The notes beneath the pieces are model-generated. The model was given only the letters and a program-made list of their open reading frames with translations. It made no database searches and was not told the origin of the DNA. This document shows, piece after piece, positions 1-64,000 of a DNA stretch of 64,000 nucleotides. A program made the position numbers and the translations under genes. The DNA is from Rhodobium gokarnense (GTDB lineage: Bacteria > Pseudomonadota > Alphaproteobacteria > Rhizobiales > Rhodobiaceae). The number at the start of each line of letters is the position of its first letter. Position 1 is the first letter of the stretch. Location of the stretch: assembly GCF_025961475.1 (NCBI RefSeq), contig NZ_JAOQNS010000006.1, positions 186,001 to 250,000 on the forward strand, read 5' to 3'.

Positions 1-149
1 CCTCTTGCACGTCCTGGCCAGGCTGCGAACGCGGGCGCGGTACTGGAAAACCGGTGAAAACCGGGGGGATTGAAAGCCTTTCTCCGGGGAAACAGGTGAG
101 ACCGACCGTGCAGGCCGGGGAAAAATCGCGCATCATCCCCTTAATGATT

Positions 150-172
150 CGCGATTCTGCAGGGGAATCGCG
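150..172. repeat. 7-bp inverted repeat upstream of the TipF-like gene
   Basis: CGCGATT (150-156) and AATCGCG (166-172) are perfect inverted arms around a 9-nt centre, ending 24 nt before the ATG at 197. It could be an operator or a leader hairpin. The rest of 1-196 shows no gene I can support. Confidence 0.4.
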
Positions 173-196
173 GCAAGCGAACTGTTCGACACGCGT

Positions 197-1621
197 ATGG
201 CCCGGATCATCGCCGTTTTCGTATTCGTCTGCATGGTTGTGATCGCCGGCTCCGTCGGCGTCATCGCCCATCTGCAGCTTGGCGCGGAAATCGGCGAGGC
301 GCTTCTGCTGTCCGCCGCCGTCATGCTCGTGGTGGTGATGCTGCAGGCGGAGTCCCAGCGCCGCCGCGAGCGCCGGATCGTCGCCTCGCGCTTCGACGAG
401 ATCCTGGAGAATTTCGAGGCCACTGCCGACGAGATCACCAATGTGGAGCGCCGTCTCGTCAAGCTGGAGGCGGAAACCCAGCCGGAACGCAGCAACCAGA
501 TCGATTCCCTGCTCGCCGAGGTCGAGGTGCTGGGCGCCATCGTCAAGCAGATGGCCGAGCAGCTGACCGAAAGCGAAGCCCGTATCGCCGAGCTGGAAGA
601 GCGCGAGCGCCAGGCCGCCGCGCCGCCGCCGGTGGCGATGATCCCCTCGCGCGATGCCCCGGCGCGCGAGGTCCGCGGGCCCGCACGCGACGAGGAGGCG
701 GAAGAACGCGCCGCGCTTGCTGAAGAGGAGGCCGAGGCGGCGGCCAGGCGCAAGGAATCCGCCCGGCTGGATGCCGAGCGCCGCCGGCTCGTCGCCGCGG
801 TTCGCTCCGCCCTCGACAACGACCGCATCGAACTGCACATGCAGCCGATCGTCTCCCTGCCGCAGCGCCAGGTCCGCTTCTACGAGGTGCTGACCCGGCT
901 GATCGAGGAGGACGGCAGCTACCTCTATCCGGAGACCTTCCTGCATGCCGCGGAAAGCGCCGGCCAGATGCCGCGCATCGACCGCTTCGTGCTGCAGAAC
1001 GCCTCGCGCATCGCCCGCCGCCTGACCCAGCGCAACCGCGGCCTCGGCCTGTTCTGCAACCTGTCCGGCACCAGCCTCGTCGACGAGCAGTTCCTCGGCG
1101 AGTTCGAGCGCTTCCTGGAGATCAACAAGGATCTCGCCCGCTCCATGGTGTTCGAATTGCGCCAGGAATCCCTGCGCGCCATGGGTCCGCTGGAGCTTGA
1201 AGGCCTCACCTTCCTGCGCGACCTCGGCTGCCGCTTCTCGCTCGACCGGGTCCGCGACCTGCATATCGACTTTGCCGATCTTTCCGCCCGCGGGTTCCGC
1301 TTCGTCAAGCTGCCGGCCGGGCGCCTCCTCGACGAGGACACGCCGCCGCGCGCCGACATCCACGTCGCCGACATCGCCGACCTTGCCTCGCGCCACGGCA
1401 TCGAGATCGTCGCCGACACGGTGGAGCGCGAGGCCCAGGTCATCGGCCTCCTCGACTTCAAGCTGCGCTACGGCCAGGGCGCCGTCTTCGCCCATCCCAA
1501 ACCCGTGCGCCCGGAAGTGCTCGCCTCCCTGTCGCCGCCCGACGGCACCTCCCAGCCCGCCCCGACCACCCCGCCGCCGGCCCCGAGCCTCGCCAAAACC
1601 CGCCGCCGCGCCGCGGGGTAG
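197..1621 (+). CDS. TipF-like membrane protein with a degenerate EAL domain
   Basis: 474 aa from an ATG. Two hydrophobic segments lie at about residues 4-24 and 35-50. A long charged Glu/Arg/Ala-rich stretch to about 205 looks like a coiled coil, and an EAL-type domain fills most of the rest. The EAL core is altered: LHMQPIV starts near 213, the signature reads EVLTR (about 230-234), the loop that should be DDFGTG reads LDRVRDL, and AEGVE reads ADTVE. Loss of the Asp-Asp metal site argues against phosphodiesterase activity. The architecture (TM pair, coiled coil, degenerate EAL) matches Caulobacter TipF, which binds cyclic di-GMP and helps place the flagellum. The TipF assignment is inference; the family call is secure. 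The C-terminus is a Pro/Ala-rich tail. No partner gene lies beside it. Confidence 0.75.
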   Translation: MARIIAVFVFVCMVVIAGSVGVIAHLQLGAEIGEALLLSAAVMLVVVMLQAESQRRRERRIVASRFDEILENFEATADEITNVERRLVKLEAETQPERSNQIDSLLAEVEVLGAIVKQMAEQLTESEARIAELEERERQAAAPPPVAMIPSRDAPAREVRGPARDEEAEERAALAEEEAEAAARRKESARLDAERRRLVAAVRSALDNDRIELHMQPIVSLPQRQVRFYEVLTRLIEEDGSYLYPETFLHAAESAGQMPRIDRFVLQNASRIARRLTQRNRGLGLFCNLSGTSLVDEQFLGEFERFLEINKDLARSMVFELRQESLRAMGPLELEGLTFLRDLGCRFSLDRVRDLHIDFADLSARGFRFVKLPAGRLLDEDTPPRADIHVADIADLASRHGIEIVADTVEREAQVIGLLDFKLRYGQGAVFAHPKPVRPEVLASLSPPDGTSQPAPTTPPPAPSLAKTRRRAAG

Positions 1622-1691
1622 GGCGCTACGCCCGTCGGTCTTGCCGGGTCATCTCTCCCTTGCTCCATCCCGGGCGCGTTCTCTCTCCGCC

Positions 1692-1860
1692 GTCATCCCG
1701 GGCGGAGCGCAGCGGAGACCCGGGACCCATTGCCTCTCTCGATGCAGTAGCCCTTCTCGGCGTTTGACGAAACCTCGTTCCGCGCCGATGCCCATACTTG
1801 CACTATCCGGCATACCGTGCGGTGAGGGGCAATAGGCCCCGGATCAAGTCCGGGGTGACG
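1692..1860. repeat. Composite dispersed repeat, family B, copy 1
   Basis: The left end (1692-1732) begins GTCATCCCGGGCGGAGCGCA and ends CCCGGGACCCATTG. The right end (1837-1860) begins CCCCGGATCAAGTCCGGGG and ends GTGACG. The outer ends GTCATCCCG and CGGGGTGAC are inverted copies with one mismatch, so the whole looks like one palindromic mobile-type element. A near-identical left end occurs at 31471-31511 and a similar right end at 31785-31803. It sits between two convergent genes. The rest of 1622-1922 holds no gene. Confidence 0.65.
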
Positions 1861-1922
1861 GGGAGAGGCGGCATCTGGCGAATGGGGCGAACAAAGCAAG
1901 AGCGAACGGATGCCGAACCATT

Positions 1923-2777
1923 CTAACGCTTTCGATGATTGCTAGCTCGTCTGGTGTCACGTCCGTTTATGCGCATAACGGTCGAGGCGCCAAGCATCTC
2001 GTAGTCGATGATGCCCTTGTCCGCGTTCATCCAACCGCCGTTTTTTTGGCGAAGTTCGAACTCTGTTTCATGTTTACCGCCGACAACATCTCGCCAGTGA
2101 ATAGTTCCCAAGACCGACAAAGTGCCATCTGATCCGAATTCCGGTGGCCACGGTCTTCCTTTGAATATGTAGTCTTGGCTTTCTGCAGCTTCCGACTCGC
2201 CCGCACCAATTATTTTGCAATGAGCAAACACATCAAATGGGAGTACGACGCTTGCGTTGCTGGCCGAAATCCTTGCGCTTACCCTGATTCCAAACGCGGG
2301 CGATTGGCCGCTGTTTTTCAGGGTAATTTCGATCTTGAAGGCCAGGTGGCCTTTTACGGCTCCACTCCGGATCCGGCCCCCATCGGTAGTGAGGTATGCT
2401 CGGACCTGCGCCTCTCCCATTTCACGGGTGGCGGCAACGGCTTCCTCCGCAGCTCTTGTAGCCTTCCTGGTTTCAGCCAGAGTATTGTTGACCAACCAAA
2501 CCGCCAAAGCACTAACAGCCGTGGCGAGAATACCGAAAACAGCCATAGTCCATTGGGCGTAGGAGTCCTGCCAAGGCCTAAATTCGCGAATAGCGGCTAC
2601 GAGGTTTTGGAGTTCATGTTGCTCGGCACGCTCTACTTGTTGTGACTTAGGCTGAGGCGCCGTTGGGCCGTTTCGTTCCGGCATCAACGTTTGGATAGCG
2701 ACAACCGCCACGATCGCGGCGAGCGCCAATCCAAGCGCTATGAGTGCACCTCTGTCACTTCGATTGCGGTTTGGCAT
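1923..2777 (-). CDS. Hypothetical membrane-anchored protein, low GC
   Basis: 284 aa from an ATG; function unknown. A hydrophobic segment at about residues 11-30 is followed by a polar linker. A second segment lies at about 76-97, then an Ala/Glu/Arg helix containing TRKATRAAEEAVAATREMGE, and a probable beta-rich C-terminal half with polar loops. The helix plus AQVRAYL pattern recurs in many unannotated rhizobial proteins (recalled, not searched). Base composition is clearly lower in GC than both neighbours and codon choice is less biased, which suggests horizontal acquisition. It is convergent with the TipF-like gene, with a dispersed repeat between them, and stands alone upstream of nothing obvious. 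I assign no function. Confidence 0.7.
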   Translation of the reverse strand: MPNRNRSDRGALIALGLALAAIVAVVAIQTLMPERNGPTAPQPKSQQVERAEQHELQNLVAAIREFRPWQDSYAQWTMAVFGILATAVSALAVWLVNNTLAETRKATRAAEEAVAATREMGEAQVRAYLTTDGGRIRSGAVKGHLAFKIEITLKNSGQSPAFGIRVSARISASNASVVLPFDVFAHCKIIGAGESEAAESQDYIFKGRPWPPEFGSDGTLSVLGTIHWRDVVGGKHETEFELRQKNGGWMNADKGIIDYEMLGASTVMRINGRDTRRASNHRKR

Positions 2778-2907
2778 TGAGGGGGAAGCGCCGTGTTGAA
2801 TTTGCTCCGAGAGAGCGTATTCCGCACGTTCGCCTCGTTCCCGTCAACTCAGATTGCAGGTAACCTATGGGCCAACTGAGCGTAGGTGGCGCCCTTTTCC
2901 TTGGGAC

Positions 2908-4779
2908 TCACTTCCGCCCGAACAGCCGCTCGATGTCGGAGAGTTTCAGCTCCACGAAGGTCGGCCGGCCGTGGTTGCACTGGCCGGAATTGGGCGTTGC
3001 CTCCATGTCGCGTAGGAGCGCGTTCATTTCCGCCGCCTTCAGCCGCCGGCCGGCGCGCACCGAGCCGTGGCAGGCCATGGTCGCGGCGATGTGGTCGAGC
3101 CGGTCGCGCACGCGGGTCGAGGCCTCCCACTCGGCAAGGTCGTCGGCGAGATCGGTGACAAGGCCGCGAATGTCGATCTCGCCCATCATCGACGGTGTCT
3201 CGCGTACCGCGACGGCGCCGGGGCCGAAGGCTTCCACGACGAGGCCGGTCTCGGCGAGTTCCTCGGCCCTGTCGAGAAGCCGCGAGATGTCCTCTTCCGG
3301 CAGGTCGACGACCTCCGGGATGAGCAGGATCTGGCGGGCGACGCCCTTGGTCGCCAGCGCCGTCTTCAGCCGCTCATAGACCAGCCGTTCATGGGCGGCG
3401 TGCTGGTCGACGATGACGATGCCGTCATCGGTCTGGGCGACGATATAGGTCTCGTGCAGTTGCGCCCGCGCGGCCCCCAGTGGCAGCGCCATATCATCGA
3501 CGCTGTCTCCTAACGCCTCGTCATGGCCGCGCGCGTCGGCCGACGGCGCGGCGAAATCGGCAAAGCCGGCCTGCTCCTCCGCAAAGCCGCCAGGCGCCGG
3601 GCGCTCCAGCGGCAGCGTCTCGGTATCGGCGCCCGCAACAGGTGCCACCGGCCGGTACGGCGAGGTGCGCCAGTCGGTCGATTGCCAGGCCGTCGCCGGC
3701 CGGTGCGGCGCGCGGGGAGGGGGCGCGCCGCGCGGCCTCAGCGCCTCAAGGGTCCGGGCCGCCCCCGTCGTCGTCGCCCGCGGCCCGCTGGCGCCGAGCG
3801 CCTGGCGGACGGCGCCGACCACCAGCCCGCGCACCAGCCCCGGATCGCGGAACCTGACGTCGGCCTTGGTCGGATGGACGTTGACGTCGACCTCATGCGG
3901 GTCGAGGTCGACGAAGAGCGCGACGGCCGGATGGCGGCTGCGGGCAAGGAGGTCGCGATAGGCGCCCTTGAGCGCACCGAGCAGCAGCTTGTCGCGCACG
4001 GGCCGGCCGTTGACGAAGAAGAACTGCTGCAGCGTGTTGGCCCGGTTGTAGGTCGGCAGCCCGGCAAGGCCGGAGAGCCGCACTCCTTCGCGCTCCGCCT
4101 CGATCGGGATGGCGTTGGAGACGAATTCGCGCCCGATCACCTGGGAGATGCGCTCGCCTCTGGTGGCGCCAGGAAAGTCGAGGGCGCTGCGGTCGGACCC
4201 CGTCAGCGAGAAGCGGATCGCGGGATGGGCGAGGGCCAGCCGGCGCACCGCATCGGTGATCGCCGTCGCCTCGGCCCGGTCCGATTTCAGGAATTTCAGC
4301 CGCGCCGGCGTTGCAAAGAAGAGCTCTTTGACCTCCACCCGCGTGCCGGCGGTCAGCGCCGCCGGCTTCGGTGCCGTTAGGCGCCCGCCGGCGACTGCAA
4401 TCTCCCAGCCATGGGGCTCGTCCTTGTGCCGGCTCGCAATCGTCAGCTCGGCGATCGCGCCGATGGACGGCAGCGCCTCGCCGCGAAAGCCGAGGGTGCG
4501 GATGTCGAGGAGGTCGTCCTCGGTCAGCTTGGAGGTGCAGTGGCGCTCCACGGCGAGCTCAAGGTCCGCCCGCGTCATGCCGCGCCCGTCGTCGCTGACC
4601 CGGATCAGCGACTTGCCGCCGCCGGCGGTCACCACCTCGATCCGCCGCGCGCCGGCATCGAGCGCGTTTTCCACCAGTTCCTTGACGACGCTCGCCGGCC
4701 GCTCCACGACCTCGCCGGCCGCGATCCGGTTGACGACTGCATCGGAAAGTTTCTTGATCGCCACGGGTTTCGTTTCCAA
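2908..4779 (-). CDS. mutL: DNA mismatch repair protein MutL (endonuclease-type)
   Basis: 623 aa from an ATG. MutL couples MutS mismatch recognition to strand removal. The N-terminal GHKL ATPase shows [20 protein letters not shown], the DDGRGM loop at about 63-68 and [10 protein letters not shown] near 97-106. A Pro/Ala/Arg-rich linker (about 330-420) separates it from the dimerisation domain. There, [12 protein letters not shown] begins at D458 and fits the DQHA(X)2E(X)4E nuclease signature; ACHGSV and CNHGRPT are the companion metal-site motifs. This version nicks DNA itself, as expected in bacteria without MutH. The gene stands alone; the divergent HAD gene begins about 140 bp away. The call is secure. 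Confidence 0.97.
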
Positions 4780-4922
4780 CCTCTGTTGAAACTCTGATTA
4801 CTGCCGGATTCGCACCCCGCCGTCACATGGCTTCAACACTTCCCTGCGAAGTCGGTCCATGCAGGGCAGACATTCAGGCCGCCGCCTTGACCCCCACCCC
4901 GTTACCGGCTACCGCCAGCGCC

Positions 4923-5792
4923 ATGACAACCGCATCCGTTCCGCTCGCCAAGGGCCTTTCCGAAATCGCCGGCCGCTATCGCGGCCTCCTCTGCGACGTC
5001 TGGGGCGTCGTCCACAACGGCATCGCCGCGTTTCCGGCCGCCTGCGAGGCGCTTCAGCAATTCCGCGCCGGCGGCGGCGCCGTGGTGCTGCTGACCAATG
5101 CGCCGCGCCCGTCCGGCCCGATCTACGACCAGCTCGCCCATGTCGGCGTGCCGCGCGATGCGTTCGACAGCGTGGTCACCTCCGGCGATGCCACCCAGCT
5201 CTTTTTCGAGCGCGAAAACGTCCGCAAGGTCTTCCACCTCGGCCCCGACCGCGACCTCACCCTCTATGACGGCACCGGCATCGACCGCGTCGACCCGGGC
5301 GAGGCGGAACTCGTCGTCTGTACCGGCCTCTTCGACGATACCACGGAGACGCCGGAAGACTATCGCGATCTTCTCGCCGAGCTGAAGGCAAAGGGGCTTC
5401 GCCTCGTCTGCGCCAATCCCGACGTCGTCGTCCACCGCGGCGACACCCTGATCTGGTGCGCCGGCGCGCTCGCCCGCGATTATGCCGCCATCGGCGGCGA
5501 CGTGACGATCTTCGGCAAGCCCCATGCGCCGATCTACGACGCCGCCCTTGCCCGGCTCGCCGAGGTGGCCGGGGCCGACCTCGGCAAGAACGAGGTCCTT
5601 GCCATCGGCGACGGCCTGCCGACCGACATCGCCGGCGCATGCGACCAGGGCCTGCCGACGCTGTTCATCACCGGCGGCATCCACGCCGCCGATTTCGGCC
5701 CGATCGATGCGCCGGACGCCGCCAGGGTGGCCGAGCGGCTCGACCGGGAAGGCCGCCGGGTGGTCGCCGCCATGCCGCGGCTTTCCTGGTAG
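4923..5792 (+). CDS. HAD-superfamily class IIA hydrolase (TIGR01459-like)
   Basis: 289 aa. I chose the ATG at 4923 because family similarity begins soon after it (GLLCDVWGVVHNG at about 22-34); an in-frame ATG at 4827 would add 32 poorly conserved residues. DVWGV carries the nucleophilic Asp, TNAPRP is motif II, FGKPHAPIYD supplies the motif III Lys, and IGDGLPTDI is the magnesium-binding motif IV. The NagD/class IIA cap would sit in the middle. Class IIA enzymes hydrolyse small phosphate esters; the substrate of this alphaproteobacterial subgroup is unknown to me. Divergent from mutL. Confidence 0.88.
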   Translation: MTTASVPLAKGLSEIAGRYRGLLCDVWGVVHNGIAAFPAACEALQQFRAGGGAVVLLTNAPRPSGPIYDQLAHVGVPRDAFDSVVTSGDATQLFFERENVRKVFHLGPDRDLTLYDGTGIDRVDPGEAELVVCTGLFDDTTETPEDYRDLLAELKAKGLRLVCANPDVVVHRGDTLIWCAGALARDYAAIGGDVTIFGKPHAPIYDAALARLAEVAGADLGKNEVLAIGDGLPTDIAGACDQGLPTLFITGGIHAADFGPIDAPDAARVAERLDREGRRVVAAMPRLSW

Positions 5793-5960
5793 GACAGGGA
5801 CCGGCGCGCCGGCCGCGGGCGCCATCGACCGCAGGCCGGCCGGCCGCGCATATCCTCGCCGTCCGCGCATATCTTCGATAGATCGCAAATCGCCTGCCGA
5901 CAAGCGGGGCTTTGACACGCCCTGCCACTCGACTCCCCTTTGTGTGCCAAAATTCAAATT

Positions 5961-5973
5961 TCGTATGATACGA
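5961..5973. promoter_or_regulatory. 13-bp perfect palindrome, operator candidate
   Basis: TCGTATGATACGA is a perfect dyad in an AT-rich pocket about 60 nt before the sulfotransferase-like start. It has the size and symmetry of a dimeric repressor site. No regulator gene is adjacent, so the ligand protein is unknown. Confidence 0.4.
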
Positions 5974-6035
5974 GTTGCAGATAGTCTGGAGAATTTGTAA
6001 AACGGATAAGTTTTCAAAATAGGGCTGCAGCGGTT

Positions 6036-6710
6036 GTGGCGGCGTCTGAGTTGACATTTGGCGATGGCGGGAATGCCGGGTACGCCAAGATCTTCGTGGT
6101 CGGTCTTCCCAAAACCGGATTGTCCACGTTACGGCGTATTTTCGAGATCGCAGGCCTGCGCCAGCGCGGCAAGAACAAGGCCTTGCTGCAGGCGGTCTGG
6201 AGCGGGGACTGCTCCGATTTCGGCGATTTCCTGGACGAAGCCGATGCGTTCTCCGATTGGCCGATCCCGATCGTCTACCGCGAGCTTTGGCAGAAATATA
6301 AAAACAAGGCCCTGTTCATCCTGTCCATGCGCGAAGACGAATTCGCCTGGATAGAAAGCCTGAAGACCCACGCGGAAAGTTACCACTGGCAGGGCAACGT
6401 CGCGATGCGCAGGTTTTTCGGATATTATTACCCGCACGGGCGCGAGGAAGAACACATCGCGGCCTATCGCGACTTCAATGCCGAGGTCCTGGACTTCTTC
6501 CGCGGCGTCGGCGGCTCCGTGATGGTCTACCGGACGGGCAACAAGGACGACCTCGACCGTCTGGCATCGGTGCTGGGCGTTACTCCCGCCTCGATCGCCG
6601 GCGTACATGAGAACAGCGGCGCGCAGCGACGGCGGCGCTACCCCGTTCGCAGCCTGATGAACCGCTTCTTCGTGAAAATCTACAAGGCCAAGATCGCCCT
6701 GTTCGGATAA
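6036..6710 (+). CDS. Sulfotransferase-family-like protein
   Basis: 224 aa from a GTG at 6036; no strong ribosome site is visible and a TTG at 6051 is possible. FVVGLPKTGLSTL (residues 20-32) matches the PAPS-binding loop of sulfotransferases (usually PRTGTTSL), with Lys for Arg and Leu for Thr. LFILSMREDEFAWIESL near 90-106 resembles the second nucleotide-binding segment. Sulfotransferases move sulfate from PAPS to sugars, lipids or proteins. The gene stands alone, is AT-richer than its surroundings, has a palindromic site upstream and a strong hairpin downstream, and ends in a basic stretch (RRRRYPVRS). Signs of transfer are fair; the substrate is unknown and activity is uncertain. Confidence 0.6.
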   Translation: MAASELTFGDGGNAGYAKIFVVGLPKTGLSTLRRIFEIAGLRQRGKNKALLQAVWSGDCSDFGDFLDEADAFSDWPIPIVYRELWQKYKNKALFILSMREDEFAWIESLKTHAESYHWQGNVAMRRFFGYYYPHGREEEHIAAYRDFNAEVLDFFRGVGGSVMVYRTGNKDDLDRLASVLGVTPASIAGVHENSGAQRRRRYPVRSLMNRFFVKIYKAKIALFG

Positions 6711-6738
6711 CCGCAGCCGATCGCGGCAAAACGCAAAG

Positions 6739-6760
6739 CGCGCGGTCGGATAACCGCGCG
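6739..6760 (+). terminator. Hairpin after the sulfotransferase-like gene
   Basis: CGCGCGGT (6739-6746) pairs perfectly with ACCGCGCG (6753-6760) over a 6-nt loop, 28 nt past the stop codon. A pyrimidine/T-rich run (TCTTTCTGTTT) lies about 10 nt further on. Likely an intrinsic terminator. Confidence 0.5.
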
Positions 6761-6799
6761 CCGTCCGGTCTTTCTGTTTGCCCGCCGTTGGAGACTGAA

Positions 6800-6844
6800 G
6801 CGTATTCCCGAAAAGTGGAAACCGATTTTCGGATAAGAATACGC
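6800..6844. repeat. Palindromic repeat of the CCGAAAA-GTGG type between convergent genes
   Basis: Outer arms GCGTATTC (6800-6807) and GAATACGC (6837-6844) pair perfectly, as do inner arms CCGAAAA (6808-6814) and TTTTCGG (6826-6832), around GTGGAAACCGA. This matches a dispersed repeat common in Rhizobiales genomes (recalled knowledge). It ends 10 bp from the cheZ stop and may terminate transcription from either side. Confidence 0.7.
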
Positions 6845-6854
6845 GTGAAACGCT

Positions 6855-7559
6855 CTAGTCGAAAAGCTTGTCGATGTCGTTCTGGGAGCTCGATCCGGTG
6901 TCGTCGGCCTCGTCGCCGTCTTCGGCGAGCATCCGGTCGATGTCGCTCTGGTCGACGCCTTCGCCGGCGTGCTGCGGTCCGTGCAGGATCAGCTCGCGGC
7001 GGCGGCGTTCTTCCGCGGTTTCCTCATGGGCCGCGTCCTCGCCGACGAGCTTCAGCCGGTCAATGAAGGACGACACCCGCGTCTCGATGAAGGAGAGGGT
7101 GGAAACCACCTTCGAAATCCGCTGCCCGGTGATGTCCTGGAAGGCGCAGGCCTCGAAGATCTCCACGACGCGGTCGTTGACGATTTCCTGGAAGGCCTCC
7201 GGGTCGCTCTGGTCGGCCGCCATGATGGCCTCGGCCGCTTCCATGATCGAGTGCGTCGCCTGCTCGGTTGAAGCGACGATGGCATCGAGCTCCTTGCCGG
7301 CCTCCGGGATGCGGTTGTGCTTGATGTCTTCGGCCCGAAGGCTCGAGATCTCGTCGCGCATCTCCTCGATCGCCGTGGCGATCGCCGTCAGGTCCTTGTA
7401 GACGACGGTGTTGATCTTCTCGAAGACCTCCTTGTAGGAGTCGGTCATGGTCTCGGCGAGCGCCATGACTTCCTTCAACGAGATATCGCCGTCGCTCGGC
7501 TTGTGCTGCTGGATATATTCCGCCACGCGTTTGACGTGGTCTGGCGAACCCTTGGACAT
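6855..7559 (-). CDS. cheZ: Chemotaxis protein phosphatase CheZ
   Basis: 234 aa from an ATG. CheZ dephosphorylates CheY-P and so ends the motor signal. The protein is helical and acidic. AFQDITGQRISKV places Asp142 and Gln146 where E. coli CheZ has Asp143 and the catalytic Gln147 (recalled numbering). The C-terminal peptide SQNDIDKLFD resembles the E. coli CheY-binding tail and is joined by an acidic, flexible linker (about 195-225). It lies 82 nt downstream of cheY on the same strand, so enzyme and substrate are probably co-transcribed. No receptor, CheA or CheW gene is in the window. Confidence 0.9.
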   Translation of the reverse strand: MSKGSPDHVKRVAEYIQQHKPSDGDISLKEVMALAETMTDSYKEVFEKINTVVYKDLTAIATAIEEMRDEISSLRAEDIKHNRIPEAGKELDAIVASTEQATHSIMEAAEAIMAADQSDPEAFQEIVNDRVVEIFEACAFQDITGQRISKVVSTLSFIETRVSSFIDRLKLVGEDAAHEETAEERRRRELILHGPQHAGEGVDQSDIDRMLAEDGDEADDTGSSSQNDIDKLFD

Positions 7560-7599
7560 ATCGATCCCTCATCCGGTCCCGATCACGGAACCGGAACCT

Positions 7600-7618
7600 C
7601 GCCGGGGGAGCCCCGGCG
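7600..7618. terminator. Hairpin in the cheY-cheZ gap
   Basis: CGCCGGGG (7600-7607) and CCCCGGCG (7611-7618) form a perfect 8-bp stem with a 3-nt loop and no T run. It could lower cheZ expression relative to cheY or stabilise the cheY transcript end. Confidence 0.35.
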
Positions 7619-7641
7619 GTCCCGTCAATGCCTGTCGGCGA

Positions 7642-8028
7642 TTACTCGGACGCGAAAACGGCGTCGATCTTGCCCTTCAGCGTCTGCGCGTTGAACGGCT
7701 TCACGATGTAGTTGTTGACGCCGGCCTTCTTGGCGGCGATCACGTTTTCGGTCTTCGATTCCGCCGTCACCATGATGAACGGCGTCTTGGAGATCGAATT
7801 TTCCGCACGAACCTTTTTCAAGAGTTCGTATCCGGTCATCGGCTCCATATTCCAGTCGGAAATGACCAGACCGTACTTGCGTTCCTGCATCTTGTCGAAC
7901 GCCTCGGTACCGTCCGAAGCTTCGTCGATGTCCGTGAACCCGAGCTGCTTCAGCAGGTTCCGAATGATGCGAATCATAGTCTTGTAGTCATCGACCACAA
8001 GGACCGGCATTGAAAGATCAAGCGCCAT
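7642..8028 (-). CDS. cheY: Chemotaxis response regulator CheY
   Basis: 128 aa from an ATG, a single receiver domain with no output domain. VLVVDDY supplies the acidic pair Asp13/Asp14, VISDWNM the phosphorylated Asp58, MVTAES the Thr88, and YIVKPF the Tyr107/Lys110 switch residues. Family knowledge: phosphorylated CheY binds the flagellar switch. The SDWNMEPMTG phrasing is typical of true chemotaxis CheY rather than of a generic receiver. It is the first gene of the cheY-cheZ pair. A GTGGAGT-like ribosome site precedes the ATG. Confidence 0.93.
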   Translation of the reverse strand: MALDLSMPVLVVDDYKTMIRIIRNLLKQLGFTDIDEASDGTEAFDKMQERKYGLVISDWNMEPMTGYELLKKVRAENSISKTPFIMVTAESKTENVIAAKKAGVNNYIVKPFNAQTLKGKIDAVFASE

Positions 8029-8435
8029 CGTTTACTCCACACTTCTCAACGACCGCGGCGAATACGCCCCTGAATTGGTTCGCGATGTTGCGACTGGGGG
8101 GTTGATTGTCTGTAATCATGTGCATCCCCATCGCCGAATATAGTGATAGGCTCTGAAAGTTCCGTTAATTCCGAAAAAGTCTATGTATACGGGCGGAAAA
8201 CCTCGGCTTTGCGGTATTCAGGACCGCAGGAAGCCTTGCCCCGGGGGCTCCCGAAGGGGGGCTTTCGGGCGCCCCGGCCGCCCCATCCGATGGTCCTGTT
8301 GACGCTGTTGGGGCTCTCGCCTAAGGGTGAGGTCGAGGGCCCGTTCGGCCCCGGAAACCCTCGCCGCCGCGGCACCGGCCGGAAGGGCGGGGCAAGACAA
8401 GAGCAACGGGCCTTTCCCGGTGGGAGAAACAGAAA
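8029..8435. other. Non-coding gap between cheY and the MaoC gene, with a long hairpin
   Basis: 407 bp between divergent genes. The first half is AT-richer and would hold the cheY promoter. At 8241-8277 a two-part stem is visible: CCGGGG/CCCCGG (8241-8246, 8272-8277) and CCCGAA/TTCGGG (8250-8255, 8264-8269). It has no T run and may be a leader structure for the gene at 8436. No convincing small gene is present. Confidence 0.45.
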
Positions 8436-8897
8436 GTGCTGGAACTCAGAACTTTATTTTACGAAGATCTTTCCGTCGGCATGACGGAAACCTTCATCAA
8501 GACCGTGTCCGCCTCCGACGTGGTCGGTTTTGCCGAGGTCTCCGGCGACCGCAACCCGATACATCTTTCCGAACATTTTGCCGCGCGCACGCCCTTCAAG
8601 AGCCGCATCGCCCACGGCCTCTACACCGCCAGCCTGATCTCGGCCGTGCTCGGCACGCGGCTGCCGGGGCCGGGCGCGATCTACCTGTCCCAGAGCCTCA
8701 ACTTCAAGGCGCCGGTCCATATCGACGACGAGGTCGTCGTCACGGTGGAGGTCATCGAACTCCTGGAGCGCGGCCATCGCGCGCGGCTCCATTGCGAGTG
8801 CCATGTCGGCGAGACGCTGGTGCTCGACGGCGAGGCGATGGTCAAGGTACCCTCGCGCACCGCGCGCCCGCTCGGCTCCAGGCCGCTGGCCACCTGA
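8436..8897 (+). CDS. MaoC-family (R)-specific enoyl-CoA hydratase
   Basis: 153 aa from a GTG at 8436; upstream GGGAGAAACAGAAA serves as the ribosome site. A single hot-dog fold. FAEVSGDRNPIHLSEHFA (about 30-47) contains the Asp and His that activate water in this family, followed by the conserved SRIAHGLYTASLIS segment. The enzyme hydrates trans-2-enoyl-CoA to (R)-3-hydroxyacyl-CoA, usually feeding polyhydroxyalkanoate or fatty-acid metabolism. No PHA gene is adjacent, so the pathway is open. Length and motif are normal for the family. Confidence 0.88.
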   Translation: MLELRTLFYEDLSVGMTETFIKTVSASDVVGFAEVSGDRNPIHLSEHFAARTPFKSRIAHGLYTASLISAVLGTRLPGPGAIYLSQSLNFKAPVHIDDEVVVTVEVIELLERGHRARLHCECHVGETLVLDGEAMVKVPSRTARPLGSRPLAT

Positions 8898-9025
8898 GCA
8901 CGGCCGATGCCCGGTCGATGACGCCAGGCACTTGACGCCGATCCGGTGAGGCGGCAGGGTCGCGCCGCCGCAAGGGCCTATGGGAAAGTGATCTTTCCGC
9001 GGCGCAACAGGATCCGAAATTTTTC

Positions 9026-10027
9026 ATGGAAGATGTCGGCAACGCCTCAAAGGGTCGGTTCGTCCATGCCGCCGGGCTGGATGCCGTTCCGGCTGCGGTC
9101 AAGGGCGGCGTCGTCGCCATCGGCAATTTCGACGGCGTCCACCGCGGCCACCAGGCGGTGCTGGAGCGCGCCGTCACGATCGCCCGCGACAAGGGCGTGC
9201 CCGCGCTCGCCATGACCTTCGAGCCCCATCCGCGCCGCGTCTTCCGCCCCGACCTGCCGCTCTTCCGCCTGACGCCGCCGAACGCCAAGGCGCGGGTCAT
9301 CGAGGCGATCGGGCTCGACGGCGTCGTCGTCGTCCCCTTCGACCGGGATTTCGCCGCCGTCTCGGCCGAGGACTTCATCGAGGACATCCTGCTGGAGCGC
9401 CTGAAGGCGAGCCACGTGGTCGTCGGCTACAACTTCCATTTCGGCAAGGGCCGGGCCGGCTCGCCGAGTTTTTTGGAGGAGGCCGGAACGCGCTTTGGCT
9501 TCGGCGTTACCGTCGCGGACGCCTTCGGCGACGAGGGCGGCGCCAGCATTTCCTCAAGCCGCGTGCGCGCCGCATTGGAAGAGGGCGACGTGACGGGCGC
9601 CGCCAGCCTCCTCGGCTATCGCTGGTTCATCGAGGAGGAAATCGTCCACGGCGACAAGCGCGGCCGCGAACTCGGCTTTCCGACCGCCAACATGAAGCTT
9701 CCCGGCGACTGCGGCCTTGCCCACGGCATCTATGCCGTGCGGATGCGCGTCGACGGCGTCCTCTATGACGGGGCGGCAAGCTATGGCCGCCGCCCGACCT
9801 TCGGCGACGGCATCCCGCTGCTGGAAGTTTTCCTGTTCGATTTCGACGGCGACCTTTACGGCAAGACCGTCGACGTCACCTTCGTCTCCTACTTGAGGGC
9901 GGAGGAAAAGTTCGACAGCATCGAGGCGCTGATCGCCCAGATGACCCGTGACACCGAAGAGGCGCGCATGGTGCTGTCCGGGCTGGCGCCGTTGTCGGCG
10001 CTCGATGCCGCCCTTGCGTTTTCCTGA
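9026..10027 (+). CDS. ribF: Bifunctional riboflavin kinase/FAD synthetase
   Basis: 333 aa from an ATG. The N-terminal FMN adenylyltransferase domain has GNFDGVHRGH at 33-42, the HxGH-type nucleotide-binding motif, then SSSRVRAAL. The C-terminal riboflavin kinase domain has GRELGFPTANM at 213-223. Together they convert riboflavin to FMN and FAD. In many alphaproteobacteria ribF precedes ileS and lspA; here TrkH and a glycosyltransferase lie between, so the neighbourhood is rearranged. Length is standard. Confidence 0.96.
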   Translation: MEDVGNASKGRFVHAAGLDAVPAAVKGGVVAIGNFDGVHRGHQAVLERAVTIARDKGVPALAMTFEPHPRRVFRPDLPLFRLTPPNAKARVIEAIGLDGVVVVPFDRDFAAVSAEDFIEDILLERLKASHVVVGYNFHFGKGRAGSPSFLEEAGTRFGFGVTVADAFGDEGGASISSSRVRAALEEGDVTGAASLLGYRWFIEEEIVHGDKRGRELGFPTANMKLPGDCGLAHGIYAVRMRVDGVLYDGAASYGRRPTFGDGIPLLEVFLFDFDGDLYGKTVDVTFVSYLRAEEKFDSIEALIAQMTRDTEEARMVLSGLAPLSALDAALAFS

Positions 10028-10102
10028 AAACCTCCCTTTGCATCAGGAACCACCGCCGCATATAGACGGTTTTAGCAATTGTGCGGGGGCGACCCCGAAC
10101 GC

Positions 10103-10130
10103 TGCCGCGCGCGGTGCGCCGTGCGCGGCA
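10103..10130 (+). terminator. Hairpin between ribF and trkH
   Basis: TGCCGCGC (10103-10110) pairs with GCGCGGCA (10123-10130) across a 12-nt loop. There is no T run. It lies 17 nt before the trkH start, so it may act as a leader structure rather than a terminator. Confidence 0.3.
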
Positions 10131-10147
10131 TCCCTGAAGGGCTCCTG

Positions 10148-11590
10148 ATGAACGTCCGGCCGATCTTCTTCATCCTCGGCTTTCTCTATTTCGGCCTCGC
10201 CACGGCGATGATCGTGCCGGCGATCGTCGACGTCGCCGTCGGCAACCCGGACTGGATCGCCTTCGTCGCCTCGGCGCTGTTCACCGGAGCCATCGGCCTC
10301 CTCCTGGCGCTCTCCTTCCACCGGGAACTGGTCGAGGGCCTCAGCATCCGCCAGGCCTTCCTGCTGACGACGCTCGCCTGGACGACGCTGCCGGCCTTCG
10401 GCGCGCTGCCCTTCCTCGGCCTCGGCATTTCCTACGCCGATGCCGCCTTCGAGGCGGTCTCCGGCATCACTACCACCGGCTCCACCGTCCTCGACCATCT
10501 GGAACAGCAGCCGCCGGGGCTGCTCCTGTGGCGCTCGATCCTGCAATGGCTCGGCGGCATCGGCATCATCGTCATGGCGATCGTGCTGCTGCCATACCTT
10601 CGGGTCGGCGGCATGCAGCTCTTCCAGACCGAAAGTTCCGACCGCAGCGAAAAGATCGTGCCGCGCGCCGGCGATTTCGTGCGGTTGCTCGCCGGCGTCT
10701 ACCTGCTTCTGACGGCGCTGTGCGCGCTCGCCTACCGGGCCTCGGAGATGACCTGGTTCGACGCCATCAACCACGCCATGACGACGCTGTCGACGGGCGG
10801 CTTTTCCACCCACGACGCCTCCTTCGGCTATTTCACCGAACCGGCGACGGCGTGGTTCGCGGTCCTCTTCATGTTCCTCGGCGGCGTGCCGTTCACGCTG
10901 ATCATCCAGGCCGTGCGCGGCCGCCCGCTCGCCCTGTGGCGCGACCCGCAGGTGATCACGCTGTTCCGCTTCCTCGTCATCGTCTCGCTGTTCGGCGCCC
11001 TTTTCCTCGTCTTCACCCACCGCTTCGAGCTGCTCGACGCGCTGCTGATGGCGGCCTTCAATTTCACCTCGGTGGTGACGACGACCGGCTTTTCCTACCA
11101 GGACTACACGCTCTGGGGCGCGCCCATCGTCGGCACGGTCTTCATGCTCACCTTCGTCGGCGGCTGTACCGGCTCCACGGGCGGTGGCATCAAGATCTTC
11201 CGCTTCATCGTCTTTGCCGGCACGTTGCGGCACCATCTGAGGGTGATGGTGCGGCCGCACCGGGTCGTCTCCGAGCATTACAACAACGTCCGCCTGACGC
11301 CCGACATCGTCACCTCGGTGCTTGCCTTCCTCGTTGCCTATCTCGGCCTCGTCGGCGTCTTCACGGTGATCCTGACACTGCTCCACCTCGACCTGGTCAC
11401 CGCGCTCACCGGTGCCGCCCAGGCGATCGGCAATGTCGGCCCCGGCCTTGGCGACGTCATCGGCCCGTCCGGCAATTTCGCCCCGCTCTCCGACGGCGCC
11501 AAATGGGTGCTGTCGGCGGCCATGCTGATGGGCCGGCTGGAGCTTTTTACCGTGCTGGTGATCTTCGATCCGGAATTCTGGTCGAACTGA
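10148..11590 (+). CDS. TrkH-family potassium uptake protein
   Basis: 480 aa from the ATG at 10148, chosen because the hydrophobic N-terminus (FFILGFLYFGLATAM) begins right after it. A polytopic inner-membrane protein. Four pore-loop regions are recognisable: SGITTTGSTVL, TTLSTGGFSTHD, TSVVTTTGFSYQDY and GCTGSTGGGIKIF. Each holds the Gly that lines the potassium filter. TrkH normally works with the cytoplasmic NAD-binding TrkA, which is not in this window. Convergent with the next gene, with a 15-bp gap. Confidence 0.92.
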   Translation: MNVRPIFFILGFLYFGLATAMIVPAIVDVAVGNPDWIAFVASALFTGAIGLLLALSFHRELVEGLSIRQAFLLTTLAWTTLPAFGALPFLGLGISYADAAFEAVSGITTTGSTVLDHLEQQPPGLLLWRSILQWLGGIGIIVMAIVLLPYLRVGGMQLFQTESSDRSEKIVPRAGDFVRLLAGVYLLLTALCALAYRASEMTWFDAINHAMTTLSTGGFSTHDASFGYFTEPATAWFAVLFMFLGGVPFTLIIQAVRGRPLALWRDPQVITLFRFLVIVSLFGALFLVFTHRFELLDALLMAAFNFTSVVTTTGFSYQDYTLWGAPIVGTVFMLTFVGGCTGSTGGGIKIFRFIVFAGTLRHHLRVMVRPHRVVSEHYNNVRLTPDIVTSVLAFLVAYLGLVGVFTVILTLLHLDLVTALTGAAQAIGNVGPGLGDVIGPSGNFAPLSDGAKWVLSAAMLMGRLELFTVLVIFDPEFWSN

Positions 11591-11605
11591 CCGGCGTCGC
11601 CGGAG

Positions 11606-12835
11606 CTACTTTCCCCGTCCGGGCAATGTGCCGGTGGCAACGTCGATCATGAGCTGGCGATGTGCCGGGACGAGGTTCTTCGCCGCATAGCGGTCGAGCG
11701 CCGTCTGCCGCGCGGCAAGGCGCAAGGGGCGTAGCTTCACCTGGTTCTCGATCGCCTCCTCGACGCGGGCCGCGAGCCTCTCGGTATCGAAGAAGTCGGT
11801 GAGGAGCCCGTTGAGGCCGTCGGCGATCACCTCGCGCACCGGCGGCGTGTCGGAGGCAACGATCAGCGCGCCGCAGGACATCGATTCAAGCATCGACCAG
11901 GAGAGCACGAACGGCACCGTCAGATAGACGTGGACGCTGGAGATCTGGATGACGCTGCGGAAGGTGGCGAAGGGAACGAGACCGAGGAAATGGACGCGCG
12001 ACGTGTCGAGGTCGAGCGTTTCCAGCGCGTGCTCCTTGTAGCTCTTGCCGTCCTTGCGCCTGGTGCCGTAGGCGACCCGGTCGTCGCCGACGATGACCGT
12101 GTGGAGGTTCGGGCGGTGCTTCTGCAGCCGCGCCACCGCCTCCATGAATTGCGGAAAGCCGCGATAGGGCTCCATGCCGCGGGCGACATAGGTGACGACC
12201 TCGTCCTTTGCCGTCAGCGTCACCCCGTCGACCTCCAGCGTCGCATCGCCGTCCGGCACCAGATAGTCGGTGTCGACGCCGTCATGGAGCACGCTGATGC
12301 GCGCCGTCAGGTGGTCGGGAAACTGCGAGAGCTGCCAGCGCGTCGGCGAGACGCCCCAGTCCATCTGGGCGATGTCCATCAGGATCGGTGCGTTGCGCAT
12401 CCTGGTGCGGGCGTCAGAGTCTTCCGAACGGTCGCCATCATCGAGGAAGTCCGCATCGGAACCGCGCGGCTGATAATACCATTCGAAATAGGAGAGGAGC
12501 TTCGTGTCGGGCCACAGCTCGCGCAGGAACAGCGCCGGCCCCCAGCCGGAATGGGCACAGACGATGTCCGGCCGCCAGCCGCGCTGCTTCAGGGGATAGA
12601 GCCCCTGGAATGCGGCCTGCGCCGTCAGGATCGCCGATTCCGTAGTTGCCGCGGCCGGATGGATCGCCTGGGTCACCTCCCGGTGCGGCTTGTAGTTCAC
12701 CCGGCTGATCGGAAAGGTCTGGCTGTTGGTGGCGAGCGTTCCCGCCACCATCTCGATACTCGTGTCGTCGGCGAGATACTGCATCAGCCGCCGGTACTGG
12801 CCGGGAAAATTGTTGTGCAGGAACAGAATGCGCAT
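11606..12835 (-). CDS. GT4-type glycosyltransferase
   Basis: 409 aa from the ATG at 12835, which has a GAAGGGGG ribosome site and begins MRILFLHNNFPGQY, the usual opening of this family. Longer in-frame forms lack similarity. A C-terminal GT-B domain is shown by VTYVARGMEPYRG and by SWSMLESMSCGALIVASDT, which carries the sugar-nucleotide-binding Glu region. It probably adds a hexose to an exopolysaccharide, lipopolysaccharide or other glycan; donor and acceptor cannot be read from sequence. No other polysaccharide gene is adjacent. Cytoplasmic, no signal peptide. Confidence 0.85.
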   Translation of the reverse strand: MRILFLHNNFPGQYRRLMQYLADDTSIEMVAGTLATNSQTFPISRVNYKPHREVTQAIHPAAATTESAILTAQAAFQGLYPLKQRGWRPDIVCAHSGWGPALFLRELWPDTKLLSYFEWYYQPRGSDADFLDDGDRSEDSDARTRMRNAPILMDIAQMDWGVSPTRWQLSQFPDHLTARISVLHDGVDTDYLVPDGDATLEVDGVTLTAKDEVVTYVARGMEPYRGFPQFMEAVARLQKHRPNLHTVIVGDDRVAYGTRRKDGKSYKEHALETLDLDTSRVHFLGLVPFATFRSVIQISSVHVYLTVPFVLSWSMLESMSCGALIVASDTPPVREVIADGLNGLLTDFFDTERLAARVEEAIENQVKLRPLRLAARQTALDRYAAKNLVPAHRQLMIDVATGTLPGRGK

Positions 12836-13183
12836 GCCGTGGCGGCCCCCTTCGCGATCGGGCTGCACCTTGCCGCGTTTTCGCGCCGCAATAAACCCCG
12901 CGGGCCGGCGAACGGGGCGAAACCAAAGCAAGGCTTTTCTTGGGGAGCCCCGGTTGGTAAAAGGCGCGCCATGAGCCCGATGAAAAACGCGATACGGCCG
13001 TTGCGGCCGCCGATTCGAATTACGCGCCCGGCCTTCGCCTGACCGCCGACAAAACGGCGCGCGAGGGACCGGGACCGAAAGAGCCGCGCCGCTGCCCGGC
13101 CGGGCTCTTCATTCGCCGCAAACGTCCACACTCCCGATGACAGGATGCGCGACAAAAAGCGCATCGCCGAAAGCGACCCCGCA
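12836..13183. other. Non-coding gap between divergent glycosyltransferase and ileS
   Basis: 348 bp that must hold both promoters and the ileS leader. Near 13078-13110 AGAGCC and GGCTCT can pair. No gene, T-box or riboswitch motif that I can recognise is present. Confidence 0.4.
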
Positions 13184-16180
13184 ATGACCGATACGACCGA
13201 TACCCGGGACTATTCCAAGACCCTGTTCCTGCCGAACACCGAATTCCCCATGCGCGCCGGCCTGCCCAAGAAGGAGCCGGAAATCCTGAAGCGCTGGGAC
13301 GAGATGAACCTCTACCGGCGCCTGCGCGAAGAGGCCGCAGGCCGCGAGAAGTTCGTGCTCCACGACGGCCCGCCCTATGCGAACGGCAACATCCATATCG
13401 GCACGGCCCTCAACAAGGTGCTGAAGGACGTCATCACCCGCTCCATGCAGATGCTCGGCTACGATTCCAACTACGTGCCGGGCTGGGATTGCCACGGCCT
13501 GCCGATCGAATGGAAGATCGAGGAGCAGTACCGCGCCAAGGGCAAGAACAAGAACGACGTCCCGATCAACGAATTCCGCAAGGAATGCCGTGACTTCGCC
13601 GCCCACTGGATCACGGTGCAGTCGGGCGAGTTCCGCCGCCTCGGCGTCGAGGGCGACTTCGAGACGCCCTACACCACCATGGCCTTTTCCTCCGAGGCGC
13701 TGATCGCCAAGGAACTGATGAAGTTCGCCATGTCCGGCCAGCTCTATCGCGGCTCCAAGCCGGTGATGTGGTCGGTGGTGGAACACACCGCGCTCGCCGA
13801 GGCCGAGGTCGAGTACCACGACTACGAATCCGACACGATCTTCGTGAAGTTCCCGGTAACTCGCTTTGAAGGCGCACGCTTTATGAATGCGCAGGAGGAT
13901 GGCCTTTCTGGTATAGAATTCGTCGATGCTCTCGTGTCTTCTAGCGTTGTGATTTGGACGACGACTCCTTGGACGATCCCCGGCAACCGGGCGATCTCCT
14001 ATTCCTCGCGGATTGCCTATGGCCTCTACAGGGTGACGGCGGCGCCGGAAGAGAACTGGGCTAAGGCAGGCGATACCTATCTGCTCGCCGACAGTCTTGC
14101 CGACAAGGTCATGGCGTCTGCCCGGGTCGAGGGCTTCGAGCGGCTATGTGATGTTCGACCCTCTGAACTTTCCGCCATCACCTGCGCCCATCCGCTCGCC
14201 GATCTCGGCTACGATTTTTCCGTGCCGATGCTCGACGGCGACCACGTCACGGACGAGGACGGCACCGGCTTCGTCCACACCGCCCCCAGCCATGGCGGCG
14301 AGGACTTCGACATCTGGATGGAGAAGAAGGCCGAGATCGAGGAGAGGGGGATCTCGTCAAATATCCCCCATCCGGTCGACGCCGAAGGCTTCTTCACAAA
14401 GGACGCCCCGGGCTTCGAAGGCAGCCGGGTGATCGACCAGAACGGCAAGAAGGGCGACGCCAACAAGGTGGTGATCGAGAAGCTGGTGGAGGCCGGGGCG
14501 CTGATCGCCCGCGCGCGCCTGAAGCACCAGTACCCCCATTCCTGGCGGTCGAAAAAGCCGATCATCTTCCGCAACACCCCGCAATGGTTTGTCCACATGG
14601 ACCGGGACCTCGACGGTTTCGGTCTTAATGGCGGCGCTTCAACCGAAAAGGACACGCTCCGCACCCGCGCCCTGAACGCCATCGAGGACACCCGCTTCGT
14701 GCCGGCTGCCGGCAAGAACCGGCTCTACGGCATGATCCAGCATCGCCCGGACTGGGTGCTGTCGCGCCAGCGCGCCTGGGGCGTGCCGATCACGGTGTTT
14801 GTCAACAAGGAGACCGGCGAGATCCTGCAGGACCAGGAGGTCAACGATCGCGTCATCGCCGCGTTCGAAGAAGAGGGCGCCGATGCCTGGTTCGCCGATG
14901 GCGCCAGGGAGCGGTTCCTTGAAGGCCGCGTCGACGATCCGTCGGCCTGGGACAAGGTCAACGACATCCTCGACGTCTGGTTCGATTCCGGCTCGACCCA
15001 CGCCTTCTGCCTGGAGCAGCGCCCGGACCTCAAATGGCCCGCCGACGTCTATCTGGAAGGCTCCGACCAGCACCGCGGCTGGTTCCATTCCTCGCTGCTG
15101 GAGAGCTGTGGCACCCGCGGCCGGGCGCCCTACGACACGGTCATCACCCACGGCTTCACCATGGCCGAGGACGGCCGCAAGATGTCGAAGTCGCTCGGCA
15201 ACCAGGTGTTCCCCCAGGACGTCATCAAGGACAACGGCGCCGATATCCTCCGGCTCTGGGTGATGTCCACCGACTATGGCGAGGACCAGCGGATCGGCAA
15301 GGAGATCATCAAGACCAACGTCGATGCCTACCGCAAGCTCAGGAACACCCTGCGCTGGATGCTCGGCTCGCTCGCCCATTTCGAGGGCGAGGACGTCGAC
15401 ATTGCCGACATGCCGGAGCTGGAGCGGCTGATGCTGCACCGGCTGGTCGAGCTCGATGCCCTGGTCCGCAAGGCCTATAAGGACTTCGACTTCAAGCGCA
15501 TCGTCTCGACCCTCTTCAACTTCATGACGGTCGAACTGTCGGCGTTCTATTTCGACGTCCGCAAGGACGCGCTCTACTGCGATCCCTACTCCTCGACGCG
15601 CCGCAAGGCGTCGCTCTACGTCATCGACCAGCTTTTCGAGTGCCTCGTCACCTGGCTGGCGCCGATGCTGCCCTTCACCATGGAGGAGGCCTGGCTGTCG
15701 CGGTTCCCGGCCGAGGAGGAGACGGTTCACCTGCACCTCTTCCCCGAGGTGCCGGCCGACTGGCGCAACGACGACCTGGCGGCGAAATGGGCGAAGATCC
15801 GTGCCGTGCGCCGGGTCATCACCGGCGCGCTGGAGATCGAGCGCCGCGAAAAGCGCATCGGCTCCTCGCTGGAAGCCGCGCCGAAGGTGTTCATCTCCGA
15901 TGCCGGTCTGATCGTCGCCCTTGAGGGCGTCGACCTCGCCGAGGTCTCGATCACGTCGGGCATCGAGGTCGTCCAGGGCGAGGGGCCGCACGATGCGTTC
16001 CGCCTTGATGACGTCGCCGGCGTCTCGGTCGTGCCGGCAAAGGCGGAAGGCACCAAATGCGCCCGCTCCTGGAAGGTGCTGACCGACATCGGCGCCGATC
16101 CGGAGTGGCCGGACCTCAGCCCGCGCGACGCCGAGGCGATGCGCGAGTTCCAGGCCCGCGCTGCCGCTGCCGCGCAATGA
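13184..16180 (+). CDS. ileS: Isoleucyl-tRNA synthetase
   Basis: 998 aa using the ATG at 13184 ([14 protein letters not shown]); an ATG at 13145 would add 13 residues. Class I synthetase: HIGT at 71-74 is the HIGH motif, KMSKS is at 666-670, and [15 protein letters not shown] belongs to the CP1 editing domain that clears Val-tRNA(Ile). Bases about 13855-13980 use codons unlike the rest of the gene (ACT, CTT, TCT, ATA, TTT) and are lower in GC, within the editing domain, yet the frame is intact. The stop overlaps the lspA start by ATGA, so ileS-lspA-lipoprotein is an operon. Confidence 0.97.
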
Positions 16181-16710
16181 CGGAGCCCCGCGATACCGAC
16201 CGCGCCCGGCGGGCGCGGTCGCTCGGCCTTGCGGTCCTGGTCTTCGGCCTGCTCGTCGACCAGATCCACAAATACTGGATGCTGCATGTCGTTGATATCG
16301 CGGAAAAAAGCCCGATCGCGGTGACCTCCTGGTTCAATCTGGTGCTGACCTGGAATCGCGGCGTCTCCTACGGCCTGTTCCAGCAGGACAGCCATTTCGG
16401 CCGCTGGGTTCTGATCGCCGTCACCGCCGTCGCCGGCGTGGTTTTCCTCCTCTGGCTCCTCAGGGCGACACGTTTTTTGCCGGCGATTTCCCTCGGCCTC
16501 GTCCTCGGCGGGGCGCTCGGCAACGGCATCGACCGGGTGTTCCGCGGCGCCGTCGCCGATTTCTTTCATTTTCACATCGGTCAATTCTCGTGGTATGTGT
16601 TCAACTTCGCGGACATATGGATTGTTGCGGGCGTCGTCGGTCTTCTGTACGACTCCCTCGTCGGCCGCCCGAAAGATGCCGCAAAGGACGGGCAAGAACC
16701 GACCGGCTAG
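16177..16710 (+). CDS. lspA: Signal peptidase II (lipoprotein signal peptidase)
   Basis: 177 aa. The ATG at 16177 overlaps the ileS stop (ATGA). Four membrane helices; VDQIHKYWM is in the first. The catalytic aspartates lie in GNGIDRV and FNFADIWI, both conserved. LspA cuts prolipoproteins before the lipidated Cys in the inner membrane. The next gene encodes a lipoprotein that would be its substrate. Length is at the usual size of 160-180. Confidence 0.95.
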
Positions 16711-16774
16711 AACAGCGGCCTGCAATGGCGCGACGACTGTCGCGGCGCGGGCCGCCGGAATTGAGGATCGCCGG

Positions 16775-17473
16775 GTGACGGAGATACCGAGAGTGTTGCG
16801 TTTTCTGAAACCGCTTTGCCTGGTGGTCGGCGTCGGCATGCTTGCCGGCTGCAACAGCCTGTTGACGGGCTCCTCCGGTAGCTTCGACGACGGCACGCGC
16901 GCCGAAGAGGCGCCGGACACGGCCGTCGTCAACCGCATCATGGAAGGCCTCGGCGGCGTCAATCCGGACAACAAGCCGATCAACTATGCGCCGCGCTCGC
17001 CGCTGGCCATGCCCGCCTCCGAGACCGATCTGCCGCCGCCGGAAGACCCGGCCGCCGCGGAGGAAAAGGTCGCCAACTTCCCGGTCGACCAGGAAGAAAA
17101 GGACGCCGCACGGCGCCAGGCCGCCACCCTGAAGGAAATGGAGCGCCTGAAGAAGGACGAGGCGCCGCTCCTGACCAAGGAAGAGATCGAGGCCGGCCGC
17201 ATTTCCGGTGCCGGCGAAAAGGGCCGTCCGCGCAACTATCTGGAGCGCCTGCGCCAGAAGGAATCCATTTCCCCGCGCCTGACCCGCGCCGAAATGGACG
17301 GCCAGCGCGTCGACGTGCCGGACACGGACCTGGAACTCGATCCGGGCGAGGTGCCCGAGCGCCGCTATCTGGTCGAGCCGCCGAGCGACTTCCGCAAGCC
17401 GGCGCCGAACGCGCCGGTCGGCCCGCCGGAGAACAAGTCCAAGGTCAACAAGTGGCTCGGCGACCTGTTCTGA
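16775..17473 (+). CDS. Uncharacterised lipoprotein downstream of lspA
   Basis: 232 aa from a GTG at 16775, chosen because it gives a short basic N-terminus followed by a hydrophobic run and the lipobox LAGC with Cys26. The mature part is polar, Pro/Glu/Lys-rich and probably extended. It contains repeated acidic-basic segments such as EEKDAARRQAATLKEME and ends KVNKWLGDLF. No known domain is recognised. It follows lspA by 64 nt and is likely co-transcribed. The place is conserved in related genomes as far as I recall. Probably an outer-membrane-anchored periplasmic protein; function unknown. Confidence 0.75.
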   Translation: MTEIPRVLRFLKPLCLVVGVGMLAGCNSLLTGSSGSFDDGTRAEEAPDTAVVNRIMEGLGGVNPDNKPINYAPRSPLAMPASETDLPPPEDPAAAEEKVANFPVDQEEKDAARRQAATLKEMERLKKDEAPLLTKEEIEAGRISGAGEKGRPRNYLERLRQKESISPRLTRAEMDGQRVDVPDTDLELDPGEVPERRYLVEPPSDFRKPAPNAPVGPPENKSKVNKWLGDLF

Positions 17474-17536
17474 TCTCGCCCGGCCTTGCCGGTACGACCT
17501 GACCTTTCTCAAGTTCGCGTTTTTGTCCCGTGCGCC

Positions 17537-17563
17537 GGCGGCGTGCCCCGCCGGCACGCCGCC
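17537..17563. terminator. 11-bp perfect hairpin after the lipoprotein gene
   Basis: GGCGGCGTGCC (17537-17547) pairs with GGCACGCCGCC (17553-17563) around CCGCC, 64 nt past the lipoprotein stop. No T run follows, so it may be a 3' stability structure rather than a classic intrinsic terminator. Confidence 0.45.
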
Positions 17564-17650
17564 CTGTGGTCCGTTGCCGATCCGCCTAAAGATTACAATC
17601 GCGTAATGGTTATGGCAGGGCGTTTTCCGCCGCCTATATTGCTTTGAAAA

Positions 17651-17670
17651 CGCGCGCGGGAACGCGCGCG
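17651..17670 (+). other. 8-bp hairpin with GGAA tetraloop in the leader of the M16 gene
   Basis: CGCGCGCG (17651-17658), GGAA, CGCGCGCG (17663-17670). The loop fits the GNRA class. It lies 57 nt before the TTG start and just after an AT-rich stretch with a possible -10 (TATATT, 17635-17640), so it would be at the 5' end of the transcript. Confidence 0.35.
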
Positions 17671-17727
17671 CCTGCCGAAGACGACGGCCTTCGCCGCCGT
17701 CCGCCGAAACAGCCGAGAGGACCCGCC

Positions 17728-19188
17728 TTGAAGCACTGGATTCCGAGCCTTGCCGCCGCAACCTTCCTCGCCGTCGGCCCCGCCCTTTTCGCCGGTGCTC
17801 CGGCGGCCCTTGCCGAGACCAAGGCCATCGAGGCGGCGGAGAAGCCGCCGGTCGTCGGCGCCGACGTGTCCACCTTCACGCTTGATAACGGCCTGGAAGT
17901 GGTCGTCATCCCGGATCGCCGGGCTCCGGTGGTCACCCACATGATCTGGTACAAGGTCGGCGCGGCGGACGAAAAGCCGGGCGTTTCCGGCATCGCCCAC
18001 TTCCTTGAGCACCTGATGTTCAAGGGTACCAAGACCCACCCGACCGGCGAGTTCTCGGCAACGGTCGCGGAGATCGGCGGCGAGGAGAACGCCTTCACCT
18101 CCTACGACTACACCGCCTACTACCAGAAGGTCTCCAAGCAGAACCTTGAGCTGATGATGTCGTTCGAGGCCGACCGCATGGCCAATCTGGTGCTCACCGA
18201 CGAGGTGGTGCTGCCGGAGCGCGACGTCATCCTGGAAGAGCGCGCCTCGCGCGTCGACAACTCGCCGTCCGCCCGGCTCGGCGAGGCCTTCGACGCCGCC
18301 TTCTACGTCCAGCACCCCTACGGCATCCCGATCATCGGCTGGCGCCACGAGATGGAAAAGCTGAGCCGCGACGATGCGATTGCCTTCTACAACCGCTTCT
18401 ACACGCCCAACAACGCCGTCCTCGTCGTTGCCGGTGACGTCACTGCGGACGAGGTGAAGGCGCTTGCGGAAAAGACCTACGGCAAGGTCGCGCGCCGCGC
18501 CGATCCCGGCCCGCGCATCCGCCCGACCGATCCCAAGCCGATGGCCGAGCGGTTCCTCATCCTGCGCGATCCGCAGGTGACGCAGCCGAGCGTGCGCCGC
18601 GCCTGGCCGACGCCGAGCTACACGACGGCCAAGGAGGGCGAGGCCGAGGCGCTCGACGTCCTTGCCGAAGTGCTCGGCGGCGGCTCGACCAGCCGCATCT
18701 ACCGCAGCCTCGTCGTCGACAAGAAGCTCGCGGCCAGCGCCGGCTCCTGGTACCAGGGCACCTCCCTCGACGACACCCGCTTCTCCGTCTATGCCTCGCC
18801 GCGCCCGGGCATCGAGCTTGACGCCCTGACGACCGAGATCGACTCAATCATCCGCGACGTCGCGGAAAACGGCGTCACCGACGAGGAACTGGCCCGCGCC
18901 AAGCGCACCATCGTCGCCGACGCCATCTACGCGCAGGACAGCCAGGCGACCCTTGCTCGTATCTTCGGCGCCGCGCTGACCACCGGCGGCACCGTGGAGG
19001 GCGTCCAGACCTGGCCCGCCCGCATCGACAAGGTGACGGCCAAGGAGGTCCGGGACGCCGCGAAAACGTATCTGCGTAACGACTATGCCGTGACCGCCAA
19101 ACTCCTCCCGGCCCCCGTCAAGACCGCGGCCGACGCGCCGAAGGACGGCGCCGATGCGCCCGCCAAGAAACCGGAGCCGAAATCCTGA
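17728..19188 (+). CDS. M16-family zinc metallopeptidase, active partner
   Basis: 486 aa from a TTG at 17728 preceded by GAGAGGA; this start gives a clean signal peptide (KHWIPSLAAATFLAVGPALF, cleavage near ALA-ET). HFLEH at 91-95 is the inverted zinc motif (His91, Glu94, His95), with a further metal-ligand Glu expected in the EADRMANLVLTDEVV helix. Two M16 half-domains are present. The ATG of the next gene overlaps its stop, and that gene lacks the zinc motif, so the two probably form an active/inactive heterodimer in the periplasm that degrades peptides. The C-terminus is Lys/Pro-rich. Substrate unknown. Confidence 0.9.
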   Translation: MKHWIPSLAAATFLAVGPALFAGAPAALAETKAIEAAEKPPVVGADVSTFTLDNGLEVVVIPDRRAPVVTHMIWYKVGAADEKPGVSGIAHFLEHLMFKGTKTHPTGEFSATVAEIGGEENAFTSYDYTAYYQKVSKQNLELMMSFEADRMANLVLTDEVVLPERDVILEERASRVDNSPSARLGEAFDAAFYVQHPYGIPIIGWRHEMEKLSRDDAIAFYNRFYTPNNAVLVVAGDVTADEVKALAEKTYGKVARRADPGPRIRPTDPKPMAERFLILRDPQVTQPSVRRAWPTPSYTTAKEGEAEALDVLAEVLGGGSTSRIYRSLVVDKKLAASAGSWYQGTSLDDTRFSVYASPRPGIELDALTTEIDSIIRDVAENGVTDEELARAKRTIVADAIYAQDSQATLARIFGAALTTGGTVEGVQTWPARIDKVTAKEVRDAAKTYLRNDYAVTAKLLPAPVKTAADAPKDGADAPAKKPEPKS

Positions 19189-20573
19189 TGCCCGCTCAGA
19201 TGCCGACAGAGACGATGACAATGAAGGAGACCCGGCCCGTGATCCGGCAGCATGTTCCCGCCCGCGGCGCGCTTCAGGCGCTCACCGTCGCGTTCGCCTT
19301 CGTCGCCCTGGTGGCGCTCACGCCGTTCGCCCGCGCCATGGAGATCCAGCGGGTCGTCAGCCCCGGCGGCATCGAGGCCTGGCTGGTGGAAGAGCATTCG
19401 ATCCCGCTGATCGCGGTCAATTTCGCCTTTCAGGGCGGCTCGACCCAGGACCCGGAAGGTAAGGCGGGCGTTGCCAACATGGTCTCCGGCCTCCTCGACG
19501 AGGGCGCCGGCGATCTCGACAGCGCCGCCTTCCAGGAGCGCCTGCAGGACACCTCGGTGAAGCTTTCCTTCTCGGAAGGCCGCGATGCCTTCTACGGCAG
19601 CCTGCGCACCCTGACGACCAATCTCTCCGAGGGCGCCGACCTGTTGAAGCTCGCCGTCAACGAGCCGCGCTTCGATGCCGAGCCGGTGGAGCGCATCCGC
19701 GCCCAGGTGCTCACCTCGATCCGCCGCAACGAGAAGGACCCCGGCAACATCGCCGCCCGCGTCTGGTTCAAGACCGCCTTCCCCAGCCACCCCTACGGCA
19801 ATCCCAGCAAGGGCACGGAGGAAAGCGTCAAGAAGATCACCGTCGATGACCTGAAGACCTTCCGCAAGGACGTCTTTGCCAGGGACAATCTGAAGATCGC
19901 CGTCGTCGGTGCCATCGATGCGGAAACCGTCGGCAAGCTCGTCGACGAGGTCTTTGGCGACCTGCCGGAAAAGGCCAATCTCACCGAGGTGCCGGATGTC
20001 TCACCGGTGACCGGCGCGCGCAATGTGGAATCGATGGCCATCCCGCAGACCGTCATCCGCTTCGGCGGCGCCGGCCTGAAGCGCGCCGACAAGGACTTTG
20101 TCCCGGCTTATGTGATGAACCACATCCTCGGCGGCGGCAGCTTTACCTCAAGGCTCTATGAGGAGGTGCGCGAGAAGCGCGGCCTTGCCTATTCCGTCTA
20201 CACCTATCTCGCGCCGATGGACCACGCCGGCATCTTCCTCGGCGGCACTGCGACCCGGTCCGGGCGCGCCGACGAGACGCTGAAGCTGATCCGCGACGAA
20301 ATCCGCCGCATGGCGGAGGAGGGGCCGACGGCCGAGGAGCTGGAAAAGGCCAAGAAATACCTGATCGGGTCCTACCCGCTGCGCTTCGACTCGTCCGACA
20401 AGATTGCCGAGGCGCTGGTCGCCATCCAGCAGGAAGACCTCGGCATCGACTATATCGACAAGCGCAACGGCCTCATCGAGGCCGTCACCCTGGAAGACGT
20501 CAAGCGCGCGGCCAAGCGGGTGCTGGCCGGCGGAGACCTGACGATTTCGGTCGTCGGGCAGTCTTCGAGCTGA
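19188..20573 (+). CDS. M16-family peptidase homologue, inactive partner
   Basis: 461 aa; the ATG at 19188 shares a base with the preceding stop (TGATG), and ATGs a few codons in are alternatives. The signal peptide ends near FARA-ME. The place where the zinc motif should be reads GKAGVANMVSGLLDEGAGD, with no HxxEH. The C-terminal half keeps the RLYEEVREKRGLAYSVYTY segment that forms the substrate-binding Arg/Tyr pair. This is the usual pattern of the non-catalytic subunit of a bacterial M16B pair. Convergent with the following gene; a 10-bp hairpin covers the junction. Confidence 0.9.
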   Translation: MPAQMPTETMTMKETRPVIRQHVPARGALQALTVAFAFVALVALTPFARAMEIQRVVSPGGIEAWLVEEHSIPLIAVNFAFQGGSTQDPEGKAGVANMVSGLLDEGAGDLDSAAFQERLQDTSVKLSFSEGRDAFYGSLRTLTTNLSEGADLLKLAVNEPRFDAEPVERIRAQVLTSIRRNEKDPGNIAARVWFKTAFPSHPYGNPSKGTEESVKKITVDDLKTFRKDVFARDNLKIAVVGAIDAETVGKLVDEVFGDLPEKANLTEVPDVSPVTGARNVESMAIPQTVIRFGGAGLKRADKDFVPAYVMNHILGGGSFTSRLYEEVREKRGLAYSVYTYLAPMDHAGIFLGGTATRSGRADETLKLIRDEIRRMAEEGPTAEELEKAKKYLIGSYPLRFDSSDKIAEALVAIQQEDLGIDYIDKRNGLIEAVTLEDVKRAAKRVLAGGDLTISVVGQSSS

Positions 20574-20583
20574 TGTCGGGAAG

Positions 20584-20607
20584 GCGCGGACGTCGTTACG
20601 TCCGCGC
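20584..20607. terminator. Bidirectional hairpin at a convergent junction
   Basis: GCGCGGACGT (20584-20593) and ACGTCCGCGC (20598-20607) form a perfect 10-bp stem with a CGTT loop. It begins 10 nt past the M16 stop and overlaps the last codons of the opposite gene. No T run is seen. Confidence 0.5.
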
Positions 20608-21231
20608 GATGATCTCGCGTTCCGCGTAGCGCGTCTCGGTGCGCTCCGGCAGGCCGGTCTTGCGCCGGCCGAGGAAGCGTGGGCGCCGGCGACGGTTTGC
20701 CCGGCGGCGGCGCGACAGCGTGCCGTCGAAGCGCAGCCGGCCGATATGGGCGACCGGCTGGGTCAGGCTGCCGTCCGCCTCGATCAGCATCAGGGGCAGG
20801 CCGAGCGTCTTCGACCAGGCCTGCCAGTCGGCGACGATCTCGTCATAGCAGTCGGCGACGACCAGCGGCAGCGACAGCGCCGGGTCCCGGTGCAGAAGCT
20901 CGATGGAGACCGCGACCGCGCCCTCCTCGTCGAGCGGGGTCGAGCGCACGGCGATACCCGTGAACGCCGAGACCGGCAGCGAGACGGTGAGGGGCAGGCC
21001 CGAAAGCCGCCTCTTGACCACCACCAGGTCCCGGTCGAGATAGATATTTGCCTCATCGCCTGCCTGCGCGCCGGCAAGCGGGGCCGAATAACGCGCAGGC
21101 AGGGAGAAGGGATCCAGCCTCAAGCCGAAGCTGTTCCGCTCAAGAGCGGCTCTTTTACTCAACATTTGACGCCTCATGAACTTTGCTTGGGATGGTTTTT
21201 CTTGAGTTCCCGTGTTCATGTTGATGGTCAA
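20596..21231 (-). CDS. DUF6101-like hypothetical protein
   Basis: 211 aa from an ATG. A soluble protein of unknown function with no signal peptide or membrane segment. The middle (about 55-165) alternates hydrophobic and charged residues, as in a beta-rich domain. The C-terminus is very basic (RRRRANRRRRPRFLGRR), perhaps binding nucleic acid or membrane. The overall pattern resembles the Rhizobiales family I know as DUF6101; that label is from memory. Promoter elements should lie in the AT-richer 21232-21456 gap shared with the divergent pmbA. Confidence 0.65.
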   Translation of the reverse strand: MTINMNTGTQEKPSQAKFMRRQMLSKRAALERNSFGLRLDPFSLPARYSAPLAGAQAGDEANIYLDRDLVVVKRRLSGLPLTVSLPVSAFTGIAVRSTPLDEEGAVAVSIELLHRDPALSLPLVVADCYDEIVADWQAWSKTLGLPLMLIEADGSLTQPVAHIGRLRFDGTLSRRRRANRRRRPRFLGRRKTGLPERTETRYAEREIIART

Positions 21232-21456
21232 TTTATGCGGGACAGGTTTGGATCGGCTTAAGCGGTCTGGTTAAATTTTAGTGATTTCTGAAAGGGTTAG
21301 CAGAATCTCACCGGGACTTTTGGAAACCTCTTGTTCATCTTGACGGCGGCCCGTTCGAGGCCCGTTGCAGCACGCACCCGACCGTCCGGAAAATCCGCCG
21401 CGCTTGCCGCACCGCTCTGGGCGCCCTAAGAAGTCCCCAACCTGGAGACTCTTTCA

Positions 21457-22803
21457 ATGTCAGTTGATCTGGATCTAAAACCGCTCGAGGCGCGGGCCGC
21501 CGAGCTCGTTGCCGCGGCCAAGCGCGCCGGCGCCGATGCCGCCGATGCGGTCGTCGTCAAAGGCGTGCAGCTCGGCATCGACGTGCGCGGCGGCAAGGTG
21601 GAGGAGAGCGAGCGCTCCGAGTCGGACGACTTCTCGCTACGCGTCTTCGTCGGCAACCGCTCCGCCTCGGTCTCGGCCAATGTGCTCGACCGGCTGGACA
21701 CGCTGGCCGAGCGCGCCGTCGCCATGGCCAGGGTCGCCCCGGAGGACCGCTTCGCCGGCCTTGCCGACAGCGACCGGCTCGCCCGCGAGTTCCCCGACCT
21801 CGACCTCGTCGACCCGGTGCAGCCGGACGCCAAGGCGCTTACCGACGTGGCGCTCGTTGCCGAAGAGGCCGGCCTTGCCGTCGACGGCGTTGCCAAATCC
21901 GGCGGCGCCCATGCCGGCACCAGCCTCTCCGGCCTCGTCCTTGCCACCTCCGACGGCTTTGCCGGCTCCTACCTCGTCTCCCGCCACACCATCTCCATGA
22001 CGGCCATCGCCGGCAGCGGCACGGCGATGGAGCGCGACTACGAGATGTCGGTCGCCACCCACCGCGATGATCTCGATGCGCCTGAAAAGATCGGCCGCGG
22101 CGCCGGCGAGCGAGCGGTGGCCCGGCTCGGCGCCGACAAGATCGAGACCCGCAACGGCGCAACCGTCATCTATGAGCCGCGCGCGGCGGCCAGCCTCATC
22201 CGCCATTTCATCGCCGCCATCAGCGGCGGCGCCATCGCCCGCAAGACCAGCTTCCTGACCGACCGTCTGGGCAAGCCGGTCTTTGCGCCCGGCATCCGCA
22301 TTGCCGACGATCCCCTGCGCCGTCGCGGCCTCGGCTCGCGCCCCTTCGATGCGGAAGGGGTGAGCGTTTCGCCGCTCGACCTGGTCGACGGCGGCGTGCT
22401 GCAGTCCTGGTTGCTCGATTCGGCGACCGCCCGCGAACTCGGCCTTGAGACCAACGGCCGCGCCTCGCGCGGTGGCGGCGGCACCTCGCCGTCGGCCACC
22501 AACGTCACGCTCGGCGCCGGCGAGAAGTCGCCGCAGGAGCTGATGAAGGAGATCGGCTCCGGGCTCTTCATCACCGACCTCATCGGCCACGGCGTCAATG
22601 CGGTGACCGGCGACTACAGCCGCGGCGCTTCCGGCTTCTGGTTCGAGAACGGCGAGATCACCACGCCCGTCAGCGAGATCACCGTCGCGGCCAACCTGAA
22701 GGACATGTTCGCCCGCATGATCCCCGCCAACGATCCCGAGTACCGCTTCGGCATCGAGGTGCCGACGGTCGCCGTCGAAGGGGTGACCATTGCCGGACGC
22801 TGA
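21457..22803 (+). CDS. pmbA: TldE/PmbA-type metalloprotease subunit
   Basis: 448 aa from an ATG. TldD/TldE form a heterodimeric protease that trims ribosomally made peptides (microcin B17 in E. coli) and degrades CcdA. TldE has the fold but not the HExxxH motif, as here. GLGSRPFDAEGVSV, LLDSATARELG and GASGFWFENGEI are conserved family segments. Its partner tldD lies in the same window at 39362-40786. The stop overlaps the next gene by 14 bp, coupling it to the cysQ-like gene. It heads the envelope block that ends at DUF2093. Confidence 0.92.
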   Translation: MSVDLDLKPLEARAAELVAAAKRAGADAADAVVVKGVQLGIDVRGGKVEESERSESDDFSLRVFVGNRSASVSANVLDRLDTLAERAVAMARVAPEDRFAGLADSDRLAREFPDLDLVDPVQPDAKALTDVALVAEEAGLAVDGVAKSGGAHAGTSLSGLVLATSDGFAGSYLVSRHTISMTAIAGSGTAMERDYEMSVATHRDDLDAPEKIGRGAGERAVARLGADKIETRNGATVIYEPRAAASLIRHFIAAISGGAIARKTSFLTDRLGKPVFAPGIRIADDPLRRRGLGSRPFDAEGVSVSPLDLVDGGVLQSWLLDSATARELGLETNGRASRGGGGTSPSATNVTLGAGEKSPQELMKEIGSGLFITDLIGHGVNAVTGDYSRGASGFWFENGEITTPVSEITVAANLKDMFARMIPANDPEYRFGIEVPTVAVEGVTIAGR

Positions 22804-23593
22804 CGCCGCCGGGCGTGCCGACCTCGACCTCCTGGCAGGGGCCGCCCGCGATGCCGGGGCCCTCGCGCTCACCTATTTCCGGCGCGATCCCGACCGCTGG
22901 ATGAAGGAGGGCAACTCGGTCGTCACCGAGGCCGATATCGCCGTCGACGATTTCCTGCGCGAGCGCCTCGTGTCCTCGCGGCCCGACCATGGCTGGATTT
23001 CCGAGGAATCGGAGGACAACGCGACCCGGCTCGGCTGCGCCCGGGTCTTCGTCGTCGATCCCATCGACGGCACCAGGGCCTTCGTCGACGGTCGGCCCGA
23101 CTGGACCGTGTCGCTGGCCATCGCCGAGGCCGGCCGGCCCGTTGCCGCCGCCCTCTTTGCCCCGGTTCACGACGAGTTGTTCCTGGCCTCCGCCGGCGCC
23201 GGCGCCAGCCTCAACGGCGCGCCGATTGCGCCGAGCCGCCATAAGGGCCTGAAGGGCGCGCTGATCGCCGGCTCCAAGAACGTCATTTCCGACAAGGCGC
23301 TGGCCGCGACCGGCATCAGGCGGGCCGGCTTCATCCCCTCGCTCGCCTATCGCCTCGCGCTGGTCGGCGACGGCCGTATCGACGGCGCCGCCGCCCGTCC
23401 CGACGCCTATGACTGGGACCTTGCCGCCGCCGACCTGATCGTGCATGAAGCGGGCGGTCTGATGACGGATATCGACGGCCGCCAGATCCGCTATAATGAA
23501 CGGCGCTTGCGTCATCCGGCGCTGGTGGCTGCCGCCGCCGGTGTCCATGAAGCGCTGCGGCAGCGGATCGCCTCGTCCGTCCGTCACCGATAG
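22790..23593 (+). CDS. Inositol monophosphatase/CysQ-type 3'(2'),5'-bisphosphate nucleotidase
   Basis: 267 aa from a TTG at 22790, overlapping the pmbA stop by 14 bp. Metal motifs are complete: GNSVVTEADIAVDD, EESED, DPIDGTRAF and WDLAAADLIVHEAGG. The family hydrolyses PAP, inositol phosphates or related sugars with magnesium. In CysQ the job is removal of PAP made by sulfur assimilation. Which substrate applies cannot be told from sequence. The gene's fixed place before DUF4170 and the lipid A genes in Rhizobiales suggests an envelope-related phosphate ester is also possible. Confidence 0.88.
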   Translation: MPDADAAGRADLDLLAGAARDAGALALTYFRRDPDRWMKEGNSVVTEADIAVDDFLRERLVSSRPDHGWISEESEDNATRLGCARVFVVDPIDGTRAFVDGRPDWTVSLAIAEAGRPVAAALFAPVHDELFLASAGAGASLNGAPIAPSRHKGLKGALIAGSKNVISDKALAATGIRRAGFIPSLAYRLALVGDGRIDGAAARPDAYDWDLAAADLIVHEAGGLMTDIDGRQIRYNERRLRHPALVAAAAGVHEALRQRIASSVRHR

Positions 23594-23635
23594 CCGTTCC
23601 TCCCGGACGACACCCGATCTCATGCGGAGCACAAA

Positions 23636-23884
23636 ATGGCCGAAGACAAGCAGAAGCAGCTTCTCCACATCGTCATCGGCGGCGAGCTGGAAGACCTGGA
23701 AGACGTGACCTTTTCCAACCTCGACGAGGTCGAGGTGGTCGGCGTCTACCCGAACTACGCTGCCGCCTACGACGTCTGGAAATCGAAGGCGCACATGACC
23801 GTCGACAACGCCCATATGCGCTATTTCATCATCCACGTGCACCGGTTGCTCGACCCGGACCACGACAAGGATCTGCAGGGCTGA
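23636..23884 (+). CDS. DUF4170 protein
   Basis: 82 aa from an ATG 42 nt after the cysQ-like stop. Recognised by the DUF4170 pattern: HIVIGGELEDLEDVTF, VVGVYPNYAAAYDVWKSKA and YFIIHVHRLLDP. Small, acidic and soluble; function unknown. In Rhizobiales it sits between the inositol-phosphatase-like gene and the DUF374/waaA genes, as here, which is the only clue to its role. Its length is normal. Confidence 0.88.
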   Translation: MAEDKQKQLLHIVIGGELEDLEDVTFSNLDEVEVVGVYPNYAAAYDVWKSKAHMTVDNAHMRYFIIHVHRLLDPDHDKDLQG

Positions 23885-24005
23885 CCCGTTGCCGCGGTAG
23901 GTGGCAAAGGGATGACGCCGGCGGTCGCGACGTGTATTGAGCGTCCGTGAACGCCGGCGACAATGCGGGAATAATTGGTTGAAGGGTATCCTTCTAGACA
24001 AGGCG

Positions 24006-25838
24006 ATGGACGCGCGGGACGACGACACCCTCGACGTGCCGCCGATCGAGACCTTTGAGGTCGTTCGCCGCATTGCCCGCGACCACCTGAAGCCGCGCTG
24101 GCCGCTGCTGGTGGTGGCGCTCGCCACCATGGCCTTCGTTGCCGCCACCACCGGCGCCATGCCGTTCCTGATGCAGCGGGCGATCGACGACATCTTCATC
24201 GCCCGCAAGGAGGCGATGCTCTACGTGCTGCCGGTCGCCGTCCTCCTGGTGATGGTGGCGCGCGGCCTTGCCGACTACACCTCGCGGGTCACGGAAGCCT
24301 ATCTCGGCAGCCGCATCATTGCGGATCTGCGCACCCAGCTCTTCGAAAAGCTTGCCTTTTCCGACCTCGGCTGGCTGCAGTCGACCCATTCCGGGCGCTT
24401 CGTCTCGGTCTTCATGACCGACGTCACCGTGGTCAACCGCGCCGCCGCCCAGACCCTTTCCGGCATCGCCAAGAACTTCCTGCAGATCGTCTTCCTGACC
24501 GGCGCCATGTTCTACATGGACTGGCTCCTGGCACTGATCGTCCTTGCCGCGTTGCCGATCGGCGGCTCGCTCCTGCGCCTGCAGCGAAAGCGCACCCGCT
24601 CCTCGGTCCGCCGCACCTTGCAGGAGACCGGCGACCTCGGCTCCATCGTCGCCCAGACCCTGCACGGCATCCGCGTCGTCAAGGCCTATCACCGCGAGGC
24701 CGAGGAGACGTCGCGGGCCCGCGCGATCATCGACCGGACGCTGGAATACATGATGCAGACGGTCAGGATGCGCGCCGCCACCGCGCCGGTCGCCGAATCG
24801 CTCTCCGGCCTCGGCTTTGCCGGCGCCATCCTCTATGGCGGCTACCAGGGCATCTATGGCGATCTCACCCTCGGCCATTTCTCCGGCTTCATGACGGCGG
24901 CGATGCTGATCTACCAGCCGGTGAAGGCGCTCGCCCAGCTCCACAACACGCTGCAGGAAGGCGTCATCGCGGCCTCGCGTGTCTACGGCATCATCGACCG
25001 CGACACCAAGGTCGCCGAGAACCCCGCGGCAAAGCCCCTGGTCGTGCGCGAAGGCGCCATCCGGTTCGACAATGTCAGCTTCTCCTACGAAGAGGGGCGC
25101 CCGGTCCTTGCCGACTTCACCCTCGACGTGCCCGCCGGCAGCCGCATCGCCCTTGTCGGGCCGTCCGGCGCCGGCAAGTCGACGCTGATCAACCTGATGC
25201 TGCGCTTCTTCGACCCCGATTCTGGACGCATCCTCGTCGACGACCAGGACCTGCGCGACGCGACGCTGTCGAGCGTGCGCCTCTCCAACGCGCTTTTGAC
25301 CCAGGAGCCGGTGCTCTTCGACGACACCGTCCGCGCCAACATCTGCTACGGCTCGGAGGGCGCCACCGACGAGGCCATTCTCGATGCCGCACGGGCCGCC
25401 GGCGCCGACGAGTTCATCGCCGCGCTCGCCGACGGCTATGAGACCCGCGTCGGCGAATCCGGCAATCTCCTGTCCGGTGGCCAGAAACAGCGCATCGCCT
25501 TCGCCCGCGCCATCCTGCGCGATGCCCCCATCGTCCTCCTCGACGAGCCGACGAGCGCGCTCGATGCCGAAGCCGAGGCCAAGGTGCAGCTTGCCCTCGA
25601 CACGCTGCTTGAGGGACGCACCGTGCTGATGATCGCTCACCGGCTGTCGACGGTGAAAAAGGCAGACATCATCGTCGTCATGGACAAGGGCCGCATCGTC
25701 GAGACCGGAACTCACGCCGAGCTGATCGCCCGCGACGGCCTCTACGCCCATCTCCACCGCACCCAGTTTCGCGGCGACGCCGACGGCGCGGCGCCCGAGC
25801 CCAAAACCCCGGCAACGCCCGCCGCGAGCGCCGGCTGA
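24006..25838 (+). CDS. MsbA-type ABC exporter (fused membrane and ATPase domains)
   Basis: 610 aa from the ATG at 24006; a TTG at 23937 would add 23 residues. Six membrane helices in residues about 35-330. The ATPase domain has Walker A GPSGAGKST near 384-392, signature LLSGGQKQRIAFARA, Walker B IVLLDEPTSALD and the switch His in IAHRLSTVKKAD. It lies 4 bp before the DUF374 gene and inside the lipid A/Kdo block, so flipping of lipid A core (MsbA role) or another glycolipid is a fair inference. Membership of the half-size exporter group is certain; the substrate is not. Confidence 0.9.
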   Translation: MDARDDDTLDVPPIETFEVVRRIARDHLKPRWPLLVVALATMAFVAATTGAMPFLMQRAIDDIFIARKEAMLYVLPVAVLLVMVARGLADYTSRVTEAYLGSRIIADLRTQLFEKLAFSDLGWLQSTHSGRFVSVFMTDVTVVNRAAAQTLSGIAKNFLQIVFLTGAMFYMDWLLALIVLAALPIGGSLLRLQRKRTRSSVRRTLQETGDLGSIVAQTLHGIRVVKAYHREAEETSRARAIIDRTLEYMMQTVRMRAATAPVAESLSGLGFAGAILYGGYQGIYGDLTLGHFSGFMTAAMLIYQPVKALAQLHNTLQEGVIAASRVYGIIDRDTKVAENPAAKPLVVREGAIRFDNVSFSYEEGRPVLADFTLDVPAGSRIALVGPSGAGKSTLINLMLRFFDPDSGRILVDDQDLRDATLSSVRLSNALLTQEPVLFDDTVRANICYGSEGATDEAILDAARAAGADEFIAALADGYETRVGESGNLLSGGQKQRIAFARAILRDAPIVLLDEPTSALDAEAEAKVQLALDTLLEGRTVLMIAHRLSTVKKADIIVVMDKGRIVETGTHAELIARDGLYAHLHRTQFRGDADGAAPEPKTPATPAASAG

Positions 25839-25842
25839 CGCC

Positions 25843-26541
25843 ATGCTGAAACGGGTCGTCAAATCGGAGGCGTTCCGGCGCCTCATAGGAAATACGCTCG
25901 CCGCCTATCTGGATTTCGTCGACCGCACCAGCACGCTGATCATCGAGCCGGAGGACATCGACGGCTACTACCACGCGGTCGTCCCCAACATCGTTACCAT
26001 GTGGCACGGCCAGCATTTTTTGATGCCGTTCGCGAGGCCGACCAACGCCGACATCCGCGTCATGATCTCCAAGTCCGGCGACGGCGACATCAACGCGATT
26101 GCCGCAAAGAAGCTCGGCATGGGCCTGATCCGCGCCTCCGGCGGCAAGACCGCGCGCCAGATCTCCCGCCGCGGCGGCGTGCGCGGCTTCCTGGAGGCGC
26201 TGAGGTGCCTGGAAAACGGTGTCTCCGTCTCGCTCACCGCGGACGTCCCGAAGGGCCCCGCGCGAGTCTGCGGCCCCGGCATCGTCCAGCTCGCCAGCCG
26301 CTCCGGCCGGCCGATCCTGCCGACCGGCTATGCGACATCCCGCCGCATCACGCTCGACACCTGGGACAGGATGGCGGTCAACGTGCCGTTCAGCCGCTGC
26401 GGATTCGTTGCCGGCGATCCGATCTTCGTACCGTCCAATCTCGACGAGGCGGGGCTCAAGCGCGAATGCGAACGAGTCAAGGCAGGCCTCGACGCGGTCA
26501 TAAAACGGGCCTATGCGATTGCCGATGAAACAACAGACTGA
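25843..26541 (+). CDS. DUF374 lysophospholipid acyltransferase-like protein
   Basis: 232 aa from an ATG. MWHGQHFLMPF (about 47-57) carries the His near the acyltransferase-type active site, and later LIRASGGKTARQISRRGG and LTADVPKGPARVCGPGI are conserved. DUF374 proteins resemble LpxL-type and PlsC-type enzymes. Next to waaA and lpxK it most likely acylates lipid A or a precursor at the inner membrane. It follows the ABC exporter by 4 bp and precedes waaA by 6 bp, so it is translated as part of the operon. Confidence 0.87.
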   Translation: MLKRVVKSEAFRRLIGNTLAAYLDFVDRTSTLIIEPEDIDGYYHAVVPNIVTMWHGQHFLMPFARPTNADIRVMISKSGDGDINAIAAKKLGMGLIRASGGKTARQISRRGGVRGFLEALRCLENGVSVSLTADVPKGPARVCGPGIVQLASRSGRPILPTGYATSRRITLDTWDRMAVNVPFSRCGFVAGDPIFVPSNLDEAGLKRECERVKAGLDAVIKRAYAIADETTD

Positions 26542-26547
26542 TCCGGC

Positions 26548-27849
26548 ATGATGGCGGCTCCGACACGGTTTTCGCCGGCAATGGTGTTCTATCGCGGCCT
26601 CGGCCGCGCGGCGACGCCGTTCCTCCACCTGCTGCTCGCCTGGCGCAACCGCAAGGCCAAGGAGGACCCGGCGCGCAGCGGCGAGCGCTACGGTCGGGCC
26701 TCTCTGACACGCCCGGCGGGCCCGCTGGTCTGGGTCCATGCGGCCAGCGTCGGCGAGACCAACGCCGTCCTGCCGCTGGTCGAGCGCTTCGTTGCCGACG
26801 ACGTCGCCGTGCTGCTGACGACGGCGACCGTGACCTCGGCCAAGATCGCCGACAAGCGGCTGCCCACCGGCGCCATCCACCAATATGTCCCGTTCGACGT
26901 GGTGCCGGCCGTGCGCCGCTTCCTCGACACCTGGCGGCCCCAGGCGGCGTTCTTCGTGGAATCGGAGCTGTGGCCGGCGACGCTTTCGGAACTGGCGGCG
27001 CGGGACGTTCCTGTCGGCATCGTCAACGGCCGGCTGTCGCGCCGCTCCTGGTCGCGCTGGAAGAAGCGCCCGGCGCTCGCCGGCACCGTCTTCGGCCTCG
27101 TCGACCGCTGCCTCGCCCAGACTGAGCGCGACGCGGAGCGCTTCCGCGACCTCGGCCTTGCCGATGTGGTGGTGACGGGCAACCTGAAATTCGACAGTGA
27201 GACGCTGCCGTCCGATGCCGCTGCGGAGGCGGATCTTGCAGGGCAGATCGGCGGCCGGCCGGTCTGGGTCGCGGCGAGCACCCATGCCGGCGAGGACGAT
27301 GCCGTTGCCGCCGTCCACGAAACCCTGGCGCCCGACCGTCCCGGCCTCCTCACGCTGCTGGTGCCGCGCCATCCGCGCCGCGGCCCGGAAATCGCCGCAG
27401 CGCTTGCCGAGCGCGGCCTGACCGTTGCGCGCCGCGCGCAAGGGGCGGCGATCGGGCCGGAGACCGACGTCTACATCGCCGACACCATCGGCGAGTTGGG
27501 GCTGTTCTATCGCCTGGCGCCCGTCGCTTTCGTTGGCGGCTCGATGATCCCGTTCGGCGGCCACAATCCGATCGAGCCGGCCCAGTTGAAGGTGGCGCTG
27601 GTCGCCGGGCCGCACCTGTCGAGCTTCGCCGACGTCTATCGCGAGCTCGACCACGCCGGCGCCATGGCCCCTGTGGCCGATGGCGAAGGGCTGATCCGCG
27701 CCGTCGGCCATCTCCTCGACAATCCCGATGTCGCCCGCGAGATGGGCGAAAAGGCCGAGGCGATCGTCGCCGAAGGCCGTGGCGCGCTCGAAAAGACCTA
27801 TGCGGCCCTGAAGCCTTGCCTTGTCCATTGGGGGGAGGCGGCGAAATGA
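26548..27849 (+). CDS. waaA: 3-deoxy-D-manno-octulosonic acid transferase
   Basis: 433 aa from an ATG. WaaA (KdtA) adds Kdo from CMP-Kdo to lipid IVA on the cytoplasmic face. The N-terminal GT30 domain has LVWVHAASVGETNAVLPL with the catalytic Glu, then FFVESELWPATLSEL and GIVNGRLSRRSW. The C-terminal CMP-binding part has FVGGSMIPFGGHNPIEPA. The N-terminal hydrophobic stretch is short. The stop overlaps the lpxK start by ATGA. Confidence 0.95.
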   Translation: MMAAPTRFSPAMVFYRGLGRAATPFLHLLLAWRNRKAKEDPARSGERYGRASLTRPAGPLVWVHAASVGETNAVLPLVERFVADDVAVLLTTATVTSAKIADKRLPTGAIHQYVPFDVVPAVRRFLDTWRPQAAFFVESELWPATLSELAARDVPVGIVNGRLSRRSWSRWKKRPALAGTVFGLVDRCLAQTERDAERFRDLGLADVVVTGNLKFDSETLPSDAAAEADLAGQIGGRPVWVAASTHAGEDDAVAAVHETLAPDRPGLLTLLVPRHPRRGPEIAAALAERGLTVARRAQGAAIGPETDVYIADTIGELGLFYRLAPVAFVGGSMIPFGGHNPIEPAQLKVALVAGPHLSSFADVYRELDHAGAMAPVADGEGLIRAVGHLLDNPDVAREMGEKAEAIVAEGRGALEKTYAALKPCLVHWGEAAK

Positions 27850-28883
27850 ACCGGGCGCCGGAGTTCTGGTGGCAGAAGGACAGCCTTGCCTCCCGCGCCC
27901 TCTGGCCGCTCTCCGTCCTTTACGGCGCCATTGCCGGCCACCGCATGTACAAGCGGCCGCGGCTGCGCTCCGAGGTGCCGGTCATCTGCGTCGGCAATTT
28001 CACCATGGGCGGCGCCGGCAAGACGCCGGTGGCGATCGCCGTGGTGCGCATGCTGCTGGAGGCGGGGAAAAAGCCGGCCGTGCTGACCCGCGGCTATGGC
28101 GGCCGGCTGAAGGGCCCGGTGCTGGCCGATCCGGCGGTGCATACGGCCGCCCATATCGGCGACGAGGCGCTGCTTCTGGCGACGATTGCGCCGGTGGTCG
28201 TCGGCGGTGACCGGGTGGCGGGGGCCGCGACTGCCATTGAGGCCGGCGCCGACGTCCTCGTCATGGACGACGGCTTCCAGAATCACTCTCTGGCAAAGAC
28301 CCTCAGCTTCGTCGTCGTCGACGCGGCGGCCGGCATCGGCAACGGCCTGGTCTTTCCCGCCGGCCCCTTGCGCGCGCCGCTCGACACCCAGCTCCAGTTC
28401 GCGGACGCCATCATCGCCGTCGGCGAGGGACCGGTGGACGCCGGCCTCCGTGCGATCGCCGCGGACTATGGCATCCCGCTGCATGCGGCCGTGCTGGCGC
28501 CTCAGAACGGCGCGGAGTTCGAAGGCAAGCGCGTCCTCGCCTTTGCCGGCATCGGCCGGCCGGAAAAATTCTTCGAAAGCCTGACGGCCTGCGGCGCCGA
28601 TGTCGCCGGCGCTCCCTTTTCCGACCACCACGTCTTCACCGATGCGGAGGCCGCAAAGCTGCTTTCTCGGGCATCGAGCGAAGGGCGGGAACTGGTGACG
28701 ACGGAAAAGGACCACGCCCGCATGCAGGCAGGGTCTGGCGCCGTCCAGCGCCTTTGCGAGGCGGCACGCCTCCTGAAGGTCTCGATCGATTTTGTCGATG
28801 AGGCGCCGAAGGCGCTGGTGCTGGCGGCGCTTGCCAACCACACCGCCCGAAACGCCAAGAAGGGCTGGGCAAAGGTCAAATAA
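27846..28883 (+). CDS. lpxK: Tetraacyldisaccharide 4'-kinase
   Basis: 345 aa; the ATG at 27846 overlaps the waaA stop, so a longer in-frame ATG at 27816 is unlikely. LpxK phosphorylates the 4' position of the lipid A disaccharide. P-loop GNFTMGGAGKTP at 50-61, then LTRGYGGRLKGP and MDDGFQNHSL, which holds the DDGxQ catalytic region. The N-terminus is the membrane-associating helix. It is the last plus-strand gene of the block and is followed by a dispersed repeat. Confidence 0.95.
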   Translation: MNRAPEFWWQKDSLASRALWPLSVLYGAIAGHRMYKRPRLRSEVPVICVGNFTMGGAGKTPVAIAVVRMLLEAGKKPAVLTRGYGGRLKGPVLADPAVHTAAHIGDEALLLATIAPVVVGGDRVAGAATAIEAGADVLVMDDGFQNHSLAKTLSFVVVDAAAGIGNGLVFPAGPLRAPLDTQLQFADAIIAVGEGPVDAGLRAIAADYGIPLHAAVLAPQNGAEFEGKRVLAFAGIGRPEKFFESLTACGADVAGAPFSDHHVFTDAEAAKLLSRASSEGRELVTTEKDHARMQAGSGAVQRLCEAARLLKVSIDFVDEAPKALVLAALANHTARNAKKGWAKVK

Positions 28884-28897
28884 GACCGAACATGTCC

Positions 28898-29022
28898 GTC
28901 ATCGCGAGGGTCCGAAGGACGGGGAGCGGCGCGTGACGCGAGCCTGGGAATGCGACGCGGCGATCCAGAGCGGTACGCTCGGAGCGTGTGGCCCTGGATT
29001 GCTTCGCTGCGCTCGCAATGAC
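28898..29022. repeat. Composite dispersed repeat, family A, copy 1
   Basis: Begins GTCATCGCGAG (28898-28908) and ends with a 29-bp unit (28994-29022) starting CTGGATTGCTTCGCTGCGCT and ending CGCAATGAC. That unit is the exact reverse complement of units at 31700-31728 and 58667-58695. Outer ends are inverted. Lies between convergent lpxK and DUF2093. Confidence 0.75.
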
Positions 29023-29047
29023 AGTGGCTGACTTGGTGGCGCGCGCC

Positions 29048-29260
29048 TCAGCGCGTTTCCAGGTGACGCTTCAGCGAGGCTGCGGCGTCCACATAGGCTT
29101 CCTGGCGCTCGACGCTCCAGTAGCGCAGTTCGTCGAGCGGGATCGGCTGGCCGGTGACGGCGCAGCGCACATAGCTGCCCGGCTGCAGGACCTGGAAGTC
29201 TGCATCGAGATAGCGGATCTTGGCTTCGCTCGCCGGACGCGGCGCTTCGTAGCGGTTCAT
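29048..29260 (-). CDS. DUF2093 protein
   Basis: 70 aa from an ATG. Matches DUF2093 by KIRYLDADFQVLQPGSYVRC and AVTGQPIPLDELRYWSVERQ. A small, probably soluble protein with two Cys-free beta segments and a C-terminal helix; function unknown. In Rhizobiales it usually follows lpxK; here it faces it, on the opposite strand, with a repeat between. Length is normal for the family. Confidence 0.85.
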   Translation of the reverse strand: MNRYEAPRPASEAKIRYLDADFQVLQPGSYVRCAVTGQPIPLDELRYWSVERQEAYVDAAASLKRHLETR

Positions 29261-29326
29261 CAGGGCTCCAAAGGTTCGGGTGCTTGAGGAGCAAAATAGG
29301 CGTTTCGCGCGGGAATCGCCAGTCCC

Positions 29327-29782
29327 TCAATTTCTGCGGTCGCGAAAGAAGGCTTTGAGAAGCTCTGCGGCCTCCGTCTCGGCGATGCCGGAATAGACCT
29401 CCGGGGCGTGGTGGCAGGTGACCTGGGAGAAGAACCGGGGCCCGTGCTCCACCGCGCCCATTTTCGGGTCGCCGGCGCCGAAATAGAGCCGGCGGATGCG
29501 GGCGAACGAGATCGCCGCCGCGCACATGGCGCAGGGCTCCAGCGTGACATAGAGGTCGCAGCCGATGAGCCGCTCGGTGCCAAGGCTCGCCGCTGCCGTA
29601 CGGATGGCCAGCAGCTCGGCATGCGCTGTCGGGTCGCGGTCCTGGAGCGTCCGGTTGCCGGCGCGGGCGACGATCGTCCCGTCCTTGACGATGACGGCAC
29701 CGACCGGCACCTCGCCGCGCGCGGCTGCCGCCCGGGCCTCTTCCAGCGCCGCGGTCATCGGCAGGGACGTTTCGCTGGTCAT
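29327..29782 (-). CDS. tadA: tRNA-specific adenosine deaminase
   Basis: 151 aa from an ATG. TadA converts A34 to inosine in tRNA(Arg) ACG. Zinc site: HAE with His54 and proton-shuttling Glu56, and PCAMC with Cys84 and Cys87. GAGDPKMGAVEHG follows as in TadA rather than cytidine deaminases. Divergent from the rluB-like gene, with 55 bp between starts. The C-terminus is shortened relative to E. coli, as is common in alphaproteobacteria. Confidence 0.94.
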   Translation of the reverse strand: MTSETSLPMTAALEEARAAAARGEVPVGAVIVKDGTIVARAGNRTLQDRDPTAHAELLAIRTAAASLGTERLIGCDLYVTLEPCAMCAAAISFARIRRLYFGAGDPKMGAVEHGPRFFSQVTCHHAPEVYSGIAETEAAELLKAFFRDRRN

Positions 29783-29837
29783 CGCGCGTCGTTTCCGCTT
29801 CGCATGGCTTTCGCTTTCCTGCTATCACGCCACCACC

Positions 29838-30887
29838 ATGAAGACCCAGACAAAATCAGCCGGCCCCGCGCCGAAGGCCGAACGCATCGCCAAGGTGATG
29901 GCGCGCGCCGGGCTCTGCTCGCGCCGCGACGCGGAAAGATGGATCGCCGAGGGCCGGGTGTCGCTTAACGGCAAGGTGCTGACGACCCCGGCAACGACGG
30001 TCGGCCCAAGGGACGACGTCCTCGTCGACGGCAAGCCGCTGCCGAAGCGCGAGCGCACGCGGCTGTGGCTGTTCCACAAGCCGCGCGGCCTCGTCACCAC
30101 CAACCGCGATCCGGAAGGCCGGCCGACCGTCTTTGAAAAACTGCCGGCGGAGATGCCGCGCGTCATGAGCGTCGGCCGCCTCGACATCAACACCGAGGGC
30201 CTGCTGCTGCTCACCAATGACGGCGGCCTTGCCCGGGTGCTGGAACTGCCGGCGACCGGCTGGCTGCGCCGCTACCGGGTGCGCGCCTACGGCTCGATCA
30301 CGCAGGCCGATCTCGACAGGCTCGCCGACGGGTTTGCCGTCGACGGCATTCTCTACGGGGCGATCGAGGCAACGCTCGACCGCGAGCAGGGCGAGAATGC
30401 CTGGCTGACTCTTGCGTTAAGGGAAGGCAAGAACCGCGAGGTCAAGCGGGTGCTGGAAGCGCTCGGGCTCGCCGTCAACCGGCTGATCCGGGTCTCCTAC
30501 GGCCCGTTCCAGCTTGGCGACCTCGCCGACGGCGAGGTGCGCGAGATCCGCGGCCGGGTACTGCGCGACCAGCTCGGCCACCGGCTCGCGGTGGAGGCCG
30601 GCGCCGATTTCGACACGCCCTTCGCCGAGGAGGCGGGCGAGAAGAAGCCCGCGCCGAAGAAGCCGGCGAAGAAAGATGCCGCAACCGCCAAGCCGCAACC
30701 GAAAAAGCCGCGCCGGCGCCGGGGCATGGTCGACGTCGACGACGTCCCCGACAAGCGCGACCGCAACCGGACGCTTCGGCCCGGCAAGCCACCGGTCCGC
30801 ACGGCCGGCAAGCCCTCGGGCAAGCCCGCCGCCGGCGGCGCCGCGAAACCCTCCGGACGCCCGTCCGGCCGCCGGCCGAAGCCGTGA
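29838..30887 (+). CDS. RluB-type 23S rRNA pseudouridine synthase with basic tail
   Basis: 349 aa from the ATG at 29838; longer in-frame extensions have no similarity and would cross the tadA start. The N-terminal S4 RNA-binding domain (AKVMARAGLCSRRDAERWIA) is followed by the RsuA/RluB catalytic domain, with GRLDINTEGLLLLTNDG holding the catalytic Asp and EGKNREVKRVLEALG. From about residue 265 a Lys/Pro/Arg/Ala-rich low-complexity tail (KKPAPKKPAKK, PSGRRPKP) runs to the end and is probably disordered. By family it modifies U2605-region of 23S rRNA; RluB versus RsuA is not certain. rsmD follows by 10 bp. Confidence 0.88.
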   Translation: MKTQTKSAGPAPKAERIAKVMARAGLCSRRDAERWIAEGRVSLNGKVLTTPATTVGPRDDVLVDGKPLPKRERTRLWLFHKPRGLVTTNRDPEGRPTVFEKLPAEMPRVMSVGRLDINTEGLLLLTNDGGLARVLELPATGWLRRYRVRAYGSITQADLDRLADGFAVDGILYGAIEATLDREQGENAWLTLALREGKNREVKRVLEALGLAVNRLIRVSYGPFQLGDLADGEVREIRGRVLRDQLGHRLAVEAGADFDTPFAEEAGEKKPAPKKPAKKDAATAKPQPKKPRRRRGMVDVDDVPDKRDRNRTLRPGKPPVRTAGKPSGKPAAGGAAKPSGRPSGRRPKP

Positions 30888-30897
30888 GAACCGCCCG

Positions 30898-31461
30898 ATG
30901 AGGATCGTGGCGGGACGGTTCAAGGGTGCGGCGATTGCCGCCCCGCGCGGCCGTGCGACCCGGCCGACGACGGATCGCCTGCGCGAAAGCCTCTTCAACG
31001 TCCTCGCCCACGGCTATGACGACCCGCTCGACGGCGCCCGCGTCCTCGACCTCTTCGCTGGCTCCGGTGCGCTCGGCCTGGAAGCCCTGTCGCGCGGCGC
31101 GCGCTTTGTCCTCTTCGTGGAGGAGGGGCCGGACGCCCGCGCCGCCATCCGCACCAACATGGAAACGCTCGGCGCCACCGGCCTTGCCAAGCTCTACCGC
31201 CGCGACGCGACCCGCCTCGGCAAGTGCAGCCCGATGATGCCCTTCGACATCGTCTTCCTCGATCCGCCCTACGGCAAGGGTCTTGGCGAAAAGGCGCTTT
31301 CCTCGGTCCGCGAGGGCGGCTGGGCGCGGCCTGGGGCCATCTTCGTTCTGGAGGAGGACCGGCGCAGCGAGATCGTGCTCCCGGAGGGCTTTTCGCTGCT
31401 GGAAAAGCGCGAAAGCGGCGACACGCAGTTACTGTTCTTGAGTGTCGAGGAAGCTCAGTAA
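30898..31461 (+). CDS. rsmD: 16S rRNA (guanine966-N2)-methyltransferase
   Basis: 187 aa from the ATG at 30898, starting MRIVAGRFKG as the family does. Rossmann fold: VLDLFAGSGALGLEALSRGA binds S-adenosylmethionine, and FLDPPYGKG is the catalytic DPPY. Acts on the 30S subunit. It follows the rluB-like gene by 10 bp, a conserved ribosomal-RNA-modification pair. Length is normal. Confidence 0.94.
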   Translation: MRIVAGRFKGAAIAAPRGRATRPTTDRLRESLFNVLAHGYDDPLDGARVLDLFAGSGALGLEALSRGARFVLFVEEGPDARAAIRTNMETLGATGLAKLYRRDATRLGKCSPMMPFDIVFLDPPYGKGLGEKALSSVREGGWARPGAIFVLEEDRRSEIVLPEGFSLLEKRESGDTQLLFLSVEEAQ

Positions 31462-31470
31462 CCCTCCGTC

Positions 31471-31511
31471 GTCATCCCGGCCGGAGCGCAGCGCAGAGCC
31501 GGGACCCATTG
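31471..31511. repeat. Dispersed repeat, family B, copy 2 (left end)
   Basis: Begins GTCATCCCGGCCGGAGCGCA and ends CCGGGACCCATTG, near-identical to 1692-1732. A GCTTGATCCGG segment near 31574-31584 and GTCAAGTCCGGGGTGACGG at 31785-31803 resemble the other end of the copy at 1837-1860. Family A units (31646-31728) lie inside, so one element type seems inserted into or beside another. Confidence 0.6.
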
Positions 31512-31645
31512 TCCCTGTCAACACGGTATGCCCGTTGCGAGGTCTCCTACGTGTCCCCCCTCAGGGGTCATTGCCGGGCTTGATCCGGAAATCCATAGGG
31601 CCTTTGATTTCAAACTGTTAGCGTGATATTTGCGACTCGGCCCGA

Positions 31646-31728
31646 TGGATTGCCACGTCGGCCTTTCGGCCTCCTCGCAATGACGCTGAAATGATCATCG
31701 TCATTGCGAGCGCAGCGAAGCAATCCAG
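31646..31728. repeat. Composite dispersed repeat, family A, copy 2
   Basis: The left unit 31646-31684 starts TGGATTGCCACGTCGGCCTT and ends CTCGCAATGAC. The right unit 31700-31728 starts GTCATTGCGAGCGCAGCGAA and ends GCAATCCAG. The two form an imperfect palindrome. The same pair occurs at 58598-58695. The gap 31462-31840 between convergent rsmD and ubiA holds only repeats; no gene is seen. Confidence 0.75.
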
Positions 31729-31840
31729 TCCTTTTCGGAGTCGTTTGCATATCTCAGGGCCAATGATGATGGCGCAGAGGCAGGGTCAAGTCCGGGGTGA
31801 CGGCCTTATTTGTTGCAAGGCCCCGCCCAACAATCAGCGC

Positions 31841-32776
31841 TCAAAGATTCCGCGCAAGGCTGTCGAGCACCAAGCCGCCGAACAAGAGCCAGCCCGTATC
31901 CCGGTTGGAGCGGAAGAGGGCGAGGCAGCGGGCCGAATCGTTGATGTCGAGGCGCGCGAGCTGCCAGCCGAGATGGACCATGACGGCGAGAAGGCCGAGA
32001 TAGGCGAAGGGCCCGGCACCGGCGAGCCAGAGCGCCAGCGCGACGCAGAAGACGGCAGCGAGATAGAGCCCGCTCACCCATTGCAGGGTCCGGTCGGCAA
32101 ACAGCAGCGCCGTGGAGCGCACGCCGACGAGGGCATCGTCCTCCTTGTCCTGGTGGGCGTAGATGGTGTCGTAGCCGATGGTCCAGAAGAAGCCGGCGAA
32201 ATAGAGCGCCACCGGTGCCCAGTCGAGGTGGCCGAAAACGGCGGCCCAGCCCATCAGCGCGCCCCAGGAAAAGGACAGCCCGAGGACGGACTGCGGCCAG
32301 TCGGTCACCCGCTTCATGAACGGATAGGCGGCGACGATGGCGAGCGACGCGATGCCGAGGCCGATGGAGAATCGGTTGAACTGGACGAGGACGGCGAGCC
32401 CGACCAGCGACTGCAGCACCATGAAGATGCGGGCCTGGTTGCGGGTGACCTGGCCGCTCGGGATCGGCCGCGTGCGCGTGCGTTCCACCCGGCTGTCGAT
32501 GTTTTCATCGACCAGGTCGTTATAGGTACAGCCGGCGCCGCGCATGGCGATCGCCCCGACCATGAACAGGAACAGGTGCCAGGGATCGGGAAACGGCGTT
32601 CCTGCATGCCCGGCGGCGAGCGCCGCCGACCACCAGCACGGCCACATCAGGAGCCACCAGCCGATCGGCCGGTCCCAGCGCGCCAGCCGGCCATAGGGCT
32701 TCAGCCAGGCCGGCGCGCGCCGGTCGACCCAGTTGCCGGAAACCGCATCGGTGACCATTCCGGTCAGTTCGCTCAT
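31841..32776 (-). CDS. ubiA: 4-hydroxybenzoate polyprenyltransferase
   Basis: 311 aa from the ATG at 32776, which has an AAAGGACGG ribosome site; upstream in-frame sequence is arginine-rich and unlike the family. UbiA joins 4-hydroxybenzoate to a polyprenyl chain in ubiquinone synthesis. Polytopic. The first Asp-rich motif is NDLVDENIDSRVERTRTRP; the second is in DTIYAHQDKEDD. Ubiquinone feeds the respiratory chain that ends in the cox operon at 43 kb, though the loci are separate. Confidence 0.93.
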   Translation of the reverse strand: MSELTGMVTDAVSGNWVDRRAPAWLKPYGRLARWDRPIGWWLLMWPCWWSAALAAGHAGTPFPDPWHLFLFMVGAIAMRGAGCTYNDLVDENIDSRVERTRTRPIPSGQVTRNQARIFMVLQSLVGLAVLVQFNRFSIGLGIASLAIVAAYPFMKRVTDWPQSVLGLSFSWGALMGWAAVFGHLDWAPVALYFAGFFWTIGYDTIYAHQDKEDDALVGVRSTALLFADRTLQWVSGLYLAAVFCVALALWLAGAGPFAYLGLLAVMVHLGWQLARLDINDSARCLALFRSNRDTGWLLFGGLVLDSLARNL

Positions 32777-32967
32777 GGTGGCCCGTCCTTTCTGAACGCC
32801 CCTTCTTACGGCCCAACGGCCCCGGCGAAAAGCCCTTGCTGCAATGCGACACCGAAGCGCAGCCGCTCGGCCATGCGGTTTGCGGTCGCGGTGCCCTTCA
32901 TTTGCCTTGAGGGCGCGACATGCTAAGCGATCTGTCCGGAATCGTCGTTCAAAGGAATTGCACCGAC

Positions 32968-34350
32968 ATGAATGTTCTGCTGATCGGCAGCGGCGGCCGC
33001 GAACATGCGCTGGCCGTGACAATTGCCCGCTCGCCGATGTGCGACACGCTTTTTGCCGCGCCGGGAAATGCCGGCATGGCCGACGTCGCCGAATGCGTGG
33101 CGTTGAATGTGGACGACCACGACGCCGTCATCGCTTTTTGCCGCGACAAGGAGATCGGCCTCGTCGTCGTCGGACCCGAAGCCCCGCTCGTCGCCGGCCT
33201 CGTCGATGACCTCGATGCCGCCGGCATCAAGGCCTTCGGGCCGACCAAAGAGGCCGCCCGGCTGGAAGGCTCCAAGGCCTTCACCAAGGAGGTCTGCGAC
33301 CGCGCCCGCATCCCGACCGCCCGCTACCGCCGCTACGACGATCCGTCGGCGGCCAAGCTCTACCTTTCGGTGATCGGCACGCCGATCGTCGTCAAGGCCG
33401 ACGGGCTCGCCGCCGGCAAGGGCGTGGTGGTGGCCGAAACTTCGGCCGAGGCGGTGGCCGCCGTCGACGCCTGCTTCGAGGGCGGCATGGAGGGCGGCGT
33501 CGTCATCGAGGAATGCATGGTCGGCGAGGAGGCGAGCTTCTTTGCGCTGACGGACGGCAAGACCGTGGTGCCGCTGGCGACCGCACAGGACCACAAGCGC
33601 GTCGGCGACGGCGACACGGGGCCGAACACCGGCGGCATGGGCGCCTATTCGCCGGCGCCGGCGATGACCCCGGATCTCGTCGCCCGCACCATGCGCGAGA
33701 TCATCGAGCCGACGGTGAAGGCGCTGGCAGAAAAGGGCATCACCTATCGCGGCGTCCTCTATGCCGGGCTGATGCTGACAAAGGACGGTCCCAAGCTGAT
33801 CGAATACAACGTCCGCTTCGGCGATCCGGAATGCCAGGTGCTGATGGCGCGGCTGAACGATGATCTGCTGCCGCTGCTCTTTGCCTGCGCCGAGGGCACG
33901 CTGGAGGCGACCGAGCTTTCCTGGCGCCCGGAGACGGCGCTCACCGTGGTCATGGCCTCCAAGGGCTATCCGGGGTCTTACGAAAAGCGCACCGAGATCG
34001 CCAATGTCGAGGCCGCCGCGGCGATGGCGGACGTCACCGTCACCCATGCCGGCACGGCGATGGACGGCGACCGGCTGCTGGCCACCGGCGGGCGTGTCCT
34101 CAATGTCACGGCGCTCGGAAAAACCGTGAAGGCGGCCCAGCAGCGCGCCTATCAGGCGGTCGATGCCATCGACTGGCCGAACGGCTTCTGCCGCCGCGAT
34201 ATCGGCTGGCAGGCGATCGCCCGCGAGGAGGCCGAAAGCGGCCCGGAAACGCCGCAGGAAACGCAGGAAGAAACACCTGCCGGGGCCTCGGCGGCCCCTG
34301 TCGGCGACGGCGACTCCAGACCCGAGGGAGACGGCAAGACGACCGCCTGA
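32968..34350 (+). CDS. purD: Phosphoribosylamine-glycine ligase
   Basis: 460 aa from the ATG at 32968 with AAAGGAATTG upstream. PurD makes glycinamide ribonucleotide, step two of purine synthesis. The opening [17 protein letters not shown]-grasp segments [17 protein letters not shown] and [13 protein letters not shown], and the metal-binding [10 protein letters not shown] are all present. The catalytic core ends near residue 424; about 36 further residues are an acidic Glu/Pro/Gly tail ([13 protein letters not shown]) not typical of the family. A weak hairpin and T run overlap the stop. Confidence 0.95.
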
Positions 34351-34362
34351 CGGCCGTTTTTT
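34331..34362 (+). terminator. Possible intrinsic terminator at the end of purD
   Basis: ACGGC (34331-34335) can pair with GCCGT (34353-34357), followed by six T (34357-34362). The stem is short with a 17-nt loop, and it overlaps the stop codon, so support is moderate. Confidence 0.4.
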
Positions 34363-34462
34363 AGAAGTTTTCAAAGCCGCTTCGGCGCCGCCGCCCGTCT
34401 TGCCAAGGACGTCGCCGCTGGCCACACTTCGCTGCGTCCTACCCCGCGGCGGAGAATCGGCC

Positions 34463-35371
34463 ATGACCGGCAGCGACGATCTATTTCCGGGCTTTGCGAC
34501 GGAGCGCCGCGCCGCCAACGGCGTGGAGTTCCACTGCCGGATCGGCGGCGACGGCCCGCCGCTCGTCCTCCTCCACGGCTATCCCCAGTGCCACGTGATG
34601 TGGCATCGCCTGGCCCCGGCGCTCAGCGAGCATTTCACGCTGGTGATTCCGGATTTGCGCGGCTACGGCGACAGCGATGCCCCGCGCGGCGGAGGCGACC
34701 ACGCGGCCTATTCCAAGCGCACCATGGCGAGCGACGTCGTCGCCCTGATGGCCGGCCTCGGCCACGAGCGCTTCCGGATCGCCGGTCACGACCGCGGTGC
34801 CCGCGTCGCCTACCGGCTCGCCTTCGACCAGCCCGAACGCCTCGAGCGCGTCGCCGTCCTCGACATCCTGCCGACCTATGAGTACTGGCAGCGCATGAAC
34901 ATGGCCTACGGGCTGTCGATGTACCACTGGCTGTTCCTCGCCCAGCCGGAGCCCCTGCCGGAAATGCTGATTTCCGGCGAACCGGAGCGTTATCTCGACC
35001 ACACGATCGCAAGCTGGACCAAGGCTAGGGACCTTTCCGCCTTCGACCCGCGGGCGCTCGACCGTTATCGCCGTCTCTTCACCGATCCGGCCCGCGTCCA
35101 TGCGGCCTGCGAGGACTACCGGGCCGGCGCCGGCATCGACATGGAGCTGGACACCGCCGACGTCGAGGCCGGGCGCCGGATCGGGGTACCGCTCTGTGCC
35201 ATCTGGGGCGGCGGCGGCCTCGCGCCCGCCGGACCCTCGCCGCTCGAAGTCTGGCGCCGCTGGGCCGAGGACGTCGACGGAACCGCCGTCGATAGCGGCC
35301 ATTTCGTCGCCGAGGAGGCGCCGGAAGAGACGCTTGCCGCGCTGCTGCCCTTCCTGAAAGGGGAGTGCTGA
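34463..35371 (+). CDS. Fluoroacetate dehalogenase-type alpha/beta hydrolase
   Basis: 302 aa from an ATG. The protein matches haloacid-type alpha/beta hydrolases of the fluoroacetate dehalogenase group: LVLLHGYPQCHVMWH, then AGHDRGARVAYRLAFD and DSGHFVAEE. Counting residues gives Asp110 nucleophile, Arg111, Arg114, Asp134, His155, Trp156, Trp185, Tyr219 and His280. As I recall, these are the nucleophile, carboxylate clamp, charge relay, fluoride pocket and base of the Rhodopseudomonas palustris enzyme RPA1163, at identical numbers. One change is Tyr40 where I recall Phe40. The family splits C-F or C-Cl bonds of short 2-haloacids via an ester intermediate. It is 3 bp upstream of a phosphotransferase gene. 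Activity is inferred, not shown. Confidence 0.82.
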   Translation: MTGSDDLFPGFATERRAANGVEFHCRIGGDGPPLVLLHGYPQCHVMWHRLAPALSEHFTLVIPDLRGYGDSDAPRGGGDHAAYSKRTMASDVVALMAGLGHERFRIAGHDRGARVAYRLAFDQPERLERVAVLDILPTYEYWQRMNMAYGLSMYHWLFLAQPEPLPEMLISGEPERYLDHTIASWTKARDLSAFDPRALDRYRRLFTDPARVHAACEDYRAGAGIDMELDTADVEAGRRIGVPLCAIWGGGGLAPAGPSPLEVWRRWAEDVDGTAVDSGHFVAEEAPEETLAALLPFLKGEC

Positions 35372-35374
35372 GCG

Positions 35375-36460
35375 GTGCCCGACCGGCTCGATCGCCAACA
35401 GGCCTTTTCCGGCACAAGGCCCGTCGACGAGGATCTGGCGATCGACGTCGCCCGGTTGGAGCGCTGGCTGGAAACCGCCGTTGCCGGCTTCAGGGGCCCG
35501 GTCGAACTGCAGCAGTTCCGGGGCGGCCAGTCGAACCCGACCTTCCTTCTGAAGACGCCGGAAAAGAACTACGTGCTGCGCCGCAAGCCGCCCGGCGACC
35601 TGTTGCCGTCGGCCCATGCCGTCGACCGGGAATACCGGGTGATTTCGGCGCTCGGCAGCGTCGGTTTTCCGGTGGCGACCGCCCGCGTCCTCTGCCGCGA
35701 CGAGAGCGTCATCGGCTCCATGTTCTACCTCATGGACGAGGTCCGCGGCCGCATCTTCTGGGAGCCGGCGATGCCCGGCTCCGACCCGGTGGAACGGGCG
35801 GCGGTCTACGACACCATGAACCGGACGCTGGCCGAACTGCACGCCCTCGATCCCGACGCCCTCGGCCTTGGCGATTTCGGCCACAAGGGCGGCTATGTCG
35901 CCCGCCAGATCGCCCGCTGGTCCCAGCAGTACCGCCTGTCGACGACCGAGGAGATCCCGGAGATGGACCGACTGGTTGACTGGCTGCCGGACAACCTGCC
36001 GCCGGAAAATCCGACCCGCCTCGTCCATGGCGACTATCGCCTCGACAACCTCATCGTCTCCGCCGCCGGCCCGAACATCGAGGCCGTGCTCGACTGGGAA
36101 CTGGCGACCCTCGGCGATCCCGTCGCCGACGTCGCCTACCACGCCATGCAATGGGTGATGCCGGCCTCGGACACCGGCGCCGGCGTCGGCACCCTTCAAG
36201 GCGAAAACCTCGAAGCCCTCGGAATCCCGGCGCTGGATACCTATCTGGCGATCTATGAGGAGCGGACCGGCCTCGGCGTGCGCGCCGATCTGGACTTTCA
36301 CTTCGCCTACAACTTCTTCCGGCTGGCGGCGATCTTCCAGGGCATCATCGGCCGCGTCCGTGACGGCACCGCCGCCAACCCGGAGGCGGCGCGCATGGCC
36401 GCACAGGTCCGCCCGCTGGCCGAGGCCGCCTGGCACTATGCCGAGCGGGCAGGGGCCTGA
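35375..36460 (+). CDS. Aminoglycoside-phosphotransferase-fold kinase (ACAD10/11-like)
   Basis: 361 aa from a GTG 3 bp after the dehalogenase-type stop. Kinase-like fold: RGGQSNPTFLL resembles the glycine-rich loop, YVLRRKPPG carries the ATP-binding Lys, LVHGDYRLDNLIV is the catalytic loop, and AVLDWELATLGDP the metal-binding Asp. This subgroup includes the N-terminal domain of ACAD10/11, linked to hydroxy-acyl-CoA breakdown. The substrate here is unknown. Tight coupling to the hydrolase suggests shared regulation, perhaps in hydroxy-acid metabolism; that is speculation. Confidence 0.83.
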   Translation: MPDRLDRQQAFSGTRPVDEDLAIDVARLERWLETAVAGFRGPVELQQFRGGQSNPTFLLKTPEKNYVLRRKPPGDLLPSAHAVDREYRVISALGSVGFPVATARVLCRDESVIGSMFYLMDEVRGRIFWEPAMPGSDPVERAAVYDTMNRTLAELHALDPDALGLGDFGHKGGYVARQIARWSQQYRLSTTEEIPEMDRLVDWLPDNLPPENPTRLVHGDYRLDNLIVSAAGPNIEAVLDWELATLGDPVADVAYHAMQWVMPASDTGAGVGTLQGENLEALGIPALDTYLAIYEERTGLGVRADLDFHFAYNFFRLAAIFQGIIGRVRDGTAANPEAARMAAQVRPLAEAAWHYAERAGA

Positions 36461-36518
36461 CAGGCAGGGCCTGACGGTCCCGCGTGTTGGGGTCCGGTCT
36501 GACGAAAGGAAAAAAACA

Positions 36519-37409
36519 ATGACGACCCCGAAAGTGGGGCTTGCCCTTGGCGGCGGCGGTGCGAGAGGCATGGCCCATATCGCCGTCCTTGAGGCCTTCG
36601 ACGACCTCGGCATCCGCCCGACGGCGATCTCCGGCGCTTCCATCGGCGCGATGATCGGGGCGGGCTATGCCAGCGGCATGACCGGCGCGGAAATTCGCGA
36701 ATTCGCCACCGCCACCTTCGCCAACCGCGCCGACGTCCTCGGCCGGCTCTGGAAGGTGCGCCCCAAGGGCCTGTCGGAGCTGTTCGGCAATCGCGGCATC
36801 GCCCGTTTCGATGCCGAGCGGGTGACGCAGATGTTCCTGCCAGACACCATCGCGCTGACTTTTGAGGAGTTGAAGACCCCGCTCACCATCGTCGCCGCCG
36901 ATTTCTACGGCTGGTGCGAGGCGGATATCCGGTCCGGTCCGTTGCTGCCGGCGGTTGCCGCCTCCATCGCCATTCCGGTCATCTTCAAGCCGGTGGTGCT
37001 GGACGGACGGATCATGGTCGACGGCGGCGTCATCAATCCGCTGCCCTTCGACACCCTGCCGGAAGACGTCGACATCGTCGTTGCCGTCGACGTCGTCGGC
37101 GGCCCGGAGCCCGGCGACCATGGGGGCCTGCCGAACGCCACGGAATCGATCTTCGGCGCCACCCAACTGCTGATGCACTCGATCCTGCGCGAGAAACTGA
37201 AGCTGCGCCGGCCGGATATCCTCGTGCGCCCCGACATCAACGCCTTCCGGGTGCTCGATTTTTTAAAGACCGCGGAGATCATGCGGGCGACGGCACCGCT
37301 GCGCGAGACGCTGAAGCACGACTTGTCCCGCGCCATCGATGCCTGGCAGCATGGTGCAACGCTGCAAAAGACCCTCGATCCGGCCGAAGAAGAACGGACG
37401 GAGGCGTGA
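36519..37409 (+). CDS. Patatin-like phospholipase
   Basis: 296 aa from the ATG at 36519 with GAAAGGA upstream. The patatin Ser-Asp dyad is intact: the oxyanion loop LALGGGGARGMAHIAVL, GASIGAM with Ser41, and VDGGVINP with Asp168. RssA-like in length; no signal peptide, so probably cytoplasmic or membrane-peripheral. Bacterial patatins hydrolyse phospholipids or acyl esters; the true substrate is unknown. It lies 58 bp after the phosphotransferase and ends 6 bp from the convergent antiporter gene. Confidence 0.9.
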   Translation: MTTPKVGLALGGGGARGMAHIAVLEAFDDLGIRPTAISGASIGAMIGAGYASGMTGAEIREFATATFANRADVLGRLWKVRPKGLSELFGNRGIARFDAERVTQMFLPDTIALTFEELKTPLTIVAADFYGWCEADIRSGPLLPAVAASIAIPVIFKPVVLDGRIMVDGGVINPLPFDTLPEDVDIVVAVDVVGGPEPGDHGGLPNATESIFGATQLLMHSILREKLKLRRPDILVRPDINAFRVLDFLKTAEIMRATAPLRETLKHDLSRAIDAWQHGATLQKTLDPAEEERTEA

Positions 37410-37415
37410 GCTTCG

Positions 37416-39230
37416 TCAACCGTCCTTGTCGTCGGATGCGACCGCCCGGGTCTCCTCGCTGAGCGCCTGGCTCTCCCGGTGGGGTTTTGTCAGCGGGTGC
37501 GGCACCACGCGCTTGCGGAAGACGAGGTCGTTGCCGGCCTGGATGCCGTCGGTCTCCTGCAGCACCAGACGTTCCGCGTCGAGCCGGCGCACGCTGTCCA
37601 CCACCTCGTCGGCCTCGCTGTTGTCGACGCCGAGTTCCACCAGTGCCTCCCGCCCGAAGGCAAGCGCCGATTCCAGCGTCTCGCGCTGCTCGTAGGTGAC
37701 GTCCTTGCGGCGCAGTTCCAGCGAATGCATGCGGTCCTCTGAGCGCACATAGAGCTTGGCGAGGGGGAATTCGGACCGCACGATGCTGACGATCCTGTCG
37801 GCCGAGCGCCTTGCGGTGCAGACCGCGATGACCTCGGCCTTGGCGGCGCCTGCCGCGCGCAGCACGTCGAGCCGGATGCCGTCGCCGTAGTAGATGTGGA
37901 AGCCGAAGCGGGCGGCGGCCTTCAGGCGCGCCGGGTCGTTGTCGATGATGGTGACGTCGATGCCGCGGGCGAGCAGCACCTGCGAGACGATCTGGCCGAA
38001 GCGGCCGAAGCCGACGATGAAGACCGTGCCGCGGGCGCCGGCGAAATCCTCCTTCAGTTCCTCGCGCCGCGGGGCACGCAGGAGCCGCCTGGAGGCAAGC
38101 CCGACGACCGGCGTCAGCGCCATGGAGATGGCGACGATTGCGGCCAGCATGGTGGTGTCGGAAACCCGCATGACCTGTGCCGCGGCGGCCGTCGAAAACA
38201 GCACGAAGCCGAACTCGCCGCCTTGCGGTAGCAGCACCGCGACCCGCACCGCCTCATTGTGGGAGGCGCCGAAGGCCCGGGTCAGGCCGTAGAGAAGCAC
38301 CGTCTTGACGGCAAGGAGGGCAACGACGGCGCCGGCGATGGTCGTCCAGTTGCGGACGATGACGGCAAGGTCGATGGACATGCCGATGGCGAGGAAGAAG
38401 AGGCCGAGGAGGAGGCCGCGGAACGGCTCGATGTCGGCTTCCAGCTCGTGCCGGAAGGACGATTCGGCCAAGAGGACGCCGGCAAGGAAGGCGCCAAGCG
38501 CCATGGAAAAGCCGACCCCCTCCATCAGCCAGGCCGCGCCGATGACGACGAGGAGGGCGGCCGCCGTCATGATCTCGCGGGCCCGCGCATGGGCAAGGGT
38601 GCGGAACAGCGGATTGATGAAATAGCGCCCGGCGACGACGATGGCGAGGAGTGCCGCACCGGCCGCAGCCGCACTGACGAGGCCGGTGGTCAGGTTGCGC
38701 GGCTCGCCGAACGGCGCCAGCACCGAGACGAGGGTCAGGAGCGGGACGATGGCAAGGTCCTGCAGCAACAGGATGGAAAACGCCCGCTTGCCGTAGCCCG
38801 TGTTGAGTTCGGCCCGTTCCTCCAGCGTCTGCACGCCATAGGCGGTCGACGACAGCGCCAGGCCGAAGCCGGCGATAAGGGCCGCGGATAGGTCGAAGCC
38901 GAAGCCGGCGAGCGCCGCGCCCGTCAGGATCGCGCCGGTCACCACCACCTGCAATGTGCCGAGGCCGAAGATGTCGCGGCGCATCGACCACAAGAGCGAG
39001 GGTTTCAGCTCCAGCCCGATGACGAACAGGAGGAAGACGACGCCGAGTTCGGCCGTGTGCAGGATTTCCGCAGGATCGGTGAAGATCCGGAACCCGCTCG
39101 GGCCGACGGCGATGCCGGCGGCGAGATAGCCGAGGATGGAGGAAAGCCCCAGCCGCTTGAAGATCGGCACGGCAATGACCGCTGCCGCCAGCAGCACCAG
39201 CACATGGGTGAATTGTGACGTCGATTCCAC
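37416..39230 (-). CDS. CPA2 cation/proton antiporter (KefB/KefC-like)
   Basis: 604 aa using a GTG at 39230, just before STSQFTHVLVLL; a TTG at 39302 would add 24 residues. About twelve membrane helices form the sodium/proton exchanger domain (LGYLAAGIAVGPSG, LLFVIGLELKPSLLW, LLPQGGEFGFVLF). A cytoplasmic TrkA-N domain follows (FIVGFGRFGQIVSQVLL, about 405-520), then an alpha-helical tail. Such proteins release potassium or sodium for protons. The Kef glutathione gating residues were not checked. TrkH at 10 kb offers an opposing potassium uptake route. Confidence 0.9.
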   Translation of the reverse strand: MESTSQFTHVLVLLAAAVIAVPIFKRLGLSSILGYLAAGIAVGPSGFRIFTDPAEILHTAELGVVFLLFVIGLELKPSLLWSMRRDIFGLGTLQVVVTGAILTGAALAGFGFDLSAALIAGFGLALSSTAYGVQTLEERAELNTGYGKRAFSILLLQDLAIVPLLTLVSVLAPFGEPRNLTTGLVSAAAAGAALLAIVVAGRYFINPLFRTLAHARAREIMTAAALLVVIGAAWLMEGVGFSMALGAFLAGVLLAESSFRHELEADIEPFRGLLLGLFFLAIGMSIDLAVIVRNWTTIAGAVVALLAVKTVLLYGLTRAFGASHNEAVRVAVLLPQGGEFGFVLFSTAAAAQVMRVSDTTMLAAIVAISMALTPVVGLASRRLLRAPRREELKEDFAGARGTVFIVGFGRFGQIVSQVLLARGIDVTIIDNDPARLKAAARFGFHIYYGDGIRLDVLRAAGAAKAEVIAVCTARRSADRIVSIVRSEFPLAKLYVRSEDRMHSLELRRKDVTYEQRETLESALAFGREALVELGVDNSEADEVVDSVRRLDAERLVLQETDGIQAGNDLVFRKRVVPHPLTKPHRESQALSEETRAVASDDKDG

Positions 39231-39361
39231 GGCGTCCCGTTCCCGTCGAAATGAATCGGCTATCGCGGCCAAGTGGTATCGTCTCGCCGCGCCGGTCCGC
39301 AAGGCGAAAAAAGGCTGCGACAGGATGGCCCCTTAAAGGCCGCGGGGGACGCCTGGCGGGA

Positions 39362-40786
39362 CTACCCGGTGCCGCCGACGGTCATCGCATCGATCCTCAG
39401 CGTCGGCTGGCCGACGCCGACGGGAACGCCCTGACCGGCCTTGCCGCAGGTGCCGATGCCCGGATCGAGCGCCATGTCGTTGCCGATCATCGGCACACGG
39501 GTCAGCGCATCCGGGCCGTTGCCGATCAGCATCGCGCCCTTGACCGGGGCGCCGACCTTGCCGTTCTCGATCCGGTAGGCCTCGGTGCAGGAGAACACGA
39601 ACTTGCCCGAGGTGATGTCGACCTGGCCGCCGCCGAAGGAGACGGCATAGATGCCGTCCTTGACCGAGGCGAGGATTTCCGCCGGGTCGTGTTCGCCGGC
39701 AAGCATGTAGGTGTTGGTCATGCGCGGCATGGGAACGTGGGCAAAGGACTGGCGCCGCCCGTTGCCGGTCGGCTTGACGCCCATCAGCCGGGCGTTCTGG
39801 CGGTCCTGCATGTAGCCCTTGAGGATGCCGTCCTCGATGAGAACGGTGCGCTCGGTCGGCGTGCCCTCGTCGTCGACGGTGAGCGAGCCTCGCCGGTCGG
39901 CAATGGTGCCGTCGTCGATGACGGTGACGCCCGGAGAGGCGACGCGCTGGCCGAGGAGGCCGGCAAAGGCCGACTGGTCCTTGCGGTTGAAGTCGCCCTC
40001 AAGCCCGTGGCCGACCGCCTCGTGCAGGAGGATGCCGGGCCAGCCGGGGCCGAGCACGACATCGAAGCTGCCGGCCGGGGCCGGCACCGCATCGAGATTG
40101 ACGAGTGCCTGGCGCAGGGCCTCGTCGGCGCAAAACTGCCAGGAGTCCTCTGTGATGAAGCGGGAGAATGCTTCCCGCCCGCCGGTGCCGTGGCTGCCGG
40201 CCTCCTGGCGGTCGCCGTCGCCGACGACGATGGAAACGTTGAGGCGGACCAGCGGGCGCACGTCGCGGACCCGGGCGCCGTCGGCCCTGAGGATGTCGAC
40301 GATCTGGTGCGAGCCGGCCATGGAGACGGTCACCTGGCGCACCCGCGGATCGCGGTCGCGGGCATAGGCGTCGATGGTCTGCAGGAGCTTGACCTTTTCC
40401 TCGAACACCGGCCCGTCGAGCGGGTTGGCATCGCCGTAGAGCGAGCGGTTGGTGCGCGCCGGCGGGGCGGCATAGGTGCCGGCATAGCCGCGCTTGACCG
40501 CCTGGACGGCGTCGGCGGCGCGCTTCAGGGACGCCTCGGACAGTTCATCGGAATGGGCATAGCCGACGGCCTCGTCGGCGACGGCCCTAAGGCCGAACCC
40601 TTGCGCGGTGTTGTAGCTCGCCGACTTCAGCCGCCCATTGTCGAACATCAGCGCCTCGGACTGGCTGTATTCGAAGAACAGCTCGCCGTCGTCGGCGCCG
40701 GAAAGGGCATCGGCGGCGATCGCCGTGACCCGGTCGGTGTCGAGGCCGGCAGCGCGGATGAGGTCGTCGCTGGTCGGTTCTGTCAT
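39362..40786 (-). CDS. tldD: TldD metalloprotease
   Basis: 474 aa from the ATG at 40786 with a GAGGAG ribosome site. Catalytic subunit of the TldD/TldE protease: HEAVGH at 255-260 (metal His255, Glu256, His260) followed by GLEGDFNRKDQ. GSLTVDDEGTPTERTVLIED and the near-C-terminal CGKAGQGVPVGVGQPTLRID, with a possible metal Cys, are family segments. TldE/PmbA is encoded 18 kb away on the other strand. Its known jobs are peptide-modification maturation and degradation of unfolded peptides; no peptide-precursor gene is adjacent here. Confidence 0.94.
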   Translation of the reverse strand: MTEPTSDDLIRAAGLDTDRVTAIAADALSGADDGELFFEYSQSEALMFDNGRLKSASYNTAQGFGLRAVADEAVGYAHSDELSEASLKRAADAVQAVKRGYAGTYAAPPARTNRSLYGDANPLDGPVFEEKVKLLQTIDAYARDRDPRVRQVTVSMAGSHQIVDILRADGARVRDVRPLVRLNVSIVVGDGDRQEAGSHGTGGREAFSRFITEDSWQFCADEALRQALVNLDAVPAPAGSFDVVLGPGWPGILLHEAVGHGLEGDFNRKDQSAFAGLLGQRVASPGVTVIDDGTIADRRGSLTVDDEGTPTERTVLIEDGILKGYMQDRQNARLMGVKPTGNGRRQSFAHVPMPRMTNTYMLAGEHDPAEILASVKDGIYAVSFGGGQVDITSGKFVFSCTEAYRIENGKVGAPVKGAMLIGNGPDALTRVPMIGNDMALDPGIGTCGKAGQGVPVGVGQPTLRIDAMTVGGTG

Positions 40787-40847
40787 CAAAGAGGCTCCTC
40801 GTCGGCGCCGGGAGGGGCGCCGCATATCCTGGAAAGTCGATAGAGAT

Positions 40848-41798
40848 TTAGGGCGTTGCGCCCCGCCTGTCACCGCCTGTCGCCGCAAAAGCCGGTGCCG
40901 GAGGGGACGAGGCCGCCGGCATCTGCGGCAGCAGCCAGTCGCGAAACAGCCGGATCTTGCGCTGGTTACGGTGTCGTGCCGGATAGACCAGGCGCCAGGC
41001 CTCGCCATTGTCGTGCTGGAGCTCGAAGGGCTGGATGAGGTCGCCCCGGGCGATCGCCTCGCGATAGAAGAACGGCGTCAGGATGGCGACGCCCTGGCCG
41101 GCGATGGCGCGGTGCGCCTCCAGCATCTGGGCACCCATTTCGGCGACGGGGTTGTGGCCGAGGTCGGGATTGTCGATGCCGGCCGCGGCGAACCATTGCC
41201 TCCACCAGGGATCGTCCGAACCGATGATCGGCAGCTTCAGAAGATCGGCCGGCCGGGCGATGCCCCCGGCGGCCGCGGCGAGCCCGGGATGCAGCATCGG
41301 TGTGAATGCAGCGCTGACGAGGAGGTGGCCGGTGAGGCCGGGCTCGACGGTCGTGCCGGCGACGATCGCCACGTCGACGTCGTCCTCGCCGAAGGCCCGG
41401 TTGAAATTGTAGGGGATGAGGCGCACGGCAAGCGCCGGGTGCTTCATCTGGAAGTCGCCGATATGATTGCCGAGCCAGGTCGTCGCAAAGGTCGTGTTGC
41501 AGGAGATGACGAGCGTCTCGTCGGCCCGTTCGGCAATGTCCGAGACCGCCTCGGCGAGAATGTCGAAGGCCTCGCCGGCGCGCCCGGCAAGCCGCGATCC
41601 GGCATCGGTCAGCGTCACCTTGCGCGGCCGCCTCAGGAACAGCGGCACGCCCAGCTTTTCCTCCAGCAGCCGCACCTGATAGCTGACGGCGGCCTGGGTC
41701 ATGCCGAGCTCGTTTGCCGCGCGGGTGAAGCTAAGGTGCCGGGCGGCGGCCTCGAACGCGCGAAGGGCAGGCAGCGGCGGCAGGCGACGGTCCTTCAT
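40848..41798 (-). CDS. LysR-family regulator, GcvA-like
   Basis: 316 aa from an ATG. An N-terminal winged helix (LPALRAFEAAARHLSFTRAA, then QAAVSYQVRLLEEKLG) and a periplasmic-binding-type effector domain. The opening matches the GcvA/AmpR branch, which often controls amino acid, beta-lactamase or small envelope genes. The C-terminus is Ala/Pro-rich. It is divergent from a small gene, with an ideal T-N11-A site in the shared 111-bp gap, so autoregulation and control of that gene are likely. The effector is unknown. There is no link to the gcv operon other than family name. Confidence 0.9.
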   Translation of the reverse strand: MKDRRLPPLPALRAFEAAARHLSFTRAANELGMTQAAVSYQVRLLEEKLGVPLFLRRPRKVTLTDAGSRLAGRAGEAFDILAEAVSDIAERADETLVISCNTTFATTWLGNHIGDFQMKHPALAVRLIPYNFNRAFGEDDVDVAIVAGTTVEPGLTGHLLVSAAFTPMLHPGLAAAAGGIARPADLLKLPIIGSDDPWWRQWFAAAGIDNPDLGHNPVAEMGAQMLEAHRAIAGQGVAILTPFFYREAIARGDLIQPFELQHDNGEAWRLVYPARHRNQRKIRLFRDWLLPQMPAASSPPAPAFAATGGDRRGATP

Positions 41799-41811
41799 CG
41801 GCGTCCCATGG

Positions 41812-41826
41812 ATAAGCCCTGTTTAT
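41812..41826. promoter_or_regulatory. LysR-type T-N11-A operator candidate
   Basis: ATAAGCCCTGTTTAT has inverted ATAA/TTAT ends and T-N11-A spacing (T41813 to A41825), 14 nt before the LysR start codon and upstream of the divergent small gene. This is the classic LysR autoregulatory layout. Confidence 0.55.
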
Positions 41827-41909
41827 GCATTAGGGCCGAATTCAAACTGGAAAAGCAAGCACGGCGTGGGATGATGGCCGCATCCTGTTGATGCATGAGG
41901 CGTTCCGCC

Positions 41910-42149
41910 ATGGGCCAGAACCCGTTTGCCGGCCGCGGCCGGCTGCGCTCCCTCCTTGCCGTTTTTCAGGTTTTCTCGGTGGTGGTCGGGGGGCCGCGAC
42001 GTCGCCTCGATCCGCGCGACCTGTCCCCCGCCCTTGCCCGCGACCTGGGGCTCACGGACTGCGTGCGGCCGCGCCGGGGGGCAGGGGCCCGAATCAACGC
42101 AAGCGCCAACGATCCGTGGCATCAGCCGCCGCCGATGCCGCCGGTATGA
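41910..42149 (+). CDS. Small DUF1127-like protein divergent from LysR
   Basis: 79 aa from the ATG at 41910; ATGs at 41895 and 41891 lie just upstream. A hydrophobic stretch LRSLLAVFQVFSVVVGG is followed by RRRLDPRDLSPALARDLGLTD, which recalls the end of DUF1127 proteins (usually ALDDRTLADIGLSR). DUF1127 genes often sit beside GcvA-like regulators in alphaproteobacteria, and some affect stress responses and small-RNA networks. The match is partial, so the family label is tentative; the divergent LysR site supports a real gene. Function unknown. Confidence 0.5.
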   Translation: MGQNPFAGRGRLRSLLAVFQVFSVVVGGPRRRLDPRDLSPALARDLGLTDCVRPRRGAGARINASANDPWHQPPPMPPV

Positions 42150-42177
42150 GCGGGAATGAGAGGAGAGGGACGGCCGC

Positions 42178-42687
42178 TTATGGCAGCGCGTCGTAGCCTT
42201 CCTTGAAGCCCGCGAGGGAGATCGGGATGCCGATGCCTTCCTCGATGGTTTCGAAGATGATGAAGGTGGCGGTCGTGCCGGTCTCCAGCTTCTTCAGGAG
42301 GTCCTCGTTGAGGGTGACCTCGGCGATGCAGCCATTCGGCAGGCAGCGCATGAACTGGACGCGGCCGATTTCCTCGTCGTCGATCCTGAGCCCGAGGCCG
42401 TGCGGCAACAGCAGGCCGAGCGGGGCGAGGATGCGCAGGAGCTGGGCCTTCTGGTCGGCGGTCTTCAGGACGATGACGGAGAGGCCCACATTCTCGCGGT
42501 CCTCGGCCGTCACGTTCTGGATCAGCGCGCACTGCTCGGCCTTGGCGCCCGGCGGCGTGTCGCACCGGATCTGCCAGTCGCCGTGCTGGGACCGCACCTG
42601 GCCCTGGCCGGCCGCCGGCGCCATCGCCAGACCGGTCACCAAAGCCACTCCCGCCGCAAGGCGCGCAACATATCGCAAGAACACCAC
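42178..42687 (-). CDS. Invasion-associated locus B (IalB) family protein
   Basis: 169 aa from a GTG at 42687 with GGGAGAA upstream. Signal peptide VVFLRYVARLAAGVALVTGL, cleavage near AAG-QG. The mature part matches IalB: HGDWQIRCDTPPG, AEQCALIQNV, and the paired-Cys segment FMRCLPNGCIAEV. The domain is a periplasmic beta fold; in Bartonella it aids red-cell entry, but in free-living Rhizobiales the role is unknown. It faces away from coxB, as in related genomes. Confidence 0.85.
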   Translation of the reverse strand: MVFLRYVARLAAGVALVTGLAMAPAAGQGQVRSQHGDWQIRCDTPPGAKAEQCALIQNVTAEDRENVGLSVIVLKTADQKAQLLRILAPLGLLLPHGLGLRIDDEEIGRVQFMRCLPNGCIAEVTLNEDLLKKLETGTTATFIIFETIEEGIGIPISLAGFKEGYDALP

Positions 42688-43154
42688 GTCGTTCTCCCGC
42701 CCGTCCGAAAACCTGTACCAAACCCGGGCGCCGACAGCGGCGCCCGTCCCATCTGTGCCCGAATCGCTGTCATTTCGCCAGCCCAAAGCGGGACGACCCA
42801 CGGCAGGGCGGTGCAAAACGCCGAAATTCACGGCCCGGCCCCTATTTCATCGATTTGCGGCGGTGAGACGGCAGCGATCCCGATAGATGCGATTTTTCAT
42901 GTCGTAAGAGCCTGCGTCAACTTGCCGCGATTGGGCTTGCAAACCGTTTGTGCACCGGGATAAATTCAAAAAAATGAATGTACGTAAGTTGGACTTGAGT
43001 TTTTGATCCACATCAAATTAAAGCTAGAACCACTTTAGCAGGACCGATTGACGCAGAGGCTTTATGCCCGGAACGGCGGGCGGTCCCGAGGCAGGCTCAC
43101 GGACGACGGCAGGACCGGCGCCCAAGAACAACGAGAAGGGAAGGGGGCAACGAC
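42688..43154. other. Regulatory gap before the cox operon
   Basis: 467 bp between divergent ialB and coxB. The half near coxB (about 42880-43040) is AT-rich and holds the FNR/FixK-type box. No small gene is convincing. Ribosome site AAGGGGG precedes the coxB GTG. Confidence 0.6.
43003..43016 (+). promoter_or_regulatory. FNR/FixK-type binding site upstream of coxB
   Basis: TTGATCCACATCAA is a perfect match to the TTGAT-N4-ATCAA consensus of FNR, FnrL, FixK and Anr regulators. If it activates from -41.5, the start would be near 43051, about 100 nt before the coxB GTG; if it overlaps a promoter it could repress. It implies oxygen control of the aa3 oxidase. Confidence 0.85.
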
Positions 43155-44054
43155 GTGATCAAACCGACGATGCGTCTCGCCGCGCATGTCCTTGCGGCAT
43201 TCGCCGCGCTCACCGGATTTATCGGCGCGGCTCTGGCCGACCAGCCGGTGCCCTGGGGCATCAGCATGCAGGACGCCGCGACCCCGGTGATGGAAGACAT
43301 TCACTGGTTCAACGCCTTCACCCTGTACATCGCCGTCGGCGTGACGCTGCTGGTCGCCGTGCTGATGGTGCTCGTCATCATCAAATTCAACGCCAGCGCC
43401 AATCCGACGCCGTCCAAGCGCTCGCACCACACCATGCTGGAGGTGGTCTGGACGCTGGTGCCGATCCTGATCCTGGTCGCCATCGCCGTTCCCTCCTTCC
43501 GCCTGCTCTACAAGGAGCTGGAGGTGCCGGAGGCGGACCTGACCATCAAGGCGACGGGCTACCAGTGGTACTGGGGCTTTGAGTACACAGACGACGGCTA
43601 TGACGGCCTGTCCTTCGATTCCATCATGCTGGCCGACGACGAACGGGCCGAGCGCATCGAAAAGCAGGGCCTGACGGAGCGCGACGTGCCGCGGCTTCTC
43701 GCCGTCGACAACCAGGTCATCGTTCCGGTCGGCAAGGTCGTCCGCGTCCAGGTGACCGCCGCCGACGTCATCCACTCCTTCGCCGTGCCGGCCTTCGGCG
43801 TCAAGGTCGACGCCGTGCCGGGACGCCTCAACGAGACCTGGTTCCAGGCCGAGCGGCCGGGCGTCTATTTCGGCCAGTGTTCGGAGCTGTGCGGCTCGCG
43901 CCACGCCTTCATGCCGATTTCGGTGCGGGCCGTGACCGAGGAGCAGTTCGCCACCTGGTCCGCGGCCGCCAAGGATGACATCGACGCGGCCTACAAGGGG
44001 CTGATGGCCTCCATCAAGGCCGACAGGAAGGCAATCGACGTGGCCAAGCGCTAG
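43155..44054 (+). CDS. coxB: Cytochrome c oxidase subunit II
   Basis: 299 aa from a GTG preceded by AAGGGGG. The signal peptide (HVLAAFAALTGFIGAALA) is followed by two membrane helices and the periplasmic CuA domain. CuA ligands: His in ADVIHSFAVP, then Cys242, Glu244, Cys246, His250 and Met253 in CSELCGSRHAFM. It takes electrons from cytochrome c. First gene of the oxidase operon; coxA follows by 75 bp. Confidence 0.96.
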   Translation: MIKPTMRLAAHVLAAFAALTGFIGAALADQPVPWGISMQDAATPVMEDIHWFNAFTLYIAVGVTLLVAVLMVLVIIKFNASANPTPSKRSHHTMLEVVWTLVPILILVAIAVPSFRLLYKELEVPEADLTIKATGYQWYWGFEYTDDGYDGLSFDSIMLADDERAERIEKQGLTERDVPRLLAVDNQVIVPVGKVVRVQVTAADVIHSFAVPAFGVKVDAVPGRLNETWFQAERPGVYFGQCSELCGSRHAFMPISVRAVTEEQFATWSAAAKDDIDAAYKGLMASIKADRKAIDVAKR

Positions 44055-44075
44055 GCGCGGGCCCGTAACGCATAG

Positions 44076-45725
<1,650 letters not shown>

Positions 45726-45832
45726 GCGGCACCAGAGACATCCGGCGCGGGCGATCCCGATGGGAAGCCGCCCGCGCCGGCCCGTTCCCCGCTTTCGCCG
45801 GACCGATAGAAAACAACGGATTTGAATAGCTT

Positions 45833-46780
45833 ATGGCCCTGACCGAACGCACCGAGCTCATTGAGGAGCACGACTGGTCGAACGAGCTGATCGGCGAGAT
45901 GGCGACCGTCGGCGACTACGTCCAGCTCATGAAGCTGCGCGTCATGTCGCTTGTCGTCTTCACCGCCCTCGTCGGCATGATCATCGCCCCCGTCGCCATC
46001 CACCCGGTGCTCGGCTTCATCGCCCTTGTCTGCATCGGCGTCGGCGCCGGCGCCTCGGGCGCCCTCAACATGTGGTTCGACGCCGATATCGATGCCGTGA
46101 TGTCGCGCACCGCCAAGCGGCCGGTGCCGTCCGGCCGGGTGACGCCCGATGCCGCGCTCGCCTTCGGCATGACGCTGGCGCTCGGCTCGGTCAGCGTCCT
46201 CGGCCTCGTCGCCGGCTGGTTCGCCGCCGGGCTCCTTGCCTTCACGATCTTCTTCTACGCCGTCGTCTACACCATGTGGCTGAAGCGCTGGACATCCCAG
46301 AACATCGTCATCGGCGGGGCCGCCGGCGCGCTGCCGCCGATGATCGGCTGGGCGGTGATGACCGGCTCGGTGTCGCTTCAGAGCTTCGTCCTCTTTCTCA
46401 TCATCTTCCTGTGGACGCCGCCGCATTTCTGGGCCCTGTCGCTGTTCAAGGCGGAGGAATATGCGCGTGCCGGCGTGCCCATGCTGCCCGTCGTTGCCGG
46501 CAATCCGGCGACCCGGCGCCAGATCTTCTATTACGTGGTGGCGCTGGCGCTCTCCGGGTTCCTGCCCGTCGTCGTCGGCCCGTCGGGCATCGCCTATGGC
46601 GTTGCCGCGGCCGTCCTCGGCGGCATCTTCGTCTATCGGGCCTGGCAACTGCTGAGGACCGACGAGGAGAACGAGCGCCGCAACGCCGTGCGCGTCTTCA
46701 CCTATTCCATCCTCTACCTGTTCCTCCTGTTCGCCGTCCTTGCCGGCGAGCACATTGTCAGGCTTATGGTGGCGTCATGA
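45833..46780 (+). CDS. ctaB: Protoheme IX farnesyltransferase (haem O synthase)
   Basis: 315 aa from an ATG. UbiA-superfamily enzyme that adds farnesyl to haem b, giving haem o for oxidase assembly. Asp-rich motif [19 protein letters not shown]; about eight membrane helices. A tail of mixed charge ([12 protein letters not shown] at the start) is typical of the alphaproteobacterial form. The stop overlaps the next start by ATGA. Confidence 0.95.
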
Positions 46781-46959
46781 CCCTCGAAATCGCAGAGAGC
46801 CCCATGACCGAAGACGGCATCAGACTGACGGAAGAACAGAAGAAGCGGCGCCGCGCGCGCTCCATCGCCATTGGCCTGGCGCTCGCCGCCCTGGTGGCGG
46901 TGTTCTACGCCGTGACCATCATCAAGCTCGGACCGGGCGTCCTGGAACGGCCGCTCTAG
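46777..46959 (+). CDS. CoxF-like small membrane protein
   Basis: 60 aa; the ATG overlaps the ctaB stop. A charged N-terminus ([12 protein letters not shown]) and one membrane helix ([20 protein letters not shown]). Sits in the place where Rhizobiales and Rhodobacterales carry coxF, between ctaB and ctaG. Probably an accessory assembly protein; no motif proves it. Its start is fixed by the 4-bp overlap. Confidence 0.8.
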
Positions 46960-46989
46960 GGCATTGCAACAAGGCATCGACGGACGCAC

Positions 46990-47613
46990 ATGACGGAACG
47001 CAACGACACGACGGGAGAGCGGGCAGGCCGCAACAATGCGGTCATCGCGGTTGCCTGCGTCGCCTTCGTCGTCGCCATGGTTGGCGCCGCCTATGCCGCC
47101 GTGCCGCTCTACCAGATCTTCTGCCAGGTCACCGGCTATGGCGGCACCACCCAGCGTGCCGCCGCCGCGCCCGCCGTGCCGATCGACCGCGAGATCACCG
47201 TGCGCTTCGATGCCAACGTCGCCTCCGGCCTCAAATGGAAGATGACGCCGAACGAGCGCACCGTGAAGCTCAAGGTCGGCGCCGTGCGCACCACGTCCTA
47301 CAAGGCCCACAGCAACGCCGACAGCGTCACCTACGGCACCGCGACCTTCAACGTCACGCCCTTCGAGGCCGGCGTCTATTTCTCCAAGATCGACTGCTTC
47401 TGCTTCACCGAGCAGCATCTGCAGCCGGGCGAGACTGCCGACATGGGGATCACCTTCTTCATCGATCCGGCGATCGCGGAGGACGAGAACCTCGATTACC
47501 TGAAGACGATCACGCTCTCCTACACCATGTTTCCGGACGATCCGCCCGAAGAGGCGACAAGCGCGGAGCGCGCCGATGCGGCGACGCCGGACGACAACAA
47601 CAAACGACTTTGA
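46990..47613 (+). CDS. ctaG: Cytochrome c oxidase assembly protein CtaG (Cox11)
   Basis: 207 aa from an ATG. One N-terminal helix (about 17-37) and a periplasmic immunoglobulin-like domain. Copper-binding CFC at 136-138 within KIDCFCFTEQ; VPLYQIFCQVTGYGGT is the conserved juxtamembrane part with a third Cys. Delivers copper to the CuB site of subunit I. Confidence 0.95.
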   Translation: MTERNDTTGERAGRNNAVIAVACVAFVVAMVGAAYAAVPLYQIFCQVTGYGGTTQRAAAAPAVPIDREITVRFDANVASGLKWKMTPNERTVKLKVGAVRTTSYKAHSNADSVTYGTATFNVTPFEAGVYFSKIDCFCFTEQHLQPGETADMGITFFIDPAIAEDENLDYLKTITLSYTMFPDDPPEEATSAERADAATPDDNNKRL

Positions 47614-47671
47614 TCACGGCGGCGGCCTTTAAGGCGGGCGCCGCTTGAGAGACACACTCGGGGAACAACCA

Positions 47672-48541
47672 ATGGCAGAGGCCCATACCAAGAACCACGA
47701 CTACCACCTCGTCGATCCGAGCCCGTGGCCGTTCACCGGTGCCGTCGGCGCCTTCGTGATGGCCGTCGGCGCGATCGCGATGATGAAGTGGAACCTCGGC
47801 GAGGAACTGGTGCTGTTCGGCGCCGACCTCACCGGTTGGGGCATCTTCGCCATCGGCCTCTCGATCATCCTCTACACCATGTTCGGCTGGTGGCGGGACA
47901 CGGTCCGCGAGGGGCGCGCGGGCGACCACACGCCGGTGGTCCAGCTTCACCTGCGCTACGGCATGATCCTGTTCATCGCCTCGGAGGTGATGTTCTTCCT
48001 CGCCTGGTTCTGGGCCTATTTCGATGCGGCCTTGTTCCCCGGCGAGGCGATCCAGTATTCGCGCACCGAGCTGACGGGCGGCACCTGGCCGCCGGAGGGC
48101 ATCCACACCTTCGATCCCTGGCACCTGCCGCTCTTCAACACCATCATCCTCCTGCTGTCGGGAACGACGGTGACGTGGGCCCACCACGCGCTGCTCCACA
48201 ACGACCGCAAGGGCCTGAAGCTCGGCCTGCTCAGCACCGTTCTGCTCGGCCTGCTGTTCTCCTGTGTCCAGGCCTATGAGTATGCCCACGCCGCCTTCGA
48301 CTTCTCCGGCAACATCTACGGTGCGACCTTCTTCATGGCGACCGGCTTCCATGGCTTCCACGTCATCGTCGGCACCATCTTCCTCACCGTCTGCCTGATC
48401 CGGGCGCTGAAGGGGCATTTCACGCCGGAGGCCCATTTCGGCTTCGAGGCGGCGGCCTGGTACTGGCATTTCGTTGACGTCGTCTGGCTGTTCCTGTTCA
48501 TCTGCATCTATGTCTGGGGCGCCGGCACGCCGGCCCACTGA
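47672..48541 (+). CDS. coxC: Cytochrome c oxidase subunit III
   Basis: 289 aa from the ATG at 47672; a TTG at 47645 is in frame but lacks similarity. Seven helices; [33 protein letters not shown] and [14 protein letters not shown] are standard. Stabilises subunit I and proton pumping. Completes the core enzyme. A 77-bp gap separates it from the DUF983 gene. Confidence 0.96.
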
Positions 48542-48618
48542 CCGCGCAGGGCAAGCATTCAAGGGGCGGGCCGTTCGCGCGGTCCGCCCCGTCTATTTCG
48601 TAAAGGAGGCACGGCGGC

Positions 48619-48990
48619 ATGAGCGACGAGACCTATCCGGCCCAGCCGCCGGTCGCCACGGGCCTGCGCGGCCGCTGCCCGCGCTGCGCCTCGGCCTCCA
48701 TGTTCGACGGCTTTCTGGAAATCCACGAGAGCTGCCCGTCCTGCGGCCTCAGCTATGACTTCGTCGATTCCGCCGACGCGCCCGCGGTCTTTGCGAGCTT
48801 CATCGTCGGCTTCATCGTCGTCGGCCTGGCGCTTGCCGTGGAGGTCGCCTACCGGCCGCCGATCTGGCTACACATGGTGCTGTGGCTGCCGCTGACGGTG
48901 ATCCTCGGCCTTGGCTGTCTCCGGCCGCTGAAGGGCATCTTCATCGCGCTCCAGTACCACCACAAGGCGCGCCAGGGCGAACTCGGCTGA
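48619..48990 (+). CDS. DUF983 zinc-ribbon membrane protein
   Basis: 123 aa from an ATG. An N-terminal ribbon with CPRC (Cys20, Cys23) and CPSC (Cys39, Cys42), then two membrane helices (about 52-73 and 80-102). DUF983 genes commonly sit between coxC and surf1; a metal-handling or assembly role is inferred from that place. Function not established to my knowledge. Confidence 0.87.
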   Translation: MSDETYPAQPPVATGLRGRCPRCASASMFDGFLEIHESCPSCGLSYDFVDSADAPAVFASFIVGFIVVGLALAVEVAYRPPIWLHMVLWLPLTVILGLGCLRPLKGIFIALQYHHKARQGELG

Positions 48991-48995
48991 CGGCG

Positions 48996-49772
48996 ATGGC
49001 GGACAAAGCAGAAAGGCCCGCCTGGCGCGGTCTTGTCGTGCCGGCGGTCTTCACCCTCATCGGCCTTGTGATCCTCATCTCCCTCGGCAATTGGCAGGTC
49101 CGGCGGCTCGCCTGGAAAGAAGACCTGATTGCCACCATCCACACGCGGGTCGTTAGCGAGCCTGTCTCCCTGGAAACGGCATTGGCGGCGTGGAAAAAGA
49201 CCGGCGACATCGCCTACCAGCCGGTGCGGGTGGCGGGCACCTTCGACCATTCCCACGAATTCCACGTCAACAGCACCGACAAGGGCGAGGTCGGCTGGAA
49301 CGTCTATACGCCTCTGGTGACCGATGACGGCCACACCGTCCTCGTCAATCGCGGCTTCGTCCCTTACGACAAAAAGGAACCGGAGACCCGCGCAGAAGGT
49401 GAGGTCGAAGGCCCGGTCGCCTTCGTCGGCCTTGCCCGCACGCCGCTCGCCGAAAAGCCGAACTATTTCGTGCCCGACAACGATGTTAGCGGCAACGTCT
49501 TCTACTGGCGGGATTTTGCGACGATGGCGAAACAGGCGGGGATCGCCGGCGATTCCGGCTTGGTGCCGTTCTTCGTCGAGGTGCGCGAGATGGATGTCCC
49601 CGGCAGCTGGCCGCGCGGCGGCGTCACCCGCGTCACCCTTCCCAACAACCATCTGCAATATGCGGTGACCTGGTACGGCCTGGCGCTCACACTTGTCGGC
49701 GTCTTTGCCGCCTTTGCCTGGACGCGGCTGCGGCGGCGGCCGGAGGGTGCCGAGCCGTCCGTCTCCAAATGA
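48996..49772 (+). CDS. SURF1-family oxidase assembly protein
   Basis: 258 aa from the ATG 5 bp after the DUF983 stop. Membrane helices near each end (about 13-31 and 227-246) enclose a periplasmic domain. SLGNWQVRRLAWKEDLI and VLVNRGFVPYDKK are the SURF1 hallmarks, and NNHLQYAVTWYGLA is the C-terminal one. Surf1 helps insert haem a into subunit I. Last gene of the cox operon; a strong hairpin follows. Confidence 0.93.
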   Translation: MADKAERPAWRGLVVPAVFTLIGLVILISLGNWQVRRLAWKEDLIATIHTRVVSEPVSLETALAAWKKTGDIAYQPVRVAGTFDHSHEFHVNSTDKGEVGWNVYTPLVTDDGHTVLVNRGFVPYDKKEPETRAEGEVEGPVAFVGLARTPLAEKPNYFVPDNDVSGNVFYWRDFATMAKQAGIAGDSGLVPFFVEVREMDVPGSWPRGGVTRVTLPNNHLQYAVTWYGLALTLVGVFAAFAWTRLRRRPEGAEPSVSK

Positions 49773-49774
49773 AA

Positions 49775-49798
49775 ACGGGCGGCGCAATGGCCGCCCGT
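49775..49798. terminator. Bidirectional terminator between surf1-like and peroxiredoxin genes
   Basis: ACGGGCGGC (49775-49783) and GCCGCCCGT (49790-49798) form a perfect 9-bp stem with a 6-nt loop, 2 nt after the SURF1 stop. On the minus strand it is followed by TTTTC, so it fits an intrinsic terminator for the peroxiredoxin gene best. Confidence 0.6.
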
Positions 49799-49823
49799 CC
49801 GATTGTCGTGAGATTTCTTTCGC

Positions 49824-50309
49824 TCAGAGCGTTTCGATGAGCGCGGCGGCGCCCGAAACGTTCACCTCGCCCGGCGCGTCCTCGACGTTGAGGGCCCGGA
49901 CGGTACCGTCGTCGACAACCATCGAATAGCGCATGGAGCGCGTGCCGAGGCCGGCACCGGAGCCGTCGATGTCCATGCCGATGGCCTTGGCGAAATCGGC
50001 ATTGCCGTCGGACAGCATCAGGATCTTGCCGTCGGCGCCGGTGGCCTTGCCCCAGGCGTCCATGACGAAGACGTCGTTGACGGCAACGCAGGCGACGGTG
50101 TCGACGCCATTGGCGACGATCGTCTCGTAGTTCTCCAGGAAGCCGGGCATGTGGTTGCGGTGGCAGGTCGGCGTGAACGCGCCGGGCACCGCGAACAGGA
50201 CCACCTTCTTGCCGGGAAAGATGTCCTCGGACTTGAGGTCGGCCGGCCCGTCCGCCGTCATGACCTTGAAGGTCGCCGCGGGAAGTTTGTCGCCAACAGA
50301 GATGCTCAT
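49824..50309 (-). CDS. Peroxiredoxin, Prx5/atypical type
   Basis: 161 aa from an ATG. Thioredoxin fold; VPGAFTPTCHRNHMPGF carries peroxidatic Cys49 with the Pro/Thr pair. RSMRYSMVVDDG is the usual Arg segment. Reduces hydrogen peroxide and alkyl hydroperoxides, generally with glutathione or thioredoxin. In many Rhizobiales it follows rnhA; here it is 9.4 kb from rnhA. The upstream neighbour on the same strand encodes a DsbD-N-domain protein. Confidence 0.92.
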   Translation of the reverse strand: MSISVGDKLPAATFKVMTADGPADLKSEDIFPGKKVVLFAVPGAFTPTCHRNHMPGFLENYETIVANGVDTVACVAVNDVFVMDAWGKATGADGKILMLSDGNADFAKAIGMDIDGSGAGLGTRSMRYSMVVDDGTVRALNVEDAPGEVNVSGAAALIETL

Positions 50310-50436
50310 GGGTATCGCCCCCTTTTCGTTATGGATGATTTCAGGCCGAACGGCCGTTGCAGGTCAGATAGGTCAGTGGCGGCGGCGGTCGAGGTTGCCG
50401 GGCTGCCCAATCCGTGTCGGCGGCAACGCCGTCCGG

Positions 50437-51276
50437 CTATTTGAGGGTCCAGACCTGCTCGGCCGCCTGATTGCCGTTGACGAGGGTAAGACGCAGTTCG
50501 GCGCCGGAAAGTTCCGCCGTCTTCGGCAGCCATTCCAGCGGCACGCGCCAGCGCGCCGTCGCCCCGTCGCGGCCCGTCGGCTTTGCCGCCGGCAGGAACC
50601 AGTCGGCCGGGCCTTCGACGAAAAGGTCGAACGGCGCATCGGGATCGACCAGTTCGGCCGAGACCAGGATCGCCTCGTCGTCGCGCTCCACGGTCGCGAC
50701 CCGGAGCCCGTTTTCCGCATCCGCCGGCTTATGCCGCGGCACCTTGGCGTCATAGCGGGCAAGAAGCAGGCTCGCCGCCATGTCGGTGTCGTCGGCCCTT
50801 GAAAGGTCCATGCGGATTTCGGCCCGCGCCGGCACGCAGATCGCCTCGCAAAGCCCGTAGTCGACCTCCAGGTCGAGAAGGGTCGGCTGCGACGGATCCT
50901 TCGGCGTCACCGTCACCGGAAAGACCACCGTGTTCTTGTAGCCGATCATCGTCGAGCCCGCCTCGTCGAAGCGCTTCGGCACCGGGAAGTCAACCTTGAA
51001 CGCGGCAAGGTTGACCGAATCGGCGACGTCGAACTGCGGCGGGATGCCGGCATCGCCCGGCTGGCGCCAGTAGGTTTTCCAGCCCGGCTTCATCTCGATC
51101 TCGATTCCGGCCCGCAGGCTGCCGTCGGCGCCGGCCTGGCCGCCCGGCACGATGACGCGAAGGCGCCCGCCATGGGCCTCGGCCCAGGACGAGGCCGCGG
51201 CATGGGCGCCGCTGGCGGTCATGCCCACAGCAACGAGCGCGCCGAGGACGGAAGAGAAAAACGTCAATCTTTTCAT
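50437..51276 (-). CDS. Periplasmic protein with DsbD N-terminal-type domain
   Basis: 279 aa from the ATG at 51276, giving the signal peptide KRLTFFSSVLGALVAVGMTA with cleavage near AHA-AA; ATGs at 51297 and 51309 are in frame. IEMKPGWKTYWRQPGDAGIPP is the family opening. YGLCEAICVPARAE holds the Cys pair of the DsbD alpha domain. The membrane and thioredoxin parts of DsbD are absent. It may pass electrons to, or chaperone, a periplasmic thiol partner; the source of electrons is unknown. Annotators name this type protein-disulfide reductase DsbD domain protein. Confidence 0.83.
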   Translation of the reverse strand: MKRLTFFSSVLGALVAVGMTASGAHAAASSWAEAHGGRLRVIVPGGQAGADGSLRAGIEIEMKPGWKTYWRQPGDAGIPPQFDVADSVNLAAFKVDFPVPKRFDEAGSTMIGYKNTVVFPVTVTPKDPSQPTLLDLEVDYGLCEAICVPARAEIRMDLSRADDTDMAASLLLARYDAKVPRHKPADAENGLRVATVERDDEAILVSAELVDPDAPFDLFVEGPADWFLPAAKPTGRDGATARWRVPLEWLPKTAELSGAELRLTLVNGNQAAEQVWTLK

Positions 51277-51455
51277 GGTCGCAGCCGTGTGTGTCATGGC
51301 AATCGTCATATCGCCGGAACGGGGCGCTGTCTTGTCGCGATGCATCATATGTGCGTGATCGATGGCGCCTCGCAAGCCCGCCCGATCGCGCCGGAACCGC
51401 CCGTCTGCGTCCGACGGCTTCAATATGGAAATGAAGTGCACTAGGTTAGGGGCGA

Positions 51456-52097
51456 ATGATCTGCAACGGCCGGACGGGAGCGCCACCGCAACTCATGGGA
51501 CAGTCTGCTCAGTCGGACAAGGGATATCTGGACGGCAAGGTTCTGATCGCCATGCCCGGCATGGAGGACCAGCGCTTTGCCCGCAGCGTGATCTATATCT
51601 GTGCCCATTCCGAGGACGGGGCCATGGGCATCGTGCTGAACCAGGTCGCCGACCAGGTGAGCTTCGAGGACCTCCTGGTCCAGCTCGACATCATCGACGA
51701 GACAGAGGCCGCGCATATCGCCATCGACGGCCCGAACATGATCGTCCACCGCGGCGGGCCGGTCGAGACGGGCAGGGGCTTCGTCCTCCATTCCGCCGAC
51801 TTCTACCTCGCCAACTCGACCCTGCCGATCAATGACGACGTCTGCCTGACCGCCACCCTCGACATCCTGAAGGCGATCGCGGACGGTGAGGGGCCGCAAA
51901 AGGCCATTCTGGCGCTCGGCTATTCCGGCTGGGCGCCGGGCCAGCTCGAGGCCGAGATCCAGGCCAATGGCTGGCTGCACGGCCCGGCCGACGCCGACCT
52001 TCTGTTCGGCGCCGACCTCGATGCCAAATATAACCACGCCCTGCGCAATATCGGCATCGAACCGGCGATGCTGTCGGCCGAGTCCGGCCACGCCTGA
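51456..52097 (+). CDS. YqgE/AlgH family protein
   Basis: 213 aa from the ATG at 51456, which has TAGGGGCGA just before it; an ATG at 51495 ([10 protein letters not shown]) would shorten it by 13 and fits family length better. [35 protein letters not shown] and [15 protein letters not shown] are the DUF179 landmarks. Cytoplasmic; function not settled. It is upstream of thrC and divergent from the DsbD-N gene. Confidence 0.9.
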
Positions 52098-52251
52098 CCT
52101 TCCTCGTTCCACAGCCACCGCGCCGGCCGGCCGGCGCTGCCGCTGCATCCCGCCGCGCCTCCGCCTTGCCGGGACGCCCCCCGGACGTTAGTTTCCTTTC
52201 GTTGGCCAACAAGCGTCTCGCCATCGATAAATCGACAAGGAGCGCCCTTTT

Positions 52252-53658
52252 TTGCGCTATCTGAGCACACGCGGGGAAGCGCCCGCACTCGGCTTCAACG
52301 ACGTCCTGCTGGCGGGCCTTGCCCGCGACGGCGGCCTCTACCTGCCCGAGACGTGGCCGCGCCTCAGCGAGGCCGAGATCGCCGGCCTTGCCGGCAAACC
52401 CTATGCCGAGGTCGCCTACCGGGTCATCCACCCCTTCGTCGACGGCGACATCGATGATGCGGACCTCAAAGCGATGATCGAGGAGGCCTACGCCACCTTC
52501 GACCACACCGCCGTCGCGCCCCTTGTCCAGCTTTCCCCCCGCCAGTTCGTCCTGGAGCTCTTCCACGGCCCGACGCTCGCCTTCAAGGACGTCGCCATGC
52601 AGCTCCTGGCGCGGCTGATGGACCATGTGCTGGCCGAACGCGGCCGCAAGGCGACCATCGTCGGCGCCACCTCGGGGGATACCGGCGGTGCCGCCATCGA
52701 GGCGTTCCGCGGCCGGGACAATGTGGACATCTTCATCCTCTTCCCGGAGGGCCGGGTCTCGCCGGTGCAGCAGCGCCAGATGACGACGGTCGCCGACGCC
52801 AACGTCCATGCGATCGCCGTGAAGGGCAATTTCGACGACTGTCAGGCGCACCTGAAGGCGATGTTCAACGACTTCGCCTTCCGCGACAGGGTCGGCCTTT
52901 CCGGCGTCAATTCCATCAACTGGGCCCGCATCGTCGCCCAGATCGTCTACTACTTCACCGCCGGGGTCGCCCTCGGCGCCCCGGCCCGAAAGGTCGCCTT
53001 CTCCGTGCCGACCGGCAATTTCGGCGACATCCTCGCCGGCTATGCGGCGATGCGGATGGGCCTTCCGGTCGACAAGCTGATCGTTGCCACCAACATCAAC
53101 GATATCCTCTACCGGGCGCTTGAGACCGGCCGCTACGAGGTGCGCGGCGTCGTGCCGACGGCGTCCCCGTCCATGGACATCCAGGTCTCGTCGAATTTCG
53201 AGCGGCTCCTGTTCGAGGCCCATGGCCGCGACGCCGCCGCGATCTCGCGCATGATGGCCGGCCTTTCCCAGTCCGGCGCCTTCACCATCGAGCCGGACGC
53301 GCTTCAGGATATCTCCCGCCACTTCGCCGCCGGGCGCACCGACGAGGGCGAGACGGCCGACACCATCCGGCGCGTGCGCGCCGGGACCGGCTACCTGCTC
53401 GACCCCCACTCCGCCGTCGGCGTCAGCGTCGCCGAACGGCTCGGCCCTGAAGACGGCGTCACCGTGACCCTCGCCACTGCCCATCCGGCGAAATTCCCGG
53501 ACGCCGTGGAGGCGGCCTCAGGCGAGCGCCCGGCCCTGCCGGAGCGCCTTGCCGACCTGATGGAGCGCGAGGAGCGCTTCACGCCGCTCGCCAATGATCT
53601 CGACACAATCAAGGACTTCGTCCTCACCCACGCGAAAGCGGTGGCGGCGGAGGCATAA
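52252..53658 (+). CDS. thrC: Threonine synthase
   Basis: 468 aa from a TTG at 52252, preceded by ACAAGGAGCG and opening MRYLSTRGEAP as the family does. PLP enzyme converting O-phosphohomoserine to threonine. FHGPTLAFKDVAMQ gives the Schiff-base Lys112; VGATSGDTGGAAIEAF is the phosphate-binding loop. It is followed 3 bp later by an M16 peptidase gene, a common Rhizobiales pairing. thrB is not in the window. Confidence 0.95.
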   Translation: MRYLSTRGEAPALGFNDVLLAGLARDGGLYLPETWPRLSEAEIAGLAGKPYAEVAYRVIHPFVDGDIDDADLKAMIEEAYATFDHTAVAPLVQLSPRQFVLELFHGPTLAFKDVAMQLLARLMDHVLAERGRKATIVGATSGDTGGAAIEAFRGRDNVDIFILFPEGRVSPVQQRQMTTVADANVHAIAVKGNFDDCQAHLKAMFNDFAFRDRVGLSGVNSINWARIVAQIVYYFTAGVALGAPARKVAFSVPTGNFGDILAGYAAMRMGLPVDKLIVATNINDILYRALETGRYEVRGVVPTASPSMDIQVSSNFERLLFEAHGRDAAAISRMMAGLSQSGAFTIEPDALQDISRHFAAGRTDEGETADTIRRVRAGTGYLLDPHSAVGVSVAERLGPEDGVTVTLATAHPAKFPDAVEAASGERPALPERLADLMEREERFTPLANDLDTIKDFVLTHAKAVAAEA

Positions 53659-53661
53659 GGA

Positions 53662-54948
53662 ATGAGTGTACGCATCACGCCGCTTGAGAGCGGCCTCACC
53701 GTCATCTCCCACAACATGAAGCAGCTCGAAAGCGCCGCCCTCGGCGTTTGGGTCGGCGCCGGCTCGCGCTCCGAGACGGCGGAGCTGAACGGCATTTCCC
53801 ACCTCCTGGAGCATATGGCCTTCAAGGGCACGAAGCGCCGCTCCGCGCGCCAGATCGCCGAGGAGATCGAGGCCGTCGGCGGCGAATTGAACGCCTCGAC
53901 CTCGGTGGAGAACACGTCCTTCTACGCCCGCATCCTGGAGCCGGACGTCGACCTCGCCCTCGACATCCTCTCGGACATCCTGGTCGAGCCGGCCTTCGAT
54001 CCGGAGGAACTGCGCCGCGAGCAGCACGTCATCCTGCAGGAGATCGGCGCAGCCAACGACACGCCGGACGACTACGTCTTCGACCTCTTCCAGGAGGCGG
54101 CCTGGCCGGACCAGCCGATGGGCCGGCCGATCCTCGGCACCAAGGACACGGTCCGCGGCTTCGGCCCCATCGATCTGCGCAATTACCTGTCGACCCATTA
54201 CCGGGCGCCCGCCACCGTGCTCGCCGCTGCCGGGTCCCTCGACCACGACAAGCTGGTGCGTCTTGCCGAGGAGCGTTTCACGGCGCTCTCCACCAAGGAC
54301 GCCCCGGCGATGGAGCCGGGCCGCTATGTCGGCGGTGAGGTGCGTGAAGGGCGCAAGCTGATGGAGACCCAGATCGTCCTCGGCTTCGAGGGCCTGCCGG
54401 TGACCTCGCCGGATTATTTCGGCGCCCAGCTTCTCGCCGGCCTGCTTGGCGGCGGCATGTCCTCGCGCCTGTTCCAGGAGGTGCGCGAGCACCGCGGCCT
54501 CTGCTACTCGATCTATTCCTTCCACTGGGCGTTCAGCGACACCGGGCTCTTCGGCATCCACGCCGCCACCGGCGAGGACGACATCGCCCAACTGATGCCG
54601 GTGATGCTCGACGAGCTGGAGCGCGTCGTCGACGATGCGGAGGAGGCAGAACTCGCCCGCGCCCGCGCCCAGATGCGCGCCTCGCTGCTGATGGCGATGG
54701 AAAGCCCGGCGGCCCGCGCCAACCAGCTCGCCCGCCAGATGCTGATCTTCGGCCGTCCGCTGACGACGGAGGAGATCGTGGAGCGGATCGAGAGCGTCTC
54801 GGCCGCTGACATCCGCCGTATCGCGGCCGACGTCTTTTCTGGCTCGCGCCCGACCCTTGCCACCGTCGGCCCGGACGCCGGCATCTGCGGCATCGACGAC
54901 ATCGCCCGCCGCTTCGCCGGGCCGACGTCGATGGCGGTCGGCGCCTGA
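53662..54948 (+). CDS. M16-family zinc metallopeptidase (processing-peptidase type)
   Basis: 428 aa from an ATG, no signal peptide, so cytoplasmic. HLLEHMAFKGT has the zinc motif at 47-51 (His47, Glu50, His51) and EIEAVGGELNASTSVENTSF is the next conserved segment. REHRGLCYSIYSFHW is the C-terminal substrate-binding part. Resembles the mitochondrial processing peptidase beta subunit, as is usual for the alphaproteobacterial copy beside thrC. Distinct from the periplasmic pair at 17-20 kb. The next gene begins 12 bp later. Confidence 0.92.
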   Translation: MSVRITPLESGLTVISHNMKQLESAALGVWVGAGSRSETAELNGISHLLEHMAFKGTKRRSARQIAEEIEAVGGELNASTSVENTSFYARILEPDVDLALDILSDILVEPAFDPEELRREQHVILQEIGAANDTPDDYVFDLFQEAAWPDQPMGRPILGTKDTVRGFGPIDLRNYLSTHYRAPATVLAAAGSLDHDKLVRLAEERFTALSTKDAPAMEPGRYVGGEVREGRKLMETQIVLGFEGLPVTSPDYFGAQLLAGLLGGGMSSRLFQEVREHRGLCYSIYSFHWAFSDTGLFGIHAATGEDDIAQLMPVMLDELERVVDDAEEAELARARAQMRASLLMAMESPAARANQLARQMLIFGRPLTTEEIVERIESVSAADIRRIAADVFSGSRPTLATVGPDAGICGIDDIARRFAGPTSMAVGA

Positions 54949-54960
54949 GACGAGGGGGCG

Positions 54961-55581
54961 ATGGTGGCGTTCCTGCCCTCCGTTGGGTCGCTCGACACCG
55001 GTCCGACCGTCAAGGGCGACGGCGTCTTCCTTCGAACGCCGACCATGAACGACTTCCGCGAATGGTCGGAACTGCGCGCCGAGAGCCGTTCGTTCCTGGC
55101 GCCCTGGGAGCCGATCTGGCCGAGCGACGATCTGACCCGCCAGGCCTTCCGCCGCCGCCTCAAGCGCTACCAGCGCGAAATCCGGGAAGATCTCGGCTAC
55201 CCGTTCTTCCTCTTCCGCGCCGGCGACAACACCCTTCTCGGCGGCCTGACGCTCACACACGTGCGGCGCGGCGTCGCCCAGGCCTGCACCCTCGGCTACT
55301 GGATGGGCGCTCCCCACGCCGACCGCGGCCACATGACCAAGGGGGTGCGCGCGGTCTTGCCCTTCGTCTTTGAGACCCTGAAGCTGCATCGCATCGAGGC
55401 GGCCTGCCTGTCCCACAACATCGCCTCGATCAAGCTGCTTGAGAAAACCGGCTTCATCCGTGAGGGCTATGCGCGCAACTACCTGTGCATCAACGGGCGG
55501 TGGCAGGACCACCTGCTGTTTGCACGCGTCCTGGAGGATCACCTCGGCCTGACCGGGGACGGCGCCGCCCCGGCGTCTTGA
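54961..55581 (+). CDS. GNAT acetyltransferase, RimJ/RimL-like
   Basis: 206 aa from an ATG. The acetyl-CoA fold is visible: [50 protein letters not shown] and [20 protein letters not shown]. RimJ/RimL relatives acetylate N-termini of ribosomal proteins; the exact target is not predictable. Co-directional with thrC and the M16 gene, and placed just upstream of the GGDEF-EAL gene. Confidence 0.88.
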
Positions 55582-55664
55582 AAACGACAAAGAATCCTTG
55601 TGAAGCAGGCACGCAATCGATACTCCTTCGCCACTGTCCTGGCGTCCGCTCCGGAGACCGTTAT

Positions 55665-58550
55665 TTGCGTGCCATCGGCTTGATCCTTCGGTTTTGGCTT
55701 CTCGTCCTCTTCCTTGCGCTTGCCGCGCAGCGGGGGGCGATGGCCGTGGAAGCGATCGTCGTGCCGCTCGACGTCGATGCGCTGGATCTCACCCGCTCCA
55801 TCGAACTCCACACCAATGTCGGCGACCGCCTGCAGGTCTCCACCGCGCCTGGCCCCGACGGCATCGTGAGGCGCATCGAGGTGACCTCGCGCTCCGGCGA
55901 GAACTCCGACTGGGCGGTCTTTGCGCTCACCAATCCGGGCGACGAGCAGATCGACCGGCTGCTGGTGGCGCCGCATTTCCGGCTCGTCGGCTCCGGCCTC
56001 ATCAAGCCCGACCTCGGTGCCTCGCGCATCGCCTCGATCACGCCGAGCCAGGGCTTTGCCCCGGAGCGCCAGCCGAGCCAGGAAGCCGACGTCTTCTTCA
56101 TCACCCTCGATCCGGGGGCGGTGATCACTTTCGTTGCCGAGCTGAGCACGCCGAACCTGCCGCAGCTCTATCTGTGGCAGCCGAACGCCTACAAGGATTC
56201 GATCAACTCCTACACGCTGTTCAAGGGCATCGTGCTGGGCATTTCCGGCCTGCTGGCGCTGTTCCTGACGATCCTCTTCGTCGTCAAGGGCACCATCATG
56301 TTCCCGGCGACGGCAACGCTCGCCTGGGCCGTCCTCGGCTATCTCTGTATCGATTTCGGCTTCCTCAACCGGCTCCTGAGGCTGGAGCCCGGCAACGACC
56401 AGATATACCGGGCCGGCGCGGAGGTGGTGTTCGCCGCTTCGCTGGTGATCTTCCTCTACGCCTATCTCAACCTCAACCGATGGCACATCCGCTACAGCCA
56501 CGTGGCGCTGGTGTTCCTGCTGTTGCTCGGCGCGCTCCTCGGCGTCGCCGTCGCCAACCCGTCGCTCGCCGCCGGCATCGCCCGCATCATGCTCGGCCTC
56601 CTCGGCATCTTCGGCTTCGCGCTCGTCCTCTGGCTCGCCTACCAGCACTACGACCGGGCGATCATGCTGATCCCGACCTGGTTCCTGCTTCTGGTCTGGC
56701 TGTTCGGATCGGCGCTGACCGTGACCGGCAACCTTGCCAACGACTTCGTGCAGCCGGCGCTTGCCGGCGGCCTCGTCCTCTTCGTGCTCTTGCTCGGCTT
56801 CACGGTGATGCAGCATGCCTTTGCCGGCGGCGCCGTCGCCGAAGGGCTGTTCAGCGACGCCGAACGGCGGGCGCTGGCGATCACCGGCGCCGGCGACATC
56901 ATCTGGGACTGGGACGTGCCGCGCGACCGCATCTTCACCAGCGCCGAGGCCGACGAACTCCTCGGCCTGAAGCGCGGCGCGCTCGATGGACCGGCGCGAG
57001 ACTGGCTCGACGTCCTCCACCCCCAGGACCGCGACGGCTTCCGGGCAACGCTCGATGCCGTCGTCGACCAGCGCCGCGGCCGCATGTCCCAGTTCTTCCG
57101 CCTGCGCGGCCAGGACGGCCATTTCCGCTGGTTCCACCTGCGCGCCCGGCCGATCCTCGGCTCGGACGGCGAGGTCATCCGCTGCGTTGGCACCATGCTC
57201 GACGTCACCGACGTCAAGACCACCGAGGAGCGGCTGCTGCACGACGCGGTGCACGACAATCTCACGGGCCTGCCGAACCGCGAGCTGTTCCTCGACCGCC
57301 TCGATCGCACGCTCACCCGCGCCACCAACGAGGACGGCCGCAAGCCGGCGGTGTTCCTGCTCGACATCGACCGCTTCAAGCAGGTCAACGACAATCTGGG
57401 CCTGTCCGTCGGCGATTCCATCCTTCTGACCATGGCCCGCCGCCTCGGCCGCCTGCTGAAGCCTGAGGACACGCTCGCCCGGGTCGGCGGCGACGAATTC
57501 GCCATCATCCTGATGTCGGAGCAGGAGCCGGACAAGGTCGCGGCCTTTGCCGACTCCATCCGCCGTACGGTGCGCGCGCCGATCACTTTCGGCGACCGTG
57601 AGATCTTCCTGACCGTCTCCATCGGTATCGCCACCTTCGATGCCAAGCAGCTCGACAAGGAGGAGATGGTCAAGGACGCCGAGATCGCCATGTACGCCGC
57701 CAAGGGCCGCGGCGGCGATCGCATCGAGGCGTTCCGCCCGGCGCTGCGCCAGCACCGCACCGACCTCGTGGAGATGGAGGCGGAGCTGCGCCGCGCCCTG
57801 GAGCGCGAGGAGATCAAGGTCCTCTACCAGCCGATCGTGCGCCTCGACGACAAGACGATTGCCGGCTTCGAGGCCCTGGTGCGCTGGGAGCATCCGCGCC
57901 GCGGCCGGCTCAATGCCGGCGAGTTCATCCCGATTGCGGAGCGCACCGGCCTCATCAACGAGCTCGGCATGTTCGTCCTGGAGCGCGCCGCGCGCCAGCT
58001 CGCGGCCTGGCAGAACCAGGTCACCAGCTCGTTCCCGATCTTTGCCAGCGTCAACGTCTCCAGCCGGCAGTTGCTGCGCCACGACCTCGTCAACGACGTC
58101 AAGGCGGTGATCGCCCGCTCCGATGTCGTCCGCGGCACGCTGAAGCTGGAGGTGACGGAATCGCTGGTGATGGAGAACCCGGAATTCGCCTCCAAGGTGC
58201 TGGAGCGCCTGCGCGAACTCGGCGCCGGCCTGTCCCTCGACGATTTCGGCACCGGCTATTCCTCGCTCAGCTACCTGCAGCGCTTCCCCTTCGACACCAT
58301 CAAGGTCGACCAGTCCTTCGTGCGCGCCAACGGCCGCAGCTCACGCCCGGTGATCCTGAGATCCATCGTCGGTCTCGCCCACGACCTCGGCATGCAGGTC
58401 GTCGCCGAAGGCGCGGAGACCGAATCCGACGCCCTGGAACTGCTGCAGCTCGGCTGCGAATACGTGCAGGGCTTCCTCTACGGCCAGCCGATGACCGCGG
58501 CCGACGCCCGCAAGCTCCTCGAAGCCCAGGGCGCCATCAGGCATCATTGA
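55665..58550 (+). CDS. Membrane GGDEF-EAL receptor with 7-helix sensor and PAS domain
   Basis: 961 aa from a TTG at 55665, chosen for its GGAGA site 7 nt upstream and the hydrophobic start that follows. A signal anchor, then a periplasmic beta domain (about 30-170), about seven membrane helices (about 180-395) in a 7TMR-like layout, and a PAS domain (about 405-525). The GGDEF domain has RVGGDEF (GGDEF at 608-612) and the EAL domain has EAL at 736-738 with DDFGTG at 859-864 and AEGAET. Both catalytic motifs look intact, so it could make or break cyclic di-GMP. It could feed the TipF-like protein and motility genes in this window. The input signal is unknown. Confidence 0.9.
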
Positions 58551-58597
58551 GTTTTCGCGCCGCGCCCGCCGGCGCCCTCCCGTATCGAAACGCCCAA

Positions 58598-58695
58598 TGG
58601 ATTGCCGCGTCGGCCTGTCGGCCTCCTCGCAATGACATTGATATGTTTTAAGAAATCCCACTCGCCGTCATTGCGAGCGCAGCGAAGCAATCCAG
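58598..58695. repeat. Composite dispersed repeat, family A, copy 3
   Basis: Left unit 58598-58636 starts TGGATTGCCGCGTCGGCCTG and ends CTCGCAATGAC; right unit 58667-58695 starts GTCATTGCGAGCGCAGCGAA and ends GCAATCCAG. The right unit is identical to 31700-31728 over 29 bp. Lies between the convergent GGDEF-EAL and lipid-kinase genes; 58551-58823 holds no gene. Confidence 0.75.
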
Positions 58696-58823
58696 TTGGG
58701 CGCTTGAGTGCGCACTCCAACAAGGGCATTGACGACCTTCGGTGCAAGGCGCGCGGAGGCTGCTGAGCGCAGCGCCTATCGGGCCGCCGGAGCAGTCCGG
58801 TCAGTGCCCGTCCAAATCAAGAC

Positions 58824-59753
58824 TCAAGCCACAATAATCCGCGCCGGATCGTGCGCCGCCGTGACCGTCACGGGCGTCGCCCCGAAGGGGTCGCCGTCGA
58901 TCTGGCAGGCGATGGGCTCCTCCGAGGTCACCGTCACCGTCTCGACCGGCACGGTGATGACGCCGTGCGCATGGGCGATGCGGTTCATGACCAGCGCCAG
59001 GCCGAAGCGCATCAGCGCCAGTGGCCCGTCGGAGGTCAGCATGACGAGGTGGAGCCCCGGCTGGGTCGCGTGCGCGGCCGGGCAGAGCCGGAACGTGCCG
59101 CCATAGCGCTCCGAGTTCGTCAGCACCGCGAGCCGGCACGTGCGCGGCGCCTCCGAGCCGACCGTGACCGTCAGCGGCCCCGGCCGCCGCTTGAGGGAGC
59201 GCTTCAACGCCGACCACACATAGGCGAGCTTGCCGAACCGGCGCTTCAGGTCGAGCGGCACGTGGTGGACGACATCGGCGTCGAACCCCATCGACGCCAT
59301 CAGGACGAAGGGAACGCCGTTGGCGAGGCCGTAATAGAGCGGCTTGCTGCGGCCTGCCGCGATCATCCGGATGATCTTCTCGGCCTTGAACGGTAGCCCG
59401 AGCTCGTGGGCGAGCACGTTCGCCGTGCCGAAGGGGATGATGGCGAGCTTCGGGCGCACCGGGCAGGTCTGCAGCCCGCGCAGCGCCTCGTTGAGCGAGC
59501 CGTCGCCGCCGCCGATGACGACGGTATCGGCGGCAAGCGTCACGTCGGCACAGACCTCGCGGATCTCGCCGGCGCGCTTGGTCAGCCGCACCTCGACCTC
59601 CGCACCCGCCGCCTCCAGGCCCGCCGCGACCGCTTCCAGCACCTTGGCCCGGAAGCCGCCGGCCGTCGGGTTGGCCATCAGAAGGATCCGCCGCCGTGGC
59701 GGCGCCAGCGGCCCGTCGGCGACGTCTGCCCGCAGCGCGGCGCTACGCTGCAT
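58824..59753 (-). CDS. Diacylglycerol/lipid kinase family protein
   Basis: 309 aa from the ATG at 59753, overlapping the end of rnhA by 11 bp. DAGK catalytic domain: [40 protein letters not shown], and the C-terminal IDGDPFG. Soluble, likely membrane-peripheral; YegS/DgkB-like. Phosphorylates diacylglycerol or a related lipid. Translational coupling to rnhA is unusual functionally but suits the operon ispH-rnhA-dagK. Confidence 0.87.
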
Positions 59754-60243
59754 CGCCGTCCTCCCGGGCTTGATCACCGGAAAGGTCGAGGCCGGCGATG
59801 CCGGCCCGGGCGAGTTCGTCGGCCCGCTCGTTGCCTTCCGTGCCGGCGTGGCCCTTGACCCAGTGCCAGGTGACGTCGTGGCGCCGGCGCGCCTCGTCGA
59901 GCCGCTGCCAGAGATCGGCATTCTTTACCGGCTTCTTGGAGGCGGTGCGCCAGCCGTTCTTTTTCCAGTTGTGCAGCCAGGACATGATGCCGTTGCGGAC
60001 ATATTCGGAGTCCGTATAGAGGTCGACGTGGCACGGCCGCGTCAGCGCGTCGAGCGCCTCGATCGCCGCCATCAGCTCCATCCGGTTGTTGGTAGTCTCC
60101 GCCGCCCCGCCGTTCAATTCCCGCTCGCGTCCGTTCCAGCTCAAAAGCGCGCCCCAGCCGCCGGGCCCCGGATTTCCCGAGCACGCCCCGTCGGTGTAGA
60201 TGACGACGCCGGACGTCTTGTCCGCCGATGCCTCACCGCCCAT
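59743..60243 (-). CDS. rnhA: Ribonuclease HI
   Basis: 166 aa from the ATG at 60243. Removes RNA from RNA-DNA hybrids. Active-site residues Asp18 ([11 protein letters not shown]), Glu56 ([13 protein letters not shown]), Asp78 (LYTDSEYV) and the final Asp in [11 protein letters not shown] are all present; HWVKGHAG is the conserved flexible loop. The C-terminus is acidic. In Rhizobiales it often follows ispH and thrB; thrB is missing here, leaving a 169-bp gap. Confidence 0.95.
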
Positions 60244-60412
60244 GGAGTTTACCCGCTGCGGCGCGCGCGCCAAAGGGCGCATGGCAAAGAACGGCGGAAC
60301 CGGATGCCGGAACCCGTGTCGAGGCGTTGTCCAAAGAAGTGTCCCCTTGCGGTCGATGGGCCGACCGGCTTTCCTTGTTCGGTGTTGGCGAACCCGATCT
60401 TTCAGTCCGTTG

Positions 60413-61384
60413 TCAGGCCTCGACGCCTTCGCGCAGCTCCCGCGGCAGCCCGAAGACCATCGATTCCTCCGCCGTCACCACGGTCTCCACGGTGACGTCG
60501 AATTCCCTGGCAAAGGCGTCGATGATTTCCTCCACCAGCACCTCCGGCGCCGAGGCCCCGGCGGAAATGCCGACCGATGCAAACTCGCGGAAGCTCTCCG
60601 CATTCACATCTTCGGCGCGCTGGACGAGGACCGAGCGCTTGCAGCCGAGGCGCTCCGCGACCTCGCGCAGGCGCTGGGTGTTGGAGGAATTCGGCGCGCC
60701 GACCACCACCATCGCATCGACGGTCGGCGCCACCGCCTTGACGGCGGCCTGGCGGTTGGTCGTGGCGTAGCAGATGTCTTCCCGGTGCGGGGCGGTGATG
60801 CTCGGAAAGCGCTCCGTCAGGGCGGCGATGATTTCGGCCGTGTCGTCGACGGAGAGCGTTGTCTGGGTGGTGAAGGCGAGCGCCTCGGGCGACTTCGGCT
60901 CGAATGTCCGGGCGTCCTCCACCGTCTCCACCAGATGCACCGCGCCGTCCGGCACCTGGCCCATGGTGCCGACCACTTCCGGATGGCCGCGATGGCCGAT
61001 CAGCACCACCTCCTTGCCGCGCCGGTGGTGCAGGATGGTCTCCTTGTGCACCTTGGAGACCAGCGGGCAGGTGGCGTCGAGGAAGAAGAGGCCGCGCGAG
61101 GCGGCCGCCTCCGGCACCTTCTTCGGCACGCCATGGGCGGAAAAGATCACCGGCGCATCGGTCTCGGGGATCTCGTCCAATTCGTCGACAAAGATCGCGC
61201 CCTTCGCCTTCAGGCTGTCGACCACATACTTGTTGTGGACGATCTCGTGGCGCACATAGACCGGCGCGCCGTAGCGCGCGAGCGCTTCTTCGACGATCTG
61301 GATCGCCCGCGAAACACCGGCACAGAAGCCGCGCGGCGCGCAGAGCTTCAGGGTGAGGGGCTGTTTCGGCGCTGCTGCTGTCAT
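60413..61384 (-). CDS. ispH: 4-hydroxy-3-methylbut-2-enyl diphosphate reductase
   Basis: 323 aa from the ATG at 61384. Last enzyme of the MEP isoprenoid route. Iron-sulfur ligands: Cys15 in [11 protein letters not shown], a Cys in [14 protein letters not shown], and a third in [21 protein letters not shown] and [14 protein letters not shown] are standard. Isoprenoids supply UbiA and CtaB elsewhere in this window. The promoter should lie in 61385-61480. Confidence 0.95.
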
Positions 61385-61563
61385 CGTCCTGCCGCCTGGT
61401 GGTGAAGGATCACTGAGGTATTGAGGGGCGGGGGGCGCCGGTGTCAAGGGGCGCGGCCGCGCGGCCTCTGGTCAGGGCGGAAAACTCCCTATCGCAAGGT
61501 GCCTCGGAATCGACTCGATTGCATCTTAATCGCTCCCCCGTCGCCAAGCGCTTTCGTCCTTGC

Positions 61564-61569
61564 TATAGA
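61564..61569 (+). promoter_or_regulatory. Possible -10 element for the lipoprotein gene
   Basis: TATAGA, 78 nt before the start at 61648. The -35 region 17 bp upstream (TCGCCA) is a poor match, so support is weak. Confidence 0.25.
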
Positions 61570-61647
61570 GACGCGTTGGAATTCTTGCCGGCGGGGCCGG
61601 CGGGGCGCCGTCACCGGCGTCCTGGAAAAGGGTAGTGGAGTTTGACC

Positions 61648-62241
61648 ATGAAACGCGCCTTTGCGTTCAGGGGAGTTGCCGTGGCCGCCTGCGCCCTCGG
61701 CCTGGCGCTGGTCGCCGGCTGTTCGTCCGACGAGGGGGTCGCCCCGGCCGATACCTTCTACGGCAAGCTGATCCGCGGCTCGAGCGAGCCGGCCCAGGAG
61801 GTCGACAAGGAAATCACCACGCCGCAGGGCTACTGCCCGAAGGTGACGATCCGCGCCGGCACCCAGACCTATCTGGTGACCACGGGCGGGCGCGGCGCCG
61901 ACAAGGGCGAGATCCGCTACCAGGGCACGCTGACCGACACGGCCCGCGAATGCAATCGCTCCACGGGCGTGCTGAGGATGCGTGTCGGCGTCTCCGGCCG
62001 CGTCATCACCGGGCCGAAGGGCGGCGCCGGCACTGTCCACCTGCCGCTCAGGGTCGTCGCGCTGATCCCGAAGCTGGAGGAAAAGGAGCAGCAGGTCCTC
62101 TACACCAAGCTGCACGACGTCGTCGTCCAGATGCCGGAGGGCCAGGGGTCGGTGCCCTGGGCGTTCATCGACGAGGAAGTCGTCGTCGACACGACGGAAC
62201 GCTTCCGCATCTATGTCGGCTTCGACAGCAGCAAGAAATAG
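61648..62241 (+). CDS. Uncharacterised lipoprotein
   Basis: 197 aa from the ATG at 61648 (a TTG at 61642 is in frame). Signal KRAFAFRGVAVAACALGLAL, lipobox VAGC with Cys25. The mature domain is beta-rich with two further Cys (CPKV near 60, CNRS near 105) that could form a disulfide, and ends KLHDVVVQMPEGQGSVPWAF then FRIYVGFDSSKK. No known domain recognised. It is divergent from ispH and upstream of the gcv riboswitch; function unknown. Likely outer-membrane-anchored. Confidence 0.75.
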   Translation: MKRAFAFRGVAVAACALGLALVAGCSSDEGVAPADTFYGKLIRGSSEPAQEVDKEITTPQGYCPKVTIRAGTQTYLVTTGGRGADKGEIRYQGTLTDTARECNRSTGVLRMRVGVSGRVITGPKGGAGTVHLPLRVVALIPKLEEKEQQVLYTKLHDVVVQMPEGQGSVPWAFIDEEVVVDTTERFRIYVGFDSSKK

Positions 62242-62377
62242 CCTCGAACGGTCGCTGGTGTCGCGGCTGCGGGTCTGACATTTCTGGGCCATTGACTCCG
62301 CGACATTGCGCCACAAGAATGCGATCGGCTGACGAGCGTCGCGAGTCGGCCGGCGTCCGGGCAACCGGGCGCGCAAG

Positions 62378-62570
62378 CGTGTGCGGGAGAGACCGGCGGA
62401 CCCGTCAGGGCCGCGGCCGGCGCCGAAGGAGCAACTGCCTCGGAAACTCTCAGGCAAAGGGACCGCGCAAGCCCAGCGACACTCTGGAAAGCGGCCCGGC
62501 AACGGGCTCACCGAAGGAGTAACCGGCGGCTTGCCGCCGGGAAATCTCTCAGGTCTCGGGACAGAGGAGG
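62378..62570 (+). promoter_or_regulatory. Tandem glycine riboswitch upstream of gcvT
   Basis: Two aptamers. The first (about 62378-62468) has CCGAAGGAGCAA (62423-62434) and CTCTCAGGCAAAGGGACCG. The second (about 62480-62570) has CCGAAGGAGTAA (62511-62522) and CTCTCAGG followed by GGGACAGAGG. These are the conserved cores of the gcvT-type riboswitch, and the tandem order matches the class. It should turn on gcvT-gcvH when glycine is high. 62242-62377 shows no gene. Confidence 0.95.
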
Positions 62571-62627
62571 CGCGAAATTTCCGGCATCGCCGGACTTTCG
62601 CCGCTGACCCCTTGCCCGAGGACCAGA

Positions 62628-63770
62628 ATGGCCGATACCACATCCGATCCCGACCTGAAGCAGACGCCGCTTCACGCCCGTCATGCCGCCCTCGGCGCGC
62701 GCCTGGTGCCCTTCGCCGGCTACGAGATGCCGGTGCAGTATGAGGGCATCCTGGCCGAGCACACCTGGACGCGCGAGAATGCCGGCCTTTTCGACGTCTC
62801 CCATATGGGCCAGGCGTTCCTTGCCGGCCCGGACCACGCGACGGCGGCCGCCGCGCTTGAAAAACTCGTCCCCGGCGACATCGCCGGCCTGAAGCCCGGC
62901 CGCATCCGCTACACGCTCCTGCTCAACGACGCCGGCGGCATCCTCGACGACCTGATGGTCACGCGCTCGGCCGATCCGGCCGATGACGGCCGGCTCTATC
63001 TGGTCGTCAACGCCGCCAATAAGGACGCCGACTACGCCGTCATTCGCGCCGCCCTGCCGCCGGACGTCTCACTCCAGGTCTCCGAGGACCGGGCGCTGAT
63101 CGCCATCCAGGGCCCGAAGGCGGCCGAGGTCATGGCGCGGCACTGCGATAAGTGTGGCGACCTTTCGTTCATGGCAGCAAACAGTGCGGCGTTCGACGGC
63201 ATCGACTGCCATATCGGCCGCTCCGGCTACACCGGCGAGGACGGCTTCGAGATTTCCGTTGCCGCCAACAGGGCGGTTGCCGTCTGGGATGCGCTCGTCG
63301 TCGAGGACGAGGTGAAGCCCGTTGGCCTCGGCGCCCGCGATTCCCTGCGCCTCGAAGCCGGCCTCTGCCTGCACGGCCACGACATCGACAAGGAGACGAC
63401 GCCGGTCGCGGCCGATCTCCTCTTTGCGATTTCCAAGCGCCGCCGCGAGGAAGGTGGCTTTCCGGGTGCAGAAAAAATCCTCGCCGAGATGGAGAGCGGC
63501 CCGGCGGAAAAACGTGTCGGCCTCGCGCTGGAAGGCCGCGCGCCGGCCCGCGAGGGCGCCGAGATCGTCAAGGACGGAAAGGCCGTCGGCCGCGTTACCT
63601 CCGGCGGCTTCGGTCCCACCGTCGGCGCGCCGATCGCCATGGGCTATGTCGCAGCGGACTGCGCCGCCACAGGCACCGAGCTGGACCTGATGGTGCGCGG
63701 CCGGGCGCTGAAGGCGAAGGTCGTCGACATGCCCTTCGTGCCCCAGCGCTATTACCGCAAGCCCAAATAA
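62628..63770 (+). CDS. gcvT: Glycine cleavage system aminomethyltransferase (T protein)
   Basis: 380 aa from an ATG about 58 nt after the riboswitch. Transfers the methylene group to tetrahydrofolate and releases ammonia from the lipoylated H protein. [40 protein letters not shown] and [20 protein letters not shown] are the folate-enzyme segments. gcvH follows by 46 bp; gcvP should follow outside the window. Confidence 0.96.
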
Positions 63771-63816
63771 TGACCTCCCAACGAACCAGACAAGATCACC
63801 TGACGAGGACGAACCG

Positions 63817-64000
63817 ATGACCGTCTATTTCACCAAGGACCATGAATGGATTTCACTCGACGGCGACGTCGGCACGGTTGGCATCACCGACTATGCCCAA
63901 AACCAGCTCGGCGACGTCGTCTTCGTCGAGCTGCCCGATGTCGGCAAGGCGCTGTCAAAGGGCGGCGACGCGGCCGTCGTGGAATCGGTGAAGGCCGCCA
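63817..64000 (+). CDS. gcvH: Glycine cleavage H protein, truncated by the window end
   Basis: 61 full codons are visible from the ATG at 63817; the gene continues beyond 64000. [31 protein letters not shown] and ESVKAA are typical, with Lys59 (bases 63991-63993) the lipoylation site. Shuttles the aminomethyl group between P, T and L proteins. Same operon and riboswitch as gcvT. Confidence 0.95.

Follow-up and report, generated by a model that had tools for sequence, protein, structure and literature searches.

Does a hydrolase gene whose product carries the active-site residues of a fluoroacetate dehalogenase encode such an enzyme, and what does its chromosomal setting suggest about its role? 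The question is raised by a gene in the 64,000-nucleotide stretch of Rhodobium gokarnense DNA analyzed here (the window), for which an earlier note had counted nine residues at the numbering of the Rhodopseudomonas palustris enzyme RPA1163. The gene and its neighbors are as follows.

32962 to 34350, plus strand: purD, phosphoribosylglycinamide synthetase of purine synthesis (Pfam GARS_N/A/C; conserved adjacency).
34463 to 35371, plus strand: probable fluoroacetate dehalogenase ortholog, an alpha/beta hydrolase of 302 aa (translation, phmmer, alignment, AlphaFold2 model).
35375 to 36460, plus strand: APH-fold kinase resembling the ACAD11 kinase domain (Pfam APH; PDB 3dxp, ACAD11 8v3v).
36489 to 37409, plus strand: patatin-like phospholipase (Pfam Patatin; start placed by comparison with the R. 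orientis match).

Translation of 34463–35371 yields 302 residues followed by a stop, the length given in the earlier note. A longer protein beginning at the upstream start of the open reading frame, 34163, which lies inside purD, was rejected, as the R. orientis match begins at residue 1 and most homologs also align from residue 1–7 onward. In a phmmer search of the sequences of all solved structures, RPA1163 (3r3u) was the top match with an E value of 1.3e-119, far beyond chance. The alignment is ungapped, pairing residues 5–298 with RPA1163 chain positions 7–300 at a constant chain-index offset of 2, and the identity is 57.8% across the aligned part of the family alignment. When the PDB entries' own residue numbers are used, residues 4..300 of the AlphaFold2 model fall on residues 4..300 of RPA1163; thus the two proteins have identical residue numbering. 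Both have D, R, R, D, H, W, W, Y, and H at positions 110, 111, 114, 134, 155, 156, 185, 219, and 280, so that the register proposed in the earlier note is exact in the translation and in the sequence and structural alignments, with the Trp/His/Tyr pocket in register. The catalytic triad, Asp110-His280-Asp134, and the fluoride pocket, His155-Trp156-Tyr219, are complete in the window protein, and Trp185 is present, as are Arg111 and Arg114, which we take to be the carboxylate clamp.

The roles that the earlier note had assigned, those of nucleophile, relay Asp, base, and fluoride pocket, agree with the accessible part of PMC11022551, where the RPA1163 triad is Asp110-His280-Asp134 and the leaving fluoride is stabilized by His155, Trp156, and Tyr219. 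Trp156 and Trp185 are residues of the RPA1163 active-site pocket, and a contribution of RPA1163 Lys152 to an outer substrate site has been proposed (PMC11465415, accessible part). There are differences between the two proteins. Residue 40 is Tyr in the window protein and Phe in RPA1163, a replacement already noticed from the sequence and seen in both the phmmer and the family alignments; residue 152 is Ser instead of Lys and residue 181 is Thr instead of Lys. No NCBIfam model reached its cut-off for the protein. Rhodobium orientis DSM 11290 carries the same gene at 90% identity, and the dN/dS values against R. orientis match the expectation for purifying selection: 0.15 for the dehalogenase, 0.14 for the kinase gene, and, over the part that could be aligned, 0.19 for purD.

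The AlphaFold2 monomer model (19 sequences) has a mean pLDDT of 92.9 and a pTM of 0.92. Among the 50 Foldseek matches listed, 38 name RPA1163 in their titles, while the other 12, at 57–58% identity, carry method-type titles or plain "fluoroacetate dehalogenase." The top 37 VIA-align matches have Z scores of 47.1–48.6 at 1.0–1.7 Å and 56–58% identity, followed by NOS0089 (46.4), a Delftia enzyme (45.2), 4nvr (45.2), DAR3835 (45.0), FA1 (44.0–44.9), and a P. aeruginosa "putative epoxide hydrolase" (43.2–43.4). The window protein is thus predicted to share the RPA1163 fold over its full length, with a Z score of about 48 and the pocket in register. Being of a single chain, the model bears on the fold but carries no information on ligand binding or on the half-of-sites reactivity of the homodimer that marks enzymes of the RPA1163 type.

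How informative is the residue set itself? In the family alignment, all 62 homologs carry D110, R111, R114, D134, W156, Y219, and H280; this set of homologs includes H-1 and was obtained after removal of duplicates, four stop-containing rows (L067, L027, L031, and L049), and one short row (L045). H155 is kept in 59 of the 62 and W185 in 48, and all nine residues are present in 48. Because seven of the nine never vary in the family, finding the same set mostly amounts to showing that the protein belongs to it; the discriminating residues are His155 and Trp185, and the window protein keeps both. The frames of the four stop-containing loci each hold an internal stop and the L045 match is cut short, which may reflect sequencing errors or pseudogenes. 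A second tally covered 110 host-order loci (100 sampled loci and 10 further loci of the RPA1163-type family). All nine residues are present in 91 of these and the seven core residues, Trp156 and Tyr219 among them, in 110/110, with H155 found in 109 and W185 in 91 (L089 and L114 are gapped at 185 in this tally, L089 having Lys there in the 62-homolog alignment).

RPA1163, FA1, H-1, NOS0089, and DAR3835, all reported defluorinases (PMC11022551, accessible part), each contain the nine residues. The identities of the last four to the window protein are 40.8% (FA1), 40.3% (H-1), 47.0% (NOS0089), and 43.5% (DAR3835), so the reported defluorinases with the full set span a wider divergence than that between the window protein and RPA1163. 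Tyr40 is also found in NOS0089 and DAR3835; as both are characterized defluorinases, Tyr40 as a disabling change was ruled out. Residue 152 is Ala in FA1 and NOS0089 and Ser in H-1 and DAR3835, with Lys in none of them. Among the 110 loci, 15 from the family of RPA1163 itself have Gln185 (L070, L100–L112, and L173), 14 of them from a Bradyrhizobium-like genus (g35) and L173 from another genus, which indicates that the residue set can change among close relatives. Such natural W185 variants may have an altered substrate range. A sixteenth Gln185, in L087, belongs to another sub-family.

In the window, purD lies directly upstream of the dehalogenase gene, with 112 bp between the end of purD and the dehalogenase start codon. 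No terminator and no sigma-70 promoter were found in this gap, and the fold after purD was no better than that of shuffled sequences. The GTG start of the kinase gene is located 3 bp past the dehalogenase stop, and the two genes are possibly cotranscribed. The nearest solved relatives of the kinase are 3dxp and mouse-type ACAD11 (8v3v). ACAD10/11 phosphorylate 4-hydroxyacyl-CoAs (PMC11342911, accessible part), and LvaA is a bacterial kinase homolog of ACAD10/11 (PMC12440821, accessible part). The seven window open reading frames scanned with Pfam included no acyl-CoA dehydrogenase and no recognized fluoride-handling gene. The patatin-like protein scored 91.2 bits against NCBIfam RssA, under the cut-off of 272; its gene also neighbors the dehalogenase in other loci.

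The purD linkage extends far beyond the window. In 100 sampled loci, picked from the best matches and not at random (99 genomes, one used twice), a same-strand purD is found no more than 400 bp upstream in 68, representing 23 of 31 families, and the count rises to 77 when the limit is set at 2 kb; less than 1.2 kb of sequence was available upstream of the match in 21 of the 100. In 26 of these loci an ACAD11-like kinase gene comes right after the dehalogenase, and in 23 the dehalogenase sits between purD and the kinase. The 10 further loci, likewise picked and not random, come from the 122 genomes, among 198 of the RPA1163-type family, that match RPA1163 at E ≤ 1e-100. By their listed coordinates all ten have purD ahead of the dehalogenase on the same strand, eight of them within 400 bp; all ten were placed in the purD group of the 110-locus tally, though in L173 and L176 purD is more than 400 bp away. 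One of the ten, L167, carries a near copy of RPA1163 (98% identity at the protein level), and the matched part of purD ends 178 bp upstream of it. Genes for a pseudouridine synthase (67% identity between the window and L167) and a Cons_hypoth95 protein (53%), presumably RsmD-like, also lie near the purD–dehalogenase pair at both loci; in L167 they are downstream of it and in the window ahead of purD, in each case within 4 kb. The earlier note had called carbon–fluorine bond cleavage rare, but the gene family is not: 195 of 397 sampled host-order genomes match RPA1163 at E ≤ 1e-60, a count that takes in other sub-families and rests on scoring up to six candidates in each genome. A literature search that covered few subscription papers gave a single paper mentioning both fluoroacetate dehalogenase and purD, an NMR review judging by its title (PMC7084655), and none on fluoroacetate dehalogenase and Rhodobium.

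In a quick tree of 84 rows, without bootstrap and midpoint-rooted for drawing, the window protein and RPA1163 fall in one 54-row group (SH-aLRT 99) that consists of host-order loci and RPA1163 and holds every row scored as purD-adjacent. Outside it are the archaeal rows, FA1, H-1, NOS0089, DAR3835, and another seven host-order loci. A closer 11-row grouping of the window protein with RPA1163 has a support of only 84. The three archaeal relatives (L029, L030, and L038; 49–53% identity, all nine residues kept) form a cluster of their own apart from the order-restricted group, which hints at gene transfer between bacteria and archaea. The dehalogenase gene thus appears to be an old resident of host-order chromosomes; recent mobile gain, as for dehH1 on pUO1, is rejected by the shared gene order and the order-restricted group. 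Taken with the purD adjacency, the purD upstream in L167, and the shared pseudouridine synthase and Cons_hypoth95 genes, the 54-row group also makes the gene a probable syntenic ortholog of RPA1163. Conservation of purD beside the gene points to a chromosomal role of long standing and not to a haloacid-degradation island.

Collectively, the full-length similarity, the exact pocket register, and the predicted fold make it very probable that the gene encodes a fluoroacetate dehalogenase, in the sense of its in vitro enzyme identity, as the earlier note had proposed; the best solved relatives are the RPA1163 structures. Hydrolysis of fluoroacetate and/or chloroacetate is its likely in vitro activity. 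Here we infer the catalysis, substrate, and quaternary structure of the window protein, with the mechanism carried over from RPA1163. Arg111 and Arg114 would hold the carboxylate of fluoroacetate or chloroacetate while Asp110 would carry out an SN2 attack on the alpha carbon, and the leaving fluoride would be held by His155, Trp156, and Tyr219. A water molecule activated by His280 with Asp134 would then hydrolyze the glycolyl-Asp ester and release glycolate. In the cell, the enzyme would scavenge small 2-haloacids, the glycolate passing to glycolate oxidase; this haloacid-scavenging step is the most likely cellular role and also our weakest inference. Elsewhere in the genome, a glcD-like gene lies beyond the window on the same contig (523 bits, short of the cut-off of 567.9), and there is a type II haloacid dehalogenase (L092, G000:C5:348384-348962; 231 bits against an NCBIfam cut-off of 125.4). 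A crcB (fluoride exporter) gene in the genome also fits the identity, but it is the only one and lies on another contig, unlike on pUO1, where crcB is close to the H-1 gene. Also counting against the identity are Ser152 and Thr181, each in place of Lys (FA1, H-1, NOS0089, and DAR3835 likewise lack Lys152), the absence of any NCBIfam model at its cut-off, the Gln185 seen in the family of RPA1163 itself, and a negative search of the genome for a fluoride riboswitch, in which 150 of 1060 first-look candidates were scored.

The neighborhood data also lend weight to another reading, in which the protein is a dehalogenase-family enzyme whose substrate in the cell would be a core-metabolic compound other than fluoroacetate (some short 2-substituted acid or ester), with defluorination as a side activity of a long-standing chromosomal enzyme. 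An order-restricted group with an SH-aLRT of 99, purD within 400 bp in 68/100 loci and 23/31 families, an adjoining ACAD11-kinase-like gene, seven scanned open reading frames that include no recognized fluoride-handling gene, and family matches in 195/397 genomes would all suit such a role. However, the fluoride pocket is kept nearly everywhere (His155 in 109, Trp156 in 110, and Tyr219 in 110 of 110 loci), which would be odd if halide release had never mattered, and a neighborhood alone is no proof of a functional link, as a stable position beside purD may be inherited without meaning. We know of no alternative substrate for this dehalogenase family. We consider this reading possible but short of probable; it is compatible with the in vitro identity, and its likelihood is not exclusive of that identity.

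A chloroacetate or haloacetate dehalogenase that defluorinates poorly is an unlikely alternative to the fluoroacetate dehalogenase identity, though the differences from RPA1163 at residues 152 (S for K), 181 (T for K), and 40 (Y for F) leave some room for it and chloroacetate is often a further substrate of fluoroacetate dehalogenases (PMC11022551, accessible part). According to the same source, FA1 Trp150 is required for defluorination but not for dechlorination, and NOS0089 and DAR3835 defluorinate fluoroacetate despite having Tyr40 and no Lys152. FA1 Trp150 aligns with Trp156, which is present in the window protein. An epoxide hydrolase or other alpha/beta hydrolase is highly improbable and was rejected: although the fold is the same and the P. 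aeruginosa "probable epoxide hydrolase" entries 4b9a and 4bat match the whole chain at 45% identity, the best phmmer similarity is to RPA1163 (E 1.3e-119, against 1.4e-84 at best for the P. aeruginosa entries) and not to entries labeled as epoxide hydrolases, three of those P. aeruginosa entries were by their titles solved with bound MFA, which we take to be monofluoroacetate, all other entries so labeled are at 3e-40 or weaker, and RPA1163 structures, not epoxide hydrolases lacking the His-Trp pair, top the lists.

The fluoroacetate dehalogenase family is already known and the window protein is an ordinary member of it; what is new is the purD-linked distribution across the host order. The window protein adds one well-supported member to a family of interest for the degradation of fluorinated acids, and its Tyr40/Ser152/Thr181 combination is a natural variant available for comparison with RPA1163. 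The purD neighborhood separates old chromosomal dehalogenases, including the near-identical RPA1163 counterpart, from mobile catabolic ones such as H-1 of pUO1. We tentatively suggest that the purD-linked dehalogenase may be an ancient gene of the order with an unrecognized role, of which the C–F cleavage by RPA1163 would be one face, either as protection, a standing defense against environmental or endogenous haloacetates, or as a side reaction of core metabolism. The distribution thereby raises the everyday role of such enzymes as a question that can be tested by gene deletion.

Comparison with known systems places the window protein closest to RPA1163 (R. palustris CGA009, PDB 3R3U and others), with which it shares about 58% ungapped identity, the nine residues, and a Z score of about 48, and whose 98% identical counterpart in L167 also has purD directly upstream; it departs from RPA1163 in Tyr40 (Phe), Ser152 (Lys), and Thr181 (Lys). 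The loci differ as well, as an opposite-strand deaminase gene follows the dehalogenase in L167, whereas the kinase and then the patatin gene follow it in the window. FAc-DEX FA1 (1Y37) has the same nine residues and fold (Z 44–45) but only 40.8% identity. H-1 (pUO1 dehH1) likewise has the nine residues, at 40.3% identity, but its gene is carried on plasmid pUO1 in a stretch of transposase genes, with crcB and a LysR regulator close by. NOS0089/Alr0039 (3QYJ) and DAR3835 (8SDC), reported to defluorinate fluoroacetate and difluoroacetate (PMC11022551, accessible part), share the nine residues and Tyr40, yet stand at 47.0% and 43.5% identity and outside the order-restricted group. In contrast, Salmonella 4NVR ("putative acyltransferase"), though it has the same fold (Z 45.2) and 43% identity, contains Trp155 for His, Gln185 for Trp, and His40, and thus has neither of the discriminating residues that the window protein keeps.
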